NCBI GenBank assembly: GCA_019359505.1
Contig: JAHHHD010000009.1
Coordinates: 1-64,000, forward strand
Source: Drouetiella hepatica Uher 2000/2452
Lineage (GTDB): Bacteria; Cyanobacteriota; Cyanobacteriia; Elainellales; Elainellaceae
Direction of reading: 5' to 3'
DNA length: 64,000 nucleotides
The notes beneath the pieces were generated by a model. The model worked only from the letters and a program-made list of their open reading frames with translations, ran no database searches and was not told the DNA's origin. Shown piece by piece: positions 1-64,000 of this stretch; position 1 is the first letter of the stretch, and each line of letters opens with the position of its first letter. Position numbers and translations under genes: made by a program.

Positions 1-116
1 TTGAACACTGGTGGAGCGTGCTAAAGAATTGGATGCGACAGCGATGGGATGAGTTTGATACCTTTCGAGATTGCGTTGATGCTGCCTTTAAAGAGTGTCC
101 TAACGTATGTGCGTAG
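1..116 (+). CDS. IS630-type transposase, C-terminal fragment cut by window edge
   Basis: The open frame starting at base 3 reads through EHWWSVLKNWMRQRWDEF to a TAG at 114-116. The WWSVLKNWMRQRW motif and the final FKECPNVCA are typical of the extreme C terminus of cyanobacterial IS630-type transposases, just after the third catalytic acidic residue of the DDE domain. Only about 37 residues are inside the window, so intactness cannot be judged. Its position beside an integron integrase relic fits a mobile-element-rich patch. Family assignment rests on recall of the tail motif, not on a search. Confidence 0.75.
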   Translation, partial: EHWWSVLKNWMRQRWDEFDTFRDCVDAAFKECPNVCA

Positions 117-158
117 CGCTATACCTCACGCCAATCTAGTATGAAGCGACACCCAATG

Positions 159-205
159 TAGGATGGTTTAGTGATAGCGGCTTACCCTATCGCTGAACCA
201 TCCTA
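159..205. repeat. Imperfect palindrome after the transposase fragment
   Basis: Two 19-base arms (159-177 and 187-205) are complementary except for two positions and enclose a short loop. It lies about 40 bases past the transposase stop. It could be part of the insertion-sequence right end or a transcription stop; no T-tract follows, so a simple terminator is less likely. Confidence 0.6.
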
Positions 206-314
206 TGATTGTGTGCAGCCTTACATAAATTTGGTGTCAATGCAATCAAATTTCGCTTGAGCAAAATTTGTACACCAAGGCGCAAGATCAAGTTCGGCGT
301 TCTCAAAATCAACG

Positions 315-349
315 TTTGCTGAGGTAAAACTAGATTTTGCCTCAGCAAA
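315..349. repeat. Palindrome with 10-base perfect arms
   Basis: TTTGCTGAGG (315-324) and CCTCAGCAAA (340-349) form perfect outer arms, and the inner TAAAA/ATTTTG bases extend the pairing. The surrounding bases (about 230-380) contain further short inverted repeats, with no gene. This looks like decayed mobile-element or repeat DNA. Confidence 0.6.
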
Positions 350-388
350 AACTATGGGCGAGAACCCAAAATCAGCTTTGCTATAGGA

Positions 389-451
389 ATTGAGTAAGTA
401 GCAGAGGGCTGATGCTCAATTCGGTTCACCCCTCTGCTACTTCTACTCAAT
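389..451 (-). terminator. Long stem-loop downstream of the 79-aa gene
   Basis: ATTGAGTAAGTAGCAGAGGG at 389-408 pairs with CCCTCTGCTAC plus TACTCAAT at 430-451, with one interruption. It sits 14 bases past the stop of the minus-strand gene ending at 465, so it is placed to end that transcript. There is no long U-tract. Confidence 0.55.
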
Positions 452-464
452 CGATCGCCTTCCC

Positions 465-704
465 TCAACCGTTAGTCGGGCGATAGTGGGTGCTGATCGC
501 CATCACCTTGAGCGGATCAGGGGTAGGCAAGAGCGGACTCCAGGTGTCAATTGTCCGAAATCCCCGGACGTGTGACTCGTGAATCGTGGCTCTCACGGCA
601 TCCCGTGAACCGAACACAATCACGCGAATTAGCTCTCGCTCTGGGTTGGGTTCACCATCGGGCTGCAACGCCGGATGGTTGAAGAAATTGAATTCTCCAG
701 TCAT
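465..704 (-). CDS. Conserved small hypothetical protein (79 aa)
   Basis: The 79-residue product starts MTGEFNFFNHPALQPDGEPN and has no membrane segment or signal peptide. Its middle (ERELIRVIVFGSRDAVRATIHESHVRGF) looks like a small alpha/beta fold: a hydrophobic strand RVIVFGS, then a helix. I do not recognise a named family; similar short proteins occur in cyanobacteria as unannotated genes. It stands alone between transposon debris and the integron integrase relic, with a stem-loop just downstream. An ATG start and a terminator-like structure support it as a real gene. No function can be assigned. Confidence 0.6.
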   Translation of the reverse strand: MTGEFNFFNHPALQPDGEPNPERELIRVIVFGSRDAVRATIHESHVRGFRTIDTWSPLLPTPDPLKVMAISTHYRPTNG

Positions 705-1086
705 GATCTATTCTCCTTGTTGTTTTGGGTTCGCTTGCAGAGATCTCGCTTGCAAAAGCAAGACGAGAAGGAAGCCCAAAAACATGGCTACTCACGATCG
801 ATTAACAAGTAGCGCCAAGGAGTGTAACCAGAAAGCTACACTAACTTAAGCCCTACGGACTGCCTGTACGGTCTGTAAGGTTAGAGGTATGTTGTAGGTG
901 GCACTACTTCATACCTCGCCAGAGGTTTTTGGGTGACTTAAGGCTGCTGGCGCAGGAATACGAGAAAGCAACCTTAGCGGATGACAATATAGGAAAGAAG
1001 GGGCGATCGTCAAGCTCTTTTTTGCACAAGTTTGTTTGTGTTCTGAGGATAGGGAATTTGGGGGGCGATCGGCTGTGTCAAACCCC
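705..1086. other. Intergenic stretch, nothing recognisable
   Basis: The 382 bases between the 79-aa gene and the end of the integrase relic hold only short overlapping open frames with no family resemblance. The 5' region of the 79-aa gene (promoter, upstream of 704) must lie here, but no convincing -35/-10 pair stands out. Confidence 0.5.
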
Positions 1087-2058
1087 CTACGCATCCAGCG
1101 GACTGCGAACCCCTTTTCCGCCACGATTCACGACATAGGTGTAGATCATCGTCGTTTTCACGTCTTTGTAACCTAAAAGCTCTTGAATCGTGCGAATGTC
1201 GTAGCCTGCTTCCAGCAAGTGTGTGGCAAAACTGTGGCGAAAAGTATGGCATCCTGCTTTGAAATTTGTGTGGCTCTAACTGCCTGCTTGACCGCTTTTT
1301 GGACACCGCTTTCATGCAAGTGATGACGACACATCAAATCACTACGCGGATCTTTGACAATTTGACTCGATGGAAACACAAACTGCCAAATCCATTCACG
1401 ATTGGCATTAGGATACTTGCGATCGATCGCATACGGCAGATTCACGGCTCCAAACCCTCGGCTCAAGTCCCGCTGATGCTGCCGTTTTACACTCGCTGAT
1501 CTCTCAACTCCACTGCGACCATCGATGGCAGCATCGTCACACGGCTCTTGCTCCCTTTACCATCTCTGACTATGATTTGCTGTTGAGCAAAATCAATGTC
1601 TTTAACAAATCAATGTCTTTAACTCGTAAGCGCAAACCTTCAATCAAGCGAAGCCCGCTCCCGTAAAGCAGCTTCACGACCAATTGGTAAATGCCGTCAC
1701 ACTGCTGGATCACGGCGATCGCCTCCTGTTTGGTCAACACGGTTGGCACATACTGAGGTCGTTTGGCGCGAACGGCATCGATGCCCAACATTTCCAGATT
1801 GAGTACTTCCCGATAGAGAAACAGCAAGGCACTGAGAGCTTGATTTTGGGTCGAAGCCGCGACCTGCCCCTCGACGGCTAGATGGGTGAGAAAGACTTCA
1901 ATTTCAGCCTTGCCCATCTCCTTGGGATGGCGCTTATTGTGGAACAGGATATAGCGGCGAATCCACTGCACATAGGTTTCTTCTGTGCGGTAGGCATAGT
2001 GCTTGAGACGAATGGTATCCCGCACCTGATCCAGCAATTTCTTAGGAGGTGACTGCAT
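1087..2058 (-). pseudogene. intI: Integron integrase (IntI-type tyrosine recombinase), frameshifted relic
   Basis: Read across three frames, the strand encodes a near-full integron integrase. The first segment (1570-2058) starts [20 protein letters not shown] and ends near [18 protein letters not shown], containing the first catalytic Arg region. The middle (about 1260-1480) has LMCRHHLHESGVQKAVKQAV, the extra patch that separates IntI from other tyrosine recombinases. The last segment (1087-1260) has [34 protein letters not shown] and the terminal SPLDA, holding the HxxR box and the nucleophile Tyr. At least three frame breaks exist: a 17-base tandem duplication at 1590-1623, an indel near 1490 and another near 1255. 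The enzyme must be inactive. An attC-like site and toxin-antitoxin cassettes lie on its start side, as expected of an integron platform. Confidence 0.85.
1590..1623. repeat. 17-base tandem duplication breaking intI
   Basis: The unit AAATCAATGTCTTTAAC occurs twice in tandem (1590-1606, 1607-1623). Removing one copy restores the frame to [18 protein letters not shown], the expected integrase sequence. The duplication is therefore one inactivating mutation, adding 17 bases. Confidence 0.85.
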
Positions 2059-2162
2059 AGAAATAAATAAATATACTGTGTATTTAATAGTACATTTGCC
2101 CGCATCCGTAAGGAATCTGAAAATATGCGGAAAGATTCTGGCTATTCAGCTTGAGCGGTGTA

Positions 2163-2264
2163 TTATGCAGAAATAATCTGCATAAGCAGTAAAATCTGGG
2201 CGTTATGCTGAATTATTCTGCCTATCTACCCAAATTGGGATCTTAGGCAGAAGCTTTCAGCCTA
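2163..2264. other. Cluster of three related palindromes upstream of intI (candidate attI/control region)
   Basis: TTATGCAGA-N5-TCTGCATAA (2163-2185) is a perfect 9-base inverted repeat. Two weaker relatives follow: GTTATGCTGAATTATTCTGCC around 2202-2222 and TAGGCAGAAGCTTTCAGCCTA at 2244-2264. They occupy the gap between the intI start and the first cassette-like gene, where the attI site and integrase promoter lie in integrons. Their identity as attI is an inference from position only. Confidence 0.4.
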
Positions 2265-2324
2265 CCAATAGTTATGCTGCTTCAGTTATCAGGAGTTCTA
2301 GGTTGTTTTTGACAAGAAGAAATA

Positions 2325-2699
2325 ATGTCAAGATTTATCAAATGCGATGTTGATGGAGAGTCTAGGACTGTTTATCAGTACCTATCTGGTAGTCAACCAT
2401 GTGAAGCTTACAGAATCCACGAGGAATTTGGTATAGGTGAATATCTTTGCTACGAATATGAATATGGTGAGGATGATTATGCTCAGCTCTGCTATAACTA
2501 TATTCCAACTCGACAAGGGGCAGAGGGGGATATGCTGATACTAACTCGCGAGGATATTGAAAGATTAAATAGTTGTCTTGAAACTCTTGAAGCTGATGGG
2601 AGCACAGAAGCACGATACATATGGATGATTAAGGCAATTCGAGACTTTATGCTGAAGTATCCTCATCAAGCAAGATTCATTTTTAACAGTGAGTTTTAG
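2325..2699 (+). CDS. Hypothetical protein (124 aa), first gene after the intI relic
   Basis: The product begins MSRFIKCDVDGESRTVYQYL and is acidic and rich in Tyr and Glu (EYLCYEYEYGEDDYAQLCYN). It has no membrane segment. The second half (EDIERLNSCLETLEADGSTEARYIW) is predicted helical. I do not recognise a family. Base composition is more AT-rich than the neighbouring core genes, and the gene occupies the position of a first cassette next to a broken integron integrase, so acquisition by transfer is likely. No attC-like site is visible directly after it, which weakens the cassette reading for this gene. Confidence 0.65.
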   Translation: MSRFIKCDVDGESRTVYQYLSGSQPCEAYRIHEEFGIGEYLCYEYEYGEDDYAQLCYNYIPTRQGAEGDMLILTREDIERLNSCLETLEADGSTEARYIWMIKAIRDFMLKYPHQARFIFNSEF

Positions 2700-2814
2700 T
2701 CCTACAGCAGCATGAGTATCGGTTGCATTGCAAATAGGCTCTAGCCGTATCCTCTGTCCGTGGTAGAAAATCTACTATGTAATGGTAACATCTATTCTCT
2801 CTGAGCCAATTTCT

Positions 2815-3039
2815 ATGGACTACCAACAGATCATCACCATTGAACCTGGAAAGCGCAGCGGCAAACCTTGTATTCGGGGAATGCGAATCACAGTGTATGA
2901 CATCCTGGAATATTTGGCGGGTGGCATGACTGAAGCGGAAATCTTAGAAGACTTTTCTGAACTCACTCCAGAAGACATCAAAGCTTGTCTTGCGTTTGCA
3001 GCAGATCGTGAGAAAAAGTTATTTGTGGCATTGTTGTGA
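2815..3039 (+). CDS. DUF433-family antitoxin (VapB-like)
   Basis: The 74-aa product MDYQQIITIEPGKRSGKPCI carries the DUF433 signature GKRSGKPCIRGMRITVYDIL followed by LAGGMTEAEILEDFSELTPEDIKACLAF, a helix-turn-helix fold used for DNA binding and autoregulation. A longer start at 2782 is possible, but family members begin at the Met at 2815. The stop overlaps the start of the next gene by four bases (GTGA), the usual translational coupling of a toxin-antitoxin pair. Family knowledge: DUF433 proteins pair with DUF5615 PIN-like toxins. Role: neutralise the downstream nuclease and repress the operon. Confidence 0.85.
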   Translation: MDYQQIITIEPGKRSGKPCIRGMRITVYDILEYLAGGMTEAEILEDFSELTPEDIKACLAFAADREKKLFVALL

Positions 3040-3368
3040 AACTGCTATTGGATGAGAACCTATCCGACCGAGTTATCCACAGGATTGTCGATCTGTATCC
3101 AGGCTCTGAGCATGTCAAGACGCTAGGACTGATCAATACGGATGATGCGGAAATCTGGGAATATGCAAAGATAAACGAATTTGTAATTGTTTCCAAAGAC
3201 TCTGACTTTCATCAGCGCAGTTTACTCTATGGGCATCCACCTAAGTTTATTTATCTTCGGATTGGCAATTGCCCAACATCGTCGATTATTCAAATTTTGA
3301 GAGATAATTTTGACACAATCATTCAATTTGAAAGTGGCAAAACGGAAAGTCTTCTGGTGTTGATGTAG
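3036..3368 (+). CDS. DUF5615 PIN-like toxin nuclease
   Basis: The 110-aa product starts with GTG and reads MKLLLDENLSDRVIHRIVDL, the acidic DEN motif that opens the PIN-like fold, then HVKTLGLINTDDAEIWEYA and VIVSKDSDFHQRS with two further metal-binding acidic residues. These are the conserved DUF5615 motifs; members are predicted Mg-dependent ribonucleases of type II toxin-antitoxin systems. All acidic residues are intact, so it may be active. It is coupled to the DUF433 gene and followed after only 11 bases by an attC-like site, so the pair looks like a mobile gene cassette. The RNA target cannot be inferred. Confidence 0.85.
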   Translation: MKLLLDENLSDRVIHRIVDLYPGSEHVKTLGLINTDDAEIWEYAKINEFVIVSKDSDFHQRSLLYGHPPKFIYLRIGNCPTSSIIQILRDNFDTIIQFESGKTESLLVLM

Positions 3369-3379
3369 TGTAGAGCAAC

Positions 3380-3468
3380 GCATAACAATCCGCTTGCACA
3401 CCGACCGTATTGAGTTGGTTGGTTGAGTTCGAGAGGCTATCTGCGGCGGGTGAAGCGGAACGTTATAC
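3380..3468 (+). other. attC-like integron recombination site
   Basis: The 89-base site starts GCATAAC (3380) and ends GTTATAC (3462-3468), the R-box pair of attC sites. Inside, AATCCGCTTGCAC pairs with GTGAAGCGGAAC; the left arm carries one unpaired G between CGCTT and CAC, the extrahelical base expected in attC. The stem continues with ACCGACCG against CGGCGGGT. It begins 11 bases after the toxin stop, on the same strand, exactly where a cassette attC should be. Recognition is by structure; the R'' box deviates slightly from GTTRRRY. Confidence 0.8.
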
Positions 3469-3526
3469 GCCTAGCTTATTTGCGAGGGCGATATTTCAAG
3501 ATTGCCGCTGGGGTGCAGATTGCGTA

Positions 3527-3639
3527 GGGTGCGTTGCGGCTTAGCAAACGCACTATTTTCATGAGAATTCTAACGTCATTCCTCACGCATAGAAGCGATA
3601 CGAACATTGACGATGCGTTTGCTCGATCGCAACGCACCC
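3527..3639. repeat. Interrupted inverted repeat around GGTGCGTTGCG
   Basis: GGGTGCGTTGCG...AGCAAACGCA (3527-3552) is mirrored by TGCGTTTGCT...CGCAACGCACCC (3614-3639) around a 61-base spacer. Short repeats built on GGTGCGTTGCG/CGCAACGCACC are common in cyanobacterial intergenic DNA. The whole 3469-3783 gap holds this repeat, a second repeat at 3649-3711 and a promoter, but no gene. Confidence 0.65.
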
Positions 3640-3648
3640 CATAGGCTG

Positions 3649-3711
3649 ACCAAATTCAGGGAGGCGATCGATTGAGGTAACGGTGGCGCGATCGTCTGAA
3701 CCAATTAGCTT
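3649..3711. repeat. Direct repeat, left copy flanking a toxin-antitoxin module
   Basis: The block CAAATTCAGGGAGGCGATCG... (from 3651) resembles the block at 4261-4325 over about 60 bases: both share GGAGGCGATCG, a GTAACGG/GTAGCGG core, GCGATCG and a CTGAACC/CTCAAAT end. The two copies bracket the antitoxin and broken toxin genes. Confidence 0.5.
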
Positions 3712-3749
3712 GACGCTAGAGGCACTTCAGCGATCGCCAGCCACAAAGC

Positions 3750-3755
3750 TATAAT
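3750..3755 (+). promoter_or_regulatory. Sigma-70-type -10 box of the second toxin-antitoxin operon
   Basis: A perfect TATAAT lies 28 bases before the antitoxin ATG, with a weak CTTCAG about 17 bases upstream as the -35. A purine-rich AGAGAAAAGA at 3769-3778 serves as ribosome binding site. Confidence 0.5.
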
Positions 3756-3783
3756 TGACCTGAGATTAGAGAAAAGAACGATT

Positions 3784-3984
3784 ATGTCAACGTTGGAGCA
3801 AATTGAAGCTGCTATTCTCACTCTTCCGTCAGATGAGTTTCATCGACTCAAACAGTGGTTCTTTGACGTAGATTATCAGCGTTGGGATGAACAGCTAGAG
3901 CAAGACATTACAGAGGGAAAATTAGATGCTCTAGCAGAAGAAGCGATCGCTGACTTCAAAGCGGGTTGCTATCGAGAAATTTAA
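3784..3984 (+). CDS. Small antitoxin of a type II toxin-antitoxin pair (66 aa)
   Basis: The product MSTLEQIEAAILTLPSDEFH is a short amphipathic protein (RLKQWFFDVDYQRWDEQLEQ, then LDALAEEAIADFKAGCYREI). This helix-rich layout, with the LAEEAIADFKAG tail, is common for cyanobacterial antitoxins that lie directly before RelE/ParE-like toxins. The stop TAA overlaps the ATG of the toxin (TAATG), so translation was coupled. Because the partner is broken, this gene may be an orphan kept for regulation or drift. Exact antitoxin family is not certain. Confidence 0.75.
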   Translation: MSTLEQIEAAILTLPSDEFHRLKQWFFDVDYQRWDEQLEQDITEGKLDALAEEAIADFKAGCYREI

Positions 3985-4244
3985 TGCACTACACAACCCA
4001 AAGGTTTTAGAAGTGCTATGACGCTCTACCTCAAGGCGTTCAAAAGACAGCCGATCAGTGTTACGAGCTTCTGAAAACTGAGCCATCTCATCCATCTTTA
4101 CACTTCAAGAAGCTCGGTAAAAGGTATTGGTCAGTTCGGGCAGGGTTAGATTATCGCGCTCTAGGAATTGAGGTAGAAGGTGATATTTCGTGGTTTTGGA
4201 TTGGAACCCACGCAGAATACGACAAGTTAATCGGTAAAGCATAG
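3984..4244 (+). pseudogene. RelE/ParE-like toxin with an amber codon at position 9
   Basis: The frame reads MHYTTQRF, TAG (4008-4010), then KCYDALPQGVQKTADQCYELL and continues without break for 78 codons to TAG at 4242. Conserved parts include HPSLHFKKLGKRYWSVRAGL and the final DISWFWIGTHAEYDKLIGKA, the core of small RelE/ParE-superfamily toxins (HxxYDKL end). Comparable proteins have FWKCYD here, so a Trp TGG to TAG change is the simplest explanation. No in-frame ATG or GTG lies close after the stop, so the product is probably not made unless the stop is suppressed. The rest looks undamaged, implying a recent loss. Confidence 0.8.
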
Positions 4245-4260
4245 CGCGATTGCTCATACT

Positions 4261-4325
4261 GCCCAGATCTTAGGAGGCGATCGGTGGAAGTAGCGGCGGT
4301 GCTATCGCGATCGGCTCAAATCTTG
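4261..4325. repeat. Direct repeat, right copy flanking a toxin-antitoxin module
   Basis: This is the partner of 3649-3711 (shared GGAGGCGATCG, GTAGCGG, ATCGCGATCG and CTCAAAT blocks). It lies 17 bases after the broken toxin. The pair could mark insertion of the module or be a HIP1-rich cyanobacterial repeat. Confidence 0.45.
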
Positions 4326-4431
4326 AACTGCTGATGCAACATCTTGCAGTTGCTCAGCGCGATCAGGATTGCACAAGGAAGATCTCAACACAGAATGCGA
4401 TCGCAATCTTGCTTCCTCGTGCCGCATCGCG

Positions 4432-4459
4432 CAGGGGCTTGGCATTGCCAAGCCTCCTG
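4432..4459 (-). terminator. Stem-loop after pgi
   Basis: GGCTTGGCA-TT-GCCAAGCC forms a strong stem inside CAGG...TCCTG, 8 bases past the pgi stop on the minus strand. The same GGCTTGGCAATGCCAAGCC palindrome recurs at 51006-51025, so it is also a dispersed repeat. No T-tract follows. Confidence 0.5.
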
Positions 4460-4466
4460 CTACACA

Positions 4467-6053
4467 TCAACGGGTGGCGATCGCCAAACTTCCCGGCTGG
4501 CTTAAGTCGCCCGTCACCGTAACGCTACGCTGGTTGGCATTAAGGTGGCGGACAATTCTGTAGATCGTCTCAATCTGATCCGGTGCCCCTACCTTTGTTG
4601 CCAGATCTTCCAAAGAGAGCGGCTGACCGACCTCCTCCAATGCCTTCACCACATCGCGTTGAAGTTGCAGGACAGTGGCTGCCGCCTTCTTACCCGACTC
4701 AACACCGGGCTGGTGGTAAGCGTTAATGTTGACCAGAGAGGCATAGATGCCGACAGTCCGCTCGTATAGGGCGATCATGGCTCCCACAATTCGAGGGTTG
4801 ACTGTTGGAATCGTGATGGTGATCGAGTCGCGGTGGTTTTCGTAAAGCGCCTGTCTTGTACCCTGCAACAGACCTGATAGAAAATCGCCAGAGGTTGCTC
4901 CTGGCTCCACTTCGATCGATTCCCCCTGCCGATCTTCAAGCACCTCAATAAAGGTGACAAAGAAATTGGGTACGCCTTCCCGCAGCTGTTGCACATAGGC
5001 ATGTTGGTCGGTTGAGCCTTTGTTGCCATAGACAGCAATGCCCTGATAGACGGGGTTGCCGTCTAGGTCATTCTCTTTGCCCAGAGACTCCATCACCAGC
5101 TGTTGCAGATAGCGCGAAAACAGCAGCAGACTATCTTTGTAGGGCAGGACGACCATGTCTTTTTCGCCCTTGCCGTTGCCCGAATAATACCAGCCCAGCG
5201 CCATCAGCGCTGCTGGATTGCCCTTTAGATTAGGGAGGCGAGTCACAGCATCCATTTCTTTAGCGCCTGCCAGCATGGCATCAATATCAATGCCCTGAAG
5301 CGCTGCGGGCAAAAGACCGACTGCCGAAAGCTCGGAGGTGCGTCCGCCCACCCAATCATGCATAGGGAAGGTACCGAGCCAGCCGTCTGAGTGCGCCAGC
5401 TTCTCGAAACTGCTGCCGATGCCCGTGACAGCGATCGCATGTTGCGCAAAGCTCAGCCCATTCTGCTCATAAAAATGCTTGACCTCCAACATGCCGTTGC
5501 GGGTTTCGGGGGTGCCGCCCGACTTGGATGTGATCACGACCAGCGTTGAAGCCAGCCGATCCTTAAGTTTGGCAAAAATCCGATCCATGCCCGTGGGATC
5601 GGTATTATCCAAGAAATGAATGGTCATGGGCGACTGAGCCGGAGCCAGGGCATCGGCAACAAATTCAGGCCCCAGCGCCGAGCCGCCGATGCCCACCGAC
5701 AGAACATCAGTAAACTTGACGGCATTGGGGGGATGAATTTCGCCGCTGTGAACCTGGGCGGCAAACGTGCGGATGCGATCGAGCGTTTCCACAATATCCT
5801 GCTTCAGCTCTGGCGTAGGAGCCAGATCGGCATCCCGCAGCCAATAGTGACCCACCATGCGGTTCTCATCAGGATTGGCGATCGCCCCTCCCTCTAGCGC
5901 CTCAATGTCCTTAAAAGCTTTGTCAAATTTAGGCTTCAGGCTCTCTACAAAAGCATCATCAAACCGCATTCGGCTAATGTCCAGGTATAGCCCCAGTCCT
6001 GAGTGACAGTAAAGCCAGTCTTGATAGCGTTGCCAGAGCATTGAGGCATCCAT
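4467..6053 (-). CDS. pgi: Glucose-6-phosphate isomerase
   Basis: Interconverts glucose 6-phosphate and fructose 6-phosphate in the cytosol, a hub of glycolysis, the oxidative pentose phosphate path and glycogen/sucrose synthesis. The 528-aa protein begins [20 protein letters not shown], the usual cyanobacterial start; an upstream in-frame start at 6080 gives nine extra residues with no family support. Visible signatures are the SIS-domain [29 protein letters not shown] for phosphate binding, [15 protein letters not shown] (PGI signature 1) and [10 protein letters not shown]. Length matches the compact bacterial/cyanobacterial PGI. It is a single gene, followed by a stem-loop, with no operon partner. 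Confidence 0.97.
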
Positions 6054-6265
6054 ATAGTCTTTACCTATCGAGTTTCTCACTAATCATTGAGTTTCTCACA
6101 ATCGCAGCGTATCGATACAAGGCGCTGGCACGGTGTTTTAGCACAGTGTATTCAGGCGCTATAAAACCCCCTGTCCAATTTTGCGACACCTGTCTAGGAA
6201 GATACGGTATCCTGCACATCATCTCGCCTTGATAAATTCAGGCGCTACCCAAATTTGGGCAGGGG

Positions 6266-8752
6266 TCAAGCAATTTGAGGCTGGCGATCGCAGCCGCTCT
6301 TTAAGTTCGTTCCGCCATTCAGATTGGCGGTGCAGCCAGGGTCGAGGCTATGGCTGAGTAGCCACTGATGATTTTCGGGAGTTTCGCTCATCCAGCGCTC
6401 CAGCATATCTGCCCACTTTACAGGCAATCTCAGCTGTCTCCAGGTCTCATAGGAAGCCACAGAAATTTGCTCATACAAAGCAGTATCTGCCAAAAGCTGA
6501 GCAACAGAGCTGGCTAGAGCGATTGCATCACCCGCAGGAAACAGCAGAGCATTAACGCCAGACTGGAGATTGTGCGTGAACATGGGATGATCTGAAGCCA
6601 CGATCGGCGTGCGCGATCGCAGCGCGTGATGAATGGTCAGCGGAAATCCTTCGGGGTAAACATGGCGACTGGGGACTACGACTAAGTCCGCCTCTCGCAT
6701 CAGTGGCTCAACTCTTTGAGTAGAAATCACACCCAAGAATTCGACAGCATCCGCGATGTTGAGGCAATTGGCTTGACGAGCAAATTCTCCTGTCCCATCT
6801 TCTCCAGCGATCTGTAGCGCTACCGGAATTTTCTTGGCTTTGAGGTGGGCGATCGCCTTCAGCAAATCTCCTACCCCTTTCTCTGCCATTAGCGTCCCGA
6901 CATAGATCAGCTTCCAGCAGTTTGGCTGCGATCGCAGGGATTTTGGCAGCAGGGCACCGGGGGTTAATTCTAGGAGAAAATCCCAGGGAACAATCTTGCG
7001 AGGCAACACGCCCAGATGTTTCAGCCTTTGCGCCGAAGCCATGCCGTAGCTGCCCACCCATTCAATTTGGGGATGATTGAGCGATCGGATGAGCCAATAA
7101 TTCTTCAGCCGGGTCTTCCAGTGGGTAGAAACGATCGATGAGGCAAATAGCGCCATGGTCTTCACTTTGTTCTGGATTGCCCAGGCAAAAATTTCAGCCA
7201 TCGGCATTCGCACAATTAGGTGAGTCGGATTCAGCTTTTCGATCAGGCTAATGATCGCTTGGGGCTTGATGGCTCGATGCCCTGCCTGAACTCCTGCTCC
7301 GATCGCCCGTACCCCATTCGGCAGCATCTCGTCATAGGATTCTGGGGTCAGGCAGCAAATGACGGCAACCTCATCAGCCTGCTTTGCCAAATCGGCAACA
7401 GAATCGACGGAGTATTGCTGGGCGTAATAGGTTTCCTCTTTACCCGCCAGAAAGTTCTGAAGCGTCTGCCGATAGTCTCCGGCATATTGAACGATAACGA
7501 ACCGTTTTGTAGAAGCAGGCTGCGGCAGGGAGGGGGCATTGCCCGATCGCCGCTCCATCAAAATAGATTCCAATGCCGCACTCCAACTCCGAGCCGGGTC
7601 ATAAAACTGTGCCTGGAGGTTCAGGCAGTTGCGGCGTTTTTGCTCATAGAAGTCGCGATCGTCGCAGAGCTGCAACAGGGCATCGCCGTAGGCTTTGACA
7701 TCGTTAGGAGGGACTTCAACGACCGCCGCCTGCACATAATCTAGCGCAGGACAAACGGACGAAGTGACGACCGGACGACCTGCCAAAATTCCTTCGGCAA
7801 CGACCTGATTAAAGCCTTCCACAAATTCGGTTCGAGTAGGAACAATCACCACATGAGATTGACCTAGGCGCTGCCGCATCTCAGGTTTTTGACAATAGCC
7901 GTAGCAAATCACAGTGTCTCGTAATCCTGCTTGAGCCACCGCCACACGCAAATCGTTGAGAGCCGACCCGTCGCCGCAGAGTTCAAAGATAATGTCTTGC
8001 CGTCCCTCGACCGCAAAGCGTTGAGCAATTGCCAGCAGGTCAAAAACCCCTTTGCTGCTCTCAATCCGACCTGCAAACAAAACTCGGAAGGGCGATCGCT
8101 CCAAATTGGGTTCTGTCACATTAGCAAACTCAGTCGATCGATAGGCTGGCAAGAATTCTACGACAGGTCGAGAGTTTCCCTGAGTGATCTGCGCGACCTG
8201 CCCCTTGATATCCTGCGAAACGGCTAAAATTGCGGCACAGTCCTTAGCAAAAAATCTGCGGCTAAGCTGCAATAGTTTACTTTCAACCCGTCGCTGAGAT
8301 TCATACTTTCGCCATAGGGTGCAGTGCAGGCTGGGAATGACCCGAACGCCCAACACGCTCAGCATAGACAGCATAAACCAGTAGGTTGAACCCGTATCTA
8401 CGACTGCCACATTTGCCCGAAAGCCGATCGCCGAAAAAATCAGCCGTAGCCCATAGATGACTTGACCTAGGTGATATAAAATCCCAGAGGTATTTTGTAG
8501 AAAATTAGGGCGATTTTCTAAAATAAACTGTTCGTCTTGCCAACGCGATCGATCGCTAAAAGACGAAATCACGTAAGCTTTTGCCCCTAATTTTCGGCAA
8601 ACATCATAGAACTGGCTAGAGTAAGTGACAGAAACCTGTGAAGGATCATCTTGTCCTTTTGCCCAGTACTCATAGGTTCCAATAACATTGCCAGGGCCAG
8701 CAGCGTATAAAATCCGCAGAGATGAATCCTGTATCGATGCATTGTCCGACAT
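6266..8752 (-). CDS. Double-domain glycosyltransferase (two tandem GT4-type modules)
   Basis: The 828-aa protein contains two full GT-B glycosyltransferases. Module one (about 1-400) has RVLFAGRIESSKGVFDLLAI and FVEGFNQVVAEGILAGRPVV, the GT4 phosphate-binding and donor-binding motifs. Module two starts near residue 417 (KRFVIVQYAGDYRQTLQNFL) and has LIYVGTLMAEKGVGDLLKAI and PEGFPLTIHHALRSRTPIV. No signal peptide or membrane helix is clear, so it acts at the cytoplasmic face. Module two is a close paralogue of the stand-alone glycosyltransferase at 34029-35246, so this gene is a fusion. Likely role: two successive sugar transfers in surface polysaccharide or glycolipid synthesis; donor and acceptor unknown. 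It is a single gene with an ATG start. Confidence 0.88.
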   Translation of the reverse strand: MSDNASIQDSSLRILYAAGPGNVIGTYEYWAKGQDDPSQVSVTYSSQFYDVCRKLGAKAYVISSFSDRSRWQDEQFILENRPNFLQNTSGILYHLGQVIYGLRLIFSAIGFRANVAVVDTGSTYWFMLSMLSVLGVRVIPSLHCTLWRKYESQRRVESKLLQLSRRFFAKDCAAILAVSQDIKGQVAQITQGNSRPVVEFLPAYRSTEFANVTEPNLERSPFRVLFAGRIESSKGVFDLLAIAQRFAVEGRQDIIFELCGDGSALNDLRVAVAQAGLRDTVICYGYCQKPEMRQRLGQSHVVIVPTRTEFVEGFNQVVAEGILAGRPVVTSSVCPALDYVQAAVVEVPPNDVKAYGDALLQLCDDRDFYEQKRRNCLNLQAQFYDPARSWSAALESILMERRSGNAPSLPQPASTKRFVIVQYAGDYRQTLQNFLAGKEETYYAQQYSVDSVADLAKQADEVAVICCLTPESYDEMLPNGVRAIGAGVQAGHRAIKPQAIISLIEKLNPTHLIVRMPMAEIFAWAIQNKVKTMALFASSIVSTHWKTRLKNYWLIRSLNHPQIEWVGSYGMASAQRLKHLGVLPRKIVPWDFLLELTPGALLPKSLRSQPNCWKLIYVGTLMAEKGVGDLLKAIAHLKAKKIPVALQIAGEDGTGEFARQANCLNIADAVEFLGVISTQRVEPLMREADLVVVPSRHVYPEGFPLTIHHALRSRTPIVASDHPMFTHNLQSGVNALLFPAGDAIALASSVAQLLADTALYEQISVASYETWRQLRLPVKWADMLERWMSETPENHQWLLSHSLDPGCTANLNGGTNLKSGCDRQPQIA

Positions 8753-8850
8753 GGGGGGACTCCAAGAGACAGTATTATGCTCTCAGTCAGCAACCATAGC
8801 CTTGGGACAGGCAAGATGCCCTCTGCTTCACGCGTTCTTTACACATCCTT

Positions 8851-8929
8851 CACATAGCTGTCTTTACACATAGCTGTCTTTACACATAGCTATCTTTCGC
8901 ATAGTTGTCTTTACATATAGCTGTCTTTG
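8851..8929. repeat. Tandem 16-base repeats upstream of the channel gene
   Basis: CACATAGCTGTCTTTA occurs twice exactly (8851-8866, 8867-8882), then three variants (8883-8898, 8899-8913 with one base missing, 8914-8929) and a partial copy. The array ends about 48 bases before the chosen ATG at 8977 and lies between two divergent genes. Confidence 0.85.
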
Positions 8930-8976
8930 CATACACGCACATAGCTGCTCGTGCAGCTTATCCATTTCAGAACGGC

Positions 8977-11451
8977 ATGACTCCCACAAACCTGGCTGAA
9001 CTTGCGAAAAATGGAGATCCTCAGGCGATCGCCGCCCTCTTAGATCGGCTGCTTGCCCATCCAGAAACGGGGGTGAAAGCCGATTGGCAGGGTAAGCAGC
9101 TGAACCTCCGATTCTTCTCTGCCACTGAGGTTGATCCGCTTCAGACGATCGCCTTTTTGGAAGAAAACTTGCAGGTTTTGCAAATAGAATCTGTCGAGAC
9201 TGTGCGGGTGTTTGGCTATCGAGAGGGGGAGCCAACCCCGGTCTGGAGTCAATCTGTGAACTGGCAATCTGAGGCTGTATCTGCCGCCATATCTGCCGCC
9301 CTGCCGCCTGCTGCTCCGCGATCGATCGCCCATTCTTTACCGCCCAGCTTGCCCGATCCTCAAATCGATCGCTTCATCGTTTGCGGACTGGGGGATCTGG
9401 GGCAATATTGTGTTCTTAACCTCAAGCGATTTGCCTTGCGAGAGTTTGAGATTCGCGTTACGGCGATCGACAAACAGATGCGAGACGAGTGGGAAGTTAC
9501 TGACCTTCTCAATCTGCTCACCGAAGAGCCAGTCATTGGCGACTGCCGCAACAATGAGGTGCTGTTACAGGCTGGCATTGAGCAATGTCGTGCGATCCTG
9601 TTGGTCACAAGCAATGAAAGCGTCAATATTGAGGCGGCGATCGCGGCTCGGCGGCTGAACCCCAATGTCCGGCTGATTGTCCGCTCTTCTCGGCAGAGCC
9701 TTAACCAGTTGCTCAAACAGCAGCTCGGCGATTTTGTGGCTTTTGATCCCACAGAACTTCCAGCTGCTTCCTTTGCCCTGGCAGGTCTGCAAGCTGGAAT
9801 TTTGGGCTACTTCGATATTGGCGGCGTTCGGCTTCAGGTGGTTGAGCAGCAGGTGCAGCCCAAGGACCATCGGTTTGAGGGGGCTTATGCCTCAACGCTG
9901 CATAAAAAAAGCTATCGGCTGTTGAGCTATCAATCGGCATCGGGTCAACTTCCCTCCAGAGCCTTTTATCAGTGGCAGACGGATACGCAAATTCAGCCCA
10001 GCGATACGATCGCCTACATCGAAGTTGTTGGGCAATCCGGGCGATCGTCCCCTACGGATATTTCGACGATCGAGACTCCTTGGCAGCAGCTGCTTGTCCT
10101 AATTCAGGAGGCTAGTCAGCGCAGTCTGCGTCGCAATGTCACCCAGATTTGGCAGTGGCTCAACGCTCAGCAGGTGCGTCAGGTGATTGGTGCCGGGGTG
10201 CTGTTTGCCACGATGCTGTGGCTGACGAGTATGACATTGCTTTGGGCAACGGTGCCGCAGATTGGCTGGGGAAAGGCGGCTTCTACGGCGGCGATTCTGC
10301 TGCTGGGAGGCTATGGCGACATTTTTGGGGGACTTTCCGATCCGGCGCTACAAGTACCGCCTTTGGTGCAGCTCTATTGCCTAGTGGTGACGATCGCCAG
10401 CCTTGCCTCAGTCTTGGGTGTGCTAGGACTAATTACCGATAGCCTGCTCAGCTCCCGGTTTGATTTTCTGCGTAAGCGTCCGCGACTGCCGAAGCAAAAT
10501 CATGTCGTTTTGGTCGGCTATGGACGAGTAGGGCAGCGCGTCGCGGCTCTGCTGAAGGAATTTAGACAGCCTGTTGTCGCCATCACTGAGACGCTGGAGC
10601 CAACGGTATCACCAACTCAAATTCCGCTGCTGGTGGGCAACCCGGTGACTGAATTAGCAAAAGTCAACCTGGCAAATGCCAAAAGCGTAATTGTGTTGAC
10701 CGAAGACCAGATGCTAAACCTGGAAGTGGCATTAATGGCACGGGATGCAGCCCAGCAGATCAACCGCGATGTTCAGCTTGTGGTGCGAACTTATGATCAG
10801 CGCTTCAGCGATAATTTGAGTAATCTGCTCCCTGATGCCAAGGCGCTGGCGGCATACGGACTATCGGCAGAAGCATTTGCAGGAGCTGCTTTCGGCGAGA
10901 ATATCTTAGGGCTATTTCGCTTGAATGAGCAAACTATTCTGGTGACGGAATACACGATCGCTCAAGGAGATTCCTTAGTCGGGCAGCTCTTAGCGCAGGT
11001 TTCCTATGGCTACGGCGTAGTGCCAATCTTCCAACAGAGAGCCAGCCAACAGAGAGCCAGCCAGCAGAGAGCCAGTCAGCACAAAACCAATCAGGTTGAG
11101 AGTGATCCCACTGATTCTCTGATGCCCCCCGACGATCGCCGTTTGCAGGTGGGCGATCGCTTGATTCTGCTTGCCTCTATCAACGGGCTACGTCGCATTG
11201 AGCATCAAGAAGCTTCACCGCCGCAGCGCTGGCGACTAGCAGCCCAGAAGCCTCTCAACCAAGGAGCAGAACAAGAGAGCAGCAATATCCTCCACCGTGT
11301 TTCAGGCTGCGACCTCGACAGAGCTAGAGCCTTTACCGAAAATTTGCCAGGGACGATCGATCTGCTGCTCTATGACTACCAAGCTCACCGCTTGGTGGAA
11401 GAGTTGCAGCGGCAGCTCCCTCAAGTCTCACTGGTGCCATTGCCTCTTTGA
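8977..11451 (+). CDS. RCK/TrkA-N ion-channel protein with central two-helix pore
   Basis: The 824-aa protein starts MTPTNLAELAKNGDPQAIAA; an upstream in-frame start (8905) would add 24 residues encoded by the tandem repeats and is unlikely. After a roughly 100-residue N-terminal domain comes a TrkA-N Rossmann unit (RFIVCGLGDLGQYCVLNLKR, residues 132-151). Two membrane helices (about 402-426 and 463-490) flank LLLGGYGDIFGG, whose GYGD at 445-448 resembles a potassium selectivity filter. A second RCK follows (HVVLVGYGRVGQRVAALLKE, about 509-528). A run of three SQQRA units (11032-11076) lies in the C-terminal part. Likely an NAD-gated K+ or cation channel in the plasma membrane. Ion selectivity is inferred from the filter alone. 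Confidence 0.85.
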   Translation: MTPTNLAELAKNGDPQAIAALLDRLLAHPETGVKADWQGKQLNLRFFSATEVDPLQTIAFLEENLQVLQIESVETVRVFGYREGEPTPVWSQSVNWQSEAVSAAISAALPPAAPRSIAHSLPPSLPDPQIDRFIVCGLGDLGQYCVLNLKRFALREFEIRVTAIDKQMRDEWEVTDLLNLLTEEPVIGDCRNNEVLLQAGIEQCRAILLVTSNESVNIEAAIAARRLNPNVRLIVRSSRQSLNQLLKQQLGDFVAFDPTELPAASFALAGLQAGILGYFDIGGVRLQVVEQQVQPKDHRFEGAYASTLHKKSYRLLSYQSASGQLPSRAFYQWQTDTQIQPSDTIAYIEVVGQSGRSSPTDISTIETPWQQLLVLIQEASQRSLRRNVTQIWQWLNAQQVRQVIGAGVLFATMLWLTSMTLLWATVPQIGWGKAASTAAILLLGGYGDIFGGLSDPALQVPPLVQLYCLVVTIASLASVLGVLGLITDSLLSSRFDFLRKRPRLPKQNHVVLVGYGRVGQRVAALLKEFRQPVVAITETLEPTVSPTQIPLLVGNPVTELAKVNLANAKSVIVLTEDQMLNLEVALMARDAAQQINRDVQLVVRTYDQRFSDNLSNLLPDAKALAAYGLSAEAFAGAAFGENILGLFRLNEQTILVTEYTIAQGDSLVGQLLAQVSYGYGVVPIFQQRASQQRASQQRASQHKTNQVESDPTDSLMPPDDRRLQVGDRLILLASINGLRRIEHQEASPPQRWRLAAQKPLNQGAEQESSNILHRVSGCDLDRARAFTENLPGTIDLLLYDYQAHRLVEELQRQLPQVSLVPLPL
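11032..11076 (+). repeat. 15-base tandem repeat inside the channel gene
   Basis: The unit CAACAGAGAGCCAGC repeats three times (11032-11046, 11047-11061, 11062-11076, last with two changes), encoding three five-residue QQRAS units in a hydrophilic loop. Slippage can add or remove units without a frameshift. Confidence 0.85.
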
Positions 11452-11475
11452 TGGGGTTGCTCTCGTCCCCAGACA

Positions 11476-12447
11476 CTAAATCACCAAATACTCTCGTACC
11501 CTTTCTCGATGGCGACGTAACTGAGCCAGAGCCTTCATCTCAATCTGGCGCACCCGTTCGCGACTCAGCCCCAAATGCTCACCAATCTCCTGCAAACTCT
11601 GCGCCGTACTGTTGTTTAAGCCAAAGCGCAAGGTCATAACTTCCTGCTGTCGAGGAGTTAGCTCCGCCAAGAGCCGCTGCACATCATCTCGAAGCGCCTC
11701 ACCTGTTGTATACTCTTCTGGCGAAGGCTTATCGTCCGTCAGCAGATCCACAAATTCCGTGTCCTGATTTTGCCCAACTCGCAGATCTAGAGAAATCGGC
11801 TGTCGAGCCAGCAGTAAAAACTTCCTCACTTCGGCAGGTTCTAACTCCAGCGCCTCAGCAATTTCTGCCGGAGTGGCATTTCGCCCCAACTGATGAGAAA
11901 TTTGCCTTTGCGTCGTCCTAATCTTGGTCAATCTTTCATAGACATGACTAGGCAGACGAATAGTGCGTCCCTGCTGAGCGATCGCCCGTGACATCGCCTG
12001 ACGAATCCACCAGTACACATAGGTAGATAACTTATAGCCCTGCATCGGGTCAAACTTTTCTACGCCGCGCCCCAAGCCCAAAGTTCCTTCCTGAATCAAA
12101 TCGAGAAACTCCACGCCCCGCCGCTGATATTTTTTGGCAACGGAAACCACCAGGCGCAAATTTGCCTCAATCATCTTGTGCTTTGCTCGCTGCCCCTTCA
12201 CCAGAGCAGCATTTAAGTCATTAAGGTTAACGTCAGCTTGCTGCGCCCACTCTTCAGGACTTGGCTCGTGACCCAATCTCTCAGCTAAGACTGCTTTGTT
12301 GAGGTACAGAGCCATCATCTGCTGAACTTGCTTACCATAAACAACTTCCTGTTCCTTGGTGAGCAAAGGAATCCGACCAATTTCTAAGAGATAAGTCCGA
12401 ATGGTGTCGGTGCCGAAATTAGGCTGAGCAGGATGGATGGGAGTCAA
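11476..12447 (-). CDS. Group 2 sigma-70 family RNA polymerase sigma factor
   Basis: The 323-aa protein begins MTPIHPAQPNFGTDTIRTYL, with region 1.2 (DTIRTYLLEIGRIPLLTKEQ), region 2 (ANLRLVVSVAKKYQRRGVEF and YKLSTYVYWWIRQAMSRAIA for -10 recognition), region 3 and region 4.2 (LSRERVRQIEMKALAQLRRH). It lacks region 1.1, as expected for non-essential group 2 factors (SigB to SigE class) that redirect RNA polymerase in stress, darkness or nutrient change. The LGLGRGVEKFDP segment has Gly where the primary factor has Ile or Glu. Which group 2 subtype it is cannot be settled by eye. It converges with the channel gene (24 bases between stops). Confidence 0.93.
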   Translation of the reverse strand: MTPIHPAQPNFGTDTIRTYLLEIGRIPLLTKEQEVVYGKQVQQMMALYLNKAVLAERLGHEPSPEEWAQQADVNLNDLNAALVKGQRAKHKMIEANLRLVVSVAKKYQRRGVEFLDLIQEGTLGLGRGVEKFDPMQGYKLSTYVYWWIRQAMSRAIAQQGRTIRLPSHVYERLTKIRTTQRQISHQLGRNATPAEIAEALELEPAEVRKFLLLARQPISLDLRVGQNQDTEFVDLLTDDKPSPEEYTTGEALRDDVQRLLAELTPRQQEVMTLRFGLNNSTAQSLQEIGEHLGLSRERVRQIEMKALAQLRRHRERVREYLVI

Positions 12448-12663
12448 AGAGATACCTATAGATTTTGGAATTTATCCATTCAAGTGCGTCACTCTGTCCT
12501 TGACCTCTAGCCTCGTCGCAGGAATTAGATAAAAGCTTGAAGATTTATTTCAGTCTACCAGACGAGCCTATGCAGATATCTTTATTATGAACGATGCGCA
12601 AAAGATGGACAAATTGAGTTTGAGCGATCGAGTTTGAGCGATCGCCCCTCCCTTACCCCCTGC

Positions 12664-13875
12664 TCAGGGCTTATGGTCAAGCTGAATAGCCTGTTCTAAC
12701 GCCGTTTTTTCTTTTGCCCTCTGAATATAGGGCTGTAGCTTAGCTGCATCCCAGCCCGTCAAGATCAGCAGGCTGTCTGGCTCTATACCTCTCATCAACA
12801 TATCTACACACCAAGTTTGCTGAGCTTGCTCAGGCGTGGGGAGATGTCCAGTGGGAGTTCGCTGCTCTGTCGTTATCTCTTGCCAGCGCTGCCTTATCTC
12901 GCTTTCCAGAAGCGGTGTTCCGGCTGCATTGAGGAACAGGGCGGCTTGGGTATCTTTGCGGCTTTTGAGCCACTGAGTTAGAGGATTGCGGAGATAAGAG
13001 CCATAGCGCCTGCCCATAATCCATTGATTAATAGGAACTTGACGAGAAGAAGAGTCATAGGGGACTTGTACAATCTGCTGATGGGCATCGCTGATATGAT
13101 GCGATCGCTCCAGCCGCACCAAGTCTCCAGGGCTGAGTCCGGCACCAAACAGCAGATAAATCAGAGCGTAATCCTGTAATCCCGATTTTTTGGCGCGTTG
13201 CAATATCGTGTGAACCAGAGTCGCAGGCAAATCATTGATGGGAGCAGGCTGAACGGCTGACGGCACCGACAAAATATCTCCTGGCAAAAACAGCCTCACC
13301 AGATGCTCCAAAAAATCATCTCGATCGCGCCAAAGTTCGTGAAACTCGCTAGTAAACTCAATCACGGCATAGCCCAACAGCAGGCTATTTAATAAACTTG
13401 CCAACTTTGCGGCAGATACGGGAGTCTGTTCACCCTGAAGCTGCCCACGGTCAATCACAGCCGCAAAATATTGTGCAACATAGCCATTGGCTTGAGTCAA
13501 GCCTTGCCCCAACGCCTGACGATTTTCTAAGGGATATTGCCCCGCCTCACCTATGACCGATCGCACCACTTCAGGTACTTTCTCTAGGGTTTGCAGAGCG
13601 GCGATCGCATAATCTCTCAGTGCTTGGTCAAGACTGCTACTACATACCGCTTGCTGAACCAGTGCCTGCCCTAGATTCATAAAAACGGCTACCTCTTTAA
13701 TCACTGCCAGCAGCAGACCATGCTTGTTGCCAAAGTGACGAAACAAAGTCACCTCGTTCACTTCAGCCGCTTCTGCAATCTGCCGAGTTGTTGTTTCAGT
13801 GATGCCTTGAGCGGCAAATAACTCAAGCGCTGCGTCAATTAAGCGCTGCCGAGTTGAATGGCGGGAGTCAGACAT
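12664..13875 (-). CDS. TetR/AcrR-family regulator fused to a degenerate tyrosine-recombinase-like domain
   Basis: The 403-aa protein has a classic TetR N terminus (RQRLIDAALELFAAQGITET, then RQIAEAAEVNEVTLFRHFGN, helix-turn-helix) and a ligand-type domain to about residue 200. Usual TetR proteins stop there. Residues 215-400 look like an integrase catalytic fold: YALIYLLFGAGLSPGDLVRL mirrors the first-Arg region with Ser248 in place of Arg, and LILTGWDAAKLQPYIQRAKE mirrors the H/W...Tyr end (W375, Y383). The HxxR box is not recognisable, so recombinase activity is unlikely; a DNA-binding or oligomerising role is inferred. Two palindromes upstream suit autoregulation, and a desaturase gene diverges from it. 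Confidence 0.8.
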   Translation of the reverse strand: MSDSRHSTRQRLIDAALELFAAQGITETTTRQIAEAAEVNEVTLFRHFGNKHGLLLAVIKEVAVFMNLGQALVQQAVCSSSLDQALRDYAIAALQTLEKVPEVVRSVIGEAGQYPLENRQALGQGLTQANGYVAQYFAAVIDRGQLQGEQTPVSAAKLASLLNSLLLGYAVIEFTSEFHELWRDRDDFLEHLVRLFLPGDILSVPSAVQPAPINDLPATLVHTILQRAKKSGLQDYALIYLLFGAGLSPGDLVRLERSHHISDAHQQIVQVPYDSSSRQVPINQWIMGRRYGSYLRNPLTQWLKSRKDTQAALFLNAAGTPLLESEIRQRWQEITTEQRTPTGHLPTPEQAQQTWCVDMLMRGIEPDSLLILTGWDAAKLQPYIQRAKEKTALEQAIQLDHKP

Positions 13876-13883
13876 AGGAGAAA

Positions 13884-13900
13884 TGTAAGTGACACTTGCA
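13884..13900. promoter_or_regulatory. Palindromic operator copy 1 (candidate TetR site)
   Basis: TGTAAGTGACACTTGCA is a near-perfect 17-base palindrome, 8 bases before the TetR-type start codon. It matches the site at 13930-13946 at 14 of 17 positions (shared TGTAAGT and CTTGCA). Direct sequence observation; its use by the adjacent regulator is inferred. Confidence 0.7.
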
Positions 13901-13929
13901 AAATCAAAGGGAGGTTGCTAGGATATAAA

Positions 13930-13946
13930 TGTAAGTAGCGCTTGCA
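13930..13946. promoter_or_regulatory. Palindromic operator copy 2 (candidate TetR site)
   Basis: TGTAAGTAGCGCTTGCA repeats the motif of 13884-13900 with 46 bases between centres, roughly four to five helical turns. Both lie in the 233-base gap shared with the divergent desaturase, so one regulator could control both genes. Confidence 0.7.
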
Positions 13947-14108
13947 TCTTCTTATCCACTATAGCCAAATAGCCAAAGCAAAAGCCAAAGCAAAACAGCC
14001 AAAGCAAAACTATATAGAACCAGCTATCGAATTCAATCAGTCCCTTACAGCGTCCTCTGCAAAAATCTAAAATTCAAAATTCAAAACCCGCAACCCACAA
14101 CTCCAATC

Positions 14109-14957
14109 ATGACCCCCAATTCTATTAAAACGGCTTCCCAAGGGCAGCAAATGCCTCTGGACTGGACAAACGTCTTTTTCTTTGGAACAATCCACGCCCT
14201 GGCTCTGCTGGCTCCCTGGTTCTTCTCCTGGTCGGCATTAGGCGTGATGCTGTTCCTCCACTGGCTGTTGGGCAGTATCGGCATTTGCTTGGGATACCAT
14301 CGGCTGCTGACTCACCGAAGTTTTCAGGTGCCTAAGCTGTTGGAATATGCGATCGCCACATTGGGCGCTCTAGCGCTGCAAGGGGGCCCCATTTTCTGGG
14401 TTGCCGGACATCGGCTGCACCACATGCACACCGAAGACAACGAAAAAGATCCCTACTCTGCCCGTCGAGGATTTTGGTGGAGTCACATGCTGTGGCTGTT
14501 TTATCCCCGTGCCGAATTTTTTGAATACGAATCCTACAAGAAATTTGCGCCTGATCTGACTCGCGACCCTTTCTATCGCTGGTTAAATCGCAACTTTCTG
14601 TTGCTGCAAGTTCCTCTAGGAATAGGGCTATTTTTGGTGGGCGGCTGGTCGTTTGTGATCTATGGCATGTTCTTGAGACTGGTTTTGCTATGGCACAGCA
14701 CTTGGCTAATCAATTCTGCAAGCCATATTACTGGATATCGCACCTTTGCCTCTGATGACAATGCGCGAAATCTCTGGTGGGCGGCAATTCTCACCTACGG
14801 CGAGGGCTGGCACAACAATCACCATGCCTATCCCAATGTGGCAAAAGCAGGCTTGCAGTGGTGGGAAATTGATATGACTTGGTGGGCAATACAAGCCCTG
14901 CGATCGCTTGGTCTAGCCAAAAAAGTAATAATGCCTCCGCAATCGCTGGAGAGCTGA
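14109..14957 (+). CDS. desC: Delta-9-type acyl-lipid/acyl-CoA fatty acid desaturase
   Basis: Introduces the first cis double bond into acyl chains of membrane lipids, using ferredoxin as electron donor in cyanobacteria. The 282-aa integral membrane protein has the three histidine boxes of the family: HRLLTH (64-69), HRLHHMH (101-107) and HNNHH near residue 237, holding the di-iron centre. Four membrane helices surround them (for example NVFFFGTIHALALLAPWFFS). Length is typical for DesC. It diverges from the TetR-fusion gene, and the two palindromes in the shared upstream region suggest control by that regulator. The protein ends with a short hydrophilic tail. Regiospecificity is inferred from family resemblance. 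Confidence 0.93.
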   Translation: MTPNSIKTASQGQQMPLDWTNVFFFGTIHALALLAPWFFSWSALGVMLFLHWLLGSIGICLGYHRLLTHRSFQVPKLLEYAIATLGALALQGGPIFWVAGHRLHHMHTEDNEKDPYSARRGFWWSHMLWLFYPRAEFFEYESYKKFAPDLTRDPFYRWLNRNFLLLQVPLGIGLFLVGGWSFVIYGMFLRLVLLWHSTWLINSASHITGYRTFASDDNARNLWWAAILTYGEGWHNNHHAYPNVAKAGLQWWEIDMTWWAIQALRSLGLAKKVIMPPQSLES

Positions 14958-15126
14958 AGTCAGACGGATCTCAGGCGAGTTAGCGCTTGAAACTCATACG
15001 GGTAACTAAGGGCATTTGCTGGAAATTGTGCTAGTGTCTTAGGTAAGGTTACTCGTAGTTGTAGAGCCAAGGCTTTATGCAGCTCTAAGCGATTCGGAAG
15101 CTAAGATTTCGGATTTGTAATCTTGA

Positions 15127-15220
15127 GGGTAGGCAAAAGGTCTGCCCTTTTTAGTTAGAGCTTTTGCCAAAGGTCTTCTGTCTGTCAGAGACTTTTTTGA
15201 CATTAGCCACAGGTTGTTTT
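15127..15220 (+). promoter_or_regulatory. rpsU leader with terminator-like hairpins
   Basis: Ahead of rpsU, GGGTAGGC-AAAA-GGTCTGCCC followed by TTTTT (about 15127-15152) forms a terminator-like stem with G-U pairs. A second weaker one, TCTTCTG-TCTGT-CAGAGA followed by TTTTTT, ends near 15202. No gene occupies 14958-15237. Either they end desC transcription or they attenuate rpsU. Confidence 0.45.
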
Positions 15221-15237
15221 ATTTGTGAGGCGATCGA

Positions 15238-15426
15238 ATGACCCAAGTCATTCCTGGCGAAAACGAAGGAATTGAGTCGGCATTACGTCGATTTAAGCGA
15301 GAGGTTTCCAAAGCAGAGATTTTTCCTGACATGCGGAAGCATCGTCACTTTGAAACACCGATTGAAAAGCGCAAGCGTAAAGCTCTTGCAAGACATAAGC
15401 AGCGGAGGAAGCGTTCTCGTTTTTGA
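15238..15426 (+). CDS. rpsU: 30S ribosomal protein bS21
   Basis: The 62-aa product starts [20 protein letters not shown] and ends in a very basic tail ([19 protein letters not shown]), the form of cyanobacterial bS21. It sits on the small ribosomal subunit near the anti-Shine-Dalgarno end of 16S rRNA and helps mRNA selection during initiation. Acidic N terminus, [13 protein letters not shown] core and basic C terminus are all present and the length is normal. Its last bases overlap the start of a small downstream gene by four bases, so the two are co-translated. A leader with terminator-like hairpins precedes it. Confidence 0.95.
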
Positions 15427-15644
15427 ACTCCACCCCAGATCCTAAGTCTACCGAAAACATTATTTTGGAAGCGCTGCAGCAGGGCGATAAAAATCAGGGA
15501 GAGCTTTTTGACTTGACGGGCAAAAGCTACCCTGCTCTATCTCAGATTTTGCTACAGCTCCAGTCTAGGAATTTGATCGAAATCTATTTCGTCCCTGTTG
15601 ATAAAGTTTCAGTGCTGACCTATCGCATGAAGGCAGCACTCTAA
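15423..15644 (+). CDS. Small winged-helix-like conserved protein coupled to rpsU (73 aa)
   Basis: The TTG start at 15423 overlaps the rpsU stop (TTGA). The product, [20 protein letters not shown], continues [36 protein letters not shown], which resembles a small winged-helix unit: a recognition helix ([18 protein letters not shown]) and a following beta wing. I do not recognise a named family. Position directly behind rpsU suggests co-expression with the translation machinery. An rho-independent terminator follows five bases after the stop. Function unknown; DNA or RNA binding is an inference. Confidence 0.7.
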
Positions 15645-15648
15645 GGTT

Positions 15649-15688
15649 TAGGCGTTGCCAAGCGGAGCTGTGGTAACGCCTATTTTTT
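15649..15688 (+). terminator. Rho-independent terminator of the rpsU operon
   Basis: TAGGCGTT-GCCA pairs with TGG-TAACGCCTA around a short loop and runs directly into TTTTTT. It closes the rpsU-73-aa transcript. Confidence 0.85.
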
Positions 15689-15739
15689 CGCTTAACTACC
15701 TTCTGGCTCAAACTTTATCCTGCTTTTGCAGGGCTTAAA

Positions 15740-15813
15740 CGGGGCTGGCGGGATTCGAACCCTCGACCTACCGCTTAGGAGGCGGTCGCTCTATCCTGCT
15801 GAGCTACAGCCCC
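15740..15813 (-). tRNA. trnR-CCU: tRNA-Arg, anticodon CCU
   Basis: The minus strand folds as a full tRNA: acceptor GGGGCTG/CAGCCCC, D-arm TAGCTCAGCAGGATAGAGC, anticodon stem ACCGC/GCGGT with loop CTCCTAA giving anticodon CCT, T-arm GAGGGTTCGAATCCC with the standard TTCGAAT loop, and discriminator G. It reads AGG codons. CCA is not encoded. It stands alone between the rpsU terminator and the ferredoxin gene. Confidence 0.97.
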
Positions 15814-15970
15814 AAGTTTGTCTAGATATGTGCCAGTCACCTCGTGACTAATACTCACTAGAATTATGATACCTAACGGCAGTCTAGACATGATAGCACC
15901 CGTACCAAGCTCACTACTCTTCATCGGCGGATCATTGGTTAAATTTTGGGCTTGGTTAAATTTTGGGCGG

Positions 15971-16303
15971 CTATTTTTCTTTGGGAACGTAATACAGCGA
16001 AGACTGATACAGCGTTTGCTCTTGGTGAGTCAGCAATGTACAGTTCGATCGCGGATAGGCAACGCAAGTGATGGTATAACCCTGACTGATTTCCAAAGGA
16101 CGCAGAAATTTTTGCTCAGTTTGGTCAACTTCTCCCTCCAGTAATTTGGCAATGCAAGCTGAGCATTCGCCCTGTCGGCATCCGGCAGGTAAACGGATTC
16201 CTGCATCTTCAGCAATATCTATAATGTACTGATCATCTGGAACGGCGATCGACCGATCGATTCCCAATTCCACATTCACCAAGCGAACCTGATAAACTGC
16301 CAT
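15971..16303 (-). CDS. Plant-type [2Fe-2S] ferredoxin
   Basis: A 110-aa soluble electron carrier. The cluster ligands are visible as CRQGECSAC (Cys42, Cys47, Cys50) plus Cys80 in GYTITCVAYP, the C-x4-C-x2-C-x29-C pattern. The start MAVYQVRLVNVELGIDRSIA fits the family. It differs from the main photosynthetic ferredoxin (about 98 aa) by a C-terminal extension of 12-15 residues (LYQSSLYYVPKEK) and a Ser in the ligand loop, so it is likely a secondary ferredoxin serving a specific reductase. The neighbouring metal exporter is divergent; nothing ties them functionally. Confidence 0.93.
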   Translation of the reverse strand: MAVYQVRLVNVELGIDRSIAVPDDQYIIDIAEDAGIRLPAGCRQGECSACIAKLLEGEVDQTEQKFLRPLEISQGYTITCVAYPRSNCTLLTHQEQTLYQSSLYYVPKEK

Positions 16304-16379
16304 TCGTGCTGCTGCTTTTGTCCTGTTTCTTTCCTACTGCTTCTCGTGTCCGCTGACTCACCCTCTCGCGCTGTCGTCA

Positions 16380-17399
16380 ATGTACCATTTAAGCTGTTCG
16401 CCCGATTGTAATCAACATCCTGTGACAGGTCATGAGGCGGCAAGTTATGAGGCAAGTCAGACTGCCGCAGAAAAAGCCCGCCTGCTGTGGATTGCGCTGT
16501 GTCTGATTGGCGGTTTTGCCTTAGTCGAGCTGGCGGTTGGCTGGTGGAGTCATAGCTTGGCGCTGCTGGCTGAGTCAGGGCATATGCTGTCGGATACGCT
16601 GGCGCTAGGTCTGGCGCTATTTGCCACCTGGGTAGCGCGATTGCCTGCCACCCCTCAAGCCACATTTGGCTATCGGCGCATAGAAATTTTGGCGGCTTTA
16701 GTGAACGGCGTCGGGTTAATGGGGATTGCCGTCTGGATTGCCTGGGAAGCGATCGCCTACTTACAATCCCCACCTGTAGAAATCCTCAGCCTGCCGATGC
16801 TGATGACGGCGATCGTGGGTTTAGGGATCAACAGCCTCAGCGCTTCGCTGTTGCACAGCCATAGCCACCATGATTTGAATCTGCGGGGCGCATTTTTGCA
16901 TATGGTTGCCGATGCCGTTAGCTCGGTGGGAGTAATCTTGGCGGCGATCGCCGTTTGGCTATTTCAGTGGAATTGGGCAGATGGAGCGATGAGTCTGGGC
17001 GTAGCGATATTGGTGGGGTTGGGCACTTTGCCTCTCATTCGTCAGAGCTTGCACATTTTGCTAGAGAAAACGCCAGTTCACTTAAACTTAGCCCAGATTC
17101 AGCAGCATCTTCAGAGTTTTGAAGGAGTTGTCTCTGTCGAGCGTCTACGGGTATGGACGATCGCTCTAGGTCAAGAAGCTCTATCAGCCCATTTGACGGT
17201 GGGAATTCAAGATGGGCTGAAGCGCGATCGGCTGCTCGAAAACATTCAGGCATCGCTTCAACCCTTCGGCATTGCGGATGTTTTTCTGCAAATGACGGCT
17301 CCTACCGAACCCATTAATCTTTCCTCTCCTCCTAAGCTTGAGCTAATTAGGGTTTCTGTACCAGAAGCTCTTCCCCCAGATAGAGATAGCTTGGGCTGA
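16380..17399 (+). CDS. Cation diffusion facilitator (CDF/ZnT-type) metal efflux protein
   Basis: The 339-aa membrane protein exports Zn2+ or related divalent metals in exchange for protons. Six membrane helices are visible after a roughly 35-residue cytoplasmic start. The metal site residues appear in helix 2 (ESGHMLSDTLALGLAL) and helix 5 (HMVADAVSSVGVILAAIAVW), the HxxxD pair of CDF proteins. A short His-rich loop (HSHSHHDLN) lies between helices 4 and 5, as in CzcD-like Zn transporters. The C-terminal cytoplasmic domain (HLNLAQIQQHLQSFEGVVSV) is the ferredoxin-like dimerisation domain. The Cys/His-containing start (MYHLSCSPDCNQH) might bind metal. Confidence 0.92.
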   Translation: MYHLSCSPDCNQHPVTGHEAASYEASQTAAEKARLLWIALCLIGGFALVELAVGWWSHSLALLAESGHMLSDTLALGLALFATWVARLPATPQATFGYRRIEILAALVNGVGLMGIAVWIAWEAIAYLQSPPVEILSLPMLMTAIVGLGINSLSASLLHSHSHHDLNLRGAFLHMVADAVSSVGVILAAIAVWLFQWNWADGAMSLGVAILVGLGTLPLIRQSLHILLEKTPVHLNLAQIQQHLQSFEGVVSVERLRVWTIALGQEALSAHLTVGIQDGLKRDRLLENIQASLQPFGIADVFLQMTAPTEPINLSSPPKLELIRVSVPEALPPDRDSLG

Positions 17400-17448
17400 T
17401 CTCTCTGGCTCATTATTTGCAGCTCATTATTTGCAGTTTATACTTTCT

Positions 17449-18237
17449 ATGAAAATTGCGACCTGGAATGTCAACTCCCTTCGTACCCGCTTGGATCACG
17501 TCACCCAGTGGCTCACCGAAAATCCAGTAGATGTCTTATGCTTGCAGGAAACTAAAGTTGTAGATAAAGACTTTCCGCGATCGCCCCTAGAAGACTTGGG
17601 CTACCACCTCTACTTTTCTGGGCAAAAGTCTTATAACGGGGTGGCGATCCTTAGCCGATCGCCCCTAGAAAGCCTCAGCATAGGATTTAGCCCAGTTGTG
17701 GGCGAGAGTATTGGAGATTTAGATGAGCAAAAGCGCGTGATTTCTGGCGCTCTCGGCGACCTTCGCATTGTTAATCTCTATGTACCTAACGGCTCAGAAG
17801 TGGGCAGCGACAAGTATCAATACAAACTGCGCTGGCTTTCGGTGCTACGAGATTACTTGCAAGAGCTTCTGACCGAAACGCCCCACGTTCTGGTCTGTGG
17901 TGACTTCAATATTGCCCCAGAGGATCGTGATATCCACAATCCGGTAGGTAGGGCGAATCACATCATGGCATCAATTGCCGAACGGGAGGCGTTGGAAAAA
18001 TCGGTGCTCTCGATCGGGTTTATTGACATTTTTCGCCAGTTTAATCCAGACCCAGGACAGTTTAGCTGGTGGGATTACCGCGCGGCGGCATTTGTCAAAA
18101 ACATGGGCTGGCGGATTGATCACCACTACTTGTCCGCTAATTTGGTGGAAAAAGCGATCGCCTGCACCATCGACAAAACGCCTCGAAGCTGGGAGAAACC
18201 TAGCGATCATGTGCCTGTTGTGGTAGAGCTGAGCTAG
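17449..18237 (+). CDS. xthA: Exodeoxyribonuclease III (AP endonuclease)
   Basis: Cleaves DNA at abasic sites and removes 3' blocking groups in base-excision repair. The 262-aa protein starts at the ATG MKIATWNVNSLRTRLDHVTQ (17449); an in-frame TTG six codons earlier is not needed. Catalytic motifs are present: CLQETK (metal-binding Glu), GDFNIAPEDRDIHNP (Asp/Asn), WRIDHHYLS and the C-terminal SDHVPVV with the catalytic His. Length and motif order match bacterial ExoIII. It follows the CDF gene by about 50 bases on the same strand and could share its transcript. Confidence 0.96.
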   Translation: MKIATWNVNSLRTRLDHVTQWLTENPVDVLCLQETKVVDKDFPRSPLEDLGYHLYFSGQKSYNGVAILSRSPLESLSIGFSPVVGESIGDLDEQKRVISGALGDLRIVNLYVPNGSEVGSDKYQYKLRWLSVLRDYLQELLTETPHVLVCGDFNIAPEDRDIHNPVGRANHIMASIAEREALEKSVLSIGFIDIFRQFNPDPGQFSWWDYRAAAFVKNMGWRIDHHYLSANLVEKAIACTIDKTPRSWEKPSDHVPVVVELS

Positions 18238-18281
18238 CGGTAATCTGGGTACGTTAGCTTTGGCAGCTATTACTCAATCCT

Positions 18282-18515
18282 ATGAAATTCTTTTTGCTCC
18301 TTCTGGCTTGGGTCATCGCTATTGCTTTCATCCCGATCTGGATTGTCCAGGCGCAGTCGAACTGCGATCGCGCCTACCCCAGCTTATGCATCCCATCACC
18401 GCCACCTGATCTGGACTGTAAAAGCATTGCCGATCGCAACTTTCCGGTTCGTCCTCCCGATCCGCACCGTTTTGATGGCGATCGAGATGGCATTGGCTGC
18501 GAATCCTCTCGTTAA
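18282..18515 (+). CDS. Secreted excalibur-like calcium-binding protein (77 aa)
   Basis: The product has a signal peptide (MKFFLLLLAWVIAIAFIPIW, cleavage after VQAQ) followed by a mature part ending FDGDRDGIGCESSR. The DLDCKSIADRNFPVRPPDPH and DGDRDGIGCE motifs are those of the excalibur domain: two Cys likely forming a disulfide and a DxDxDG calcium loop. Family members are exported and often attached to nucleases or cell-wall proteins; here the domain stands alone. It lies 45 bases after xthA and may be co-transcribed. Its partner is unknown. Confidence 0.85.
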   Translation: MKFFLLLLAWVIAIAFIPIWIVQAQSNCDRAYPSLCIPSPPPDLDCKSIADRNFPVRPPDPHRFDGDRDGIGCESSR

Positions 18516-18520
18516 TCGCT

Positions 18521-19294
18521 TCAAAACTGATCCTTCATGCCGCGTAGCTTTGCAAAAGTCTGAACAGCATCTTGACTTTTGACGCGCGCCTGCAAACTAG
18601 GCTGATCCCATCGTAGGAACGGATTCGTCTGCTTTTCTTCCCCCAAAAGCGAGGGAATAGTAGATTCCAATCGCTCCCGCATTGCCTTGACCATCTCAAA
18701 TCGATTCTGTAAATCGGTATTTTCCTCGTCTATCGTCAAAGCAAACTTTAGGTTATTAAGCGTATACTCATGGGCGCACCAGACCCGCGTTGAGTCTGGC
18801 AGATCCCGAAGTTTGCCAAGAGAATTCACCATCTGAGTTGGCGTACCTTCAAACAATCTGCCGCATCCTCCAGCAAATAGCGTGTCGCCGCAAAATAGCT
18901 CTCCTACTTCACCCGACTGAACGGGCGGGAAATAGTAGGCGATATGCGCCCTAGTATGTCCTGGAACAAACAAAACTTCGGCTCGTCGATTGCCAAAAGT
19001 GACCCGATCGCCTTCCTGTAAAAACACCTTTTGTCCCGGAATTCGTCCGCGATCTTCTGCGCCACCATAGACAGTTGCTTGAGGAAACGCCTGCAACAAT
19101 TGGGTATTGCCGCCTACGTGATCTCCATGATGGTGCGTGTTGAAGATTGCAACAAGTTGAGCATCCAGCTCGTGTAAACACTGCAAGACAGGATCGGCTT
19201 CTGCGGGGTCAACCACCGACGCAATTTTGAAGTCAGCTTCATACAGCAGAAAAATATAGTTATTCAATAAAACAGGTAGCCGAAGAATCTGCAT
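18521..19294 (-). CDS. gloB: Hydroxyacylglutathione hydrolase (glyoxalase II)
   Basis: Hydrolyses S-D-lactoylglutathione to D-lactate and glutathione, the second step of methylglyoxal detoxification. The 257-aa metallo-beta-lactamase fold has the metal motif [11 protein letters not shown] near residue 53, a second His in [23 protein letters not shown] and [12 protein letters not shown]. The C-terminal [13 protein letters not shown] helix region binds glutathione. Length is normal. It converges with the excalibur gene; the stops are only six bases apart, so the two transcripts overlap at their ends. Confidence 0.95.
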
Positions 19295-19535
19295 TGTAGT
19301 CTTCCGTAGGACAACGGGTAGTTAAAAGGAGCCTTCTACGCATATCCGCAATTTCTCGCTGTTGCACCCTGCAACGAAGCATTAGATTTTTATTAACCCT
19401 TTAAAAGCTTCTCATCAGAACTTTGCCTAGTCATCCGTATCAGGAAAGAGAATAGGTATTACAAAACGTTTTGTGCGATACATATTCAACCCTCAGCTCA
19501 AATCGTCACCGCTTCAAAAGACAGGGCTTAAACCT

Positions 19536-19742
19536 ATGGCATGGCTAACTCCACATAAGTCTGGTATTGCAGTTCAATCTTTAGTCGAGCAAATTATCTC
19601 GACGGGTCAGATGAGCCGCAAAGATCACGTTCAGTTGACTTCCGCTATCCTTTCCGATCAGCGGATCACTGATGGCGATCGCCAGCAAATCAACCGGGTT
19701 TTTGATTACATTCAAATTGGGCGACTTAAGCTGATTGATTAG
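19536..19742 (+). CDS. Conserved cyanobacterial small protein (68 aa)
   Basis: The likely start is MAWLTPHKSGIAVQSLVEQI at 19536; an upstream in-frame start (19473) adds 21 less convincing residues. The rest (STGQMSRKDHVQLTSAILSD, QRITDGDRQQINRVFDYIQI) is a compact helical protein with conserved-looking charged turns. I recognise the type as a cyanobacteria-specific protein of unknown function. A strong terminator follows about 70 bases downstream, so it is a single-gene unit. Confidence 0.7.
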   Translation: MAWLTPHKSGIAVQSLVEQIISTGQMSRKDHVQLTSAILSDQRITDGDRQQINRVFDYIQIGRLKLID

Positions 19743-19815
19743 GATTGATTAGAATTCTCTTCTTTTTTGCAAGCCCACTGAGTTGCAAGTCCGTTAAAAA
19801 GCGATTCACCCATCT

Positions 19816-19848
19816 GGAGACATAAGAATCTTGTGTCTCCTTTTTTTT
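19816..19848 (+). terminator. Rho-independent terminator
   Basis: GGAGACA-TAAGAATCT-TGTGTCTCC is followed by eight T residues. It closes the 68-aa gene and insulates the following glycosyltransferase. Confidence 0.9.
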
Positions 19849-19923
19849 GCCTCTCTGGGAACCCTAAAAACACCTTGGCAAAAACACCTTGGCAAAACCG
19901 ATCGCAGCACGTTACACAACTGA

Positions 19924-21165
19924 ATGGTAAATTCTTCAGCTGACCTGGCTACTTCATCAGCAGCATCTTGGCAAAAGCCGATGCCCCTCAAAATCTCACT
20001 TCTCGTTAGCGATCTGTCTCAACAAGGAGCAGGACGCTGGGGAGGAGCAGTCCGCCCATTTTTGCTGGCAGCAGCCCTAAAGCAATGCGGCTATGAGGTG
20101 AAGATTTTTGGATTTAACTTTGGTGTAGCGGCAGTGTTGCCCACCACAGATGTGCCGATCGTCACCTTTCCTGGACATTTCTATCCCCAATTTCTGCGAT
20201 CGGCGCGGCAACTCCTGAAACAGCTAGATGGCGATATTATTTATGCCTACAAGCCGAAACCTACCAGCTTTGGGGTAGGATTGCTTCACAAACTCACCAC
20301 AGGTCGTCCGCTGCTGCTAGACATCGACGACTGGGAGCTAAGCTGGCATGGCGGTGACACCTGGCGTTATCGCCCCGCGCTTAAACAGTTGGCAAGAGAT
20401 TTGCTGAAGCCGGAAGGCGAATTGCGCCACCCAGATCACCCGCTTTACCTGCAAGGCATGGAAAAACTGGTGGCAAGAGCCGATGCTGTAACGACCCATA
20501 CCCAGTTTCTCAAGCAGCGATTTAGCGGAGAATATGTTCCTAACGGCAAAGATACTTCACTGTTTAACCCTGACGGATATGATACGGCAGGTTTGAAAGA
20601 GCGCTATAGGTTATCAGGTTATCGGGTGCTGATGTTTCCCGGTGCGCCCCGCCCCTACAAGGGTGTTGAAGATGTCTTGATGGCGTTAGAGCGGCTTAAC
20701 CAACCCGATTTACGGCTGGTGATTGTGGGGGGTAGCCCTTATGATGACTACGATCAGCAGCTTGAGCGTCAGTGGGGTCGTTGGCTAATCAGGCTACCCA
20801 AGATGCCCTATACCCTGATGCCGGATGTGATTGCTGCCGCCGATGCGATCGTCATTCCCCAGCGAGACACACCCGCTGCCCAAGCCCAGTTTCCTCTGAA
20901 GCTGACCGATGGCATGGCGATGGCAAAGCCCATACTTGCCACTCGTGTGGGCGACATTCCAGAGATTTTAGGCGACACGGGATACTTGGTAGAGCCAGAT
21001 TCGCCTCAGTCTTTGGCAGTTGGCATACAGGCTTTATTTGCCGACCTAGAAACCGCCAAAGCTCAGGGACTGCGCGCCCGAAGAAAATGCCTTACCGACT
21101 ACAGCATTGAGGCAATGGCAGAAGCTCTGAAGCCAATTCTGACGCGCGTCATGAAAAAGAGATAG
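19924..21165 (+). CDS. Glycosyltransferase family 4 protein
   Basis: The 413-aa GT-B enzyme has an N-terminal acceptor domain (KISLLVSDLSQQGAGRWGGA and LLLDIDDWELSWHGGDTW) and a C-terminal donor domain with MFPGAPRPYKGVEDVLMAL, DAIVIPQRDTPAAQAQFPLK and LTDGMAMAKPILATRVGDIP, the GT4 pattern for nucleotide-sugar binding. Met20 (19981) is an alternative start giving MPLKISLLVS; the first 19 residues are Ser/Ala-rich and less conserved-looking. It is not closely similar to the other two glycosyltransferases in the window. Probable role in surface polysaccharide or glycolipid synthesis; sugar and acceptor unknown. Single gene with no partner. Confidence 0.88.
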   Translation: MVNSSADLATSSAASWQKPMPLKISLLVSDLSQQGAGRWGGAVRPFLLAAALKQCGYEVKIFGFNFGVAAVLPTTDVPIVTFPGHFYPQFLRSARQLLKQLDGDIIYAYKPKPTSFGVGLLHKLTTGRPLLLDIDDWELSWHGGDTWRYRPALKQLARDLLKPEGELRHPDHPLYLQGMEKLVARADAVTTHTQFLKQRFSGEYVPNGKDTSLFNPDGYDTAGLKERYRLSGYRVLMFPGAPRPYKGVEDVLMALERLNQPDLRLVIVGGSPYDDYDQQLERQWGRWLIRLPKMPYTLMPDVIAAADAIVIPQRDTPAAQAQFPLKLTDGMAMAKPILATRVGDIPEILGDTGYLVEPDSPQSLAVGIQALFADLETAKAQGLRARRKCLTDYSIEAMAEALKPILTRVMKKR

Positions 21166-21195
21166 CCTCAGTATGGCAAGTATGGCAGCAGATAT

Positions 21196-21286
21196 GTAGC
21201 AACCGCCAAGGCGATTAAGGCAGGGACATTAATGGTGAGCGCTTCGCGCCCACCATTAATGTCCTAAGCAAACTAGCGACAGCTAT
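21196..21286. repeat. Family B dispersed repeat, copy 1
   Basis: Flanks GTAGCAACCGCCAAGGCG and AAACTAGCGACAGCTAT bracket a hairpin GGGACATTAATGGTG/CACCATTAATGTCC. A second copy at 60901-60988 has nearly the same flanks but a different hairpin interior. It follows a glycosyltransferase gene. Confidence 0.8.
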
Positions 21287-21378
21287 AACGGAGATAGGTT
21301 TGTAGGATTTTTTAGAGAACCCTACTGCAAACGGCTTAAATTTCAATTCCTCTTTCTGATTCGGCTCTTCATTTCTCT

Positions 21379-22032
21379 ATGTCAGACTCTCTTCCGTCTA
21401 TTCCCCAGTATCGCGTCAGTATCTGGGAAGGCATGGCGATCGCCGCCAGTGCAGTTCTCCTAGTTGCCGTGGGTCTTGCAGGTCTGAGCGTCAAGGCGCT
21501 CAATAACGCCTTTAATCCTAATCGGGCAGAGGCGATCGCCCGTAGCATGGTGGATTACAAGATGCCGAATGGCTCTAAGGGGCTGTTTGGCACCAATGTC
21601 GGCGGTGGACGAATGGCGGTGATTAGCAGTACGGCTCTTCTGAGCACAGCCTCGCCAGGAGGTGCCGTGATATTACCGGAGGTTGAGCTGGCGATCGCTC
21701 GCATTCCGGCTCAAACTGGGACAGATGTTGAAGAAGACTTTGGCAATGAATTTTTATTTTCAGGTTTCTCTTTTTCCAATCAGACGACCAATACTTTTCA
21801 GATTACGAAAACTCAGACAGAGCTGCGGTCTTTTTGTGGAACGATTGCTCAGGTCAAAGTAGATGAAGGGACTTTAACTCTGGCAGACCAAACGCCGCCA
21901 GTGTTGGCCGTACGCTACCAAACTCAGGTCATGCTTGATCAGGATAATCGGATTGCGATCGTTTCAGCAGTGGGACAAAATGCTACGGTCAACGCGGCGA
22001 TCGTGTTTGACTCAATTAAGTGCAAGCCCTAA
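21379..22032 (+). CDS. Conserved membrane-anchored hypothetical protein (217 aa)
   Basis: One membrane helix near the N terminus (MAIAASAVLLVAVGLAGLSV, residues 15-34) anchors a C-terminal domain predicted rich in beta strands (MAVISSTALLSTASPGGAVI, EVELAIARIPAQTGTDVEED). A lone Cys pair (RSFCGTIAQ and SIKCKP) could form a disulfide outside the membrane. I recognise no named family. It lies upstream of ndhH on the same strand but with a 200-base gap, so an operon is not implied. Start at ATG 21379. Confidence 0.7.
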   Translation: MSDSLPSIPQYRVSIWEGMAIAASAVLLVAVGLAGLSVKALNNAFNPNRAEAIARSMVDYKMPNGSKGLFGTNVGGGRMAVISSTALLSTASPGGAVILPEVELAIARIPAQTGTDVEEDFGNEFLFSGFSFSNQTTNTFQITKTQTELRSFCGTIAQVKVDEGTLTLADQTPPVLAVRYQTQVMLDQDNRIAIVSAVGQNATVNAAIVFDSIKCKP

Positions 22033-22229
22033 TCCCGGTTTTTCCATCCATAATCTCTGTGGCGCTACTAGGTTAGCTTGACTTGAGCTTGGCTTGAGCT
22101 TGACTGACTCGATCGCGCTTTCATCCGTATAATAATCAGAGAGACGCAACAAAACTATAGATAGTAAAGCTATAGTAAAACCGCCTGACCGAGCCGATTG
22201 GAGACACTTGATACCGGAGAGATTGATCT

Positions 22230-23417
22230 ATGTCAATGATCGAAACCAAGACCGAGCCGATGGTGATCAACATGGGACCTCACCATCCCTCTATGCACGG
22301 GGTGTTGCGGCTGATTGTCACCCTCGACGGCGAAGACGTGGTGGATTGTGAGCCAGTCATTGGCTATCTGCACCGAGGCATGGAAAAAATTGCTGAGAGT
22401 CGCACTCCTGTGATGTACATTCCCTACGTCAGCCGCTGGGACTATGCTGCCGGGATGTTCAATGAGGCGATTACGGTCAACGCGGTTGAAAGACTTGCGG
22501 ATGTTGCGGTGCCCAAGCGCGCTAGCTACATTCGCGTCATCATGTTAGAGCTGAACCGCATCGCCAATCATCTGCTGTGGCTTGGTCCATTCTTGGCAGA
22601 CGTGGGCGCACAAACTCCCTTCTTTTACATCTTCCGTGAGCGTGAGCTGATTTATGACCTTTGGGAAGCTGCAACAGGCTATCGTATGGTCAACAACAAC
22701 TATTGGCGCGTCGGCGGCGTGGCGGTTGACTTGCCCTACGGCTGGGTGGATAAGTGCGAAGATTTTTGTGACTACTTTCTGCCCAAGGTAGACGAGTACG
22801 AAAAGCTGATTACCAATAACCCCATCTTCCGTCGCCGGATTGAAGGAATTGGCACTATCAGCCGCGAAGAAGCCGTGAACTGGGGCTTGTCGGGGCCTAT
22901 GTTACGGGCTTCTGGCGTGCAGTGGGATTTGCGTAAGGTTGATCACTACGAGTGCTATGACGACTTTGATTGGGATGTGCAGTGGGAAACGGCGGGTGAC
23001 TGCTTTGCTCGATATGTGGTGCGGATTCGAGAAATGCGCGAATCTGTGAAGATTCTGCGACAGGCACTTAAAGGACTGCCGGGCGGCTCTTTTGAAAATC
23101 TGGAAGCCAAGCGGATTGCCGAGGGGCCTAAGTCTGATTGGGCGAAAAGTCCTGACTACCAGTTCATTAGCAAAAAGATTGCTCCTACGTTCAAGATTCC
23201 CAAGGGCGAACACTACGTGCGCCTGGAGAGCGGTAAGGGCGAGCTAGGCATTTACATCATCGGCGATGACAACGTCTTCCCTTGGCGGTTTAAGATTCGG
23301 GCGGCAGATTTTAACAACCTGCAAATTTTGCCTCACATTATCAAGGGCGTGAAGGTGGCAGACTTAATCGCTATCTTGGGCAGCATCGACATCATTATGG
23401 GATCGGTCGATCGCTAA
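22230..23417 (+). CDS. ndhH: NAD(P)H-quinone oxidoreductase subunit H (NDH-1)
   Basis: A subunit of the peripheral arm of the thylakoid NDH-1 complex, which passes electrons from ferredoxin to plastoquinone in respiration, cyclic electron flow and CO2 uptake. The 395-aa protein has the family start [20 protein letters not shown], the 49-kDa-subunit motif [33 protein letters not shown] and ends [18 protein letters not shown], all typical. It is a stand-alone gene, as in most cyanobacteria where ndhH is unlinked to the ndhAIGE cluster. Upstream, 22033-22229 contains short GCTTGACTTGA-type repeats but no clear operator. Confidence 0.97.
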
Positions 23418-23542
23418 CTTCTATCTTCTGGTTCAGCTCGATCGTATGACATAGATCACCTAGGCGCCTTCCATTTGGGGGCGCTTAACTTTGGCAGGCT
23501 ATCTCTAGTTTGGCATTGCCATCTAAGTTTGACATGGCCATC

Positions 23543-23645
23543 TATAGCGCTACGCGCTTAGATCCAAATGAGTTATTTTTTGAGAGCCGCGCTCCGTGCG
23601 GCTCTCAAAAAATAACTCGTCCTAGCTCAGTTGCGTAGGGCTATA
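23543..23645. repeat. Family A1 MITE-like palindromic element, copy 1
   Basis: A 103-base element with terminal inverted repeats TATAGCGCTACGC and GCGTAGGGCTATA, and an inner 21-base-arm hairpin around AGAGCCGCGC. The whole element is present in the opposite orientation at 51062-51161 with few differences. It lies between ndhH and the peroxiredoxin gene. No coding capacity. Confidence 0.85.
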
Positions 23646-23821
23646 GTTTGGCGGAGCCATCTACTCAAAATCGTTATGACTATGATATAACTGTTACAGT
23701 TCTTAAATGAACGCTAGACCTCAGAGCAAATCTTTTCAGAGCGAATCTTTCCAGTCGCTCGCCAAAAGCGTTCTCAGGTCTTCAGATTAAAGTAGACAAG
23801 CTAAATTAAGGAGCGTAACTC

Positions 23822-24418
23822 ATGACCGAAGGATGTCTCCGGGTTGGACAATCTGCCCCAGACTTCACAGCAACGGCTGTGTACGATCAGGAATTTAAGA
23901 CAATCAAATTGTCCGACTATCGCGGCAAATACGTTGTTCTGTTCTTCTACCCGCTAGATTTTACCTTTGTCTGCCCTACCGAAATCACGGCATTCAGCGA
24001 TCGCTACGAAGAATTCAAGGCACTTAACACCGAAGTGTTGGGTGTGTCGGTAGATAGCGAATTTTCTCACCTCGCCTGGATACAGACCGATCGCAATCAG
24101 GGTGGCGTAGGCGACTTGAGCTATCCTCTGGTAGCCGACCTCAAGAAGACCATTAGCAGCGACTACAACGTACTTGATCCGGACGCTGGTGTTGCCCTGC
24201 GCGGTCTGTTCATCATTGATAAAGATGGGGTGATTCAGCACGCCACGATCAACAACTTGGCGTTTGGTCGCAGCGTTGAAGAAACCCTGCGCACCCTGCA
24301 AGCCATTCAGCATGTGCAGACTCATCCCGATGAAGTTTGCCCTGCAAACTGGAAGCCCGGTGATGCCACAATGAACCCTGACCCCGTGAAGTCTAAGACT
24401 TTCTTTGCGGCAGTCTAG
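23822..24418 (+). CDS. Typical 2-Cys peroxiredoxin
   Basis: Reduces H2O2 and organic peroxides using thioredoxin. The 198-aa protein shows the peroxidatic site [20 protein letters not shown] and the resolving Cys near the end ([11 protein letters not shown]), so both cysteines of a typical 2-Cys enzyme are present. The GGVGDL insertion and YF-like C-terminal region tie it to peroxide-sensitive forms. It ends TFFAAV. Preceded by AAGGAG-like AGGAG spaced seven bases before ATG. Monocistronic, with a stem-loop about 65 bases downstream. Confidence 0.96.
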
Positions 24419-24484
24419 TCAAGGTAGCTTACTTTTCGTAAGAGGCGCTTCACGTCTCTCGCGAAAATAAACGGTATGTTTAGC

Positions 24485-24520
24485 AATGGCAGAGGTGTGA
24501 AAAATTTCGCCTCTGCCATT
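24485..24520 (+). terminator. Stem-loop after the peroxiredoxin gene
   Basis: AATGGCAGAGG and CCTCTGCCATT form perfect 11-base arms around a 14-base loop. There is no long T-tract after it; it may still stabilise or end the transcript. Confidence 0.6.
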
Positions 24521-24585
24521 CTCATGAGGATCGATAGAAATTATAGACTGTCGCCAGTTTCGTCCTAACCGCCCTAGCGGTTGCT

Positions 24586-25209
24586 ATGGATGTCAGAAAT
24601 TCTTTTCAAAATGGTATGACCTCTTCTCTGCCCGCAGATTTCCAGCTCATCCTGTCACAAGCAGCTAAAGTCCCTCCTCACCTGCGACCTGCTGCCAAAG
24701 CCGTAGTTGCGGCTCTGCTACAAGCCGAGAAAACCGCCAAACAACAGCGGTTGAGCTACCCGTTTTCATCTCTTCAAGGCTCCTGGCAACTCTGCTTTAC
24801 GACCGGAACGCGTAAAGTCAAACGAGGCGGAATTATCCTGGGCAACGGCTTTTATCTGCCAAGAATTTCTCCCGCTCAGATTAGCTTTGCGGCTGGCATG
24901 GCTACAAGTGAGCCAGAGTCAGGAGCAATCACCAATCAGATTCAGGTGGCGGGCTTGAAACTGCGGCTGACAGGTCTGTGTCGCTATGTGGGCAAGAAAA
25001 ATCTGTTGGCTTTTGACTTCAACCAAATGCAGATCACAGCCTTCGATCGCCCCCTCTACAACGGCAGGATGGGCGGACGAAAAGACCAGAACTTTTCTGA
25101 GCAACCCATCGCCAAACTTCCCTTTTTTGCCTTTTTCCTAGTAACAGAGAACTACATTGCGGCACGTGGACGCGGCGGCGGTTTAGCGCTGTGGAGGCGA
25201 GAGTTCTAA
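24586..25209 (+). CDS. PAP/fibrillin-type plastid-lipid-associated family protein
   Basis: The 207-aa protein has the fibrillin features LQGSWQLCFTTGTRKVKRGG near residue 64 and a C-terminal FFLVTENYIAARGRGGGLAL. Family members bind lipids or quinones and associate with thylakoids and carotenoid-lipid bodies in cyanobacteria and plastids. There is no signal peptide. It overlaps the end of the convergent PHP gene by 27 bases. The start ATGGATGTCAGAAATTC is likely; Met11 is an alternative. Assignment rests on the N- and C-terminal motifs. Confidence 0.8.
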   Translation: MDVRNSFQNGMTSSLPADFQLILSQAAKVPPHLRPAAKAVVAALLQAEKTAKQQRLSYPFSSLQGSWQLCFTTGTRKVKRGGIILGNGFYLPRISPAQISFAAGMATSEPESGAITNQIQVAGLKLRLTGLCRYVGKKNLLAFDFNQMQITAFDRPLYNGRMGGRKDQNFSEQPIAKLPFFAFFLVTENYIAARGRGGGLALWRREF

Positions 25210-26073
25210 AGTTACAAGTTCTGAAGTCACAAGTTCTGAAGTGGGGAGCCTCAGATCAAACGCAGCCTTCTGAATTGGGGCAAGGAAGCGATCGGACAAA
25301 TGAAGCTGATTGAGATTCGTATGGCGATCGTCTTTTTCGCCTGCCTTGGTGCCGTGATAGTCACTGCCTCCTGTCATGAGCAATCCATATTGCTGACAAA
25401 AGGCTTCGAGGGCGCGTGTCTGAGTTGGCGTATGGGTCGGGTGATAGACTTCCAGACCCAATAACCCGGCTGCGACCAGCTCTGGCAACACTGCTTCTAC
25501 ATCGCCGCCGCGAAACAGGTAAGGGTGCGCCCACACGGGCACGGCTCCACACTCTCGCAGGAGCTGAATGCCTTCGATCGCCGAAAATTTTTCGTACTCC
25601 ACGTAAGCAGGGCGATCGTCTCCTAGCCAGCGCTCGAATGCTTCCTGAGAAGACTGCACATAACCCGCCTTCACCAAGGCTGCCGCCACATGGGGGCGAC
25701 CCGGAGCCATATTGCCCCGCATAGGCTGTAGCTCGATGGGATATCCTAGCGCCGCTAACTTCTCGACCATGAGGCTTGCCCGTCGCCGCCGTCCTGCTAA
25801 ACGCTCCTGCAAGGGCTGCTCAAGCTTGTCGCGATCGGGATAGAAGCCCAGAATATGCATCGATCGCTCATTCCAGACGGTGCTCAGCTCCAACCCAGGA
25901 ACTATTTCAATGGGGCGCTGCTCGGCGCTGGCAAAGGCTTCATCCCAGCCAGATACCGTGTCATGGTCGGTAATGGCAAGGATGCTTACCCCAGCAGCGA
26001 TCGCCGCCTCCACGAGTTGAGCAGGAGTTAGCGTTCCGTCAGAGTGGGTCGTGTGGCAGTGCAGCTCCAGCAT
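25183..26073 (-). CDS. PHP-domain metal-dependent phosphoesterase
   Basis: The 296-aa protein starts MLELHCHTTHSDGTLTPAQL, whose HCHTTHSDG is the first metal motif of the PHP family. Further motifs are ITDHDTVSGW, PGLELSTVW, WAHPYLF and GGSDYHGTK, giving the full set of His/Asp ligands. Members hydrolyse small phosphoesters such as 3',5'-nucleoside bisphosphates or short RNAs. A longer start at 26169 would add 32 basic residues encoded by hairpin DNA and is rejected. The C terminus carries the repeat TSELVTSELVTLEL, and the gene overlaps the convergent fibrillin gene. Confidence 0.93.
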   Translation of the reverse strand: MLELHCHTTHSDGTLTPAQLVEAAIAAGVSILAITDHDTVSGWDEAFASAEQRPIEIVPGLELSTVWNERSMHILGFYPDRDKLEQPLQERLAGRRRRASLMVEKLAALGYPIELQPMRGNMAPGRPHVAAALVKAGYVQSSQEAFERWLGDDRPAYVEYEKFSAIEGIQLLRECGAVPVWAHPYLFRGGDVEAVLPELVAAGLLGLEVYHPTHTPTQTRALEAFCQQYGLLMTGGSDYHGTKAGEKDDRHTNLNQLHLSDRFLAPIQKAAFDLRLPTSELVTSELVTLELSPPQR

Positions 26074-26134
26074 GGTCTTCTCCTGTTTTCTTCCAGGGTA
26101 GCCTTTTCGTCTTGCAGATCGTCTTGCAGATGGA

Positions 26135-26175
26135 TAGTTTTTGAAAGGATCGCCCCGCGATCCTTTCAAAAACTA
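26135..26175. terminator. Perfect 19-base-arm hairpin at the cysK stop
   Basis: TAGTTTTTGAAAGGATCGC-CCC-GCGATCCTTTCAAAAACTA spans 26135-26175, and the cysK stop codon is its last three bases. The T-tract/A-tract inside each arm lets it act on both strands. It belongs to the same design as hairpins at 28343, 33937, 38881 and 60142. Confidence 0.85.
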
Positions 26176-27132
26176 CACTAGGCTCAACTCCGGTAGCTCC
26201 AGATCCTTAAACAGCACCGTGCTGAGATAGCGTTCGCCAAAGCTAGGTTGAATCATGACGATCAGCTTTCCGGCATTCTCAGGGCGTTTGCCCACCTCGA
26301 TCGCCGCTGCCAAAGCCGCTCCCGCAGAAATGCCCGACAGCAAGCCCTCCTCTCTCGCCATCCGACGGCTAAAGGCGATAGCATCATCATCTTTGACTCG
26401 TACTACTTCATCAATCAGATGGGTTTGCAGTACCTTGGGCACAAAGCCTGCGCCAATCCCCTGAATCTTGTGGGAACCGGGCAATCCCCCTGAAAGGACA
26501 GGGCTACTGGCAGGTTCAACGGCGATCGCCTTAAACCCAGGCTTGCGCTCCCTTAGCACCTCTGCGATGCCTGTGAGCGTGCCGCCCGTGCCAATACCTG
26601 AAATCAGAATATCCACCTGTCCATCTGTATCTGCCCAGATCTCTTCGGCGGTAGTTTCTCGGTGAATTTTAGGATTCGCAGGGTTGCTGAACTGTTGCAG
26701 CATATAAGCATTAGATGTTTTCGCCACAATTTCTTCCGCACGCTGAATCGCACCCCGCATTCCCTCCGAGCCTGGGGTTAACTCTAGGTAAGCCCCATAG
26801 CCCCGCAGCATCGATCGCCGCTCTAAGCTCATAGTTTCTGGCATTGTCAAGATCAGGCGATATCCCTTAGCTGCGGCAACCATTGCTAGCGCGATGCCCG
26901 TGTTGCCCGAAGTCGGCTCTACCAAAATAGTTTTGTCAGGATGAATTAAGCCCTGCTCTTCGGCAACCTGAATCATGCTGATCCCAATTCGATCCTTGAC
27001 GGAAGCTGACGGATTCATGCTCTCCAGCTTCACGACAATTTGCGCCACGCAGCCCTCCGCTTGGGGAATTTTGTTGAGCTGCACGAGGGGCGTATGTCCA
27101 ATTAGCTCTGTAATATCTTTGGCAATTCGCAT
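26173..27132 (-). CDS. cysK: Cysteine synthase A (O-acetylserine sulfhydrylase)
   Basis: Makes L-cysteine from O-acetylserine and sulfide with pyridoxal phosphate. The 319-aa product starts [20 protein letters not shown]; 27138 (MTMRIAK) is an equally possible ATG. The PLP lysine is in [12 protein letters not shown], the substrate loop in [12 protein letters not shown], the phosphate-binding [15 protein letters not shown] and the C-terminal [17 protein letters not shown] are all present. Single gene, with promoter in the 190-base gap to the divergent panE-like gene and a bidirectional hairpin at its end. Confidence 0.96.
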
Positions 27133-27324
27133 AGTCATTATTCCTTCGCCCTTATCCAAGGGCACGATCGCATTGATTTAAGTAAAGTGGGTTAACGAAG
27201 ATTCTGCTGCTTTTGTACTACGGCATCCCGACTGACTTACGGGTTGTTATGAGGACTTCATTAAGCATATCGATAAGTCGGTTCTCATAGACGCAAACCT
27301 CGGCTTTTGTGAAAAAATGGCAAC

Positions 27325-28323
27325 ATGATCACGTTTCAATCTCTTCAAAATCCTCGCACTTACGCCATTTTAGGGACGGGTGCACTTGGCGGCTTCTATG
27401 GCGCACGTTTGCAGCAGGCGGGCATAGAAGTTCATTTCTTGCTACGCAGCGACTACGAGCAGGTGCGGCAGCAGGGCTTGACCCTCGAATCTCCAGACGG
27501 CAACGTTACGCTCCCGCAGGTCTATGCCTATCGTAACGTCTGCGATATGCCCCCTTGCGATGTGGTGATCGTTGCCCTTAAAACTACCCAAAATCACCTT
27601 CTGCCTGACCTTTTGCCGCCTGTGCTGAAAGACAACGGCGTGGTGCTGGTACTGCAAAATGGATTGGGCATTGAGGTGGAGGTCGCAAAAATTGTCGGCA
27701 GCGATCGCGTCGTGGGCGGTTTGTGCTTCCTCTGCTCCAACAAGATTGCGCCAGGACATATTCGCCACTTGGACTATAAGCAGATTACGCTGGGCGACTA
27801 TGGGATAGAAACTAACGGCGAAAGCTACAGCCCCTGCGGCGTGACTGAACGCATGCAGCAGATCGCCACCGACTTTGAACGGGCGGGTATTCCGATCGAT
27901 TGTGCTGAAGACCTATTCATTGCCCGCTGGAAAAAGCTGGTGTGGAACATTCCCTTCAACGGGCTATCGGTAGTGCTAAATGCAACGACCCATGAAATGA
28001 TGGCAGATGACCAGACTCGCACTCTGGCAGAAAAGCTGATGGAGGAAGTAGTTTTAGGGGCAGCGGCTTGTGTTCGGGCGATCGATCCGAGTAGCACCCG
28101 TGCCGTGCCGCCGCACTTCATCCAGACCATGCTAGAGTACACCGCCAAAATGACCCCTTACCGCACCAGCATGAAGCTTGATTACGACGATCGCCGCCCT
28201 CTAGAAACAGAGGCGATTTTGGGTAATCCGCTTCGCATGGCAAAACAGGCTGGAGTCGAGCTGCCCCGAATTGAAATGCTCTATCAGCAGCTCAAATTTT
28301 TGGGTGCCCGCAACCAAGTTTAG
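27325..28323 (+). CDS. panE: Ketopantoate reductase-type 2-dehydropantoate 2-reductase
   Basis: Predicted to reduce 2-dehydropantoate with NADPH in pantothenate/CoA synthesis. The 332-aa protein has the NADP-binding AILGTGALGGFYGARLQQAG, VIVALKTTQNHLLPDLLPP, the mid-protein LVLQNGLGIEVEVAKIVG and the catalytic helix region WKKLVWNIPFNGLSVVLNAT with the conserved Lys and Asn. Residue pattern EAILGNPLRMAKQAGVELPR closes the family fold. Cyanobacteria often hold several PanE paralogues of unproven substrate, so the symbol is provisional. A long palindrome follows 20 bases after the stop. Confidence 0.85.
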   Translation: MITFQSLQNPRTYAILGTGALGGFYGARLQQAGIEVHFLLRSDYEQVRQQGLTLESPDGNVTLPQVYAYRNVCDMPPCDVVIVALKTTQNHLLPDLLPPVLKDNGVVLVLQNGLGIEVEVAKIVGSDRVVGGLCFLCSNKIAPGHIRHLDYKQITLGDYGIETNGESYSPCGVTERMQQIATDFERAGIPIDCAEDLFIARWKKLVWNIPFNGLSVVLNATTHEMMADDQTRTLAEKLMEEVVLGAAACVRAIDPSSTRAVPPHFIQTMLEYTAKMTPYRTSMKLDYDDRRPLETEAILGNPLRMAKQAGVELPRIEMLYQQLKFLGARNQV

Positions 28324-28342
28324 TTGGCAGTGCTGAATCTGG

Positions 28343-28396
28343 GTATGAATTTTTTTGAAAGGGGCGCTCCGCGCCCCTTTCAAAAAAAATTCATAC
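28343..28396. repeat. Long palindromic hairpin after the panE-like gene
   Basis: GTATGAAT-T-tract-GAAAGGGGCGC and its complement form arms of about 25 bases around TCC, with one extra A in the right arm. Same architecture as 26135-26175; it separates two convergent genes and can stop both. Confidence 0.8.
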
Positions 28397-28431
28397 ATAA
28401 AACCAGCAATTCTGTTTAGTTAATCAAGCCG

Positions 28432-28638
28432 CTAGTCAAGCTTGAGCGAGTTTACAGGAACTTCCTCCCAAGATTCTACCGTGCGCATTTGTGCGACCCA
28501 GCCATCCTGCTTTTGCAGGGGGGTGAGGTTTTCCTCAAACGAGTCGTGACATTCCTGCGCCTGTGTAGCATCGGAGCAGGCAATACAGGCTCGGATAATG
28601 CCTGACGGATCGATCTGTTCGTTTACCCAAATGGTCAC
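28432..28638 (-). CDS. Conserved cyanobacterial small protein (68 aa)
   Basis: The product MTIWVNEQIDPSGIIRACIA continues CSDATQAQECHDSFEENLTP and ends VAQMRTVESWEEVPVNSLKL. It is acidic, soluble and has two Cys (CIAC). The start begins like a beta strand, then an amphipathic helix. I know proteins of this pattern only as unannotated cyanobacterial genes. It is convergent with panE and lies behind the shared palindrome. No function is proposed. Confidence 0.65.
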   Translation of the reverse strand: MTIWVNEQIDPSGIIRACIACSDATQAQECHDSFEENLTPLQKQDGWVAQMRTVESWEEVPVNSLKLD

Positions 28639-28895
28639 ACTTGATCCTCCAAACGCGATCGCGACAAGTCTCTCTATGGTTTTAACGGAGAGTCAAGCAA
28701 TCAAGCAAGTCGCTATGGGAATCGTCTCATGTTTTTGATTTAATTGGGATTATTCAGGATTGTTCTAACAGGCGGTTTAAATATCTCCTGTTCCTGGTAG
28801 CGTAAGGGAATATAATCTTGCTCCCCAGTCATGCTCCCCAGTCAGGACAGGGCTGATGAGCGACTTGCGGCGCGATCGCGCTTTTATTCCAATCA

Positions 28896-30035
28896 ATGCT
28901 AAAACCGCTGGCAATTCTGACGATCGAGCTGTTGCTGGCGCTGCCTCTAGGCTTTGGATTAGCCATTCTCAACATTGGTGGCACTGCCTGGATTTTTAGC
29001 GGCGTAGCGGCAGGCATCGTCGTGCTTCAGGTCTATCGGCTGCTGTTTCAAGCTGACAGACAGCCCAATGCTACCGTGCGCAAGGTAGGGCAGGCATTGG
29101 TGGGCATGGCAATTGGGTTTGCGATCGCCAATGCTGACCTAACAAATGTCATCAGCCACCTGCCGATATTTCTGCTGCTAACGGCTTCAATGCTGCTCAG
29201 CGGTGGGGCGATCGGCTATCTCTATGCCCGCCTTAGCCAAACTAATTTGCTCACCGCCCTGCTAGCAACGGTTCCGGGTGGAGTCAGCGTCATGTCTAGT
29301 TTTGCAGCAGATTATGGCGGAAATGTGGCTCTGGTGTCGCTCGTACAGGTGATGCGAGTGACGACAGTCGTGATTTTGATTCCGCTGCTGGCAAGAGCGA
29401 CTGCGGCTCAAAGCGCGATCGCCCTACTTCCAACCCCGCCCTGGATCAATACGGAGCCTATTCAGCTAGAGCTACTGGCGATCGCCCTGCTATTTGCCGG
29501 ATTGGGCGCGCGCTTGGCTACCTGGCTCAAGGTGCCCTCCCCGCCGTTTTTTGGGGCGTTGATTGCTGGAGTTGCCTTTCATCCGCTGCTGGGGAGTCTG
29601 CCTTTTGTGCCAGATTTTGATTTTAGTCCGCCCAGATTGGTCAATATCGTCGGGCAAAGTCTGCTGGGCATCACCATTGGCGAGTATTGGGGCAACAAAC
29701 CCAAAATTCAGGGGCGGATGGTGGGCTATGCTGTGCTGTCGGTGAGCTTGACGATCGCCACAGGATTTCTCACGGCGCTGCTGGCGCTGACCCTCACCGA
29801 CTGGGACTGGCTCACCTGTCTCTTAGTGGCAGCTCCGGGCGGTGCCGCCGAGATGATTGTGGTGGCACTCACGCTCAATCACGATATTGAAATTATTACT
29901 GCTGCCCATCTGGTACGTCTAATTGCCATTAATAGCCTTCTTCCCCTTGGGTTCCTTCTCTTTCGGCTTGAGAATGCCGACGAGCAGCCTACCGATCAGC
30001 CCAATTTAGAGCCTCAGGCGATCGAGGATACCTAG
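28896..30035 (+). CDS. AbrB-family membrane protein (ammonia-monooxygenase-type annotation)
   Basis: The 379-aa protein has about ten membrane helices in two homologous halves, each with a TVPGGVSVMSSF or AAPGGAAEMIVVAL motif, the internal duplication of the AbrB (PF05145) family. This family is unrelated to the DNA-binding AbrB; some members were once called ammonia monooxygenase, others are suspected transporters or regulators of aidB-like genes. The substrate is unknown. The C terminus is a hydrophilic tail. It begins at an ATG in a short gap and is monocistronic. Confidence 0.88.
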   Translation: MLKPLAILTIELLLALPLGFGLAILNIGGTAWIFSGVAAGIVVLQVYRLLFQADRQPNATVRKVGQALVGMAIGFAIANADLTNVISHLPIFLLLTASMLLSGGAIGYLYARLSQTNLLTALLATVPGGVSVMSSFAADYGGNVALVSLVQVMRVTTVVILIPLLARATAAQSAIALLPTPPWINTEPIQLELLAIALLFAGLGARLATWLKVPSPPFFGALIAGVAFHPLLGSLPFVPDFDFSPPRLVNIVGQSLLGITIGEYWGNKPKIQGRMVGYAVLSVSLTIATGFLTALLALTLTDWDWLTCLLVAAPGGAAEMIVVALTLNHDIEIITAAHLVRLIAINSLLPLGFLLFRLENADEQPTDQPNLEPQAIEDT

Positions 30036-30111
30036 CGTTGCTGGTTTCAGGGATGAATTCAAAAAAATCATCCCCCGATTAAACAATGCCAAGCCTTCAA
30101 GAAGAGAGAGC

Positions 30112-30657
30112 CTATAGCTGTTGATTCCTATTTAAGGCTTGAAGTAGACCGCTCTCTTTGAGCGCCCAGTATTTATTGATAATATGTTTCGCAGAATCGG
30201 AGATATTAACTCTATTTTCTATCGGTATCTCAGAAAACTGACAGAAGGCAATCGCTTTAATTTCCTCTTTAGGCTGAGGTTTTCCCTTAGCTTGAATTAA
30301 GAAAACTTCGTGGTGATTTCTAGCTAGACCACCTGAGCTGCGTTTGCGAATTTTGCCCACATGACTAAATAGATATTGAGCCGAGATTGCCTTTAAGCCT
30401 GTCTCTTCCTTTAACTCTCGAATCGCTGCCGCCTCTCCTTTCTCCTGCTTTTCTGCGCCACCTCCCGGCAAGCTAAAGCGATCGCCATTCGTAGACACCA
30501 GCAGAACTCCTTGGGGCGTATCAACGATCGCCGTTCCTCGAATCCGCTTCCGAATTTTGGTGGCTTTAAGGTGTTTAGATAGCTTGCCCTGCGTTTGCTG
30601 AAAAATCTTTTTGAGGAGTTTAGCAGGGGCTTGCGGAAACTGGCGGCTTTCGCTCAT
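30112..30657 (-). CDS. Nudix hydrolase
   Basis: The 181-aa protein starts MSESRQFPQAPAKLLKKIFQ; an upstream in-frame start (30825) would add 56 residues with no family support. The Nudix box GGGAEKQEKGEAAAIRELKEETGL runs from about residue 68, with all consensus Gly, Glu, Arg and Glu residues, so it should hydrolyse a nucleoside diphosphate linked to another moiety. A basic N-terminal region (KHLKATKIRKRIRG) precedes it. Substrate cannot be told. It diverges from the C39-like gene. Confidence 0.88.
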   Translation of the reverse strand: MSESRQFPQAPAKLLKKIFQQTQGKLSKHLKATKIRKRIRGTAIVDTPQGVLLVSTNGDRFSLPGGGAEKQEKGEAAAIRELKEETGLKAISAQYLFSHVGKIRKRSSGGLARNHHEVFLIQAKGKPQPKEEIKAIAFCQFSEIPIENRVNISDSAKHIINKYWALKESGLLQALNRNQQL

Positions 30658-30827
30658 TGGATAAAAATTAAGGTCGGGTTGAGTAAAAACTGGCTTCTCA
30701 TTCCTACAGTTTCTCTCACTCCAATTCAGCATACAAGAAATGAGCAGACGTAGAAAAACATCAACTTTCCTGATACCTGCACGATGGGTCTGGGAAAATT
30801 GAAAGAGACCCTTCGGCGATCGCATTC

Positions 30828-31919
30828 ATGCTGATAGAACTGATTTTTACCGTGCTGCTGGGCGTTTTGGCTTTTTCTTTAGGGCGCAGGCTGGGTCGCC
30901 TGATGCTGCATAAAGGTTCGACTGCCAACAATTTATTTAAGGGCAAAACCTCCGTTTCTCTGGCGTTTCTAGGACTCTATGTAGGAATGCTGGTTTTGGC
31001 GCTGTATGTGCCCCAGCTTCAGGCATTACCTCTAGAGTGGCGGGTGTCTGGAATGCGCGTCACCTGGACACTGATTCGGGTCATCTTACTCGGATTCTGT
31101 GGCTTGGCATTTACGGTCAGCTGGCAAACGGCGCGGCTTCAGGTGGTAGCGGTGGCGCTGCTGGGTGTTTTGGGGATGGGTGGCTTCACGGCAACCGAGG
31201 CGCATTTCCTGGCTCCCATCTATGCTTCTCTGGAGGATAATCTTCGACCCAATGGTGTATTTCAGCAAACTTCAGATAGCAGCTGCGCTCCGGCGGCATT
31301 GGCTACGGTCTTGCAGCTTTGGGGAATTAATGCCACTGAGTCCAGCGCGGCACAATTGGCAGGTACGAGCCTCTTGGGTACCTCCATGCCGCAGATCATC
31401 GTAGCGGCTCAGGGGTTTGGCATGGATGGCGTAGAGCTGGACACCACCTGGGCACAAATGCGCCAGATTAATCGACCGGGCGTGATTGCCACCTGGCTCT
31501 ATTCCGAAACTGGCAAAGCGCCCCATGCGATCGCTCTCTTGGGCATGGATGATCAGTCTGTGATCATCGGCGATCCGGCTTTTGGCAAAATTTACCAGGT
31601 TGGCAAAACTGAGTTTCTCGATCGCCATTGGCGCAATCAGTACGTCCCTATCTTTCGTCCCTCTGATGTTACCCTCACGCCTGCCCAATCGGCTGAGTTG
31701 CTATATCAATCGGGTTTTCTAAGCCAGCCCCTAGGTTTGGCTAGTCAAGATTTGGCTAGTCAGCCTGCCCGCCTTAAAGTTGCTCTACAGCAGTTTCAGA
31801 TGCGCCTTCGAGTTCCACCTACCGGTGAACTGGATGCTAAAACGGCTCTGCTGCTGAGCGGTCAATTTCTAGACCAAGTTCCCAGACTCGATCGCACGGT
31901 GACCATCACACCCTCGTGA
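30828..31919 (+). CDS. Membrane protein with C39-like peptidase and peptidoglycan-binding-like domain
   Basis: The 363-aa protein has four N-terminal membrane helices (roughly 1-20, 42-62, 78-98, 104-120), then a papain-like fold. Motifs are QQTSDSSCAPAALATVLQLW (Gln147, catalytic Cys153), GKAPHAIALLGMDDQ (His233) and VIIGDPAFG (Asp249), matching bacteriocin-processing C39 peptidases. The C-terminal LKVALQQFQMRLRVPPTGEL resembles a PG_binding_1 unit. Unlike C39 domains of ABC exporters, no ATPase follows. Likely an envelope peptidase facing outside or the periplasm; its target is unknown. Confidence 0.85.
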   Translation: MLIELIFTVLLGVLAFSLGRRLGRLMLHKGSTANNLFKGKTSVSLAFLGLYVGMLVLALYVPQLQALPLEWRVSGMRVTWTLIRVILLGFCGLAFTVSWQTARLQVVAVALLGVLGMGGFTATEAHFLAPIYASLEDNLRPNGVFQQTSDSSCAPAALATVLQLWGINATESSAAQLAGTSLLGTSMPQIIVAAQGFGMDGVELDTTWAQMRQINRPGVIATWLYSETGKAPHAIALLGMDDQSVIIGDPAFGKIYQVGKTEFLDRHWRNQYVPIFRPSDVTLTPAQSAELLYQSGFLSQPLGLASQDLASQPARLKVALQQFQMRLRVPPTGELDAKTALLLSGQFLDQVPRLDRTVTITPS

Positions 31920-31954
31920 CCCAGCCTTCCTAAACTGCAATGCCCTGAGTGTTT

Positions 31955-32671
31955 CTAAAACGGCAGTCCTCCAGAATTGGGTCTGGCGCTTGAATCAGAA
32001 AAAATCCCGAATAGTGGCCCTAGGATAGCGCCAAAGGCAAACCCGCCTGCATGTGCCCAGTAGGCAATGCCGCCGCTCTCCATGCCAATATTCGTCGGCG
32101 CATTGAGACTGGCGTAGCTGTAAAAAGCCTGCTGGACAAACCAGATACCCAGAAACAGCAGCGCTGGAACGCGAATGGGAAAGATGGAGATTAGCGTCAG
32201 AATCCTGGCTCTGGGAAACCGGACGATATAGGCTCCCATGACTCCGGCGATCGCTCCACTAGCTCCCAACGAAGGCACTGTTGAGCCTTGGGCAAAAAAC
32301 CACTGCGCTAAACCCGCCAAAATGCCGCACAGCAGATAAAAAATCAGAAACTTGACGTGACCCAGCTTATCCTCAACATTGTTTCCAAAAATCCAGAGGT
32401 AAAGCATATTGCCTAGCAGATGCAGCCAGCCACCATGTAGAAACTGAGAGGAGATCAAGGTTGTCCATTCTGGTAGCCCTTGAGGAATCACCTGACCCTG
32501 AAAACTGGCCGTTAATTCTGCTGGAATCACGGCTGCCATCCGAAAAAAGTTGTCGAGTTGTCCGGATGGCAGAGAGAGTTCGTACAGGAAGCAAAGGATA
32601 TTAATCAAAATCAAGCCGTAGGTTACGTAGGGCTTGGTGTAGGTTGGATTTTCATCGCTAATGGGAAACAC
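31955..32671 (-). CDS. Rhomboid family intramembrane serine protease
   Basis: The 238-aa membrane protein carries the rhomboid catalytic pair: Ser138 in PSLGASGAIAGVMGAYIVRF and His207 in YWAHAGGFAFGAILGPLFG. The HGGWLHLLGNMLYLWIFG motif in helix 2 and five to six further helices are standard. It cleaves membrane-spanning substrates within the bilayer. It is convergent with the C39-like gene; both being envelope proteases is suggestive but not proof of a shared path. Confidence 0.93.
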   Translation of the reverse strand: MFPISDENPTYTKPYVTYGLILINILCFLYELSLPSGQLDNFFRMAAVIPAELTASFQGQVIPQGLPEWTTLISSQFLHGGWLHLLGNMLYLWIFGNNVEDKLGHVKFLIFYLLCGILAGLAQWFFAQGSTVPSLGASGAIAGVMGAYIVRFPRARILTLISIFPIRVPALLFLGIWFVQQAFYSYASLNAPTNIGMESGGIAYWAHAGGFAFGAILGPLFGIFSDSSARPNSGGLPF

Positions 32672-33068
32672 TGATTTTCTGGGGGCTACAGGTTATAAGG
32701 CTAATACTATTACAAGGCTCATACTATGCGAAATGTATCTTTTCAGTCGTATCGCTAGTTTCTAACTTAGGGAAAGGTTTTGCAAGAACCCTAAGATTTT
32801 CAATAAAGCTTCCGTGCTTAGGCGATCGCGTCCTGGCTTACAGGTCAAGCCCCATGTTAAGCCACACGGCAAGTGAAAGACTGTACAAGAACTCAGCACT
32901 ACAATAGTCGTTGAGGAGTCTGGGGATCCCCACTTTTGAGTAAAGTGTCTTGGGCTTCACCTCACGACCTCTGATGCAACTCATCGATTTAAACTCATCG
33001 ATTTAATCGATCGACTCAATATTCGTTAGCCAAAACTTAACTAGACACAACTTAGTTCAGGAGTTTTC
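32672..33068. other. Intergenic region before the BI-1 gene
   Basis: No gene. It contains a direct repeat AACTCATCGATTTA twice (about 32978-33006) and the promoters of two divergent genes. Nothing else is recognised. Confidence 0.5.
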
Positions 33069-33794
33069 ATGAGCAACACCAGCAATTTTCGAGCCGCTAT
33101 TCGACAAGCCAAAACCCAGTCGTTGGTAGGCCCTAATGTGATTCGCAATGCTCTGCCCTTCTTGGGTGCAGGACTTATGCTAACGGCTCTGGGCACCTAT
33201 GGCGGCGTTCGCCTGATTAGCTCTAAACCTGAGCTATTTATGCCTACCTTCATTGGAGCAATGGTACTTGAGCTAATTCTCTTTTTCGTGGCTCGTGGCG
33301 TAGCTGAAAAGGGCAATAATGCGATCGCTCTACCGCTTCTAGCAACCTATAGCTTGCTCTCAGGATACACCCTTAGCGGTTTGGTTTATGTCGCATTAGG
33401 AAGCCAGGGTGTCGGGATCGAAGGAGTAGGCGTAGCAGCTCTGGGCTGCGGCATAACTTTTTTGGCAGCTCGACAAATTGGCTCTAACCTCTCCGATCGA
33501 GATGGGCTGGCATTAGGTAAAACGGTTCAAATCGGCATGATCGCTTTACTGGTCGTTCTACTGGCTCAGTTTGCTCTGTCGTTCTTTGGCATCTACGCCC
33601 CTCAGCCGCTGGAAATCGCGATTTCTGCAATTGGAACACTCCTATTTGCCGGATGTTCGGTGGTAGACTTCTACATCCTGCCGCGCACCTATCGAGATGA
33701 GCAGTATCTTTCGGCAGCTCTATCGATGTACCTGACCTACATCAATTTGTTTGTCTTTATTCTTAGACTCTTGATTGCCTTTAACCGCGACTAA
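33069..33794 (+). CDS. Bax inhibitor-1/YccA-YbhL family membrane protein
   Basis: The 241-aa protein has seven predicted helices and the family C-terminal signature DFYILPRTYRDEQYLSAALS followed by MYLTYINLFVFILRLLIAF. The acidic residues near the end (Asp in SVVDFY and Asp in YRDEQY) match the pH-sensing pair of BI-1 proteins, which act as Ca2+/H+ leak channels or modulators of membrane proteases. In bacteria the role is not settled. AGGAG precedes the ATG by about eight bases. A strong terminator lies 44 bases after the stop. Confidence 0.9.
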   Translation: MSNTSNFRAAIRQAKTQSLVGPNVIRNALPFLGAGLMLTALGTYGGVRLISSKPELFMPTFIGAMVLELILFFVARGVAEKGNNAIALPLLATYSLLSGYTLSGLVYVALGSQGVGIEGVGVAALGCGITFLAARQIGSNLSDRDGLALGKTVQIGMIALLVVLLAQFALSFFGIYAPQPLEIAISAIGTLLFAGCSVVDFYILPRTYRDEQYLSAALSMYLTYINLFVFILRLLIAFNRD

Positions 33795-33837
33795 CCGCTA
33801 GATGTTTATTAGGTAATTCTGGTCTAGAGCTTCATAC

Positions 33838-33876
33838 ACTAAGGGGCAAAGCTATTTTGTAGCTTTGCCCCTTAGT
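33838..33876. terminator. Terminator after the BI-1 gene
   Basis: ACTAAGGGGCAAAGCTA and TAGCTTTGCCCCTTAGT form perfect 17-base arms around TTTTG. It is a bidirectional stop for the plus-strand gene. Confidence 0.85.
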
Positions 33877-33936
33877 CGTATTCACCCAAAGCATTGAACA
33901 ATATTATTACAGCAATTTTCAATTGCATAAACCACA

Positions 33937-33983
33937 GTTATTTTTGTAGAAGCCGCGCTCCGCGAGGCTTCTACAAAAATAAC
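33937..33983. repeat. Long palindromic hairpin between convergent genes
   Basis: GTTATTTTTGTAGAAGCC and GGCTTCTACAAAAATAAC are perfect 18-base arms around GCGCTCCGCGA. It has the same design as the other intergenic palindromes and sits between the BI-1 gene and the convergent glycosyltransferase. Confidence 0.8.
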
Positions 33984-34028
33984 CCATACTTAATCAAGCG
34001 CAAACCGCTGTAAATGGGCGATCGCCCG

Positions 34029-35246
34029 CTAGGCTTGTAGAAATTGATTTGCTACCAGTGAAGCTGTTATCTTTTCTCGATAGCAGTCAGAGGAAATTTG
34101 ATAGTTAGATAACCACTTTTTGTTTTCAGGAGAATCATCCAGCCAGCGATCGAGAATATCTGCCCACTTCACAGGTAGCCTCAGCTTTTGCCAGGTTTCA
34201 TAGGAGCGAACTGAGAGACTGTAATAGAGGTCTGCATCCGTCACCAATTTTTCCACACAGCCCGCCAGCGCGGTTGAATTGCCCGCCGGGAAAATCATGG
34301 CGCTACTGCCATGGGTCAGGCTGTTTCTAAACATAGGATGGTCAGATGCAATAATGGGAGTCCGCGATCGCAAAGCGTGATGGATCACCAGAGGAAACCC
34401 TTCTGGATAGCTGTGTCGGCTGGGCACAATCACAAGATCCGCCTCTCGCATCAACGGTTCTACCTGTTGATTAGGGATAATTCCTAAAAACTCAACCTGA
34501 TTAGCAATACCCAATTGCTCTGCTTGCTGGAGGAACCTGCCAGTTGGATCTTTGCCAACAATTTGCAAGCGCGTATCCATGTTTTTAGCCTTTAGTTTGG
34601 CAACTGCGTCTAGGATATCGCCTACCCCTTTAGCAGGAAGCATTGAGCCGACATAAAGTAGGTTCCATAGATCTGTCTTTTTAAGAGATTTAGGGGAAAG
34701 AGATCCGGGATGCGTTTCCAGTAAAAAATCCCAAGGAATAATTTTTTTGGCATCTACTCCCAGGTTTTGTAGCACCAATGACGAAGTGATGCCATAGCTG
34801 CCTACCCACTCAATCTGCGGATTATTCAACAGTTTAACTAAGAAATAAATTTTGATTTTATTTCGCCAGCCTCGCGTCATAACAGATTCAGCAAACAAGG
34901 CGATCGTTCTAACTTTTTTTTGAATTGCCCACTCAAAAATTTCTTTCCTAGGAGTACGAACAATGAGATGCGTCGGCTGAAACTCTTCAATCAGTTGAAT
35001 AACCTTCTTAATATCAATTTTTTCACTAAATCCAGCGCCAATTGCCCGCACGCCGTTGGGCAATACCTCGCTGTAGGTTTCTGCTGTCATACAACAGAGA
35101 ACGCCAACTTCCTCAGCATAACCACTCAATTTGGCAACTGAATCAACAGAATGCTTTTGAGCGTAATAGGTCTCTTGCTGTCCAGCAGAAAAATGTTGAG
35201 CTGCCTGACGATAGTCACCAGAATACTGTACGACCAGTACACGCAT
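34029..35246 (-). CDS. Single-domain glycosyltransferase, paralogue of the fusion's second half
   Basis: The 405-aa GT4-type enzyme starts MRVLVVQYSGDYRQAAQHFS at the ATG 35246 (a TTG four codons earlier is rejected). Motifs NLLYVGSMLPAKGVGDILDA and SYPEGFPLVIHHALRSRTPI bind the donor. Nearly every motif, including AQKHSVDSVAKL and LRLPVKWADILDRWLDD, has a counterpart in residues 417-828 of the product of 6266-8752. The two genes are therefore duplicates, one fused to another glycosyltransferase. It faces a sugar aminotransferase gene across a 1-kb gap. Sugar and acceptor unknown. Confidence 0.87.
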   Translation of the reverse strand: MRVLVVQYSGDYRQAAQHFSAGQQETYYAQKHSVDSVAKLSGYAEEVGVLCCMTAETYSEVLPNGVRAIGAGFSEKIDIKKVIQLIEEFQPTHLIVRTPRKEIFEWAIQKKVRTIALFAESVMTRGWRNKIKIYFLVKLLNNPQIEWVGSYGITSSLVLQNLGVDAKKIIPWDFLLETHPGSLSPKSLKKTDLWNLLYVGSMLPAKGVGDILDAVAKLKAKNMDTRLQIVGKDPTGRFLQQAEQLGIANQVEFLGIIPNQQVEPLMREADLVIVPSRHSYPEGFPLVIHHALRSRTPIIASDHPMFRNSLTHGSSAMIFPAGNSTALAGCVEKLVTDADLYYSLSVRSYETWQKLRLPVKWADILDRWLDDSPENKKWLSNYQISSDCYREKITASLVANQFLQA

Positions 35247-35416
35247 TTTGTACCTCAACCTAATTTTTACGAGATGAATGCCCTTTACAAACTCAGTAGG
35301 AGAAGCTAGCAGTATCCTAAGCTTGATACCCTATGCAGCTCAGTTCCCTCATGCCTTCATTGTCCCCTTTTGAGAGAACAATAGTCTATGAGAAGCCTTA
35401 TGAGTACATTAGCCCA

Positions 35417-35599
35417 AGGGGATGTTTGAAAAGTCCAACTATGGGTAGCGAAACGTTTCAGATCTCCCTCAACCCCCGCGCTATCGCGCCGCTGCGCTAG
35501 AAAAAAGGGGGACTTTGAATTCATTTCTCCCTTTTTAAGGGGGCAGGGGGGATCAACAGGTGCTTAAAATCACAGCCGACCACTTTTCAAACATCCTCT
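35417..35599. repeat. MITE-like element with TTTGAAAAGT ends
   Basis: A 183-base stretch begins AGGGGATGTTTGAAAAGT and ends ACTTTTCAAACATCCTCT, 18-base terminal inverted repeats with one mismatch. The interior includes CCCCC/GGGGG-rich inverted segments (GATCTCCCTC... and ...GGGGGGATC) typical of non-coding cyanobacterial repeats. No coding capacity, no clear target-site duplication. Confidence 0.7.
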
Positions 35600-36266
35600 A
35601 AGATTGTTCTCAGCTAGGTCAATAAGCTACCAAAGATCAAGCAACTGCAACTTAAAAAGTTGCTAAAACATGTGTAACGTTCACGTAGTAGATATTTTTT
35701 GCTGTAAGCCGTCTGACAACCTGAGCGACCAGACTCTCCCCAGAACACCTTCGGCTAAGAGTACCCAGCTTGCCCAAACCACAAATATGCTGCGACCCGC
35801 TCAAATAGCAGTGTAAATGAGTAGACATTGTCTGAAGAGCAGGTCTGTCCGACTTTACACAAACCTTACACTTGAACGCACATTACCAAATTTCGACGAA
35901 GAGATCCTAGGGTCATTGCTAAACGGAGGAGCATGACCGTAGCCTAATAATCACTTGAGACGCGAAGCTAGGTCAGCGCATGAGTTCGTGTCTGCGCCGC
36001 TGTAAAAATGTGACTCAAGCTCGCTTGAGCTAACCTTTTCCTAACAACCTCAAATTAAATTCTAAGATTGGAGAAAGGATAAACCTAGGAAAGTACATAT
36101 AAGTCGCAGATTACAGGTCAACTGCTTTTACTATTTATAGCTATCCCATTATTCAACTATATAGGTTTTTCTTATTCAATATGTATCCTAAATCACAAAC
36201 TTAGAGAAATTAGCCAGGAATTTGTAGATGTTTTTCAGCTCTTGGCTGACGAATATCCATTGACGA
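35600..36266. other. 667-base gene-free stretch before the aminotransferase gene
   Basis: No open frame of family resemblance and no known RNA. It contains CTCAAGCTCGCTTGAG (36013-36028), a palindrome, and TTACAC repeated twice near 35858-35870. It likely carries the promoter and leader of the aminotransferase gene. Confidence 0.45.
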
Positions 36267-37586
36267 ATGTCCATCCCCGAAATGAGCATTCCCTGGCTAG
36301 CCCTTCAACTGAAATTTATGTCCATGCAAGGTTCTAGCTTTCTACGTAACTTTGGATCGCAAGCAAAAATGGTCTATCTCCCTCTAGAAAACTCAGCTAG
36401 CAGCAGATTTGTTGGACTTTCGATCGCCCAGCCTCATACGCTGGAGGAACCCGTGCAAAGCGTTCCTTTTAACAAAGCGCTGATTACAAATCGAGAATTG
36501 GAATGTATTGGCGAAGCGATCGCTAATGGTCATTTGATCGGGGATGGTGAATTCACGAAGCGCTGCCAAAAATGGCTAGAGCATCAGATTGGCTGTCAGA
36601 GTGCGCTGATTACCCACTCTTGTACAGCAGCGCTGGAGATGGCGGCAATCTTGGCGGACATTCAGCCCGGAGACGAGGTGATTCTGCCGTCTTACACCTT
36701 TGTCTCGACTGCAAATGCGTTTGTGTTGCGGGGGGCGGTTCCCGTGTTTGTGGACATTCGTCCCGATACGCTCAATCTTGACGAAACGAAGGTAGAGGCT
36801 GCGATTACGTCTAAAACCAAGGCGATCGCTCCGGTTCACTATGCGGGTGTCAGCTGTGAGATGGATACCCTGATGGCAATTGCCGATCGCCATAGCCTTT
36901 TGGTGATTGAAGACGCAGCTCAGGGAATCATGGCAACCTATAAAGGCAGACCCCTTGGCAGCACTGGACACCTAGCGGCTTTGAGCTTCCACCAAACCAA
37001 AAACATTGTCTCTGGGGAAGGTGGTGCGCTGTTAATTAATGATCCCAGTCTTCTAGAACGTGCAGAAATTATTCGAGAAAAAGGAACCAATCGGAGCAAA
37101 TTTTTCCGGGGCGAAGTCGATAAATATACCTGGGTTGATGTGGGTTCCTCCTATTTGCCCAGCGATCTAATTGCAGCTTTACTCTGGGCACAGTTGGAGC
37201 AGGCGGATCATATTCAGCAGCGTCGTCACGGCATCTGGCAATACTACGACAATGCCTTTGCCAATCTGGAGGCACAACAGATTGTCCAACGACCCAGCAC
37301 TCCGGGCGACTGCCAGCAAAATGCTCACATGTATTATCTGCTGCTAAAAGATTTGAAAACCCGCACTGCCGTCCTCGCAAAACTCAAATCAAGAGGGGTG
37401 CAGGCAGCGTTCCATTACGTACCGCTCCATAGCTCTCCTGCGGGAGAGAAGTATGGTCGTGTTTCTGGTGATATGGCGGTGACAGATGACTTGAGCGATC
37501 GCCTCTTGCGGCTGCCCATGGGTGGTGGCATGACGTTGAGAGAGGCAGAGTATGTTGTCTCTGTGGTTCTGGAAGTTTTGACATGA
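36267..37586 (+). CDS. DegT/DnrJ/EryC1-family sugar aminotransferase (WecE-like)
   Basis: The 439-aa PLP enzyme transfers an amino group to a nucleotide-linked 4-keto (or 3-keto) sugar, forming amino sugars for surface glycans. The PLP Lys is in ALSFHQTKNIVSGEGGALLI; SYTFVSTANAFVLRGAVPVF and VIEDAAQGIMATYKGRPLGS hold the phosphate and ring contacts. VDVGSSYLPSDLIAALLW and GVQAAFHYVPLHSSP are typical of dTDP-4-amino-4,6-dideoxygalactose transaminases. The first ~70 residues are poorly conserved-looking; a later Met (36318 or 36369) may be the true start. It converges with the zinc dehydrogenase gene. Confidence 0.9.
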   Translation: MSIPEMSIPWLALQLKFMSMQGSSFLRNFGSQAKMVYLPLENSASSRFVGLSIAQPHTLEEPVQSVPFNKALITNRELECIGEAIANGHLIGDGEFTKRCQKWLEHQIGCQSALITHSCTAALEMAAILADIQPGDEVILPSYTFVSTANAFVLRGAVPVFVDIRPDTLNLDETKVEAAITSKTKAIAPVHYAGVSCEMDTLMAIADRHSLLVIEDAAQGIMATYKGRPLGSTGHLAALSFHQTKNIVSGEGGALLINDPSLLERAEIIREKGTNRSKFFRGEVDKYTWVDVGSSYLPSDLIAALLWAQLEQADHIQQRRHGIWQYYDNAFANLEAQQIVQRPSTPGDCQQNAHMYYLLLKDLKTRTAVLAKLKSRGVQAAFHYVPLHSSPAGEKYGRVSGDMAVTDDLSDRLLRLPMGGGMTLREAEYVVSVVLEVLT

Positions 37587-37600
37587 ACCAGCCTCAAGCC

Positions 37601-38635
37601 TCATCGGATGCCAGGTTCCATTGCCACCTTGATCACCTTGCGACTCTTCATATCTTGAAATACCTGCTCCAACTGTTTCAACGGCTGATGGTCGCTAATC
37701 AGCAGCTCAAACGGTAAAGCTCGACTTGCCAGTAAATTCAGCGCTTCACGCACATACTGCGGCGTACTGTGGAATACCCCCTTCAGGGTTAGTTCGCTGT
37801 AGTGCAACTGCTCGGTGCTAACGGTGATCGTCGTATCTCTGGGGCAGCCGCCAAACAAATTAACGGTGGCTCCAGGACGGGCGGACGCGATCGCCGTTTC
37901 CCAGACCGCAGGTGATCCGGTTGCCTCCACAACTACATCTGCACCCCAGCCCTGCGTGAGAGACTTCACGGTAGTTGGGATGTCTGTCACTTGATGGTGG
38001 TTAAAGGTACGCGCTACCCCAAAGGCTTCGCCGACCTGCAATCTTGCCGAGCTGCCGCCGAACAAAAACACCTCTGCGCCCTGCTGCACCAAAGCTCCAG
38101 CAAACATCAGCCCGATTGCCCCATCCCCCAATAGCGCCACGCGATCGCCTGGTTTGACATTTGACCTTGCTGCTCCATGCAGCACACAGGCTAGTGGCTC
38201 GGTCATAGCAGCGATCGCGTCGGGCAGATCGTCAGGGATCGGCAGCAGATTGCGTTGAACGATCGGTGCAGGAACTTTGAGATATTCGGCAAAGGTGCCG
38301 TTATTAAAGCTGAGATCGGTGCAAAGCGAATACTCCTGTTTCTGGCAAAAAAAACAGGTCATGCAAGGGGCAGAATTATTGGCAACAACGCGATCGCCGA
38401 TCTGCCAACCTATTACATCTGAGCCGATCGCCACAATCCGTCCGGCAGCTTCATGTCCAAACAGGGTAGGCAGCTTCAGCATCTTGGCATGTCCCCCTCG
38501 CCGCCACACTTTCAAGTCAGTGCCGCAGGTTGTCGCCACACTCACCTGAATCACCACTTCTCCCTCGCTAGGAGATGGCTCAGCCAAGTTTTCTAAGCGC
38601 AGATCTTCTTGACCGTAGAGGAGAGCAGCTAGCAT
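37601..38635 (-). CDS. Zinc-dependent medium-chain dehydrogenase
   Basis: The 344-aa protein of the alcohol dehydrogenase/threonine dehydrogenase group has the catalytic zinc Cys in TTCGTDLKVW, GHEAAGRIVAIG with the second ligand His-Glu, the four-Cys structural zinc loop (APCMTCFFCQKQEYSLC) and the NAD(P) Rossmann segment VALLGDGAIGLMFAGALVQQ. Such enzymes oxidise polyols, sugar alcohols or threonine. Exact substrate cannot be read off. It ends 15 bases from the stop of the sugar aminotransferase, tail to tail, which hints at but does not prove a shared sugar pathway. Confidence 0.88.
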   Translation of the reverse strand: MLAALLYGQEDLRLENLAEPSPSEGEVVIQVSVATTCGTDLKVWRRGGHAKMLKLPTLFGHEAAGRIVAIGSDVIGWQIGDRVVANNSAPCMTCFFCQKQEYSLCTDLSFNNGTFAEYLKVPAPIVQRNLLPIPDDLPDAIAAMTEPLACVLHGAARSNVKPGDRVALLGDGAIGLMFAGALVQQGAEVFLFGGSSARLQVGEAFGVARTFNHHQVTDIPTTVKSLTQGWGADVVVEATGSPAVWETAIASARPGATVNLFGGCPRDTTITVSTEQLHYSELTLKGVFHSTPQYVREALNLLASRALPFELLISDHQPLKQLEQVFQDMKSRKVIKVAMEPGIR

Positions 38636-38880
38636 GGATAGGAGTTTCTATAAAATTCTGTACTCCCTGATTTTACGGGTACATTTACCTTCGAGCGGCG
38701 ATCGCCTACTCAATGATTGAAAACGTTATTGAACGCGGCGAGAAAAAGATGTTTAGGTACATCTACGCGGCGATCGTCAGCTTCGCTAGAAACTATCATC
38801 CCCAAAACAAAGCCATGGCGGCACCATGCCCCAGAACATTGATTTATCGACGATTTATAGCCGTAAGTATCCGGCTTAGG

Positions 38881-38917
38881 GCATTTTTGAGGGTGCGCAG
38901 AACACCCTCAAAAATGT
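38881..38917. terminator. Palindromic hairpin after the deoxyhypusine-synthase-like gene
   Basis: GCATTTTTGAGGGTG and CACCCTCAAAAATGT, near-perfect 15-base arms (one G-T mismatch at the outer end) around CGCAGAA, lie 54 bases past the minus-strand stop. It has the T-tract/GC-clamp design and can end transcription on both strands. Confidence 0.7.
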
Positions 38918-38970
38918 CGCCGTCCTCACTGCTGCGCATAAGCTACAGCGTGAGTGGAGTCGGCTATTTT

Positions 38971-40212
38971 CTAATGTCCATTGCGGATATGTCCATTGCG
39001 GATATGTCCATTGCGAATAGGGGTACCACAAGGATAGGTGGCAACAGGTTCTCGCTTTGGCTCTCGCATAGGCTGTTCGGTGATTTTGACAACGGTAGCC
39101 GCCTGATCGGGCTGTAGCGCTTTTGCCGCCAGATAATCCAAACGCAGCCGCTCTAGCAGTTCTTCTCGACGATCGTATAACCGCTTCAGCTCACGAGCAG
39201 GACATTGGTTAATCACATATGCCGTCAAAATCGGTAGGGCGATCGTGCTGTCGGTATAGCAGACAATCGTGCTGGGCAGCTCTTCTGGATCGACTTTGCC
39301 CCAGCTTACGGCTTCTGAAGGAGTTGCCCCAGAGAGTCCGCCTGTGTCAGGACGCGCGTCTGTCACTTGAATGAAATAGTCGTGCCCCCGCTCTTCCAGA
39401 CCCAACACCTCATGAATCTGCGGCTGGGTTTGCAGCAGGAAATTCTTGGGGCTACCCCCCCCAATGATCAGAGCCGCACTCTTGCCTTCTACGCCATCAG
39501 CGTTTACATCTCTTGCCGCATAGGCGATCGCCGCCGTCTCATTAACATCAATAGAGGGATCGATTACCAGCTTGGAGCCTTCCAGCGCCAGAGCCGCGAC
39601 GTTCATGCCGATCGAGCTATCTCCTGGAGAAGAGGTGTAGATGGGTACGCCACACTCATAGGCGGTAGACAGCAAAGAAGGGTTCTTGACTCCTAACTGT
39701 TTCTCGACTTCATGCACATACTTACCTAGCAGATGATGAAACTCAGCCGTACCCATGCGTTTCTGAAACGGCTCGGCACGCAGCAACTCTCGGATGAATG
39801 CATCGGTTTCCAGCAGCACATCATAGCCAAACACAATGTCGTAGATGCGAATTCGTCCTTCCTGGCGCAGCTTCACGTCATCTACAAAGGGATTGCTAGA
39901 GTACAAGTCTAGACCCAACCCGTAGTGCATATCGTGATAAAGATTGGCACCTGTGCTGATGATCCAATCCACGAAGCCGTGGCGCATCAAAGGAGCCAGT
40001 ACCGATACCCCAAATCCAGCGGGAGTCATGGCTCCTGACAGGCTCATGCCGACCGTAACGCCGTCGCGCATAACTTCTTGGGTGAGCAGATGACAGATTT
40101 CTCGCAGACGTGCCGAATTGTAGGCTGTAAAGTATCCGTCGATTAGATCAACGACGCTGATTTCGGCAGGCATGGGGGCGGGTGCAATTTTGCGGCTGAG
40201 CAATTTAGACAT
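38971..40212 (-). CDS. Deoxyhypusine synthase-family protein with His-containing repeat tail
   Basis: The 413-aa protein starts [20 protein letters not shown] (40212); an upstream in-frame start is rejected. The family core is clear: [60 protein letters not shown] with the catalytic-type Lys (residue 256), and [16 protein letters not shown]. In eukaryotes this enzyme transfers the aminobutyl group of spermidine to eIF5A. Bacteria lack eIF5A, and bacterial members are known or suspected to act on polyamines (for example homospermidine). The C terminus ends in three IRNGH copies. Not in an obvious operon. Confidence 0.88.
38974..39018 (-). repeat. Three 15-base repeats at the 3' end of the deoxyhypusine-synthase-like gene
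   Basis: The unit ATGTCCATTGCGGAT occurs at 38974-38988, 38989-39003 and, with one change, 39004-39018. On the minus strand it encodes IRNGH three times, just before the stop. Confidence 0.85.
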
Positions 40213-40887
40213 GATGAATCTCCAAAAAGATTGAAATGCATGAAAGCAACTGAGTAAGGACGGGAATCGGCAAACTGGGCAATGCTTGGGCAATGCTAAA
40301 TGAAGGCAAACAGTTGCCAACGGTTGAATTGAGAGGGCTTGTGTGAATCGCGATCGCCAGAAAACAGCTGTGACAGCCTTATCCAGGCATATCTGCACTT
40401 TCAAGCACATCTGCGCTTTTAATCACATCTGCCCAATACTCAACTCAGAGTGGGCACTGCATGACAGCCCGATTCCGCTTAGCGTGAGCTATTGAATTAG
40501 CAAAACTTTTTGCAAAGTATCTGATCGACCGAGTTTGCCAGGATGCTAAAGATAGAATATCTAGCCGTATTCAGGGAGCAATCTTTAGCAGAGTGGACGA
40601 ACCACTCGCAAACCTTAATTACAGATCGATCAGCTTATACTGGGTCCTTCACAGCGGTCTACCCAAGACAGCGCTGGGTCGGTCATCCGCCTACGCTGTA
40701 GCTTTGTCTCTAGATACCAAAGAGGCATCCAGGGAAAAGCAATTGAGGGAAAGTGTTTCAACGCACTGCAACCTTTTGCAACATGTACTTCTGTAGTGTA
40801 CCACTTGAGTTCCCAATTGCCTCAGGGGGATTACCGAATCTGAAGCGACTGGCTAAAGAAACTATAAAGTACGGCAAAGTACGGCCT
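40213..40887. other. Gene-poor stretch between two minus-strand genes
   Basis: No family-like open frame is seen. It includes the CACATCTGC-type short repeats around 40390-40430 and the promoter region of the deoxyhypusine-synthase-like gene. Nothing else is recognised. Confidence 0.45.
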
Positions 40888-41820
40888 CTAGATTCGATCG
40901 CCTGCGCGCGCAATGGGAGCCCTCTTGCCCAGAAAAACCAGCGCAACTACTACCAGCGCAGTCATAACAGCTAGCACTGTAATGCGCTCTCGCAGAAACA
41001 ATGCCGAAGCAAAAAGGGTCAGAAAGGGCTGTAAAAGCTGCATTTGGCTGACACGGGCAACTCCTCCGATCGCCAGCCCGTGATACCAGGCAAAAAAACC
41101 TAGGAACATGCTAAACAAACTGACGTAGCCGAACCCTAGCCATGCTGACCAAGAGGCATGCAAACCCTGCTGAGCCACGACGATTGCCACGGGCACTGCC
41201 AAAACTGGGGCAGACAAAACGAGCGCCCAGCAAATCACCTGCCATCCTCCCAATTCCCGCGAGAGCCGTCCCCCTTCAGCGTACCCAAGTGCGGCTGCCG
41301 CTACTGCTCCCAGTAGAGCAAGATCGGCAATCTGAATCACGCCGCCCCCAGTCACCACCGTGAAGCCCACAACAATGGCACTCCCTAAGCTGCTGCATAG
41401 CCAAAATGCCGCTGAAGGACGATCGCCCGCTCTAAATGCGCCTGCTAGCGCCGTGGCTAAGGGTAGAATACCCAAAACGATCGCTCCGTGGGATGCGGGT
41501 AACGATTGCATTGCCCAAGCAGAAAGTACGGGAAATCCGACAATTACCCCGGCCACAACTATGAATAAATTAGGCAGATGTCGCTGAGCAGGCAGAGGCT
41601 GCCGCGTGATTTTCAAGAGCAATGCCGCCAGAACAGAGGCAACGATCGCCCGCCCTAATCCCACAAAAGTCGAGTCTAGATCGGCTACAGCCAGACGCGT
41701 TGCTGGAAGGCTGAGGCTAAAAGTGAGGACACCCAAGAAACCGTAGGCGAGTCCCAAGGTTTCGAGGTCAATGTCTTTAGGAGCCGGATGAGCCAATGGA
41801 TCGCCAGGTTTGATGCTCAT
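40888..41820 (-). CDS. EamA/DMT-family small-molecule transporter
   Basis: The 310-aa inner-membrane protein has ten helices in two EamA halves: LGLAYGFLGVLTFSLSLPAT opens the first and LALLGAVAAAALGYAEGGRL the second. The final QMQLLQPFLTLFASALFLRE segment is typical of drug/metabolite exporters. Substrates of the family include amino acids and metabolites. Its ATG overlaps the stop of the upstream flavin-binding gene by one base (TAATG), so the two are translationally coupled. It belongs to a three-gene minus-strand set under probable MocR control. Confidence 0.9.
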   Translation of the reverse strand: MSIKPGDPLAHPAPKDIDLETLGLAYGFLGVLTFSLSLPATRLAVADLDSTFVGLGRAIVASVLAALLLKITRQPLPAQRHLPNLFIVVAGVIVGFPVLSAWAMQSLPASHGAIVLGILPLATALAGAFRAGDRPSAAFWLCSSLGSAIVVGFTVVTGGGVIQIADLALLGAVAAAALGYAEGGRLSRELGGWQVICWALVLSAPVLAVPVAIVVAQQGLHASWSAWLGFGYVSLFSMFLGFFAWYHGLAIGGVARVSQMQLLQPFLTLFASALFLRERITVLAVMTALVVVALVFLGKRAPIARAGDRI

Positions 41821-42533
41821 TAATGAAGCTCTGTAGGGTGGCTGCGGGTGTAATTTTGCACATAGGCGGGTAGCTCAATTCCGGGGGACAAGCGAGGGTC
41901 AGGCACAGGCGCGATCGCCGTTAATCGCAGCGGCAGCTCTCCTGCCCAGATGGGTAAAGCATAATCAGCTTCATCATCTACGGGCGCTCCAGTTCGCATT
42001 TTGGCGGAAGCTTCTGTCAAGGGCAAGGACAGCACCAGCGTTCCGGCTACCTCCTGATGCGTGGGCAGACGCACGGTTGACCAGCTCCCCGGAATCACAT
42101 GCTCGGTGAACGCTTTGAGTGCCTGTAGTTTTTCTTCGGCATCTTGTACAAGGGTTGCCGCGCCAAAAATGACCACAGAGCGGTAGTTCATAGAATGATG
42201 AAACGCCGATCGCGCCAGCACCAGTCCGTCTAGCAAGGTGACCGTAACACAGACCTCAACTGATTCTTTGAGGGTTCGCAGCATCCGGCTTGCCGGAGAG
42301 CCGTGGATATAGAGGCGATCGCCTACTCTGCCATATGCGGTCGGAATCACAAACGGCTGAGCTTCCACGACAAATCCTACATGGCAGACCAAGCCTTCAT
42401 CCAAGATTTGGTGAATGGTCTGGCGATCGTACTCACCCCGCTGCGGCAGACGTTTGATCTGACTGCGTTGAGTCGGCAAAGAATTAGGTTCCGTTTCAGC
42501 CTCTAATGAACTCATGGTGCTTATCCCTGTCAA
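41820..42533 (-). CDS. Pyridoxamine 5'-phosphate oxidase-family flavin-binding protein
   Basis: The 237-aa protein has the split-barrel FMN fold: RGEYDRQTIHQILDEGLVCH, VGFVVEAQPFVIPTAYGRVG, RLYIHGSPASRMLRTLKESV and SAFHHSMNYRSVVIFGAATL are the motifs of NimA/PNPOx-like enzymes. Such proteins often reduce nitro or other groups, or handle flavin cofactors. No catalytic PLP-oxidase signature is certain. It is coupled to the EamA transporter by a one-base overlap. Met6 is an alternative start. The neighbouring MocR-type regulator, a PLP-sensing family, makes a vitamin B6 link worth testing. Confidence 0.9.
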   Translation of the reverse strand: MTGISTMSSLEAETEPNSLPTQRSQIKRLPQRGEYDRQTIHQILDEGLVCHVGFVVEAQPFVIPTAYGRVGDRLYIHGSPASRMLRTLKESVEVCVTVTLLDGLVLARSAFHHSMNYRSVVIFGAATLVQDAEEKLQALKAFTEHVIPGSWSTVRLPTHQEVAGTLVLSLPLTEASAKMRTGAPVDDEADYALPIWAGELPLRLTAIAPVPDPRLSPGIELPAYVQNYTRSHPTELH

Positions 42534-42608
42534 ATGACTTTAAAAAACAGATCGATCGAGAAAAATTAGGGTTGACACTAGCTAACCAGGGGGTCGATCA
42601 GTAGCCAA

Positions 42609-43088
42609 TCAGCGCAAATCAAGCCGCATCACATTCCCTTCGACAAATCCCAACTGGGTATAGAGAGGTTTGCCAAATGGAGAAGCATTGAGTACGGCAT
42701 GGGTACAGCCGATCGCCTTGAGGTGAGCGATCGCGTATTTTGTTAATTGCGTGGCAATCCCTTGGCGGCGAAAAGTAGGTTCTACATAAACTCCCCAAAT
42801 GTATCCATCACAGCGCTCGCTTGCGGTCAAGATTTGAGGATACAGTCCGGCAAATCGCTGGCATCCGACTGATCCCACCAAGCGATCGCCCGACTGCGCC
42901 ACAAAGGCCTGATAGTCTAGTTTCCGACGCGCTTGCTGAGTAAACTGCAATACAGTTTCTTGCCAATGGGCGATGATTGCGTCAGGGGCAACGTGATTAT
43001 CAAGCCACATTTGATAGAAATGTTCAGCAATGAGCGCATCTTCTTGGAGTGTTGCAGCCCTGACCTGAACGGCTTGCTGGATTGGCAT
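42609..43088 (-). CDS. GNAT-family N-acetyltransferase
   Basis: The 159-aa protein has the acetyl-CoA motif YVEPTFRRQGIATQLTKYAI (residues 100-120), with the RRQGIA Q/RxxGxG/A loop, preceded by the strand GYIWGVYV and followed by HLKAIGCTHAVLNASPFGKP. The fold and length are standard for single-domain GNATs. The acceptor (amine, amino acid, antibiotic) cannot be told. It lies 75 bases before the flavin-binding gene on the same strand and is divergent from the MocR-type regulator. Confidence 0.9.
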   Translation of the reverse strand: MPIQQAVQVRAATLQEDALIAEHFYQMWLDNHVAPDAIIAHWQETVLQFTQQARRKLDYQAFVAQSGDRLVGSVGCQRFAGLYPQILTASERCDGYIWGVYVEPTFRRQGIATQLTKYAIAHLKAIGCTHAVLNASPFGKPLYTQLGFVEGNVMRLDLR

Positions 43089-43129
43089 ATCTGAATGCTG
43101 AAATTTTGCTAGGGTTAGCTTAATTGGTT

Positions 43130-43178
43130 AAGTGGACTCCCACAATAGCCAATTTAGTGCTTTAAGATAAGTCCACTT
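43130..43178. promoter_or_regulatory. Inverted-repeat operator for the MocR-type regulator
   Basis: AAGTGGACT (43130-43138) and AGTCCACTT (43170-43178) are perfect 9-base inverted repeats with 40 bases centre to centre, in the 131-base gap between the GNAT gene and the divergent MocR-type gene. Spaced short half-sites of this kind are bound by MocR/PdxR proteins. Confidence 0.65.
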
Positions 43179-43219
43179 TGAGGTTAAGACGCAGGGGTAA
43201 GTCGTAAAATCGCCAGCCT

Positions 43220-44755
43220 ATGGATTTACCGATCGCTCTGGATAGCCACCTGTCCCAGCCGCTCCATACTCAGCTCTATGAAGCATTACGGCAAGCTATT
43301 TTGACCGGGAGACTGCCGCCGAGCCAACGGATTCCCTCCACCCGATCGCTTGCCCAATCTCTGGGGATTTCTCGCACAACAGTGACTCAGAGCTATGAAC
43401 AGCTTTTGAGCGAAGGATACCTACAGGCGATCGTTGGGTCTGGCACCTACGTCTGTGCGCAACTGCCTGACGATTTGCTGTGTTCTACCCAAGTAGAGCT
43501 AAACACAAAGCAAGACCCTGTGCCTGTAAAGCTCTCGCAGCAGGGTACCCGACTGACTAAGGCGCTCTCCTCCCTTTCATCAGAACCCAAATCTGTCATC
43601 AGCTTTCGCTACGGACGACCCGCCCTCAAGGATTTTCCCATTGATTTATGGCGCAGGCTATTGTCTCGCTACTGCACGGCAGGCTCAGACTGGTTGGACT
43701 ATGCCAGCGATTTTCGGGGATATTTCCCTCTACGAGAGGCGATCGCCCGCTATGTGGCACGGGCACGCGCCGTGCAATGTGACCCAGAGCAAATTATCAT
43801 CACCAATGGCACCCAGCAAGCCCTGGATATAGTCATGCGGCTCTTAATTGATCCAGGAGATGCTATTGCCATAGAAGATCCAGGCTATCTTAGCGCCCGC
43901 CGGGTTTTTCTCAGCTATGGGGCAGATCTGCGACCGATTCCAGTGGATGAGTCGGGATTGAGAGTGGAATTTCTATGCAATGGCAAGAATAAAAATGGCG
44001 AGAAGAAAATCCGATTGGTTTACGTTACGCCTTCCCATCAGTTTCCCACGGGGTCTACGCTGTCGCTGCCACGCCGCTTGGAGCTATTGGCATGGGCACA
44101 GCAGAACAATGCTCTAATTCTGGAAGATGATTATGATAGCGAATACCGCTATGGAGATCGTCCCATTCCCGCTCTACAGGGCTTAGATCGTAACCATGCC
44201 GTGATTTATATCAGCACTTTTTCTAAAGTCTTATTTCCTTCTCTACGAATTGGCTATCTAGTGGTGCCTTCTCATCTAGTGGTGCCCTTTACTCAAGCAA
44301 AATGGTTGAGCGATCGCCAACTTCCCACCCTAGAACAGCAGGTTTTGACTGAGTTTATTGCAGATGGACATTTAGAGTGCCATATCCGCAAAATGCGATC
44401 GCGCTATGATCAGCGCCGTCAGGTTTTGGTGCAGGCTTTGAAGACCCACTTTGGCGATCGCGTCAGGGTGCTAGGTGAGAAAGCGGGTCTTCATATTATG
44501 GTGAGAATAAATATTGATCTAGATGAGGAGGAAATCATTAGGCGTGCAGCCAATGATGGCATAGGGTTAATGTCTGCCCGTCCTTGCTATTTAAATTCGA
44601 GCTGCAATTCGAGCTTAGATTCGAGCTGCAATCCAGAAACAAATCCAGACCTCATGGCGAAAAGATCCTGTGAGTTTGTTTTTGGTTACAGCGAATTAGA
44701 TGAACTGCAAATTCAGGTAGGAATTAACCGACTAGCAAAAGCGTTAGAACTATAG
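43220..44755 (+). CDS. MocR-subfamily GntR regulator with aminotransferase-like domain
   Basis: The 511-aa protein has an N-terminal winged helix-turn-helix (LHTQLYEALRQAILTGRLPP, then IPSTRSLAQSLGISRTTVTQ) and a type I aminotransferase fold (about 120-505). The PLP-Lys region YISTFSKVLFPSLRIGYLVV and LILEDDYDSEYRYGDRPIPA are intact, so it likely binds PLP and senses a vitamin B6 or amino-compound ligand. The insert NSSCNSSLDSSCN near 455 is a short Ser/Cys/Asn-rich repeat. It diverges from the GNAT-flavin-EamA gene set and probably controls it through the inverted repeat upstream. Confidence 0.92.
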   Translation: MDLPIALDSHLSQPLHTQLYEALRQAILTGRLPPSQRIPSTRSLAQSLGISRTTVTQSYEQLLSEGYLQAIVGSGTYVCAQLPDDLLCSTQVELNTKQDPVPVKLSQQGTRLTKALSSLSSEPKSVISFRYGRPALKDFPIDLWRRLLSRYCTAGSDWLDYASDFRGYFPLREAIARYVARARAVQCDPEQIIITNGTQQALDIVMRLLIDPGDAIAIEDPGYLSARRVFLSYGADLRPIPVDESGLRVEFLCNGKNKNGEKKIRLVYVTPSHQFPTGSTLSLPRRLELLAWAQQNNALILEDDYDSEYRYGDRPIPALQGLDRNHAVIYISTFSKVLFPSLRIGYLVVPSHLVVPFTQAKWLSDRQLPTLEQQVLTEFIADGHLECHIRKMRSRYDQRRQVLVQALKTHFGDRVRVLGEKAGLHIMVRINIDLDEEEIIRRAANDGIGLMSARPCYLNSSCNSSLDSSCNPETNPDLMAKRSCEFVFGYSELDELQIQVGINRLAKALEL

Positions 44756-44782
44756 CCTTGTGCAACCTATGCAACGACAAAC

Positions 44783-44810
44783 AAAAGCCTCTGCAATTAC
44801 AGAGGCTTTT
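44783..44810 (+). terminator. Rho-independent terminator of the MocR-type gene
   Basis: AAAAGCCTCTG-CAATTA-CAGAGGCTTTT, 11-base perfect arms, begins 28 bases after the stop and ends in a T-tract. Confidence 0.85.
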
Positions 44811-44872
44811 GAAACTTAAAGTTAGAAGTGGGGGCTAATTCTACTCTTTCCAACCTTACTTTCCGTTAACGA

Positions 44873-45145
44873 CTAGATGGCGCTACGACGACCGATCGCA
44901 TAGTAGATCCATAGAGCAACGATCGCGCCCAAAACTGCGATGAAAACGCCACCAATGCTAAGACCGGGTGCAGTTAAGGCTAGTGCTCCTGTTGTCAGGA
45001 AGGTATAGAGGCTACCACCTACGAAAGCACCAATAATACCTAGAATTGTTGTTCCCAAAAATCCACCGCTCTGATAGCCAGGGAAGATTGCTTTTGCAAT
45101 TACGCCAGCCAACAGACCCAATACGATCCATGCCAAGATATTCAT
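44873..45145 (-). CDS. GlsB/YeaQ/YmgE-family stress response membrane protein (90 aa)
   Basis: The product MNILAWIVLGLLAGVIAKAI continues FPGYQSGGFLGTTILGIIGA, the two-helix GlsB/transglycosylase-associated pattern with a Gly-rich loop, and has a third helix at the C terminus (IGGVFIAVLGAIVALWIYYA). Such small membrane proteins are induced in stress in many bacteria; molecular role unknown. The C-terminal RRSAI is basic. Single gene on the minus strand. Confidence 0.88.
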   Translation of the reverse strand: MNILAWIVLGLLAGVIAKAIFPGYQSGGFLGTTILGIIGAFVGGSLYTFLTTGALALTAPGLSIGGVFIAVLGAIVALWIYYAIGRRSAI

Positions 45146-45320
45146 TCTTTGTCTCCCGTGAAAACTTTATGCTTAATTCCGCTTTAACTGATGAATAATT
45201 ATTCACCTTGCATATAACAGTATCAATTGGCTGACCTTTGCATGGACTACCTAAAGAGATACATTGTTTCTTCCTTAAGGATGAGATGAGCGCCTAACTC
45301 AGCGTTGATTCGTTGCTGAT

Positions 45321-46970
45321 CTATTGCCAACCAGAATGGCTCACAGGCGTTAAGGGAAGATCAACTAAGAAGCGCACTTCGCCCGAATCGCTCTGCGCGG
45401 CGATCGTTCCCCCTAAGCAAACTATTTGTTTCTGAACCAAGGCGAGTCCTAAGCCTGTACCTTTCTGATGGCGGTGCTCTTCTGAGCGAGACACAATGTT
45501 TGCAAGGCTAGGTGCCCGATAAAACTTATCAAAGATGTGGGGGAGTTCATCGGGCAAAATCTCAACGCCCGTGTTGCTCACCACCCATTGTAGAGTTCCT
45601 GCTGAGCCTAGCTGAGTGTCTAACTGAGCGCTAATGGTGATCACCCCACGAGGCGGCGTATACTTACAGGCGTTATTTAGGAGTTCGCTAAAGGCAGATG
45701 TGAGAATAGTGCGGTCTGAAATCAGAGGGGGCAGGTTTTCTGACAGAATCACCCGAATCTGTATCTGCTGCTGCTCCGCCCGACCTTCGTAGGCTTCGAT
45801 GATTTGCGGAATCCACTCTGACAGGATGATAGGCGTCCAGTCAAATAGGGTGGCGTTGGCTTCTAAGCGCTGTATCTCCAAAAGGTCATTCACCAGATTC
45901 AGCTCTTGGTCACACTCGTTGCGCAGGATCTTGAGGTAGCGAGTAATTCGATCGCTTGAAGAATCCCCCTCGGCTCCCTGAGGCGATAACCTCTGCCTAT
46001 CCAGGCTCATCTCCAGCATGTGAATAGACATCTTGATATTGGCTAAGGGCGATCGCAGTTCATGGGAAACCGTGCTGAGAAAATCATCCTTGAGCTGGCT
46101 GAGGCGCTGAAGCTCCGACATTTGAGACTCCAGAAGTTGCGTTCGTTGTAGGGCGATCGCGCGTTCTTGCACAAGCTCCCGTTCGGTAACATCTCGAAAG
46201 ACTACGACTACGCCTGTGATATTGCCACTATCGTCTTTCAGCGGTGCAGCGCTGTCTGCAATGGGAATCTGCCTCCCGTCTTTGGTAATGAGCAAAACGG
46301 GATTGACTAAGTAGACCGTTCTACCTGTGCGCAGCACCTCTGAAACGGGATTTTCTAGAGGAATATGCGGTGTCTGTTCATTCACCAGCTGAAAGACCTG
46401 CAAAAGCGGCTGATTGACTGCCTCCTCCAGCTTCCAACCCGTTAAAGACTCGGCAACTAAGTTGAGGTATCTAACTTGCCCATGAGCATCGGTAACGATG
46501 ACGCCATCTCCGATCGCCTTGAGAATCAGGCTCACCCAGCGCTGTTGCTCCATCAATGTCGTTTGCTGCTGCTGCCGTTGCAGGGCATTTTTAATGGCAA
46601 TGTAGAGGTCGCGTTCTTTGATCGGCTTGAGAATATAGCCAAATAGCTCACTGTCTGTAGCGCGATCGACCGTTGCCCTATCCGAGTAGCCTGTGGCGTA
46701 AATGACTGGAATTTGAAGTTCGTTCCAGATCTGCTGAGCTGCCTCTACCCCGTCCATTTCACCCTCTAGGCGAATATCCATCAGCACAATGTCGGGTCGA
46801 AGATCTCTGGCTTTGGCGATCGCTTCTTCCCCAGAAGTAGCTGTGCCTGCCACAAAGTATCCCAAGCCCTCCAGGCAGGCTGTAATATCGCGGGCAACGA
46901 TGCGCTCATCTTCCACAACCAGCACATGAACGGTTGGCTTTTGCTCATGAGGCAACGGCTCACGGGGCAT
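45321..46970 (-). CDS. Response regulator-PAS-histidine kinase hybrid
   Basis: The 549-aa protein starts MPREPLPHEQKPTVHVLVVE (46970), overlapping the stop of the upstream kinase by 11 bases; a start at 47060 would overlap far more. Receiver domain (residues 14-132) has DDE-like EDE, phospho-Asp65 in IVLMDIRLEG and Lys115. A PAS domain follows (SLILKAIGDGVIVTDAHGQV), then a HisKA domain with FLSTVSHELRSPLANIK and a full ATPase domain (NNACKYTP, GTGLGLALVQK). The receiver is likely the phosphorylation target of the upstream ethylene-receptor-like kinase, feeding a second kinase. No DNA-binding domain, so a further partner is needed. Confidence 0.9.
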   Translation of the reverse strand: MPREPLPHEQKPTVHVLVVEDERIVARDITACLEGLGYFVAGTATSGEEAIAKARDLRPDIVLMDIRLEGEMDGVEAAQQIWNELQIPVIYATGYSDRATVDRATDSELFGYILKPIKERDLYIAIKNALQRQQQQTTLMEQQRWVSLILKAIGDGVIVTDAHGQVRYLNLVAESLTGWKLEEAVNQPLLQVFQLVNEQTPHIPLENPVSEVLRTGRTVYLVNPVLLITKDGRQIPIADSAAPLKDDSGNITGVVVVFRDVTERELVQERAIALQRTQLLESQMSELQRLSQLKDDFLSTVSHELRSPLANIKMSIHMLEMSLDRQRLSPQGAEGDSSSDRITRYLKILRNECDQELNLVNDLLEIQRLEANATLFDWTPIILSEWIPQIIEAYEGRAEQQQIQIRVILSENLPPLISDRTILTSAFSELLNNACKYTPPRGVITISAQLDTQLGSAGTLQWVVSNTGVEILPDELPHIFDKFYRAPSLANIVSRSEEHRHQKGTGLGLALVQKQIVCLGGTIAAQSDSGEVRFLVDLPLTPVSHSGWQ

Positions 46971-48417
46971 AGGAACCTCCTGGAAACGTAATGCTAAATT
47001 GTGTTCCTGCATTGCAGCTAACCTGGAGCTTGCCCTTGAGCTGAGCAACAAAATCTTCAACGAGCTGCAAACCTAGCGTTTCGGGGTGAGGAAACCCAGG
47101 ATCGGCTGAAAGCCCTACGCCATTATCGCCAACAATCAGCGTAATTTGCGCGTCGTCTCCATACTTCATTTCGACATCGATTTGCCCTGCTGCTGCTGCC
47201 GGGAAGGCATACTTCAGCGCGTTAGAAACCAGTTCATTAATAATTAACCCACAGGGAATAGCTTTATCGATATCTAGTGAAATGGACTCAACCCTTGTCT
47301 CCAGGGCGATTTGCCTCTCGCTAATATCGTAGGTGCTGAATAGATTGCTGACCAGCCCAGGGATATATTCGGCAAAGTCAATACTGGCCAAATTTTTAGA
47401 GCGATAGAGCTTTTCGTGAATCAGGGCGATCGTTTCAATTCGGTTTTGGCTTTCTAGCAGCGCTTCAACCGCCTGGGGGTCTTTAAGCTGGCGGCACTGC
47501 AATCGTAGAAGACTGTAGACAATTTGCAGATTATTTTTGACTCGATGGTGAATTTCTTTGAGCAAAACCTCCTTTTCTCGCAGAGATTGCTGGATCTGTT
47601 GTTCTGACTGCTTGCGATCGCTGATATCGCTAACGCGTACCAAATTAAGGGTTTTGCCCGCAACCTGAACAACGTTTGCATTAATGTAACCCCAAAAGAT
47701 GCGACCTAGTTTGGTGCAATATTCAATTTCTCGACTCCAAAAGCCCTTGGCTTTCATCTCTTGAGTGATTGCCTCTAGCTCTGCAGCGCTAAACTGCTCA
47801 CGCTGCAGCGTGTGTCCTGCGATATTGAGCAGCTCATTTTTGCTGACAGCCTCAAACATGTCTACGGCGCGACGGTTGCAGTCGAGCGTCAGCAGGGTTT
47901 GAGAATCGACTAGAAAAATGGCATCCGTTGATTCATCAAAGATGGCTTCCTTCAAATCACGGCTGCGGATCAGCTCTAGCTCTGTATGATGGCGATCGCT
48001 GATCTGGTTTTTCAGCTCTTGGTTGGCAAGCTCTAGCTGCGCAGGGCTAGGCAGAGCCAGCGCTTTTGGAATCAGCCTAAAAAGCGCAACAGCCGTTCCC
48101 AAAGAAACGACAGCCGTGATCGCCTTAATGCTTCCAGAAAGCCAGTAGACCGGGTGCCAAAGCGTCCAAACTTCTAGAAGATGCACCGTACCGCAGGCTG
48201 TAATGAATGCGCTGAACATCAGATATATCCAGTTAAACGGCAAATCTTGCCGCTGCTGCACAAAATAAAACAGAGTCAGCGGAATGGAATAATAAGCCAA
48301 AGCCGTCCCTAAATCTGAGAGGACATGCAGCCATACCAGCGCAGAGTTCCACAGATAGCAATGTCCATGGGGTATGAATGTCCCTGTCCCAAACAGATTT
48401 TGAATCAGTTCAAGCAT
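46960..48417 (-). CDS. Ethylene-receptor-type membrane histidine kinase
   Basis: The 485-aa protein begins with three membrane helices of the ethylene-binding type. All seven residues needed for ethylene binding in plant ETR1 are at matching spacing: Asp35, Tyr42, Ile45, Pro46 (in SDLGTALAYYSIP), Ile72, Cys75 and His79 (in FITACGTVHLLEVWTLWHP). Cys and His hold Cu(I) in that family. A PAS domain (about 155-270) replaces the GAF of plant receptors, then an HWE/HisKA_2-type kinase (LLKEIHHRVKNNLQIVYSLL, NELVSNALKYAF, VGDNGVGL). It resembles the Synechocystis ETR1-like receptor. The downstream hybrid kinase overlaps it and is probably its partner. Confidence 0.92.
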   Translation of the reverse strand: MLELIQNLFGTGTFIPHGHCYLWNSALVWLHVLSDLGTALAYYSIPLTLFYFVQQRQDLPFNWIYLMFSAFITACGTVHLLEVWTLWHPVYWLSGSIKAITAVVSLGTAVALFRLIPKALALPSPAQLELANQELKNQISDRHHTELELIRSRDLKEAIFDESTDAIFLVDSQTLLTLDCNRRAVDMFEAVSKNELLNIAGHTLQREQFSAAELEAITQEMKAKGFWSREIEYCTKLGRIFWGYINANVVQVAGKTLNLVRVSDISDRKQSEQQIQQSLREKEVLLKEIHHRVKNNLQIVYSLLRLQCRQLKDPQAVEALLESQNRIETIALIHEKLYRSKNLASIDFAEYIPGLVSNLFSTYDISERQIALETRVESISLDIDKAIPCGLIINELVSNALKYAFPAAAAGQIDVEMKYGDDAQITLIVGDNGVGLSADPGFPHPETLGLQLVEDFVAQLKGKLQVSCNAGTQFSITFPGGSYAP

Positions 48418-48755
48418 AGGAGCCTCTCAACGGTATTGTTTTCCAGATCGTTTTCCAGACTTTGCGGATCATTTTCCCCAACCATGGTTTTTAGAGCTAA
48501 AAGCTCAGAATTGAGAGGCAAATCATACTTGCATTCAGCAACGTCAAACTAAAACTCACTTTCCAGCTCAATGACTTACCTGATCTAAGCATAAATACCC
48601 TTGTAATGCTGAACATTAAATGGATCTGTGCTTACTGTGTCTCCTGATTCTATTTTTAAGAGTGCTCCAGGTCGAGCAAAACGCATGTACTATGAAAGGA
48701 GAAACCGTGAAAAGGGAAGCCGTGCTAAGAAAAGCCGCGATCGGGAGTTTTGATC
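48418..48755. other. Intergenic region between kinase and topA
   Basis: No gene. Divergent promoters for the kinase operon and topA must lie here. The 5' leader of topA includes GGAGAAACCGTG-like repeats around 48696-48730. No operator recognised. Confidence 0.45.
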
Positions 48756-50870
48756 ATGCACCTGCTCTTGATTGAGTCTCCTGGCAAGATCGCTAAGCTA
48801 AAACAAATTTTGGGCAGTGGCTGGATCGTCAAAGCCAGCATGGGACATGTGCGAGAGCTAGCAGACGATGGCGAAGATGCCCTCGGCTTTGACTTGACAG
48901 AAAACAGCGTCCAGTGTCGCTATGTGCCGCGAGGTGCTAAAGGAAAGCAGGTGCTTGCCGAACTGCGCCAGGTTGTGAAACAAGCCGATCGCGTATTTTT
49001 AGGATGCGATGAAGATCGAGAAGGAGAGGTGATCAGCTGGCATCTGGCGCAGGAATTGCGGTTAAAAAATCCGCAGCGGGTGGTCTACCACGAAATCACT
49101 GCCGATGCTGTAAGAGCGGCGATCGCCCAACCGCGACCCCTCAACGCCAATTTGATCGCCGCCGGGAGGGCGAGAGACTGTCTAGACAAGCTCGTGGGCT
49201 ACCGAGGCAGCAAGCACATTGTCTGGAAGCTAAACATTGGTGCAAAGTCGATGGGGCGGGTGCAAAGCGCCACATTGCACCTGCTGTGTCAGCGAGAGCG
49301 AGAAATTCAGCTCTTTCAGCCGCAAAACTACTGGTCAGTCTGGGTAGAGTACGCAGAAGGCTTTCGGGCTTTTTATCGCGTCAAGCTCAACGCGGCTTCA
49401 ACGTCTGGTACAGATGCTTCGCCAGACACCGCAGACGACACCGGAGAAGCCAAAGAGGTTCCCACAAGCGATCGCGTCCTCTCTCAAGCAGAAGCCGATC
49501 GATTGGTAGAGGTTGCCCGCACCCATCCTCATACCGTCACGGTGGTAGAGGGCAAAATTGCCCATCAGTCGCCGCCGCCGCCTTTCATCACCTCTACCCT
49601 TCAGCAGGCAGCAGGTGCAAAGCTGCATCTCAGCCCCGATCGCACCATGCAGGTGGCTCAGTCGCTCTACGAGAAGGGTTTGATCACCTATATGCGTACA
49701 GACAGCGTTGCCCTGAGTCCAGAGTTTTGTCAGGAAGTGCGGCAGTGGTTAGAGACGCATGATCCAGACAATGTGCCGAAGCAGATGACGCGCCACAAAA
49801 GCCGCAAAGGTTCTCAGGAGGCGCATGAAGCCATTCGTCCGACCGATCTGCATCGTCCCTCTGCACAACTTAAGGTAGAGCTGAGCACCGATGATTTTGC
49901 CCTATATGTGCTGATCTGGAAACGATCTGTCGCCTCACAGTGCAACCCAGCACGGCTACGCAAAACGCGAGTGGTGACGCGATCGGCGGATCTGCATTGG
50001 GAAACCAGAGGGCAAATTGTTGAATTTTTGGGCTATGCCCGCTACTGGCAAAATCTCCATACTGACCAACAGATTCCGGCTTTGAGTCAAGGGCAAGCGC
50101 TGACCCTTCAACAAGCCCAGGCTGAGCCGAAGCAAACTCAGCCGCCACCGCGCTATTCTGAGCCGAAGCTCGTGCAGCTGATGGAGCGTCGGGGAATTGG
50201 GCGACCTTCTACCTACGCGCCCACCATCAAAACCCTGAAGCAGCGAGACTATGTGCAGGTGGTCAAAGGCAAGCTGCAACCCACCGCCCTAGGGCTAGAT
50301 TTAGACGCGGCTCTAGAGAAACTGCTGGTGAAGTTGGTTGATCCCACCTTTACTGCCGAAATGGAGCGATCGCTCGACCAAATCGCCCAAGGCGAAATAA
50401 ATTGGGAGCGCTGGCTAAATGAGTGGAACAGAGGCTATTTTGCTCCGGCGCTAGAGCAAGCGCGGCAGCTCATGTCTCTCTCTGCTGGAACACTTTCTGG
50501 AAACTCTTCTAAAAATACTGGAGAGAAGATCGCTAAAAAGGCTGCCACTCAAAATAGTGCCAGCGGCAGATCACCTCAACTGCCTACTGGCAAACGCACC
50601 GAATATCCTTGCCCTGTTTGCCGCAAGCCGCTAGAAGAATATGTTTACCAAAAGGATGGACAGCCCAAAACCCTGTTGCGATGTTCCGATCGCGCCACAA
50701 ACTCAGAGCAGCATCGCGAGGCAGTCTATTTCTACACCGCAAAAGGGAGCTTTTGGAGTCCCAAATTTGGCGAGCTTCAAGAAAGTTCCGAGACAAGTCG
50801 CGATCGGCAGACTCAAAAATCTTCCAGCGGCAAAAAGCGATCGCGTCGTCCACCTAAAGACTCAGATTAA
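48756..50870 (+). CDS. topA: DNA topoisomerase I (type IA)
   Basis: The 704-aa enzyme relaxes negative supercoils. ATG at 48756 (MHLLLIESPGKIAKLKQILG) is preferred over an in-frame TTG two codons earlier. It has the TOPRIM Glu and DEDREGE acidic motif, the nucleophile Tyr in GLITYMRTDSVALSP, and the RGIGRPSTYAPTIKTLKQRD motif. The C-terminal part has one Cys-rich module (YPCPVCRKPLEEYVYQKDGQ) then a basic tail (SGKKRSRRPPKDSD). It is shorter than Escherichia coli TopA, which has more zinc modules. Whether it is the only topA in the genome is unknown from here. Confidence 0.93.
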   Translation: MHLLLIESPGKIAKLKQILGSGWIVKASMGHVRELADDGEDALGFDLTENSVQCRYVPRGAKGKQVLAELRQVVKQADRVFLGCDEDREGEVISWHLAQELRLKNPQRVVYHEITADAVRAAIAQPRPLNANLIAAGRARDCLDKLVGYRGSKHIVWKLNIGAKSMGRVQSATLHLLCQREREIQLFQPQNYWSVWVEYAEGFRAFYRVKLNAASTSGTDASPDTADDTGEAKEVPTSDRVLSQAEADRLVEVARTHPHTVTVVEGKIAHQSPPPPFITSTLQQAAGAKLHLSPDRTMQVAQSLYEKGLITYMRTDSVALSPEFCQEVRQWLETHDPDNVPKQMTRHKSRKGSQEAHEAIRPTDLHRPSAQLKVELSTDDFALYVLIWKRSVASQCNPARLRKTRVVTRSADLHWETRGQIVEFLGYARYWQNLHTDQQIPALSQGQALTLQQAQAEPKQTQPPPRYSEPKLVQLMERRGIGRPSTYAPTIKTLKQRDYVQVVKGKLQPTALGLDLDAALEKLLVKLVDPTFTAEMERSLDQIAQGEINWERWLNEWNRGYFAPALEQARQLMSLSAGTLSGNSSKNTGEKIAKKAATQNSASGRSPQLPTGKRTEYPCPVCRKPLEEYVYQKDGQPKTLLRCSDRATNSEQHREAVYFYTAKGSFWSPKFGELQESSETSRDRQTQKSSSGKKRSRRPPKDSD

Positions 50871-50962
50871 ATCTATCTGAATTTTATAGCTTGTCTTATT
50901 CCCTCGGTAATTACCCATAATGAATGTTGGATAATTTACTGCTGTTGGTGAAGCCATAAATC

Positions 50963-51064
50963 ATACCGATTTAAATGAATTTGTGGGCACATTGAACCCC
51001 AGAAGGGGCTTGGCAATGCCAAGCCCGTACCGGGATCTGTCGTGGTTCCAATTCAAATTGGTAT
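50963..51064. repeat. Family A2 repeat with ATACCGATTTAAAT ends
   Basis: A 102-base element starts ATACCGATTTAAAT and ends ATTCAAATTGGTAT. It contains the palindrome GGGCTTGGCAATGCCAAGCCC. The ends match those of 52224-52322 and 61002-61094. It abuts the next repeat, sharing the TATA. Confidence 0.7.
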
Positions 51065-51161
51065 AGCCCTACGTAATTGAGTTAGGACGAGTTATTTTTG
51101 AGAGCCGCGCTCCGCGCGGCTCTCAAAAATAACTCATTGGATCTAAGCGCGTAGCGCTATA
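51062..51161. repeat. Family A1 MITE-like palindromic element, copy 2 (inverted)
   Basis: A 100-base reverse-complement copy of 23543-23645: starts TATAGCCCTACGT, ends GCGTAGCGCTATA, and includes the same AGAGCCGCGC hairpin and the flank ATCTAAGCGCG. Few differences over the full length. Confidence 0.85.
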
Positions 51162-51762
51162 TCAGCTATATCTCACAGTCTATGAATTAAAAAATCTATG
51201 GATTAAAAAGACTAATTCAATCCTTTAAAAGTATTGTATTGATACAAAGTTGGACAAAATTGCCAAACGTATTATTGCGATACAGATTTAATCGCAGTTA
51301 TTTGTTAACTATTAAAGAATAAGAATTGTCTAATGTTCAAATTGAATTTTTATGGTATCTAAGCTATGGGTTGAATAATATGGACGGAAAAGAATTGTGA
51401 ACTCCACCCATAGACTCTTTACAGGTCTGACAGAAATTAGGTTTGATAGAGTCACTAGACCTTTGCACTCTAGTTTGACTAAAGCTTTACTCCCTGCCCT
51501 TGATAGTTTTGTCCTCCAAACTCTTGGGCATGGTCATACGTAAAGGTAATACGTAGATCTAAAGTCTGTAATCGATAGAGTACCTTGCATAGCAAATAAT
51601 CTAACTTGTGGGGTTGAGCTGCTTCTTGCAGAGGTATTGGTCTTGACCTTGCCATTGCCTAGCCATAAGCGTCAGCCGATTGATAGCGTCATTTTACATT
51701 GCGCAATGAGTAGATTCAGCGAAGTTTGAAAACCTTGAAAAATGACCTAATAGTTTAGAAAA
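51162..51762. other. 600-base gene-poor stretch before the 76-aa gene
   Basis: AT-rich, no family-like frame and no clear RNA. It must contain the promoter of the gene at 51763. Confidence 0.45.
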
Positions 51763-51993
51763 ATGAATGTTGAAAGTGGTCAGAAACCAGTTAGCTTAAC
51801 GTCCCAGGCTTCTGTAAGCCAAAATCAAAACAGCTTTGACTTTGATGCCTGGGCTGCACAAGTCCGCCGCCAGATGGTTGCATCTCTCAAAAAAAGGACT
51901 GTCATCTACGGTGATTTTTGGGGAAATGAAGCTCGTGCAGCTAGCGCTAAGGCTGCTCTGGAGGAGACAAAGCCAGACATTCAGCCTGATTGA
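51763..51993 (+). CDS. Small hypothetical protein (76 aa)
   Basis: The product MNVESGQKPVSLTSQASVSQ starts with a Ser/Gln-rich tail and continues NSFDFDAWAAQVRRQMVASL, an amphipathic basic helix, ending EARAASAKAALEETKPDIQP. It has no membrane segment. The FDFDAWAAQVRRQM pattern occurs in small cyanobacterial proteins of unknown role, as far as I recall. It is a single gene; no ribosome binding site stands out, so confidence is moderate. Confidence 0.5.
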   Translation: MNVESGQKPVSLTSQASVSQNQNSFDFDAWAAQVRRQMVASLKKRTVIYGDFWGNEARAASAKAALEETKPDIQPD

Positions 51994-52223
51994 CTGGAAA
52001 AATGTAAATTGCCCCAACCCCAACAGATCTGGGGGAAGGGTTATGGAACTTTTCGATCGCTCTATCCATGTCAGGTCAGCACTAATTGCCCCTGCATTGC
52101 TCATGCTGAAGAAGCGTTAGCGGAGTCGAGGTATCTTGGCCCTTAGCGCAGTCTTAAGATGTTTCTACTCCGCTGCGCCATATCATGAATGACAGTCGTA
52201 ACCTGCGTCGCTGAGTTGGTGTC

Positions 52224-52322
52224 ATACCGCTTTAAAGTTTAAATGGGGCAGATATTTTTTGAGAGCCGCGCAATGTGCGGCTCTCAAAAAATATCTGCCC
52301 CATAACCAGTTTAAATTGGTAT
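52224..52322. repeat. Family A2 repeat, long nested palindrome
   Basis: A 99-base element starts ATACCGCTTTAAAG and ends TTTAAATTGGTAT. Inside, GGGCAGATATTTTTTGAGAG pairs with its complement ending ATCTGCCC around GCCGCGCAATGTGCGGC. Almost the whole element is self-complementary. It lies at the 3' end of the permease gene. Confidence 0.85.
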
Positions 52323-52345
52323 CAGAGCTATTTCTTGCCTCTGGT

Positions 52346-53767
52346 TCAACTTATCTCCAATAGTTCGCCCTCTTCTTGCGGGTTGTGATATTCAGCAGGA
52401 GCCGAATAAAAGGCGCTGCGGTACTTGGCTCGGAAATAAAGCAGGGGAATGAACCCGATGGCGATCGCCCCAACGGTCATCAGCGATACCTCTAAGCCCA
52501 ACTGCGGCAGCTGAAAAGCTCCGACCAGCAGCAGCAAAACGGCAGAAGTGACCGGCCAAATTCCCCGTAGCCAGAGAGACTTGCTGTCTTGGCGTAAGGT
52601 TTTACGGTAGTACCAAGCGCAAGCTAGACCCGTCATACCGTAGTAAAACGACACCATGACGCCGATCGAGCTAATCAAGCTTTGCATCACGGTACCAATG
52701 CTGGCGCTGGTGCTCGACAAAATCATCAGAAATAGCGCTAGCACTGTAATTACCAGACTAGCCAGCCAGGGAGTTTGAAAGTGAGGATGGATTTCTTCAA
52801 ACTTCTCGTGAATGACGCGATCGCGCCCCATGGAAAACAGCGTCCGGGCGCACTGGGTGAGCTGAGTTTCGATCGTGCCGATCGTGCTAACCAATACCGC
52901 CAAAATAGCAATACTGCCCCAAGGACGCGGAAAAATAGCGTTGCCTAGAGCGGGCAAGAGATCTGCGCTGTGCTGCTCTACCTGCTCGGCAGTTAGCCCC
53001 ATCTGAATAGCGACTTGCAGCAGCAAAAACAGCAGGAAAATCCCGACCATGCCCAAAACGCCGCTACTACCGGGAGCTGAATTAGAGTTTGAGGTTTCTT
53101 CGGCAACGTTAGAGGAGACATCCCAGCCGAAATAGTAGAACATCGCCACCAGCATTCCTGCCATGAAGGTTTGGAAATTGCCAAACGCCATAGGTGAAAA
53201 CCACGCCCAAGAAAAGGGATGAACCGGGGCGGCGGAAAACTTAATGAATGCGCCGATCGCCAGTAGCAGCAGAGCAATGACCTCGATCGCTGTCATCAGC
53301 CGCTGAAACTTTGCCGCCACATGTACGCCCAAGATAGTCAGCGTCGCTACGCCCACAAACCACAAGCCTCCTGCCAGAGTTGCCAGCAGCACATTCTCCT
53401 TATATTGAGGAGCGATCAAGTCCAGCGTTGTTACGCCTACAGGCAAAGCCGCTGCCACCATAAACGCCGTACTCAACACCAAAAATGTCCAGGCACAAAG
53501 AAACCCCAGCACTGGGCTGAGCGATCGTCCCACCCAGGCGTAAGCTGTGCCAGCATCAGCGCGCCATCTGTTCAGGTGCATGAACGCAAACGAGATGCCA
53601 AACATGGGAATCGCCGCATAGAGCAAGGCTCCTGGCGAAGCTAATCCCACTGCCGCTACTAGCGCTGCCGTGGTGGCGTTTAGTGAATAGGAGGGAGCTG
53701 TGCCTGCTACTGCAAGGGTGATGGTATCAACGATCGATAAAGCGTTCTCCTTCAAGCCTTTAGACAT
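52346..53767 (-). CDS. APC-family amino acid permease
   Basis: The 473-aa membrane protein has twelve predicted helices. The start MSKGLKENALSIVDTITLAV continues with AGTAPSYSLNATTAALVAAV (the unwound helix 1 of APC proteins), then FMHLNRWRADAGTAYAWVGR with the G-x-x-Y-A-W signature. DVSSNVAEETSNSNSAPGSS in helix 6 is typical of APA/cationic amino acid transporters. Substrate unknown. It ends 24 bases from the family A2 palindrome, which can act as its terminator. Single gene. Confidence 0.92.
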   Translation of the reverse strand: MSKGLKENALSIVDTITLAVAGTAPSYSLNATTAALVAAVGLASPGALLYAAIPMFGISFAFMHLNRWRADAGTAYAWVGRSLSPVLGFLCAWTFLVLSTAFMVAAALPVGVTTLDLIAPQYKENVLLATLAGGLWFVGVATLTILGVHVAAKFQRLMTAIEVIALLLLAIGAFIKFSAAPVHPFSWAWFSPMAFGNFQTFMAGMLVAMFYYFGWDVSSNVAEETSNSNSAPGSSGVLGMVGIFLLFLLLQVAIQMGLTAEQVEQHSADLLPALGNAIFPRPWGSIAILAVLVSTIGTIETQLTQCARTLFSMGRDRVIHEKFEEIHPHFQTPWLASLVITVLALFLMILSSTSASIGTVMQSLISSIGVMVSFYYGMTGLACAWYYRKTLRQDSKSLWLRGIWPVTSAVLLLLVGAFQLPQLGLEVSLMTVGAIAIGFIPLLYFRAKYRSAFYSAPAEYHNPQEEGELLEIS

Positions 53768-54105
53768 AGGTTTTTAGTGGATTTTTGCTGTGCAGGTTCT
53801 CAAAACAGTTGCACAAGCCCAAGCACTCGGTCGTATAGCGCATTACATAAGCCTGTATCCTGCCGATCGCTACAAAAAAGCCCCAGCCGCAGCCAGGGTT
53901 TGAGGAGCACGGAGTCCGTACTGCTGCTAAACTACCCACGATCGATGTCAGCCTCAGCTCAAAGCTGCCCATGAATTTGATCGGCACAGCGATCGCTCCC
54001 TCAGCTCCAGTAACTCGGCTGTTTAAACGGCGTTACTCTGCGTTCTAAGGGACAATTACACAATTGTCACAAGACCGTCATAAGCCTGTACTTTGAATGT
54101 CATGG

Positions 54106-54187
54106 GCGATCGATATCTTGAATGTAGTTTCAGTTACGCACTCCTCACACCAACTCAGTCTCCGGTCAATGCGATCGGAGATTTTCC
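54106..54187 (+). ncRNA. yfr1: Candidate small regulatory RNA Yfr1
   Basis: The motif ACTCCTCACACC (54140-54151) is the invariant core of cyanobacterial Yfr1, unpaired in that RNA. It is followed by TCTCCGGTC-AATGC-GATCGGAGA and TTTT (54159-54185), a strong intrinsic terminator, the standard 3' end. A TTGTCA/TGTACT -35/-10 pair at about 54065-54093 gives a start near 54105. A weak 5' stem (TGAA/TTCA) precedes the motif. Yfr1 represses translation of outer-membrane porin mRNAs in Prochlorococcus. It converges with the glucokinase gene. The 5' end is approximate. Confidence 0.82.
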
Positions 54188-54206
54188 ATTTTAGCTTTTC
54201 TCCCAA

Positions 54207-54911
54207 TCAGTCTTTCCAGAGTGCAATGCCGCCCAGCAGCCCCATAACGTTGGCAACCACTTTGACGTTCGTAGGCAGCACTAGCTCAATTTTCTTGGTG
54301 TTGCCGCCGCCAATGTAGAGCGTGTCGTAGTTGAAAAGATAGCTGAGGGTGGCGATCGCTTTCTCCAGACGCTCATTCCAGCGTTTTTTGCCGACTTCAT
54401 CTAGAGCGGCACGTCCAAGCTGCTGCTCATAGGTTTCGCCTTTGCGAAACGGGTGATGCCCCATCTCCAGGTTGGGAACGAGTTTGCCGTTGAGAAACAG
54501 CGCTGACCCAAAGCCTGTGCCCAGCGTAATCACCATCTCAACGCCATGTCCAGAGACTGCACCCAAACCCTGCATATCGGCATCGTTGACAACCCGCACA
54601 GGTTTACCTAGGTGGCGAGTGAGGGCACTCCCCAAATCAAAGCCGATCCATTCTGGGCTGACGTTTGCCGCAGTTTCGGTTATGCCCTGCCGCACCACGC
54701 CGGGATAGCCCACCGAAACGCGATCGAACTCTTTGTCTTTCGCCAATCCTACAACGGCTGAAAGCACCGCATTGGGAGTAGCGGGCTGCGGTGTGTCTAC
54801 GCGCTCACGATCGGTCAGCGGACTGCCCTGCTCGTCTAAAACCATTACCTTGATACCGCTACCGCCGATATCCACGGCGAGTGTCTGAAGCGGCTTGCTG
54901 TCTTCCGCCAT
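54207..54911 (-). CDS. ppgK: ROK-family polyphosphate glucokinase-like enzyme
   Basis: The 234-aa protein begins MAEDSKPLQTLAVDIGGSGI, where AVDIGGSGIKV is the first phosphate-binding ROK motif. Further motifs are VSVGYPGVV, VRVVNDADMQGLG (catalytic Asp in NDAD), ITLGTGFGSALFLNG, and LEMGHHPFRKGETYEQQLG. It resembles the polyphosphate/ATP glucokinase group. It phosphorylates glucose, feeding the pathway that starts with pgi. ROK proteins can also lack activity. It ends 20 bases from the Yfr1 terminator, convergent. Single gene. Confidence 0.9.
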   Translation of the reverse strand: MAEDSKPLQTLAVDIGGSGIKVMVLDEQGSPLTDRERVDTPQPATPNAVLSAVVGLAKDKEFDRVSVGYPGVVRQGITETAANVSPEWIGFDLGSALTRHLGKPVRVVNDADMQGLGAVSGHGVEMVITLGTGFGSALFLNGKLVPNLEMGHHPFRKGETYEQQLGRAALDEVGKKRWNERLEKAIATLSYLFNYDTLYIGGGNTKKIELVLPTNVKVVANVMGLLGGIALWKD

Positions 54912-55088
54912 GGTGGGTATTTGTCCTCTTGAATCCTTGAATCTACGCGCATTCTACTGTATTAGATGTATTAGATTCCAGAACTCCGAATTTGTGAAGA
55001 ATCCTTTGATAGGCTGGTGTCTGATTCAGCATTTGCCCAAGCTGCAATAGGCTCTCAATTGCCTGGTTTCGTAAATGCAGTGATGTTG

Positions 55089-55240
55089 GAGACTCAGTCG
55101 ATCGCAAAGGTTACACTCGATCCCCCAGCTCCCTCAAAAAGGAGGCTTTAGAACTCAAGTTCCTCTTTTTGAGGGGAATTTTGGGGGATCAGACATGAGT
55201 GTTTCTAGCGTGAGCATTGGTTTGCGATCGACTGAGACTC
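55089..55240. mobile_element. MITE-like element, 20-base terminal inverted repeats
   Basis: A 152-base segment begins GAGACTCAGTCGATCGCAAA (55089-55108) and ends TTTGCGATCGACTGAGACTC (55221-55240), with one mismatch. Within is a second inverted pair, GATCCCCC...GGGGGATC (55119-55190). It has no coding capacity. No clear target-site duplication. It lies in the 412-base gap between ppgK and the next minus-strand gene, where nothing else is seen. Confidence 0.7.
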
Positions 55241-55323
55241 TATAAAAGTGCGGCGCTGCATCAGGTCGCGATCGCCTACGAGATCGGGTTTGAGCCACCG
55301 ATCGCCTTTACCGAAAGCCGCAG

Positions 55324-55596
55324 TTAATCAAGCTCTGGGCAAGTCGGGCGGAGAATATTGTGAAAGTCGCTGTAGTTGAGATCGGCGATCGGCTTGTAGA
55401 TTTTGTACTGCTGCGGTGGACGAGTCATGACCGCAATCACCGTTTTGATCGGCGGATATCCTGGCTCTTTGCAAATCAGCTGGTTTACAGACACGGCAAT
55501 ATCAGGGCTAATGGGTAGGCGGTTGTAAACCCAATCCCTGACCTGAGCCACTTTGTTGGGATCAGTCTTAGACTTGCTGCGTGAGGGTAGATTCAT
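55324..55596 (-). CDS. Conserved small hypothetical protein (90 aa)
   Basis: The product MNLPSRSKSKTDPNKVAQVR continues DWVYNRLPISPDIAVSVNQL and has a mid part ICKEPGYPPIKTVIAVMTRP ending in SDFHNILRPTCPELD. It is soluble and contains two Cys. I do not recognise a family; similar proteins exist in cyanobacteria without assigned role. The gene is on the minus strand, divergent from modBC with a 163-base gap. An influence on molybdate or nitrate metabolism is only suggested by position. Confidence 0.65.
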   Translation of the reverse strand: MNLPSRSKSKTDPNKVAQVRDWVYNRLPISPDIAVSVNQLICKEPGYPPIKTVIAVMTRPPQQYKIYKPIADLNYSDFHNILRPTCPELD

Positions 55597-55759
55597 GGCT
55601 TAAGCAATGGTAAACTGCACTTTGCTTGGATATCAAGCTATCAAAAACAAGAATTATTCTCAGTATAATTAGCTGCCGATTATGAGCCTTTCGCTTTCTT
55701 GTCCTATGGCGTTTTATGGCGTTCTGATCGTTCAAAACCCTATCTAGTAGTCAGCAGCA

Positions 55760-57592
55760 ATGCCTTTTGATCTCTCTCCGCTGTGGATTTCTCTAAAAAC
55801 AGCCAGTCTTGCCACATTCATCACGTTCTTCTTGGGCATTGCGGCTGCCTACTGGATGCAGGGCTATCAGGGCAAATGGAAATCTCTGTTAGAGAGCATT
55901 TTAATTTCGCCCTTAATTTTGCCGCCAACGGTGGTGGGTTTTTTGCTGCTGCTGCTGTGTGGCAAAAATGGGTGGGTAGGGCAATTGCTCGCGCCATTTA
56001 ATGGAGCGATCGTCTTTACCTGGTATGCAGCCGTGATCAGCGGCACGGTGGTTGCTTTTCCGCTCATGTACAGAACCACGTTGGGAGCATTTGAACAAAT
56101 AGATGCCAATTTACAGCGCGCTGCCAGAACTCTTGGAGCCTCGGAAAGCAGAGTGTTTTGGCGCGTCACCTTTCCTCTCGCCCTTCCCGGTATTTTGGCA
56201 GGTACGACGCTATCCTTTGCGCGATCGCTAGGAGAATTTGGTGCGACTTTAATGGTGGCAGGTAATATTCCTGGACAAACTCAAACGGTGCCCATGGCCA
56301 TCTATTTTGCAGTAGAGAGCGGGTCATTTCAGGAAGCCTGGTTTTGGTCGCTGGTCATTCTCTCAATTTCTCTATTTAGCATCACTGCGGTGAATATAGG
56401 GCAGCAGCAGCAGAGTAAGGATGTGAGGAAGCTGAAGAGTAACAGCGCAAAAGACCAGAAGGTTTTTCCCTCTTCCCGATTTCCCGACTCCCCGACTTCC
56501 CCATTTCTCCAGGTCAATATCCAAAAGCATCTCCCCAACTTCTCCCTCCAAGTATCCTTCACGGCAGATCGACAAACCCTAGGGCTACTGGGCGCTTCGG
56601 GCGCAGGAAAAAGCATGATTTTACGGTGCATTGCCGGAATTGAAACTCCTAGCGCCGGACAAATTATTTTGAACGGGCGAGTGCTGTATGATTCTCAAAA
56701 GGGAATTAATTTACCTAGCTGCGATCGCCATATTGGGTTTCTTTTCCAGAACTATGCCCTATTTCCTCACCTTACGGTTGCCCAAAATATCGCCTTTGGT
56801 CTGCCCCAAAGCACACCGAAATCTGCGGTTAAACAGCAGGTAGAAGCCCAGCTTGTATCTGTGCAGCTCCAGGAATGGGGCGATTGCTATCCTCGTCAGC
56901 TTTCTGGGGGACAACAGCAGCGGGTTGCCCTAGCAAGAGCCTTGATTAACCGTCCCCAGGCGCTGCTGTTAGATGAACCTTTTTCGGCGTTGGATACTCA
57001 CCTGCGGAGCCAAATGGAGCAGATCACGATCGCCACTCTAGAGCAGTACGCGGGTGTGAGTCTATTTGTAACGCATAACTTGGAGGAAGCATACCGAGTC
57101 TGCCAAAATTTGCTGGTGCTGGAGCGAGGTGAGGCGATCGCGGCTGATTCTAAACACCATATCTTCGAGCAGCCCCAGACCGTTAGCGTTGCTCAACTCA
57201 CAGGCTGCAAAAACTTCTCTCGCGCTGTGCCTATTCAAGTGGATCGAAATGGCGTAAACCAGGTACAAGCGATCGACTGGAACTGTATCCTTACCTGTAC
57301 TCATTTAATTCCACCACAGCTCGTTCAGGTTGGGATTCGCGCTCACCAAATTGTGTTTTTATCAGAATTGGATGAGCCTATTCCAGACAATGCTTTCTCC
57401 TGCTGGCTGGCTGCAACGAGTGAAACACCCCATCGCATAACACTATTTCTGAAGCTGCACTGTCCGCCCACAAGCCCCAACGACTATCATCTTCAGGCGG
57501 AAGTCTTCAAAGAAAAATGGCAAGTTCTCAAAAATCAGCCGTTCCCCTGGAATATTCGTCTCGATCCACAACGGCTTATCTTATTGGAGTGA
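55760..57592 (+). CDS. modBC: Molybdate ABC transporter, permease and ATPase fused (ModB-ModC)
   Basis: A 610-aa fusion: residues 1-210 are a ModB permease with five to six helices and the EAA-like [20 protein letters not shown] segment; residues 255-610 are ModC with Walker A GASGAGKS (278-285), Q-loop, [15 protein letters not shown] (381-395), Walker B LLLDEP and a C-terminal MOP-like regulatory domain (about 470-600). The fusion is known in some cyanobacteria. The linker ([12 protein letters not shown]) is low in complexity. No modA periplasmic binding protein is nearby. Imports molybdate or tungstate for nitrate reductase cofactor. Confidence 0.92.
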
Positions 57593-57615
57593 CTTATTTT
57601 ATAGGTGCAGATTTT

Positions 57616-58860
57616 ATGAGTGCAGATTCCGTGACGCAGAATTTCACAGCCTTAGCTGAACTTTATAGAGGGGCGCTGCTCAATGATGTCCTGCCTTTTT
57701 GGATGCAGCACTCGATCGACTGGCAGCAGGGCGGCTATTTCACCTGTCTCGATCGCACAGGTAAAGTCTACGACACCGACAAGTTTATCTGGCTGCAAAA
57801 TCGCCAAGTGTGGACGTTCTCAATGCTATACAGTCAGTTAGAGCGGGCTGACCAGTTAGAACAGGCTGCTCAGTTAGAACAGAGACAAGACTGGCTCAAG
57901 GCTGCCACCCATGGCGCTAACTTCCTGGCAAATCATGGAAGAGATGCAGAAGGCAACTGGTACTTTGCCATCGATCGCGGAGGCAATCCGCTGGTACAGC
58001 CCTACAATATTTTCTCCGACTGCTTTGCAGCAATGGCGTTTAGTAAATATGCGCTGGCGGCAGATGCAGAGTGGGCAAAAGACGTGGCGTTACAGGCCTA
58101 TGGCAATGTGCTGCGCCGCAAGGATAATCCTAAAGGCACCTACACTAAAGCTTATCCTGGCACACGTCCCATGAAATTTCTAGCGGTGCCGATGATTTTA
58201 GCGAATCTCTCGCTAGAGATGGATTGGTTGCTGCCCAGCGAACAGCTTGAGCAAATTCTGGCTGACACCGTTAAAGAGGTGATGACCGATTTTTGGGATG
58301 ATGGCTTAATGTATGAAAACGTTTCCCCGGACGGTTCACACCTCGATTGCTTTGAAGGACGGCTGATTAATCCCGGTCACGGTATCGAAGCAATGTGGTT
58401 CATTATGGATATTGCTAATCGCCGCAACGATACTCAAATGATTCATAAAGCTGTAGATATCGTGCTGAGCATTCTGAACTTTTCCTGGGATTCTGAGTAT
58501 GGCGGTCTGTACTATTTCATGGATGCAAAAGGGTATCCACCACAGCAATTAGAATGGGATCAAAAGCTGTGGTGGGTGCATCTGGAATCATTGGTAGCAC
58601 TATCAATGGGCTATCGCCTCACCGGACGAGAGGAGTGTTGGAACTGGTATCAAAAGCTGCATGATTACACCTGGTCACACTTTGCCGACCCAGAATATGG
58701 CGAGTGGTTTGGCTATCTCGATCGCCGAGGTCAAGTATTGCTTAATCTCAAGGGTGGTAAATGGAAAGGCTGTTTTCATGTGCCGCGATCGCTGTATCTC
58801 TGCTGGCAGCAGTTTGCGGCATTGAGTGAGAAGGCAAACCTCGACGAACGTACAAGTTAG
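57616..58860 (+). CDS. N-acylglucosamine 2-epimerase-family protein
   Basis: The 414-aa protein begins [20 protein letters not shown] (57616); a start at 57517 would overlap modBC by 76 bases. Alpha/alpha-barrel motifs of the AGE family are present: [39 protein letters not shown]-like repeats, and [20 protein letters not shown] with the HGIE His, plus [17 protein letters not shown]. Members epimerise N-acyl-glucosamine, cellobiose or mannose. A short internal repeat [12 protein letters not shown] lies near residue 80. It follows modBC by 23 bases but function gives no obvious link. Confidence 0.85.
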
Positions 58861-58947
58861 ATTGAAAAAACTTTGCTGAGCTTAAATCCAATTTTTTCAA
58901 AGGCTAATTTACCATAGTAAACTCATCTGAATTATGAGATGCTTTTA

Positions 58948-59889
58948 TTAGCTAATGACTAGATAAGGAGCTAGGAAGAAGGCATCTACCTGTTCTAGGC
59001 TTAACCTCAACTTACCATCGCTGTTATTTTTATCGACAGCGGCATTATTATAACCCCAAGGATTGACCAACTCGATACCCCAATCTCCAGCGGCTACAAC
59101 CTTATAAGCATGGTCATTAGATATAACTGACTGAGGCTGCTGTGCCCAGATGTTTGCCAGCAAAACAGATTTGCCTTCAGCTAAGGCTTGAGAAATACTT
59201 TTCTCATCAACTTTGAAAGAATAGTCAGGAGTAGATTGGTTGATAGTCACCTCCCGGCCTGTCATCGCCTTGAGTGGAATCTCCAAAGTGTTTCCAGTTG
59301 TGACGTCTTTCCAAGCAGTAATTAAGTCGCGGTTGCTAAAACCTGTCTTTATTTCATGAGTCCACACTGCAAAAGCTTTCTCTGCTAAACCTAAAATATC
59401 TCCAGAGGTTTCAAAAGGGTCAGCATCGGAGGTTATAGTCACATAATCAGGCTTCAGAGTCGAGTTATAAAATTTGAAAGTAAACGTACCATCGCCATTG
59501 TTTACATAGCGCAAGTTATCAATAGCGGCAGCAAGAATAGCGCAGGTACCTTGATTCTTTTGACCCTTACCGTAGCCAAAGTCTGAATTACTAATAGTTA
59601 TCGGTTGCCCAACAGGAACATCTTGAATGTCATAAACTTTAGTAGGAAAGCTAAAATAGCCAGAGCTATTTACACCTCTAAAATTAGAGTTTAGCTTAGC
59701 TTTTGCTTCACGACCTGCGGCAAGTACTTCGTTAGTAATTCCGCTAAGATATTCGAGGTTGTAGGTTCTGAGTAGGGCAGCAACCGTCTTTTTTTCTAAA
59801 CGTGTAATTTTATTGTCCTTAAGAGAGTGTCTTAGACCTCTATAAACATTTTTCTTTGCTTCTCTATAAAAGATCACATTAGTTTCCAC
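58948..59889 (-). CDS. Calpain-like (C2-family) cysteine protease
   Basis: The 313-aa protein has the complete calpain triad: KNQGTCAILAAAIDNLRYVN with Gln113 and Cys116, SNDHAYKVVAAGDWGIEL with His260, and LVNPWGYNN with Asn276. The N terminus (METNVIFYREAKKNVYRGLR) is helical and there is no signal peptide, so it is cytosolic or exported without one. Bacterial C2-like proteases are uncommon and their roles mostly unknown. No EF-hand or C2 calcium domain is visible, so calcium control is not implied. Single gene, between the epimerase and repeats. Confidence 0.85.
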   Translation of the reverse strand: METNVIFYREAKKNVYRGLRHSLKDNKITRLEKKTVAALLRTYNLEYLSGITNEVLAAGREAKAKLNSNFRGVNSSGYFSFPTKVYDIQDVPVGQPITISNSDFGYGKGQKNQGTCAILAAAIDNLRYVNNGDGTFTFKFYNSTLKPDYVTITSDADPFETSGDILGLAEKAFAVWTHEIKTGFSNRDLITAWKDVTTGNTLEIPLKAMTGREVTINQSTPDYSFKVDEKSISQALAEGKSVLLANIWAQQPQSVISNDHAYKVVAAGDWGIELVNPWGYNNAAVDKNNSDGKLRLSLEQVDAFFLAPYLVIS

Positions 59890-60141
59890 TCTAAAATTTC
59901 CCCGATTGGTACAGCTAAAGTGACCTATCGGGGCTTAGTATTTGGGTTAGGCAAACGGTATTGAGAGAAGGTTTAAATCTTCCCTAATAAGCTATTTACT
60001 TTTTGATCTACCAGGACTTGACAGCTAGAAAGCTTCGCTAAACTTTGGCTGTGGAATCTCCATTGTTAGCTTCACTAGGGCTAGTTGACTTCCGTGGTAA
60101 TACTAAATTTGAATGGATACAAACTGTTGGTAGTCCTTAAG

Positions 60142-60195
60142 AGGTAAGGATTTTTAGTGGCGTGGCTTTGCCCACGCCACTAAAAATCCTTACCT
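60142..60195. repeat. Long palindrome, 24-base perfect arms
   Basis: AGGTAAGGATTTTTAGTGGC and the rest of its left arm to 60165 pair perfectly with 60172-60195 around CTTTGC. It has the T-tract/GC-clamp design of the other intergenic hairpins and lies 35 bases past the stop of the membrane-protein gene (end 60230, minus strand). The rest of 59890-60229 shows nothing. Confidence 0.85.
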
Positions 60196-60229
60196 AAATA
60201 CCATTACAACTATTTACTAATTGAGGAGG

Positions 60230-60790
60230 TTAGAACAGTTTTTTTGAGGGAACAATATATTTAATAATTCCAAAAGCGATCGCCAAACCCAATATTCCCG
60301 CAGCCATCCAGAGCGGTGCAATTTTTGCCATCCATAAGCTGACTAGAATTAGTGCAGCACCGTCTGCGGCTAATACTAGAATACGCTGAGAAGTATCCCA
60401 AGGTTGAATCGGAGATACGCCTGAGGGATAGAGGCGGATATTAGAAAAGCAATTAAACCCAACCTGGCTCAGCAATACTATAACCGCACCCCACCCTAAC
60501 CAAATTGCAGCAGTATAGAAGCCTATGAGTTCTAAAACGATCGTACTAACCGTAATTCTGTAGAAATGATTCAGGCGATCGTCCTGGGCTTGTCTATCCT
60601 GAACCTGTTGCCGAACCGCCGCAATCTGTTCTAGGTCAACAATTGCCATCCGGGTTTGCTCGACGGAAAACAGCAGAAATGCGAGTGCCAGCAGTTGAAA
60701 AGCCAGTCCAGTGCCACCAATTATCTGTCTTCCTAAACCAAGGCTAGCGGGAAAGAAGAGCAAAACCATCAGCCAACCAATCGACGACAT
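60230..60790 (-). CDS. Four-helix membrane protein of unknown function
   Basis: The likely start MSSIGWLMVLLFFPASLGLG (60790) begins inside the first membrane helix; the longer frame (60823) adds 11 residues. About four helices are visible, with a soluble loop (EQIAAVRQQVQDRQAQDDRL) between the second and third and a last helix near IAPLWMAAGILGLAIAFGII. The C-terminal KKLF is basic. I recognise no family. It is monocistronic, with the long palindrome at its 3' end. Function unknown. Confidence 0.6.
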   Translation of the reverse strand: MSSIGWLMVLLFFPASLGLGRQIIGGTGLAFQLLALAFLLFSVEQTRMAIVDLEQIAAVRQQVQDRQAQDDRLNHFYRITVSTIVLELIGFYTAAIWLGWGAVIVLLSQVGFNCFSNIRLYPSGVSPIQPWDTSQRILVLAADGAALILVSLWMAKIAPLWMAAGILGLAIAFGIIKYIVPSKKLF

Positions 60791-60900
60791 AAGATAGGGC
60801 TTTAGAACATACGAGCACTTCAAAATCTTAAAGCATCTTAAGCCACAAAAATGATCAAGTAGTTTCAGGTTGATTTGAACAGCTCATGACCTACACAAGT

Positions 60901-60988
60901 GTTACGGCAACTGCCAAGGCGGTTAGGGCGGGGACATTTAGGGTGGGGCAGCACCCTAAATGTCCTAAGCAAACTGGCGACAGCTATT
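60901..60988. repeat. Family B dispersed repeat, copy 2
   Basis: Flanks CAACTGCCAAGGCGGTTAGG and CTAAGCAAACTGGCGACAGC match copy 1 at 21196-21286, while the inner hairpin (GGGACATTTAGGGTG / CACCCTAAATGTCC) differs. It lies directly before a family A2 repeat. Confidence 0.8.
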
Positions 60989-61001
60989 ATCTACAACTGC
61001 A

Positions 61002-61094
61002 CTACCGATTTAAACTGGCTATGAGGCAGATATTTTTTGAGAGATGCACGAAACGCGGCTCTCAAAAATATCTGCCTTGTTTAGACTTTAAAGC
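61002..61094. repeat. Family A2 repeat, degenerate copy
   Basis: TACCGATTTAAACTGG...GGCAGATATTTTTTGAGAGA is followed by CGCGGCTCTCAAAAATATCT and TTTAGACTTTAAAGCG. Outer and inner arms match 52224-52322 with several changes. It ends five bases from the convergent gene at 61099. Confidence 0.75.
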
Positions 61095-61098
61095 GACG

Positions 61099-61620
61099 CT
61101 ACGAACAGGGGAGATTCGCAAGTACTTCTTCTGTATTTACGGTAGATCTAGGTCGCGATCGCAACTGTGCCAATCGAATTGGCTCACAATCTCCAGGCAG
61201 CGAATTTTGTGCCATTGAGTCGGTCTTAAAGTGCTTAGCAAACAGTCTTTTTGTCAGGAGATAAGCCTCTCTTTGATTACGCCGATCCTGCACACCCCTA
61301 AGTCCTAAATAGGGAAAGTGATGAATCATATAGCCAAATAAAAGCTGACAGTCTTCTGCATATTTTTGCGTATCCAGAATGTGACAATGCCATATCTGAT
61401 CAATTTCTAAAGATGGCGCTAACTGTAGATGAGGATACCGATCGTAGAGATACAGAAAAGCCAAGTATTGGGCGATCGCCTTTACGACCTGTGGCTTTGT
61501 CCAGTACAAGTCTGTTGGCGACTGCATGAGCTGATAAGCAATCGGATCTAGATCAAGCTGACGGGCTTTCTGTAAGAAAATTTCAAAAGATTGAGATGGG
61601 ACTTGATTAAGGGCAACCAT
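61099..61620 (-). CDS. Glycine-rich-domain-protein-like (DUF1399-type) protein
   Basis: The 173-aa protein starts MVALNQVPSQSFEIFLQKAR. Its core PSLEIDQIWHCHILDTQKYA and LLFGYMIHHFPYLGLRGVQD are the conserved motif of plant and bacterial GRDP-like/DUF1399 proteins, including the invariant WH-HILD segment. Function is unknown; the plant relatives act in development and stress. Its His and Asp residues suggest metal binding, an inference. It is on the minus strand next to repeats and ends with a Ser/Arg-rich tail. Confidence 0.8.
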   Translation of the reverse strand: MVALNQVPSQSFEIFLQKARQLDLDPIAYQLMQSPTDLYWTKPQVVKAIAQYLAFLYLYDRYPHLQLAPSLEIDQIWHCHILDTQKYAEDCQLLFGYMIHHFPYLGLRGVQDRRNQREAYLLTKRLFAKHFKTDSMAQNSLPGDCEPIRLAQLRSRPRSTVNTEEVLANLPCS

Positions 61621-61974
61621 GATAAACTCCTAGGGGGCAATTAGGAATGGGCTGACTATGTGACGCTATGCCTCTATTACATTCCTATACCGACTGAGTT
61701 CATGACTGAGAATGTCCGACTTTATCAAACGCTAGATTAACTTTCGCAGTAGCTCGATCGCTTCTCACACTTCAGTCTACATTCTGCTGACCTACAGTAA
61801 GGTTAACTACGCTTGGATAAACGTTCAGTCAAAATTAATCTCCCGTTAACTCACCCCATAAAGTATTTGCTATATTGTTGTGCCTAAATATCTACTGTTC
61901 CTAAGTCGAAGATTGCAACAGCGCACTCAGGCATGGCTAAATCGATGAAGGATCTGTAGACGCAAGGAGTGTTT

Positions 61975-62706
61975 ATGGCGGCTATTCAACTGGTAGTCTG
62001 CGATATGGCAGGCACGACCGTTAAAGATGACAGAGAGGTAGAGCAGTGTTTTTCTGAGGCTGCTGAACAAACGGGTTTGAGCGCAAGTTCCGAAAAGGTT
62101 GTTGCTATGATGGGTCTACCCAAAAAGCTGGTCTTTCAAACGCTTTGGCACGACCAAATCGGTAGAGATCATCCAGACTACTGTGCGAATGTGGAGACTT
62201 CTTTTACAGCGTTCAAGCATATTCTAGAAACCCATTATCAGACTCAGCCCGTTGCACCGACGATCGGCTGTCTAGAGCTATTCGCTTGGCTAAAATCCCA
62301 GGGGATTCAAATTGCCCTGACAACAGGATTTTATCGAGAAGTCACAGATATTATCTTGGGTCGCTTGGGCTGGAACCAGGGACTGAGTATTGAGTACATC
62401 GGTTCAGGCTCATCGCTGATTCAGGTTTCCGTCACGCCCTCAGAAATCTTTAATACCGAAGGTCGCCCTGCACCCTACATGATTCAAAAAGCAATGTATA
62501 AGCTAGGCGTTGTTGATTCCAAGACAGTCGTGAATATTGGGGATACCCCCTCTGATCTGGAATCTGGAATCCATGCGAATTGTCTTTACTCCTTTGGCGT
62601 CACGAATGGAACGCATACGAGAGAGCAGCTTGCAGCTCATCCTAATGATGGACTGTTTGACTCATTATCAGAATTTCAAGAGAAGTTAGCAGGTTTGTTG
62701 TCTTGA
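61975..62706 (+). CDS. PhnX-like phosphonatase (TIGR03351-type HAD hydrolase)
   Basis: The 243-aa HAD enzyme starts MAAIQLVVCDMAGTTVKDDR at an ATG 7 bases after AAGGAG; the GTG two codons earlier is rejected. CDMAGTTV carries the nucleophile Asp and the AGTT motif of phosphonoacetaldehyde hydrolase. The cap holds MMGLPKKLVFQTLWHDQ, whose Lys aligns with the Schiff-base Lys of PhnX, and GDTPSDLESGIHANCLY closes the core. Family knowledge: TIGR03351 members occur with TIGR03364 oxidoreductases, as here (6-base spacing). Likely cleaves the C-P bond of a phosphonoaldehyde; exact substrate unknown. Confidence 0.88.
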   Translation: MAAIQLVVCDMAGTTVKDDREVEQCFSEAAEQTGLSASSEKVVAMMGLPKKLVFQTLWHDQIGRDHPDYCANVETSFTAFKHILETHYQTQPVAPTIGCLELFAWLKSQGIQIALTTGFYREVTDIILGRLGWNQGLSIEYIGSGSSLIQVSVTPSEIFNTEGRPAPYMIQKAMYKLGVVDSKTVVNIGDTPSDLESGIHANCLYSFGVTNGTHTREQLAAHPNDGLFDSLSEFQEKLAGLLS

Positions 62707-62712
62707 ACCCCT

Positions 62713-63837
62713 ATGAGTCAAATACATCACACAGACGTTGCCATAGTTGGAGCTGGAATTGTGGGATTAGCTCATGCTTTGGCAGCGGCAAAAAAGGGCT
62801 TGAAAGTTGTTGTCTTCGATCGCCATCCGGTAGCAGTCGGGGCATCTATCCGCAACTTTGGCATGGTCTGGCCGATCGGTCAGCCGACAGAGCTGCTGGA
62901 TAGAGCCTTACGATCGCGCCAGATTTGGATAGAAGTCGCCTCGAAAGCTGGGTTTCCTGCCGAGCAGAGCGGCTCCTTGCACCTGGCATACCGACAGGAC
63001 GAACTGGATGTTCTGCAAGAGTTTGTAGATACCCGGCGAGATGACAAATACTCGATCGCCCTACTCACCCCCGAACAGATCGCGGAGAAAAGTCCTGGGG
63101 CAGTCATAGACGGCTTGCTGGGCGGACTGTGGAGCGGGACGGAGGTAATCGTTGATCCCCGCGAGGCGATCGCCAAAATTCCTGATTTTCTCGCGGCAGC
63201 CTACGGAGTAGAATTCAAGTTCAATGCCGTTGTCACTGATATTTCCTATCCAAAGTTGGTCGCAGGTGGGGAAGAGTGGAAATGCGATCGCATCTATGTG
63301 TGCAGCGGTACTGACTTTGAAACGCTTTATCCAGAGGTCTATCGACAAAGTGGCATTACCAAAGTCAAACTGCAAATGATGCGAACTGTGCCTCAGCCAA
63401 ACAACTGGCGATTAGGGGCATCTCTTTGCGCTGGGCTAACGCTCACCCACTATACGGCTTTTGCTCACTGCTCATCTCTGGCACGCCTAAAAGCCAGAGT
63501 TCAGGCAGAAACTCCCTACTTTGTCGAGTGGGGCATCCATGTCATGGTTTCCCAAAACGCTCTGGGCGAACTGACCATTGGCGACTCGCATGAGTACGGC
63601 TTGAATTTAGATCCGTTCGATCGCGCCGACTTAAATCAATACATCCTTGATTATTTCAAAACTTTTGCTCAGCCGCCCTCCCTAGAAATGGCTCAAACCT
63701 GGCATGGCATCTACGCTAAGATTCCGCAGCGAACTGAATGGATTGCTCATCCAGAACCAGGCGTGACGATCGTCAATGCGCCCGGAGGGGCTGGTATGAC
63801 TCTATCTTTTGGTCTGGCAGAGGAGGTCACAGGCTAA
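62713..63837 (+). CDS. TIGR03364-type FAD-dependent oxidoreductase (aminophosphonate oxidation)
   Basis: The 374-aa flavoprotein starts MSQIHHTDVAIVGAGIVGLA with a classic FAD-binding GxGxxG, then SIRNFGMVWPIGQPTELLDR, the TIGR03364 signature, and a C-terminal PGGAGMTLSFGLAEEVTG flavin motif. Family knowledge: it is linked by context to TIGR03351 hydrolases and proposed to oxidatively deaminate an aminophosphonate to the aldehyde substrate of the hydrolase. The pair would give a phosphorus or nitrogen supply route. No phosphonate ABC transporter is seen in this window. Confidence 0.88.
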   Translation: MSQIHHTDVAIVGAGIVGLAHALAAAKKGLKVVVFDRHPVAVGASIRNFGMVWPIGQPTELLDRALRSRQIWIEVASKAGFPAEQSGSLHLAYRQDELDVLQEFVDTRRDDKYSIALLTPEQIAEKSPGAVIDGLLGGLWSGTEVIVDPREAIAKIPDFLAAAYGVEFKFNAVVTDISYPKLVAGGEEWKCDRIYVCSGTDFETLYPEVYRQSGITKVKLQMMRTVPQPNNWRLGASLCAGLTLTHYTAFAHCSSLARLKARVQAETPYFVEWGIHVMVSQNALGELTIGDSHEYGLNLDPFDRADLNQYILDYFKTFAQPPSLEMAQTWHGIYAKIPQRTEWIAHPEPGVTIVNAPGGAGMTLSFGLAEEVTG

Positions 63838-63899
63838 TGGAGTCATGTTCCCATTCTTATACCGAATTTGGGTCTAAGAATAATCAACTTTACCCAATG

Positions 63900-64000
63900 C
63901 TAAATCAACTTTTGCAGTAACTCGCTCGTCTCCTCCGCCTCTACCTGCATTCCCAATTGTTCAAATAACTGCCTTGCCTCTTCTGCCCAACGGTGAGCCA
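63900..64000 (-). CDS. C-terminal fragment of a helical-repeat-type protein (cut by window edge)
   Basis: On the minus strand the last codons before TAG read AHRWAEEARQLFEQLGMQVE followed by AEETSELLQKLI. The EEARQLFEQLG pattern is typical of the end of a TPR or similar helical-repeat protein. Only about 33 residues are inside the window, so the family is tentative. It is convergent with the oxidoreductase gene. Confidence 0.55.
   Translation of the reverse strand, partial: AHRWAEEARQLFEQLGMQVEAEETSELLQKLI

Follow-up and report, generated by a model that had tools for sequence, protein, structure and literature searches.

A TetR-family regulator fused to a predicted catalytically dead tyrosine-recombinase domain adjoins a DesC-type desaturase gene in cyanobacteria

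Introduction

TetR-family regulators of fatty-acid desaturation are known from several bacteria. DesT of Pseudomonas and MadR of mycobacteria respond to acyl-CoAs, and FabR of E. coli is similar (PMC8872791). The Delta9 desaturases of cyanobacteria comprise DesC1 (sn-1), DesC2 (sn-2) and DesC3 (PMC4390868), and we found no description in the openly licensed literature of how the second cyanobacterial DesC-type desaturase is controlled.

Dead tyrosine recombinases have been described as parts of regulators from eukaryotes, i.e. animals and fungi. In the crypton-derived DUF3504 proteins (KCTD1b, ZMYM2-4, QRICH1 and WOC), a recombinase domain that has lost its catalytic residues is appended to transcription regulators, and DNA binding or protein contacts have been proposed as its roles (PMC3212892). 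Similarly, the DNA-binding domain of Ndc10 from the yeast kinetochore is reported to be related to tyrosine recombinases and to have a role other than recombination (Perriches and Singleton 2012, as cited in PMC6077249).

Here, we describe what appears to be a bacterial case, in which a TetR regulator carries a recombinase domain predicted to be dead. Many cyanobacteria have a second DesC-type desaturase, which helps to determine the composition of their membranes, and the protein is a candidate for its regulator. The preliminary description of this DNA knew of no characterised protein with this arrangement; likewise, we found no earlier description of a TetR-recombinase fusion or of a cyanobacterial TetR desaturase regulator in the openly licensed literature.

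The fusion resembles DesT, FabR and MadR as a putative TetR repressor of a desaturase gene for which an acyl-derived ligand is plausible, but these proteins have no recombinase domain and the fusion is not an orthologue of FabR (23.7 bits with the PRK11202 (FabR) model versus a cut-off of 151). The DUF3504 proteins are animal proteins that derive from cryptons and have lost the tyrosine, whereas the fusion is bacterial and Xer/integrase-like, mostly keeps the tyrosine, has TetR as its partner and has a single known target. In Pfam scans of the protein and of 49 homologue tails, the tail matched PF00589 and there was no match to the DUF3504 profile. Ndc10 is eukaryotic and binds centromeres; what it would share with the tail is an evolutionary tie to tyrosine recombinases together with a role outside recombination. 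Finally, XerA, XerC, XerD and other simple tyrosine recombinases have the catalytic-domain fold in common with the tail, which lacks their core-binding domain and catalytic pentad. The fusion is thus a regulator of a familiar kind in which the dead-enzyme module is conserved and new.

Results

Domain layout and fold

The features of the locus within the window, i.e. the whole stretch of 64,000 nucleotides of Drouetiella hepatica DNA that was analysed, are listed in Table 1. A single ORF with an ATG start encodes both a TetR regulator and a tyrosine-recombinase catalytic domain, and all three Pfam matches (TetR_N, TetR_C_7 and Phage_integrase) exceed their curated cut-offs. Assignment to the TetR family is supported by the TetR_N domain, the TetR-type C-terminal domain and palindromic operators by a usually divergent gene; the one annotated example is named “TetR/AcrR family transcriptional regulator” in RefSeq. 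The N-terminal core-binding domain of tyrosine recombinases is absent, and the TetR part and the linker stand in its place. This linker varies from 9 to 79 residues among 76 aligned homologues and is predicted to be disordered.

Table 1. Features of the regulator-desaturase locus, in window coordinates
Feature	Position	Strand	Evidence
TetR-tyrosine recombinase (predicted dead) fusion protein, 403 aa	12664..13875	-	ORF; Pfam/NCBIfam profiles; 76 unique full-length homologues aligned
TetR_N helix-turn-helix DNA-binding domain, residues 12-58	13702..13842	-	PF00440, E 3.5e-16
TetR_C_7 (AefR-like) dimer/ligand domain, residues 91-197	13285..13605	-	PF14246, 27 bits, cut-off 22
Flexible linker, residues 200-215	13231..13278	-	pLDDT <50 at 202-208
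Tyrosine-recombinase domain, predicted catalytically dead, residues 215-403	12667..13233	-	PF00589; AF2 pLDDT 96; Foldseek; column counts
Arg-I position, S248	13132-13134	-	column counts
His-II position, E349	12829-12831	-	column counts
Arg-II position, Q352	12820-12822	-	column counts
His/Trp-III position, W375	12751-12753	-	column counts
Tyr position, Y383	12727-12729	-	column counts
op2, putative operator, TGCAAGTGTCACTTACA in regulator sense	13884..13900	.	palindrome, conserved in homologues; centre 17 bp from regulator ATG
op1, putative operator, TGCAAGCGCTACTTACA in regulator sense, desaturase side	13930..13946	.	palindrome; 46 bp from op2
TAGCA element (consensus TAACA), probably part of regulator promoter	13916..13920	-	fixed 15 bp from op2; also in genus g25 without recombinase domain
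Putative desaturase -10 hexamer, CACTAT here, TACTGT in most relatives	13957..13962	+	position relative to op1; weak consensus
DesC-type acyl-lipid fatty-acid desaturase, inferred target	14109..14957	+ (divergent)	PF00487; SCD1-like by sequence; adjoins regulator in all loci examined

The Phage_integrase profile matches residues 221-383 (33.4 bits, cut-off 27.1; 35.7 bits with the tail alone), and 44 of 49 tails match PF00589 individually. The XerC/XerD profiles of NCBIfam match the same stretch, far under their equivalog cut-offs. An AlphaFold2 model of the tail built with 49 homologues reached a pLDDT of 96 and a pTM of 0.91. In a Foldseek search of this model against the PDB, XerA (5hxy) was nearest by structure (E 6.6e-9, TM 0.72), and all of the 50 matches listed are tyrosine recombinases (XerA, Tn1549 Int, XerH, lambda Int and Cre). 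A profile built from the tails likewise found XerA-like 4a8e (E 1.1e-10) and XerD (E 2.7e-4). The C-terminal helix (residues 377-400) is long and conserved. Thus, the suggestion in the preliminary description that a standard TetR protein is followed by a domain with an integrase catalytic fold holds for both parts.

Active-site residues

The state of the active site was read from column counts in the 76 unique full-length homologues. Arg-I is lost in 73 of them (Ser in 62, Thr in 6; Arg in 3), the catalytic Lys of the beta2-beta3 hairpin is likewise lost in 73 and present in only three, and Arg-II is lost in 66 (Gln in 58, with Arg in 10). The His-II column holds Glu in 39 and Ala in 17 homologues, and none joins His-II with the remaining catalytic set; the His/Trp-III column holds Trp in 33 and Cys in 24. 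The tyrosine is kept in 70 homologues and replaced by Phe in four. Arg-I, Arg-II and Tyr occur together in two members, neither of which has His-II in addition, and the full R-K-H-R-H/W set with Tyr occurs in none of the 76. The residues originally noted in the window protein, i.e. a replaced first Arg (Ser248), a lost HxxR box (E349 and Q352) and a kept terminal Tyr (Tyr383), therefore stand. Because the active site is incomplete, the established chemistry of the family implies that the tail should be unable to act as a normal recombinase, and by its residues it is a derivative of the tyrosine recombinases rather than an active member.

Distribution and selection

The fusion is conserved across many cyanobacterial families, with homologues of 45-84% identity. 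In a sample of 386 genomes from across the phylum, the tail is strongly matched (204-333 bits) in 41, each of which has a single such match, and every one of these falls in a frame of 399-496 codons. The scores then drop to 40 bits, at which level the matches are ordinary integrases. Because these weaker matches are ordinary integrases, the tail family exists solely as a TetR fusion in these data. The TetR part was found in 44 genomes and is fused to the tail in 41 of these. Seemingly split or truncated tails in two fragmented assemblies (G030 and G017) were not counted as loss events. Over 56 close pairs, the median dN/dS was 0.04 for the TetR part and 0.13 for the tail, and the latter value argues for purifying selection rather than decay.

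Occurrence beyond cyanobacteria was checked by one scan of a genome collection, in plasmid records and in phage and viral collections. There was no match in 50,697 phage records, and a phage origin was rejected; viral contigs gave one weak, partial integrase-like match.

The neighbouring desaturase

A gene for the same fatty-acid desaturase adjoins the regulator in all of the 49 loci examined first and in all later loci, and the two genes are divergent except in one genome (G048), in which they are in tandem. The genome studied here has two desaturase paralogues elsewhere (52% and 47% identity), and where the regulator is missing from a genome, the paralogue of roughly 50% identity is mostly the only one present. 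We infer that the desaturase in the window is a putative DesC2.

Close copies of this desaturase in two other genomes (L108 in G393; L106 and L107 in G053), 71-72% identical, have neither the regulator nor the operators; these copies appear to be unregulated or differently regulated.

Directly downstream of the fusion gene lies a gene for a sigma-70 family factor (11476-12447, minus strand). It is a neighbour in only three loci, and a functional link was rejected.

Operators

The two palindromes that had been noticed upstream of the regulator were confirmed. They follow the pattern TGYAAGYNNNRCTTRCA, with the form TGCAAGT-N3-ACTTGCA and few deviations, and this pattern occurs in the 6.4-Mb genome only at op1 and op2; the reversed control pattern did not occur in the same search. 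Among 20 genomes, there were one to three occurrences in each of the 14 with the regulator and none in the six without it. This scarcity suggests that the regulator is nearly single-target.

The operator pair is present in 78 of 83 loci and in 73 of the 77 fused loci. In 69 of the 78, op1 and op2 are 46, 47 or 48 bp apart (outliers 42-60 and 85 bp). The spacing does not keep to the helical repeat; at 46-48 bp, two bound dimers would be about half a turn out of phase. Linker length was rejected as a predictor of the spacing, the correlation being negative (Spearman -0.36) and probably a lineage effect. Op1 most often lies 6-11 bp upstream of the TACTGT-like -10 element of the desaturase and overlaps the -35/spacer region, a position that points to repression. 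In many loci, op2 immediately precedes the start codon of the regulator, a location that suggests autoregulation. Based on these findings, the fusion is probably a dedicated, autoregulated repressor of the desaturase.

Lone operator-like palindromes away from the desaturase locus, i.e. possible extra targets, were seen at G332:C1:320989, G332:C1:1391682, G385:C1:507992, G176:C1:5761793, G393:C1:348653 and G039:C1:1386247.

Natural contrasts

Three deviating arrangements bear on the role of the tail. In genus g25, all six genomes have a TetR protein of 225-272 aa without the recombinase tail by the same desaturase and exactly one palindrome, at the op2 position, with no op1. This genus is placed near the base of the TetR tree, and its long branch and unsupported neighbour fit gain and loss of the tail alike. 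In G048, two perfect palindromes 48 bp apart are still present before the desaturase, while the regulator promoter is no longer at the pair. Together, g25 and G048 suggest that the two operators function as one unit and that this unit goes with the fusion. Genus g9 (G011 and, less certainly because of a contig end, G027) branches within the clade of fused proteins; its regulator no longer has the tail and ends in a Pro-rich stretch, but both operators have been kept at 47 bp. Thus, an operator pair can outlast the tail for some time at least, and the association of the domain with op1 rests on one phylogenetic contrast.

Discussion

Based on these data, the recombinase fold, the loss of the active site, the selection on the tail, the target and the operators are well supported. 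The same holds for the initial proposal that a recombinase was domesticated as a regulatory module: the fold, an active site degenerate throughout 76 homologues, the conserved fusion and purifying selection all speak for it, as do the lack of a stand-alone tail among the genomes sampled and the fact that the same target gene, with matching operators, is always linked to the fusion.

We suggest a model in which the fusion serves as a local, dedicated repressor that acts on both the DesC-type desaturase gene and its own, with the recombinase domains linking dimers at the two operators; taken as a whole, we hold this best explanation to be as probable as all else combined. In this model, dimers of the TetR part would bind the two palindromes, op1 over the -35/spacer region of the desaturase promoter and op2 within the leader of the regulator gene. 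Flexible linkers would carry the dead recombinase domains, and the subunit contacts with which recombinases assemble on paired sites would join the dimers at op1 and op2 in one cooperative complex that shuts the region. By analogy with the known TetR regulators of desaturation, the TetR pocket may sense an acyl derivative, and such a fatty-acid-derived ligand would probably release the complex. Under the linking model, the flexible linkers would explain why changes in spacing are tolerated. More tentatively, and with doubt prevailing slightly over belief, a recombinase domain that could no longer catalyse but still assembled on paired sites may have been fused to a TetR repressor, so that membrane desaturation came under a cooperative switch with two operators; the second operator would then have been gained along with the domain.

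The bridging of two operators, which the preliminary description had put forward, is indirectly supported. The fixed 46-48 bp pair, the single operator where the domain is absent (g25) and the pair kept in the rearranged G048 locus agree with it, whereas g9 has lost the domain and retains both operators. This last observation fits an alternative in which the domain senses or docks another protein or a small molecule, e.g. a lipid or redox signal, and is unrelated to the operator pair. Many invariant residues of the tail are outside the former active site, and the cleft has been emptied of catalytic residues, as would suit such a role; however, the single operator in g25 and the persistence of the pair in G048 are then left unexplained, and we consider this alternative unlikely.

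The fold is a DNA-binding fold, and ten basic residues are conserved in the tail (K229, K230, R257, R278, R290, K304, R306, K307, R362 and R386). Hence the domain could bind DNA in addition to the TetR part, holding on to the 29 bp that separate the operators or to their flanks, and could thereby add affinity or bend DNA, as Ndc10 does at centromeres. However, the mean net charge of the tail is only +1.6 (pI 8.2), as compared with +6 to +11 (pI 9.5-10) in the catalytic domains of four intact recombinases. Moreover, the sole conserved element between the operators, TAACA, keeps its 15-bp distance from op2 in the domain-less g25 and is missing between the operators in the domain-bearing G048, and it was therefore rejected as a binding site of the recombinase domain. 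A second DNA-binding domain is accordingly an improbable reading. Because the charge of the tail is low and no element between the operators tracks its presence, we favour a role of the tail in protein-protein contacts that connect the dimers at op1 and op2, although we regard this step itself as an even call.

That the protein is a still-active site-specific recombinase targeted by its TetR part is very hard to believe: the tyrosine is kept in most homologues, but Arg-I, Lys and His-II are gone, Arg-II is mostly gone, no member has the full set and four have Phe for Tyr. We dismiss almost entirely a chance read-through into a decayed integrase pseudogene or an annotation artefact, which the degenerate active site might evoke but the open frame of similar length in 76 homologues, the dN/dS of about 0.13 and the presence in 41 of 386 genomes refute.

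Because the target and the operators are defined and there are natural contrasts in which the domain is absent, has been lost or sits in a rearranged locus, the function of this dead domain is directly testable.

Further observations concern variants and relatives of the fusion. In G045 (L093, 1434-3026), a homologue has a 530-codon frame in which the recombinase domain seems to hold a large insertion, and the operators are altered. Among the recombinases nearest to the tail in the phylum sample (L097 in G039, L096 in G379) is an integrase of 336-337 aa from g25, in which the TetR protein is without the domain; the similarity extends into the C-terminal helix. The window itself also contains a broken tyrosine-recombinase gene that looks integron-integrase-like (1010-2058, minus strand), interrupted by a stop codon and a shift of frame, with PF00589 pieces at 1135-1257 and 1561-1737. 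Finally, the desaturase-regulator pair is also present on plasmid pP742403 of Gloeothece citriformis PCC 7424 (NC_011730.1, 3964-6245; PCC7424_RS28730, WP_012599342.1). This plasmid of 29 kb is typed as mobilizable and carries the pair near carotenoid-protein and light-harvesting-like genes, a location that suggests horizontal transfer of the module.
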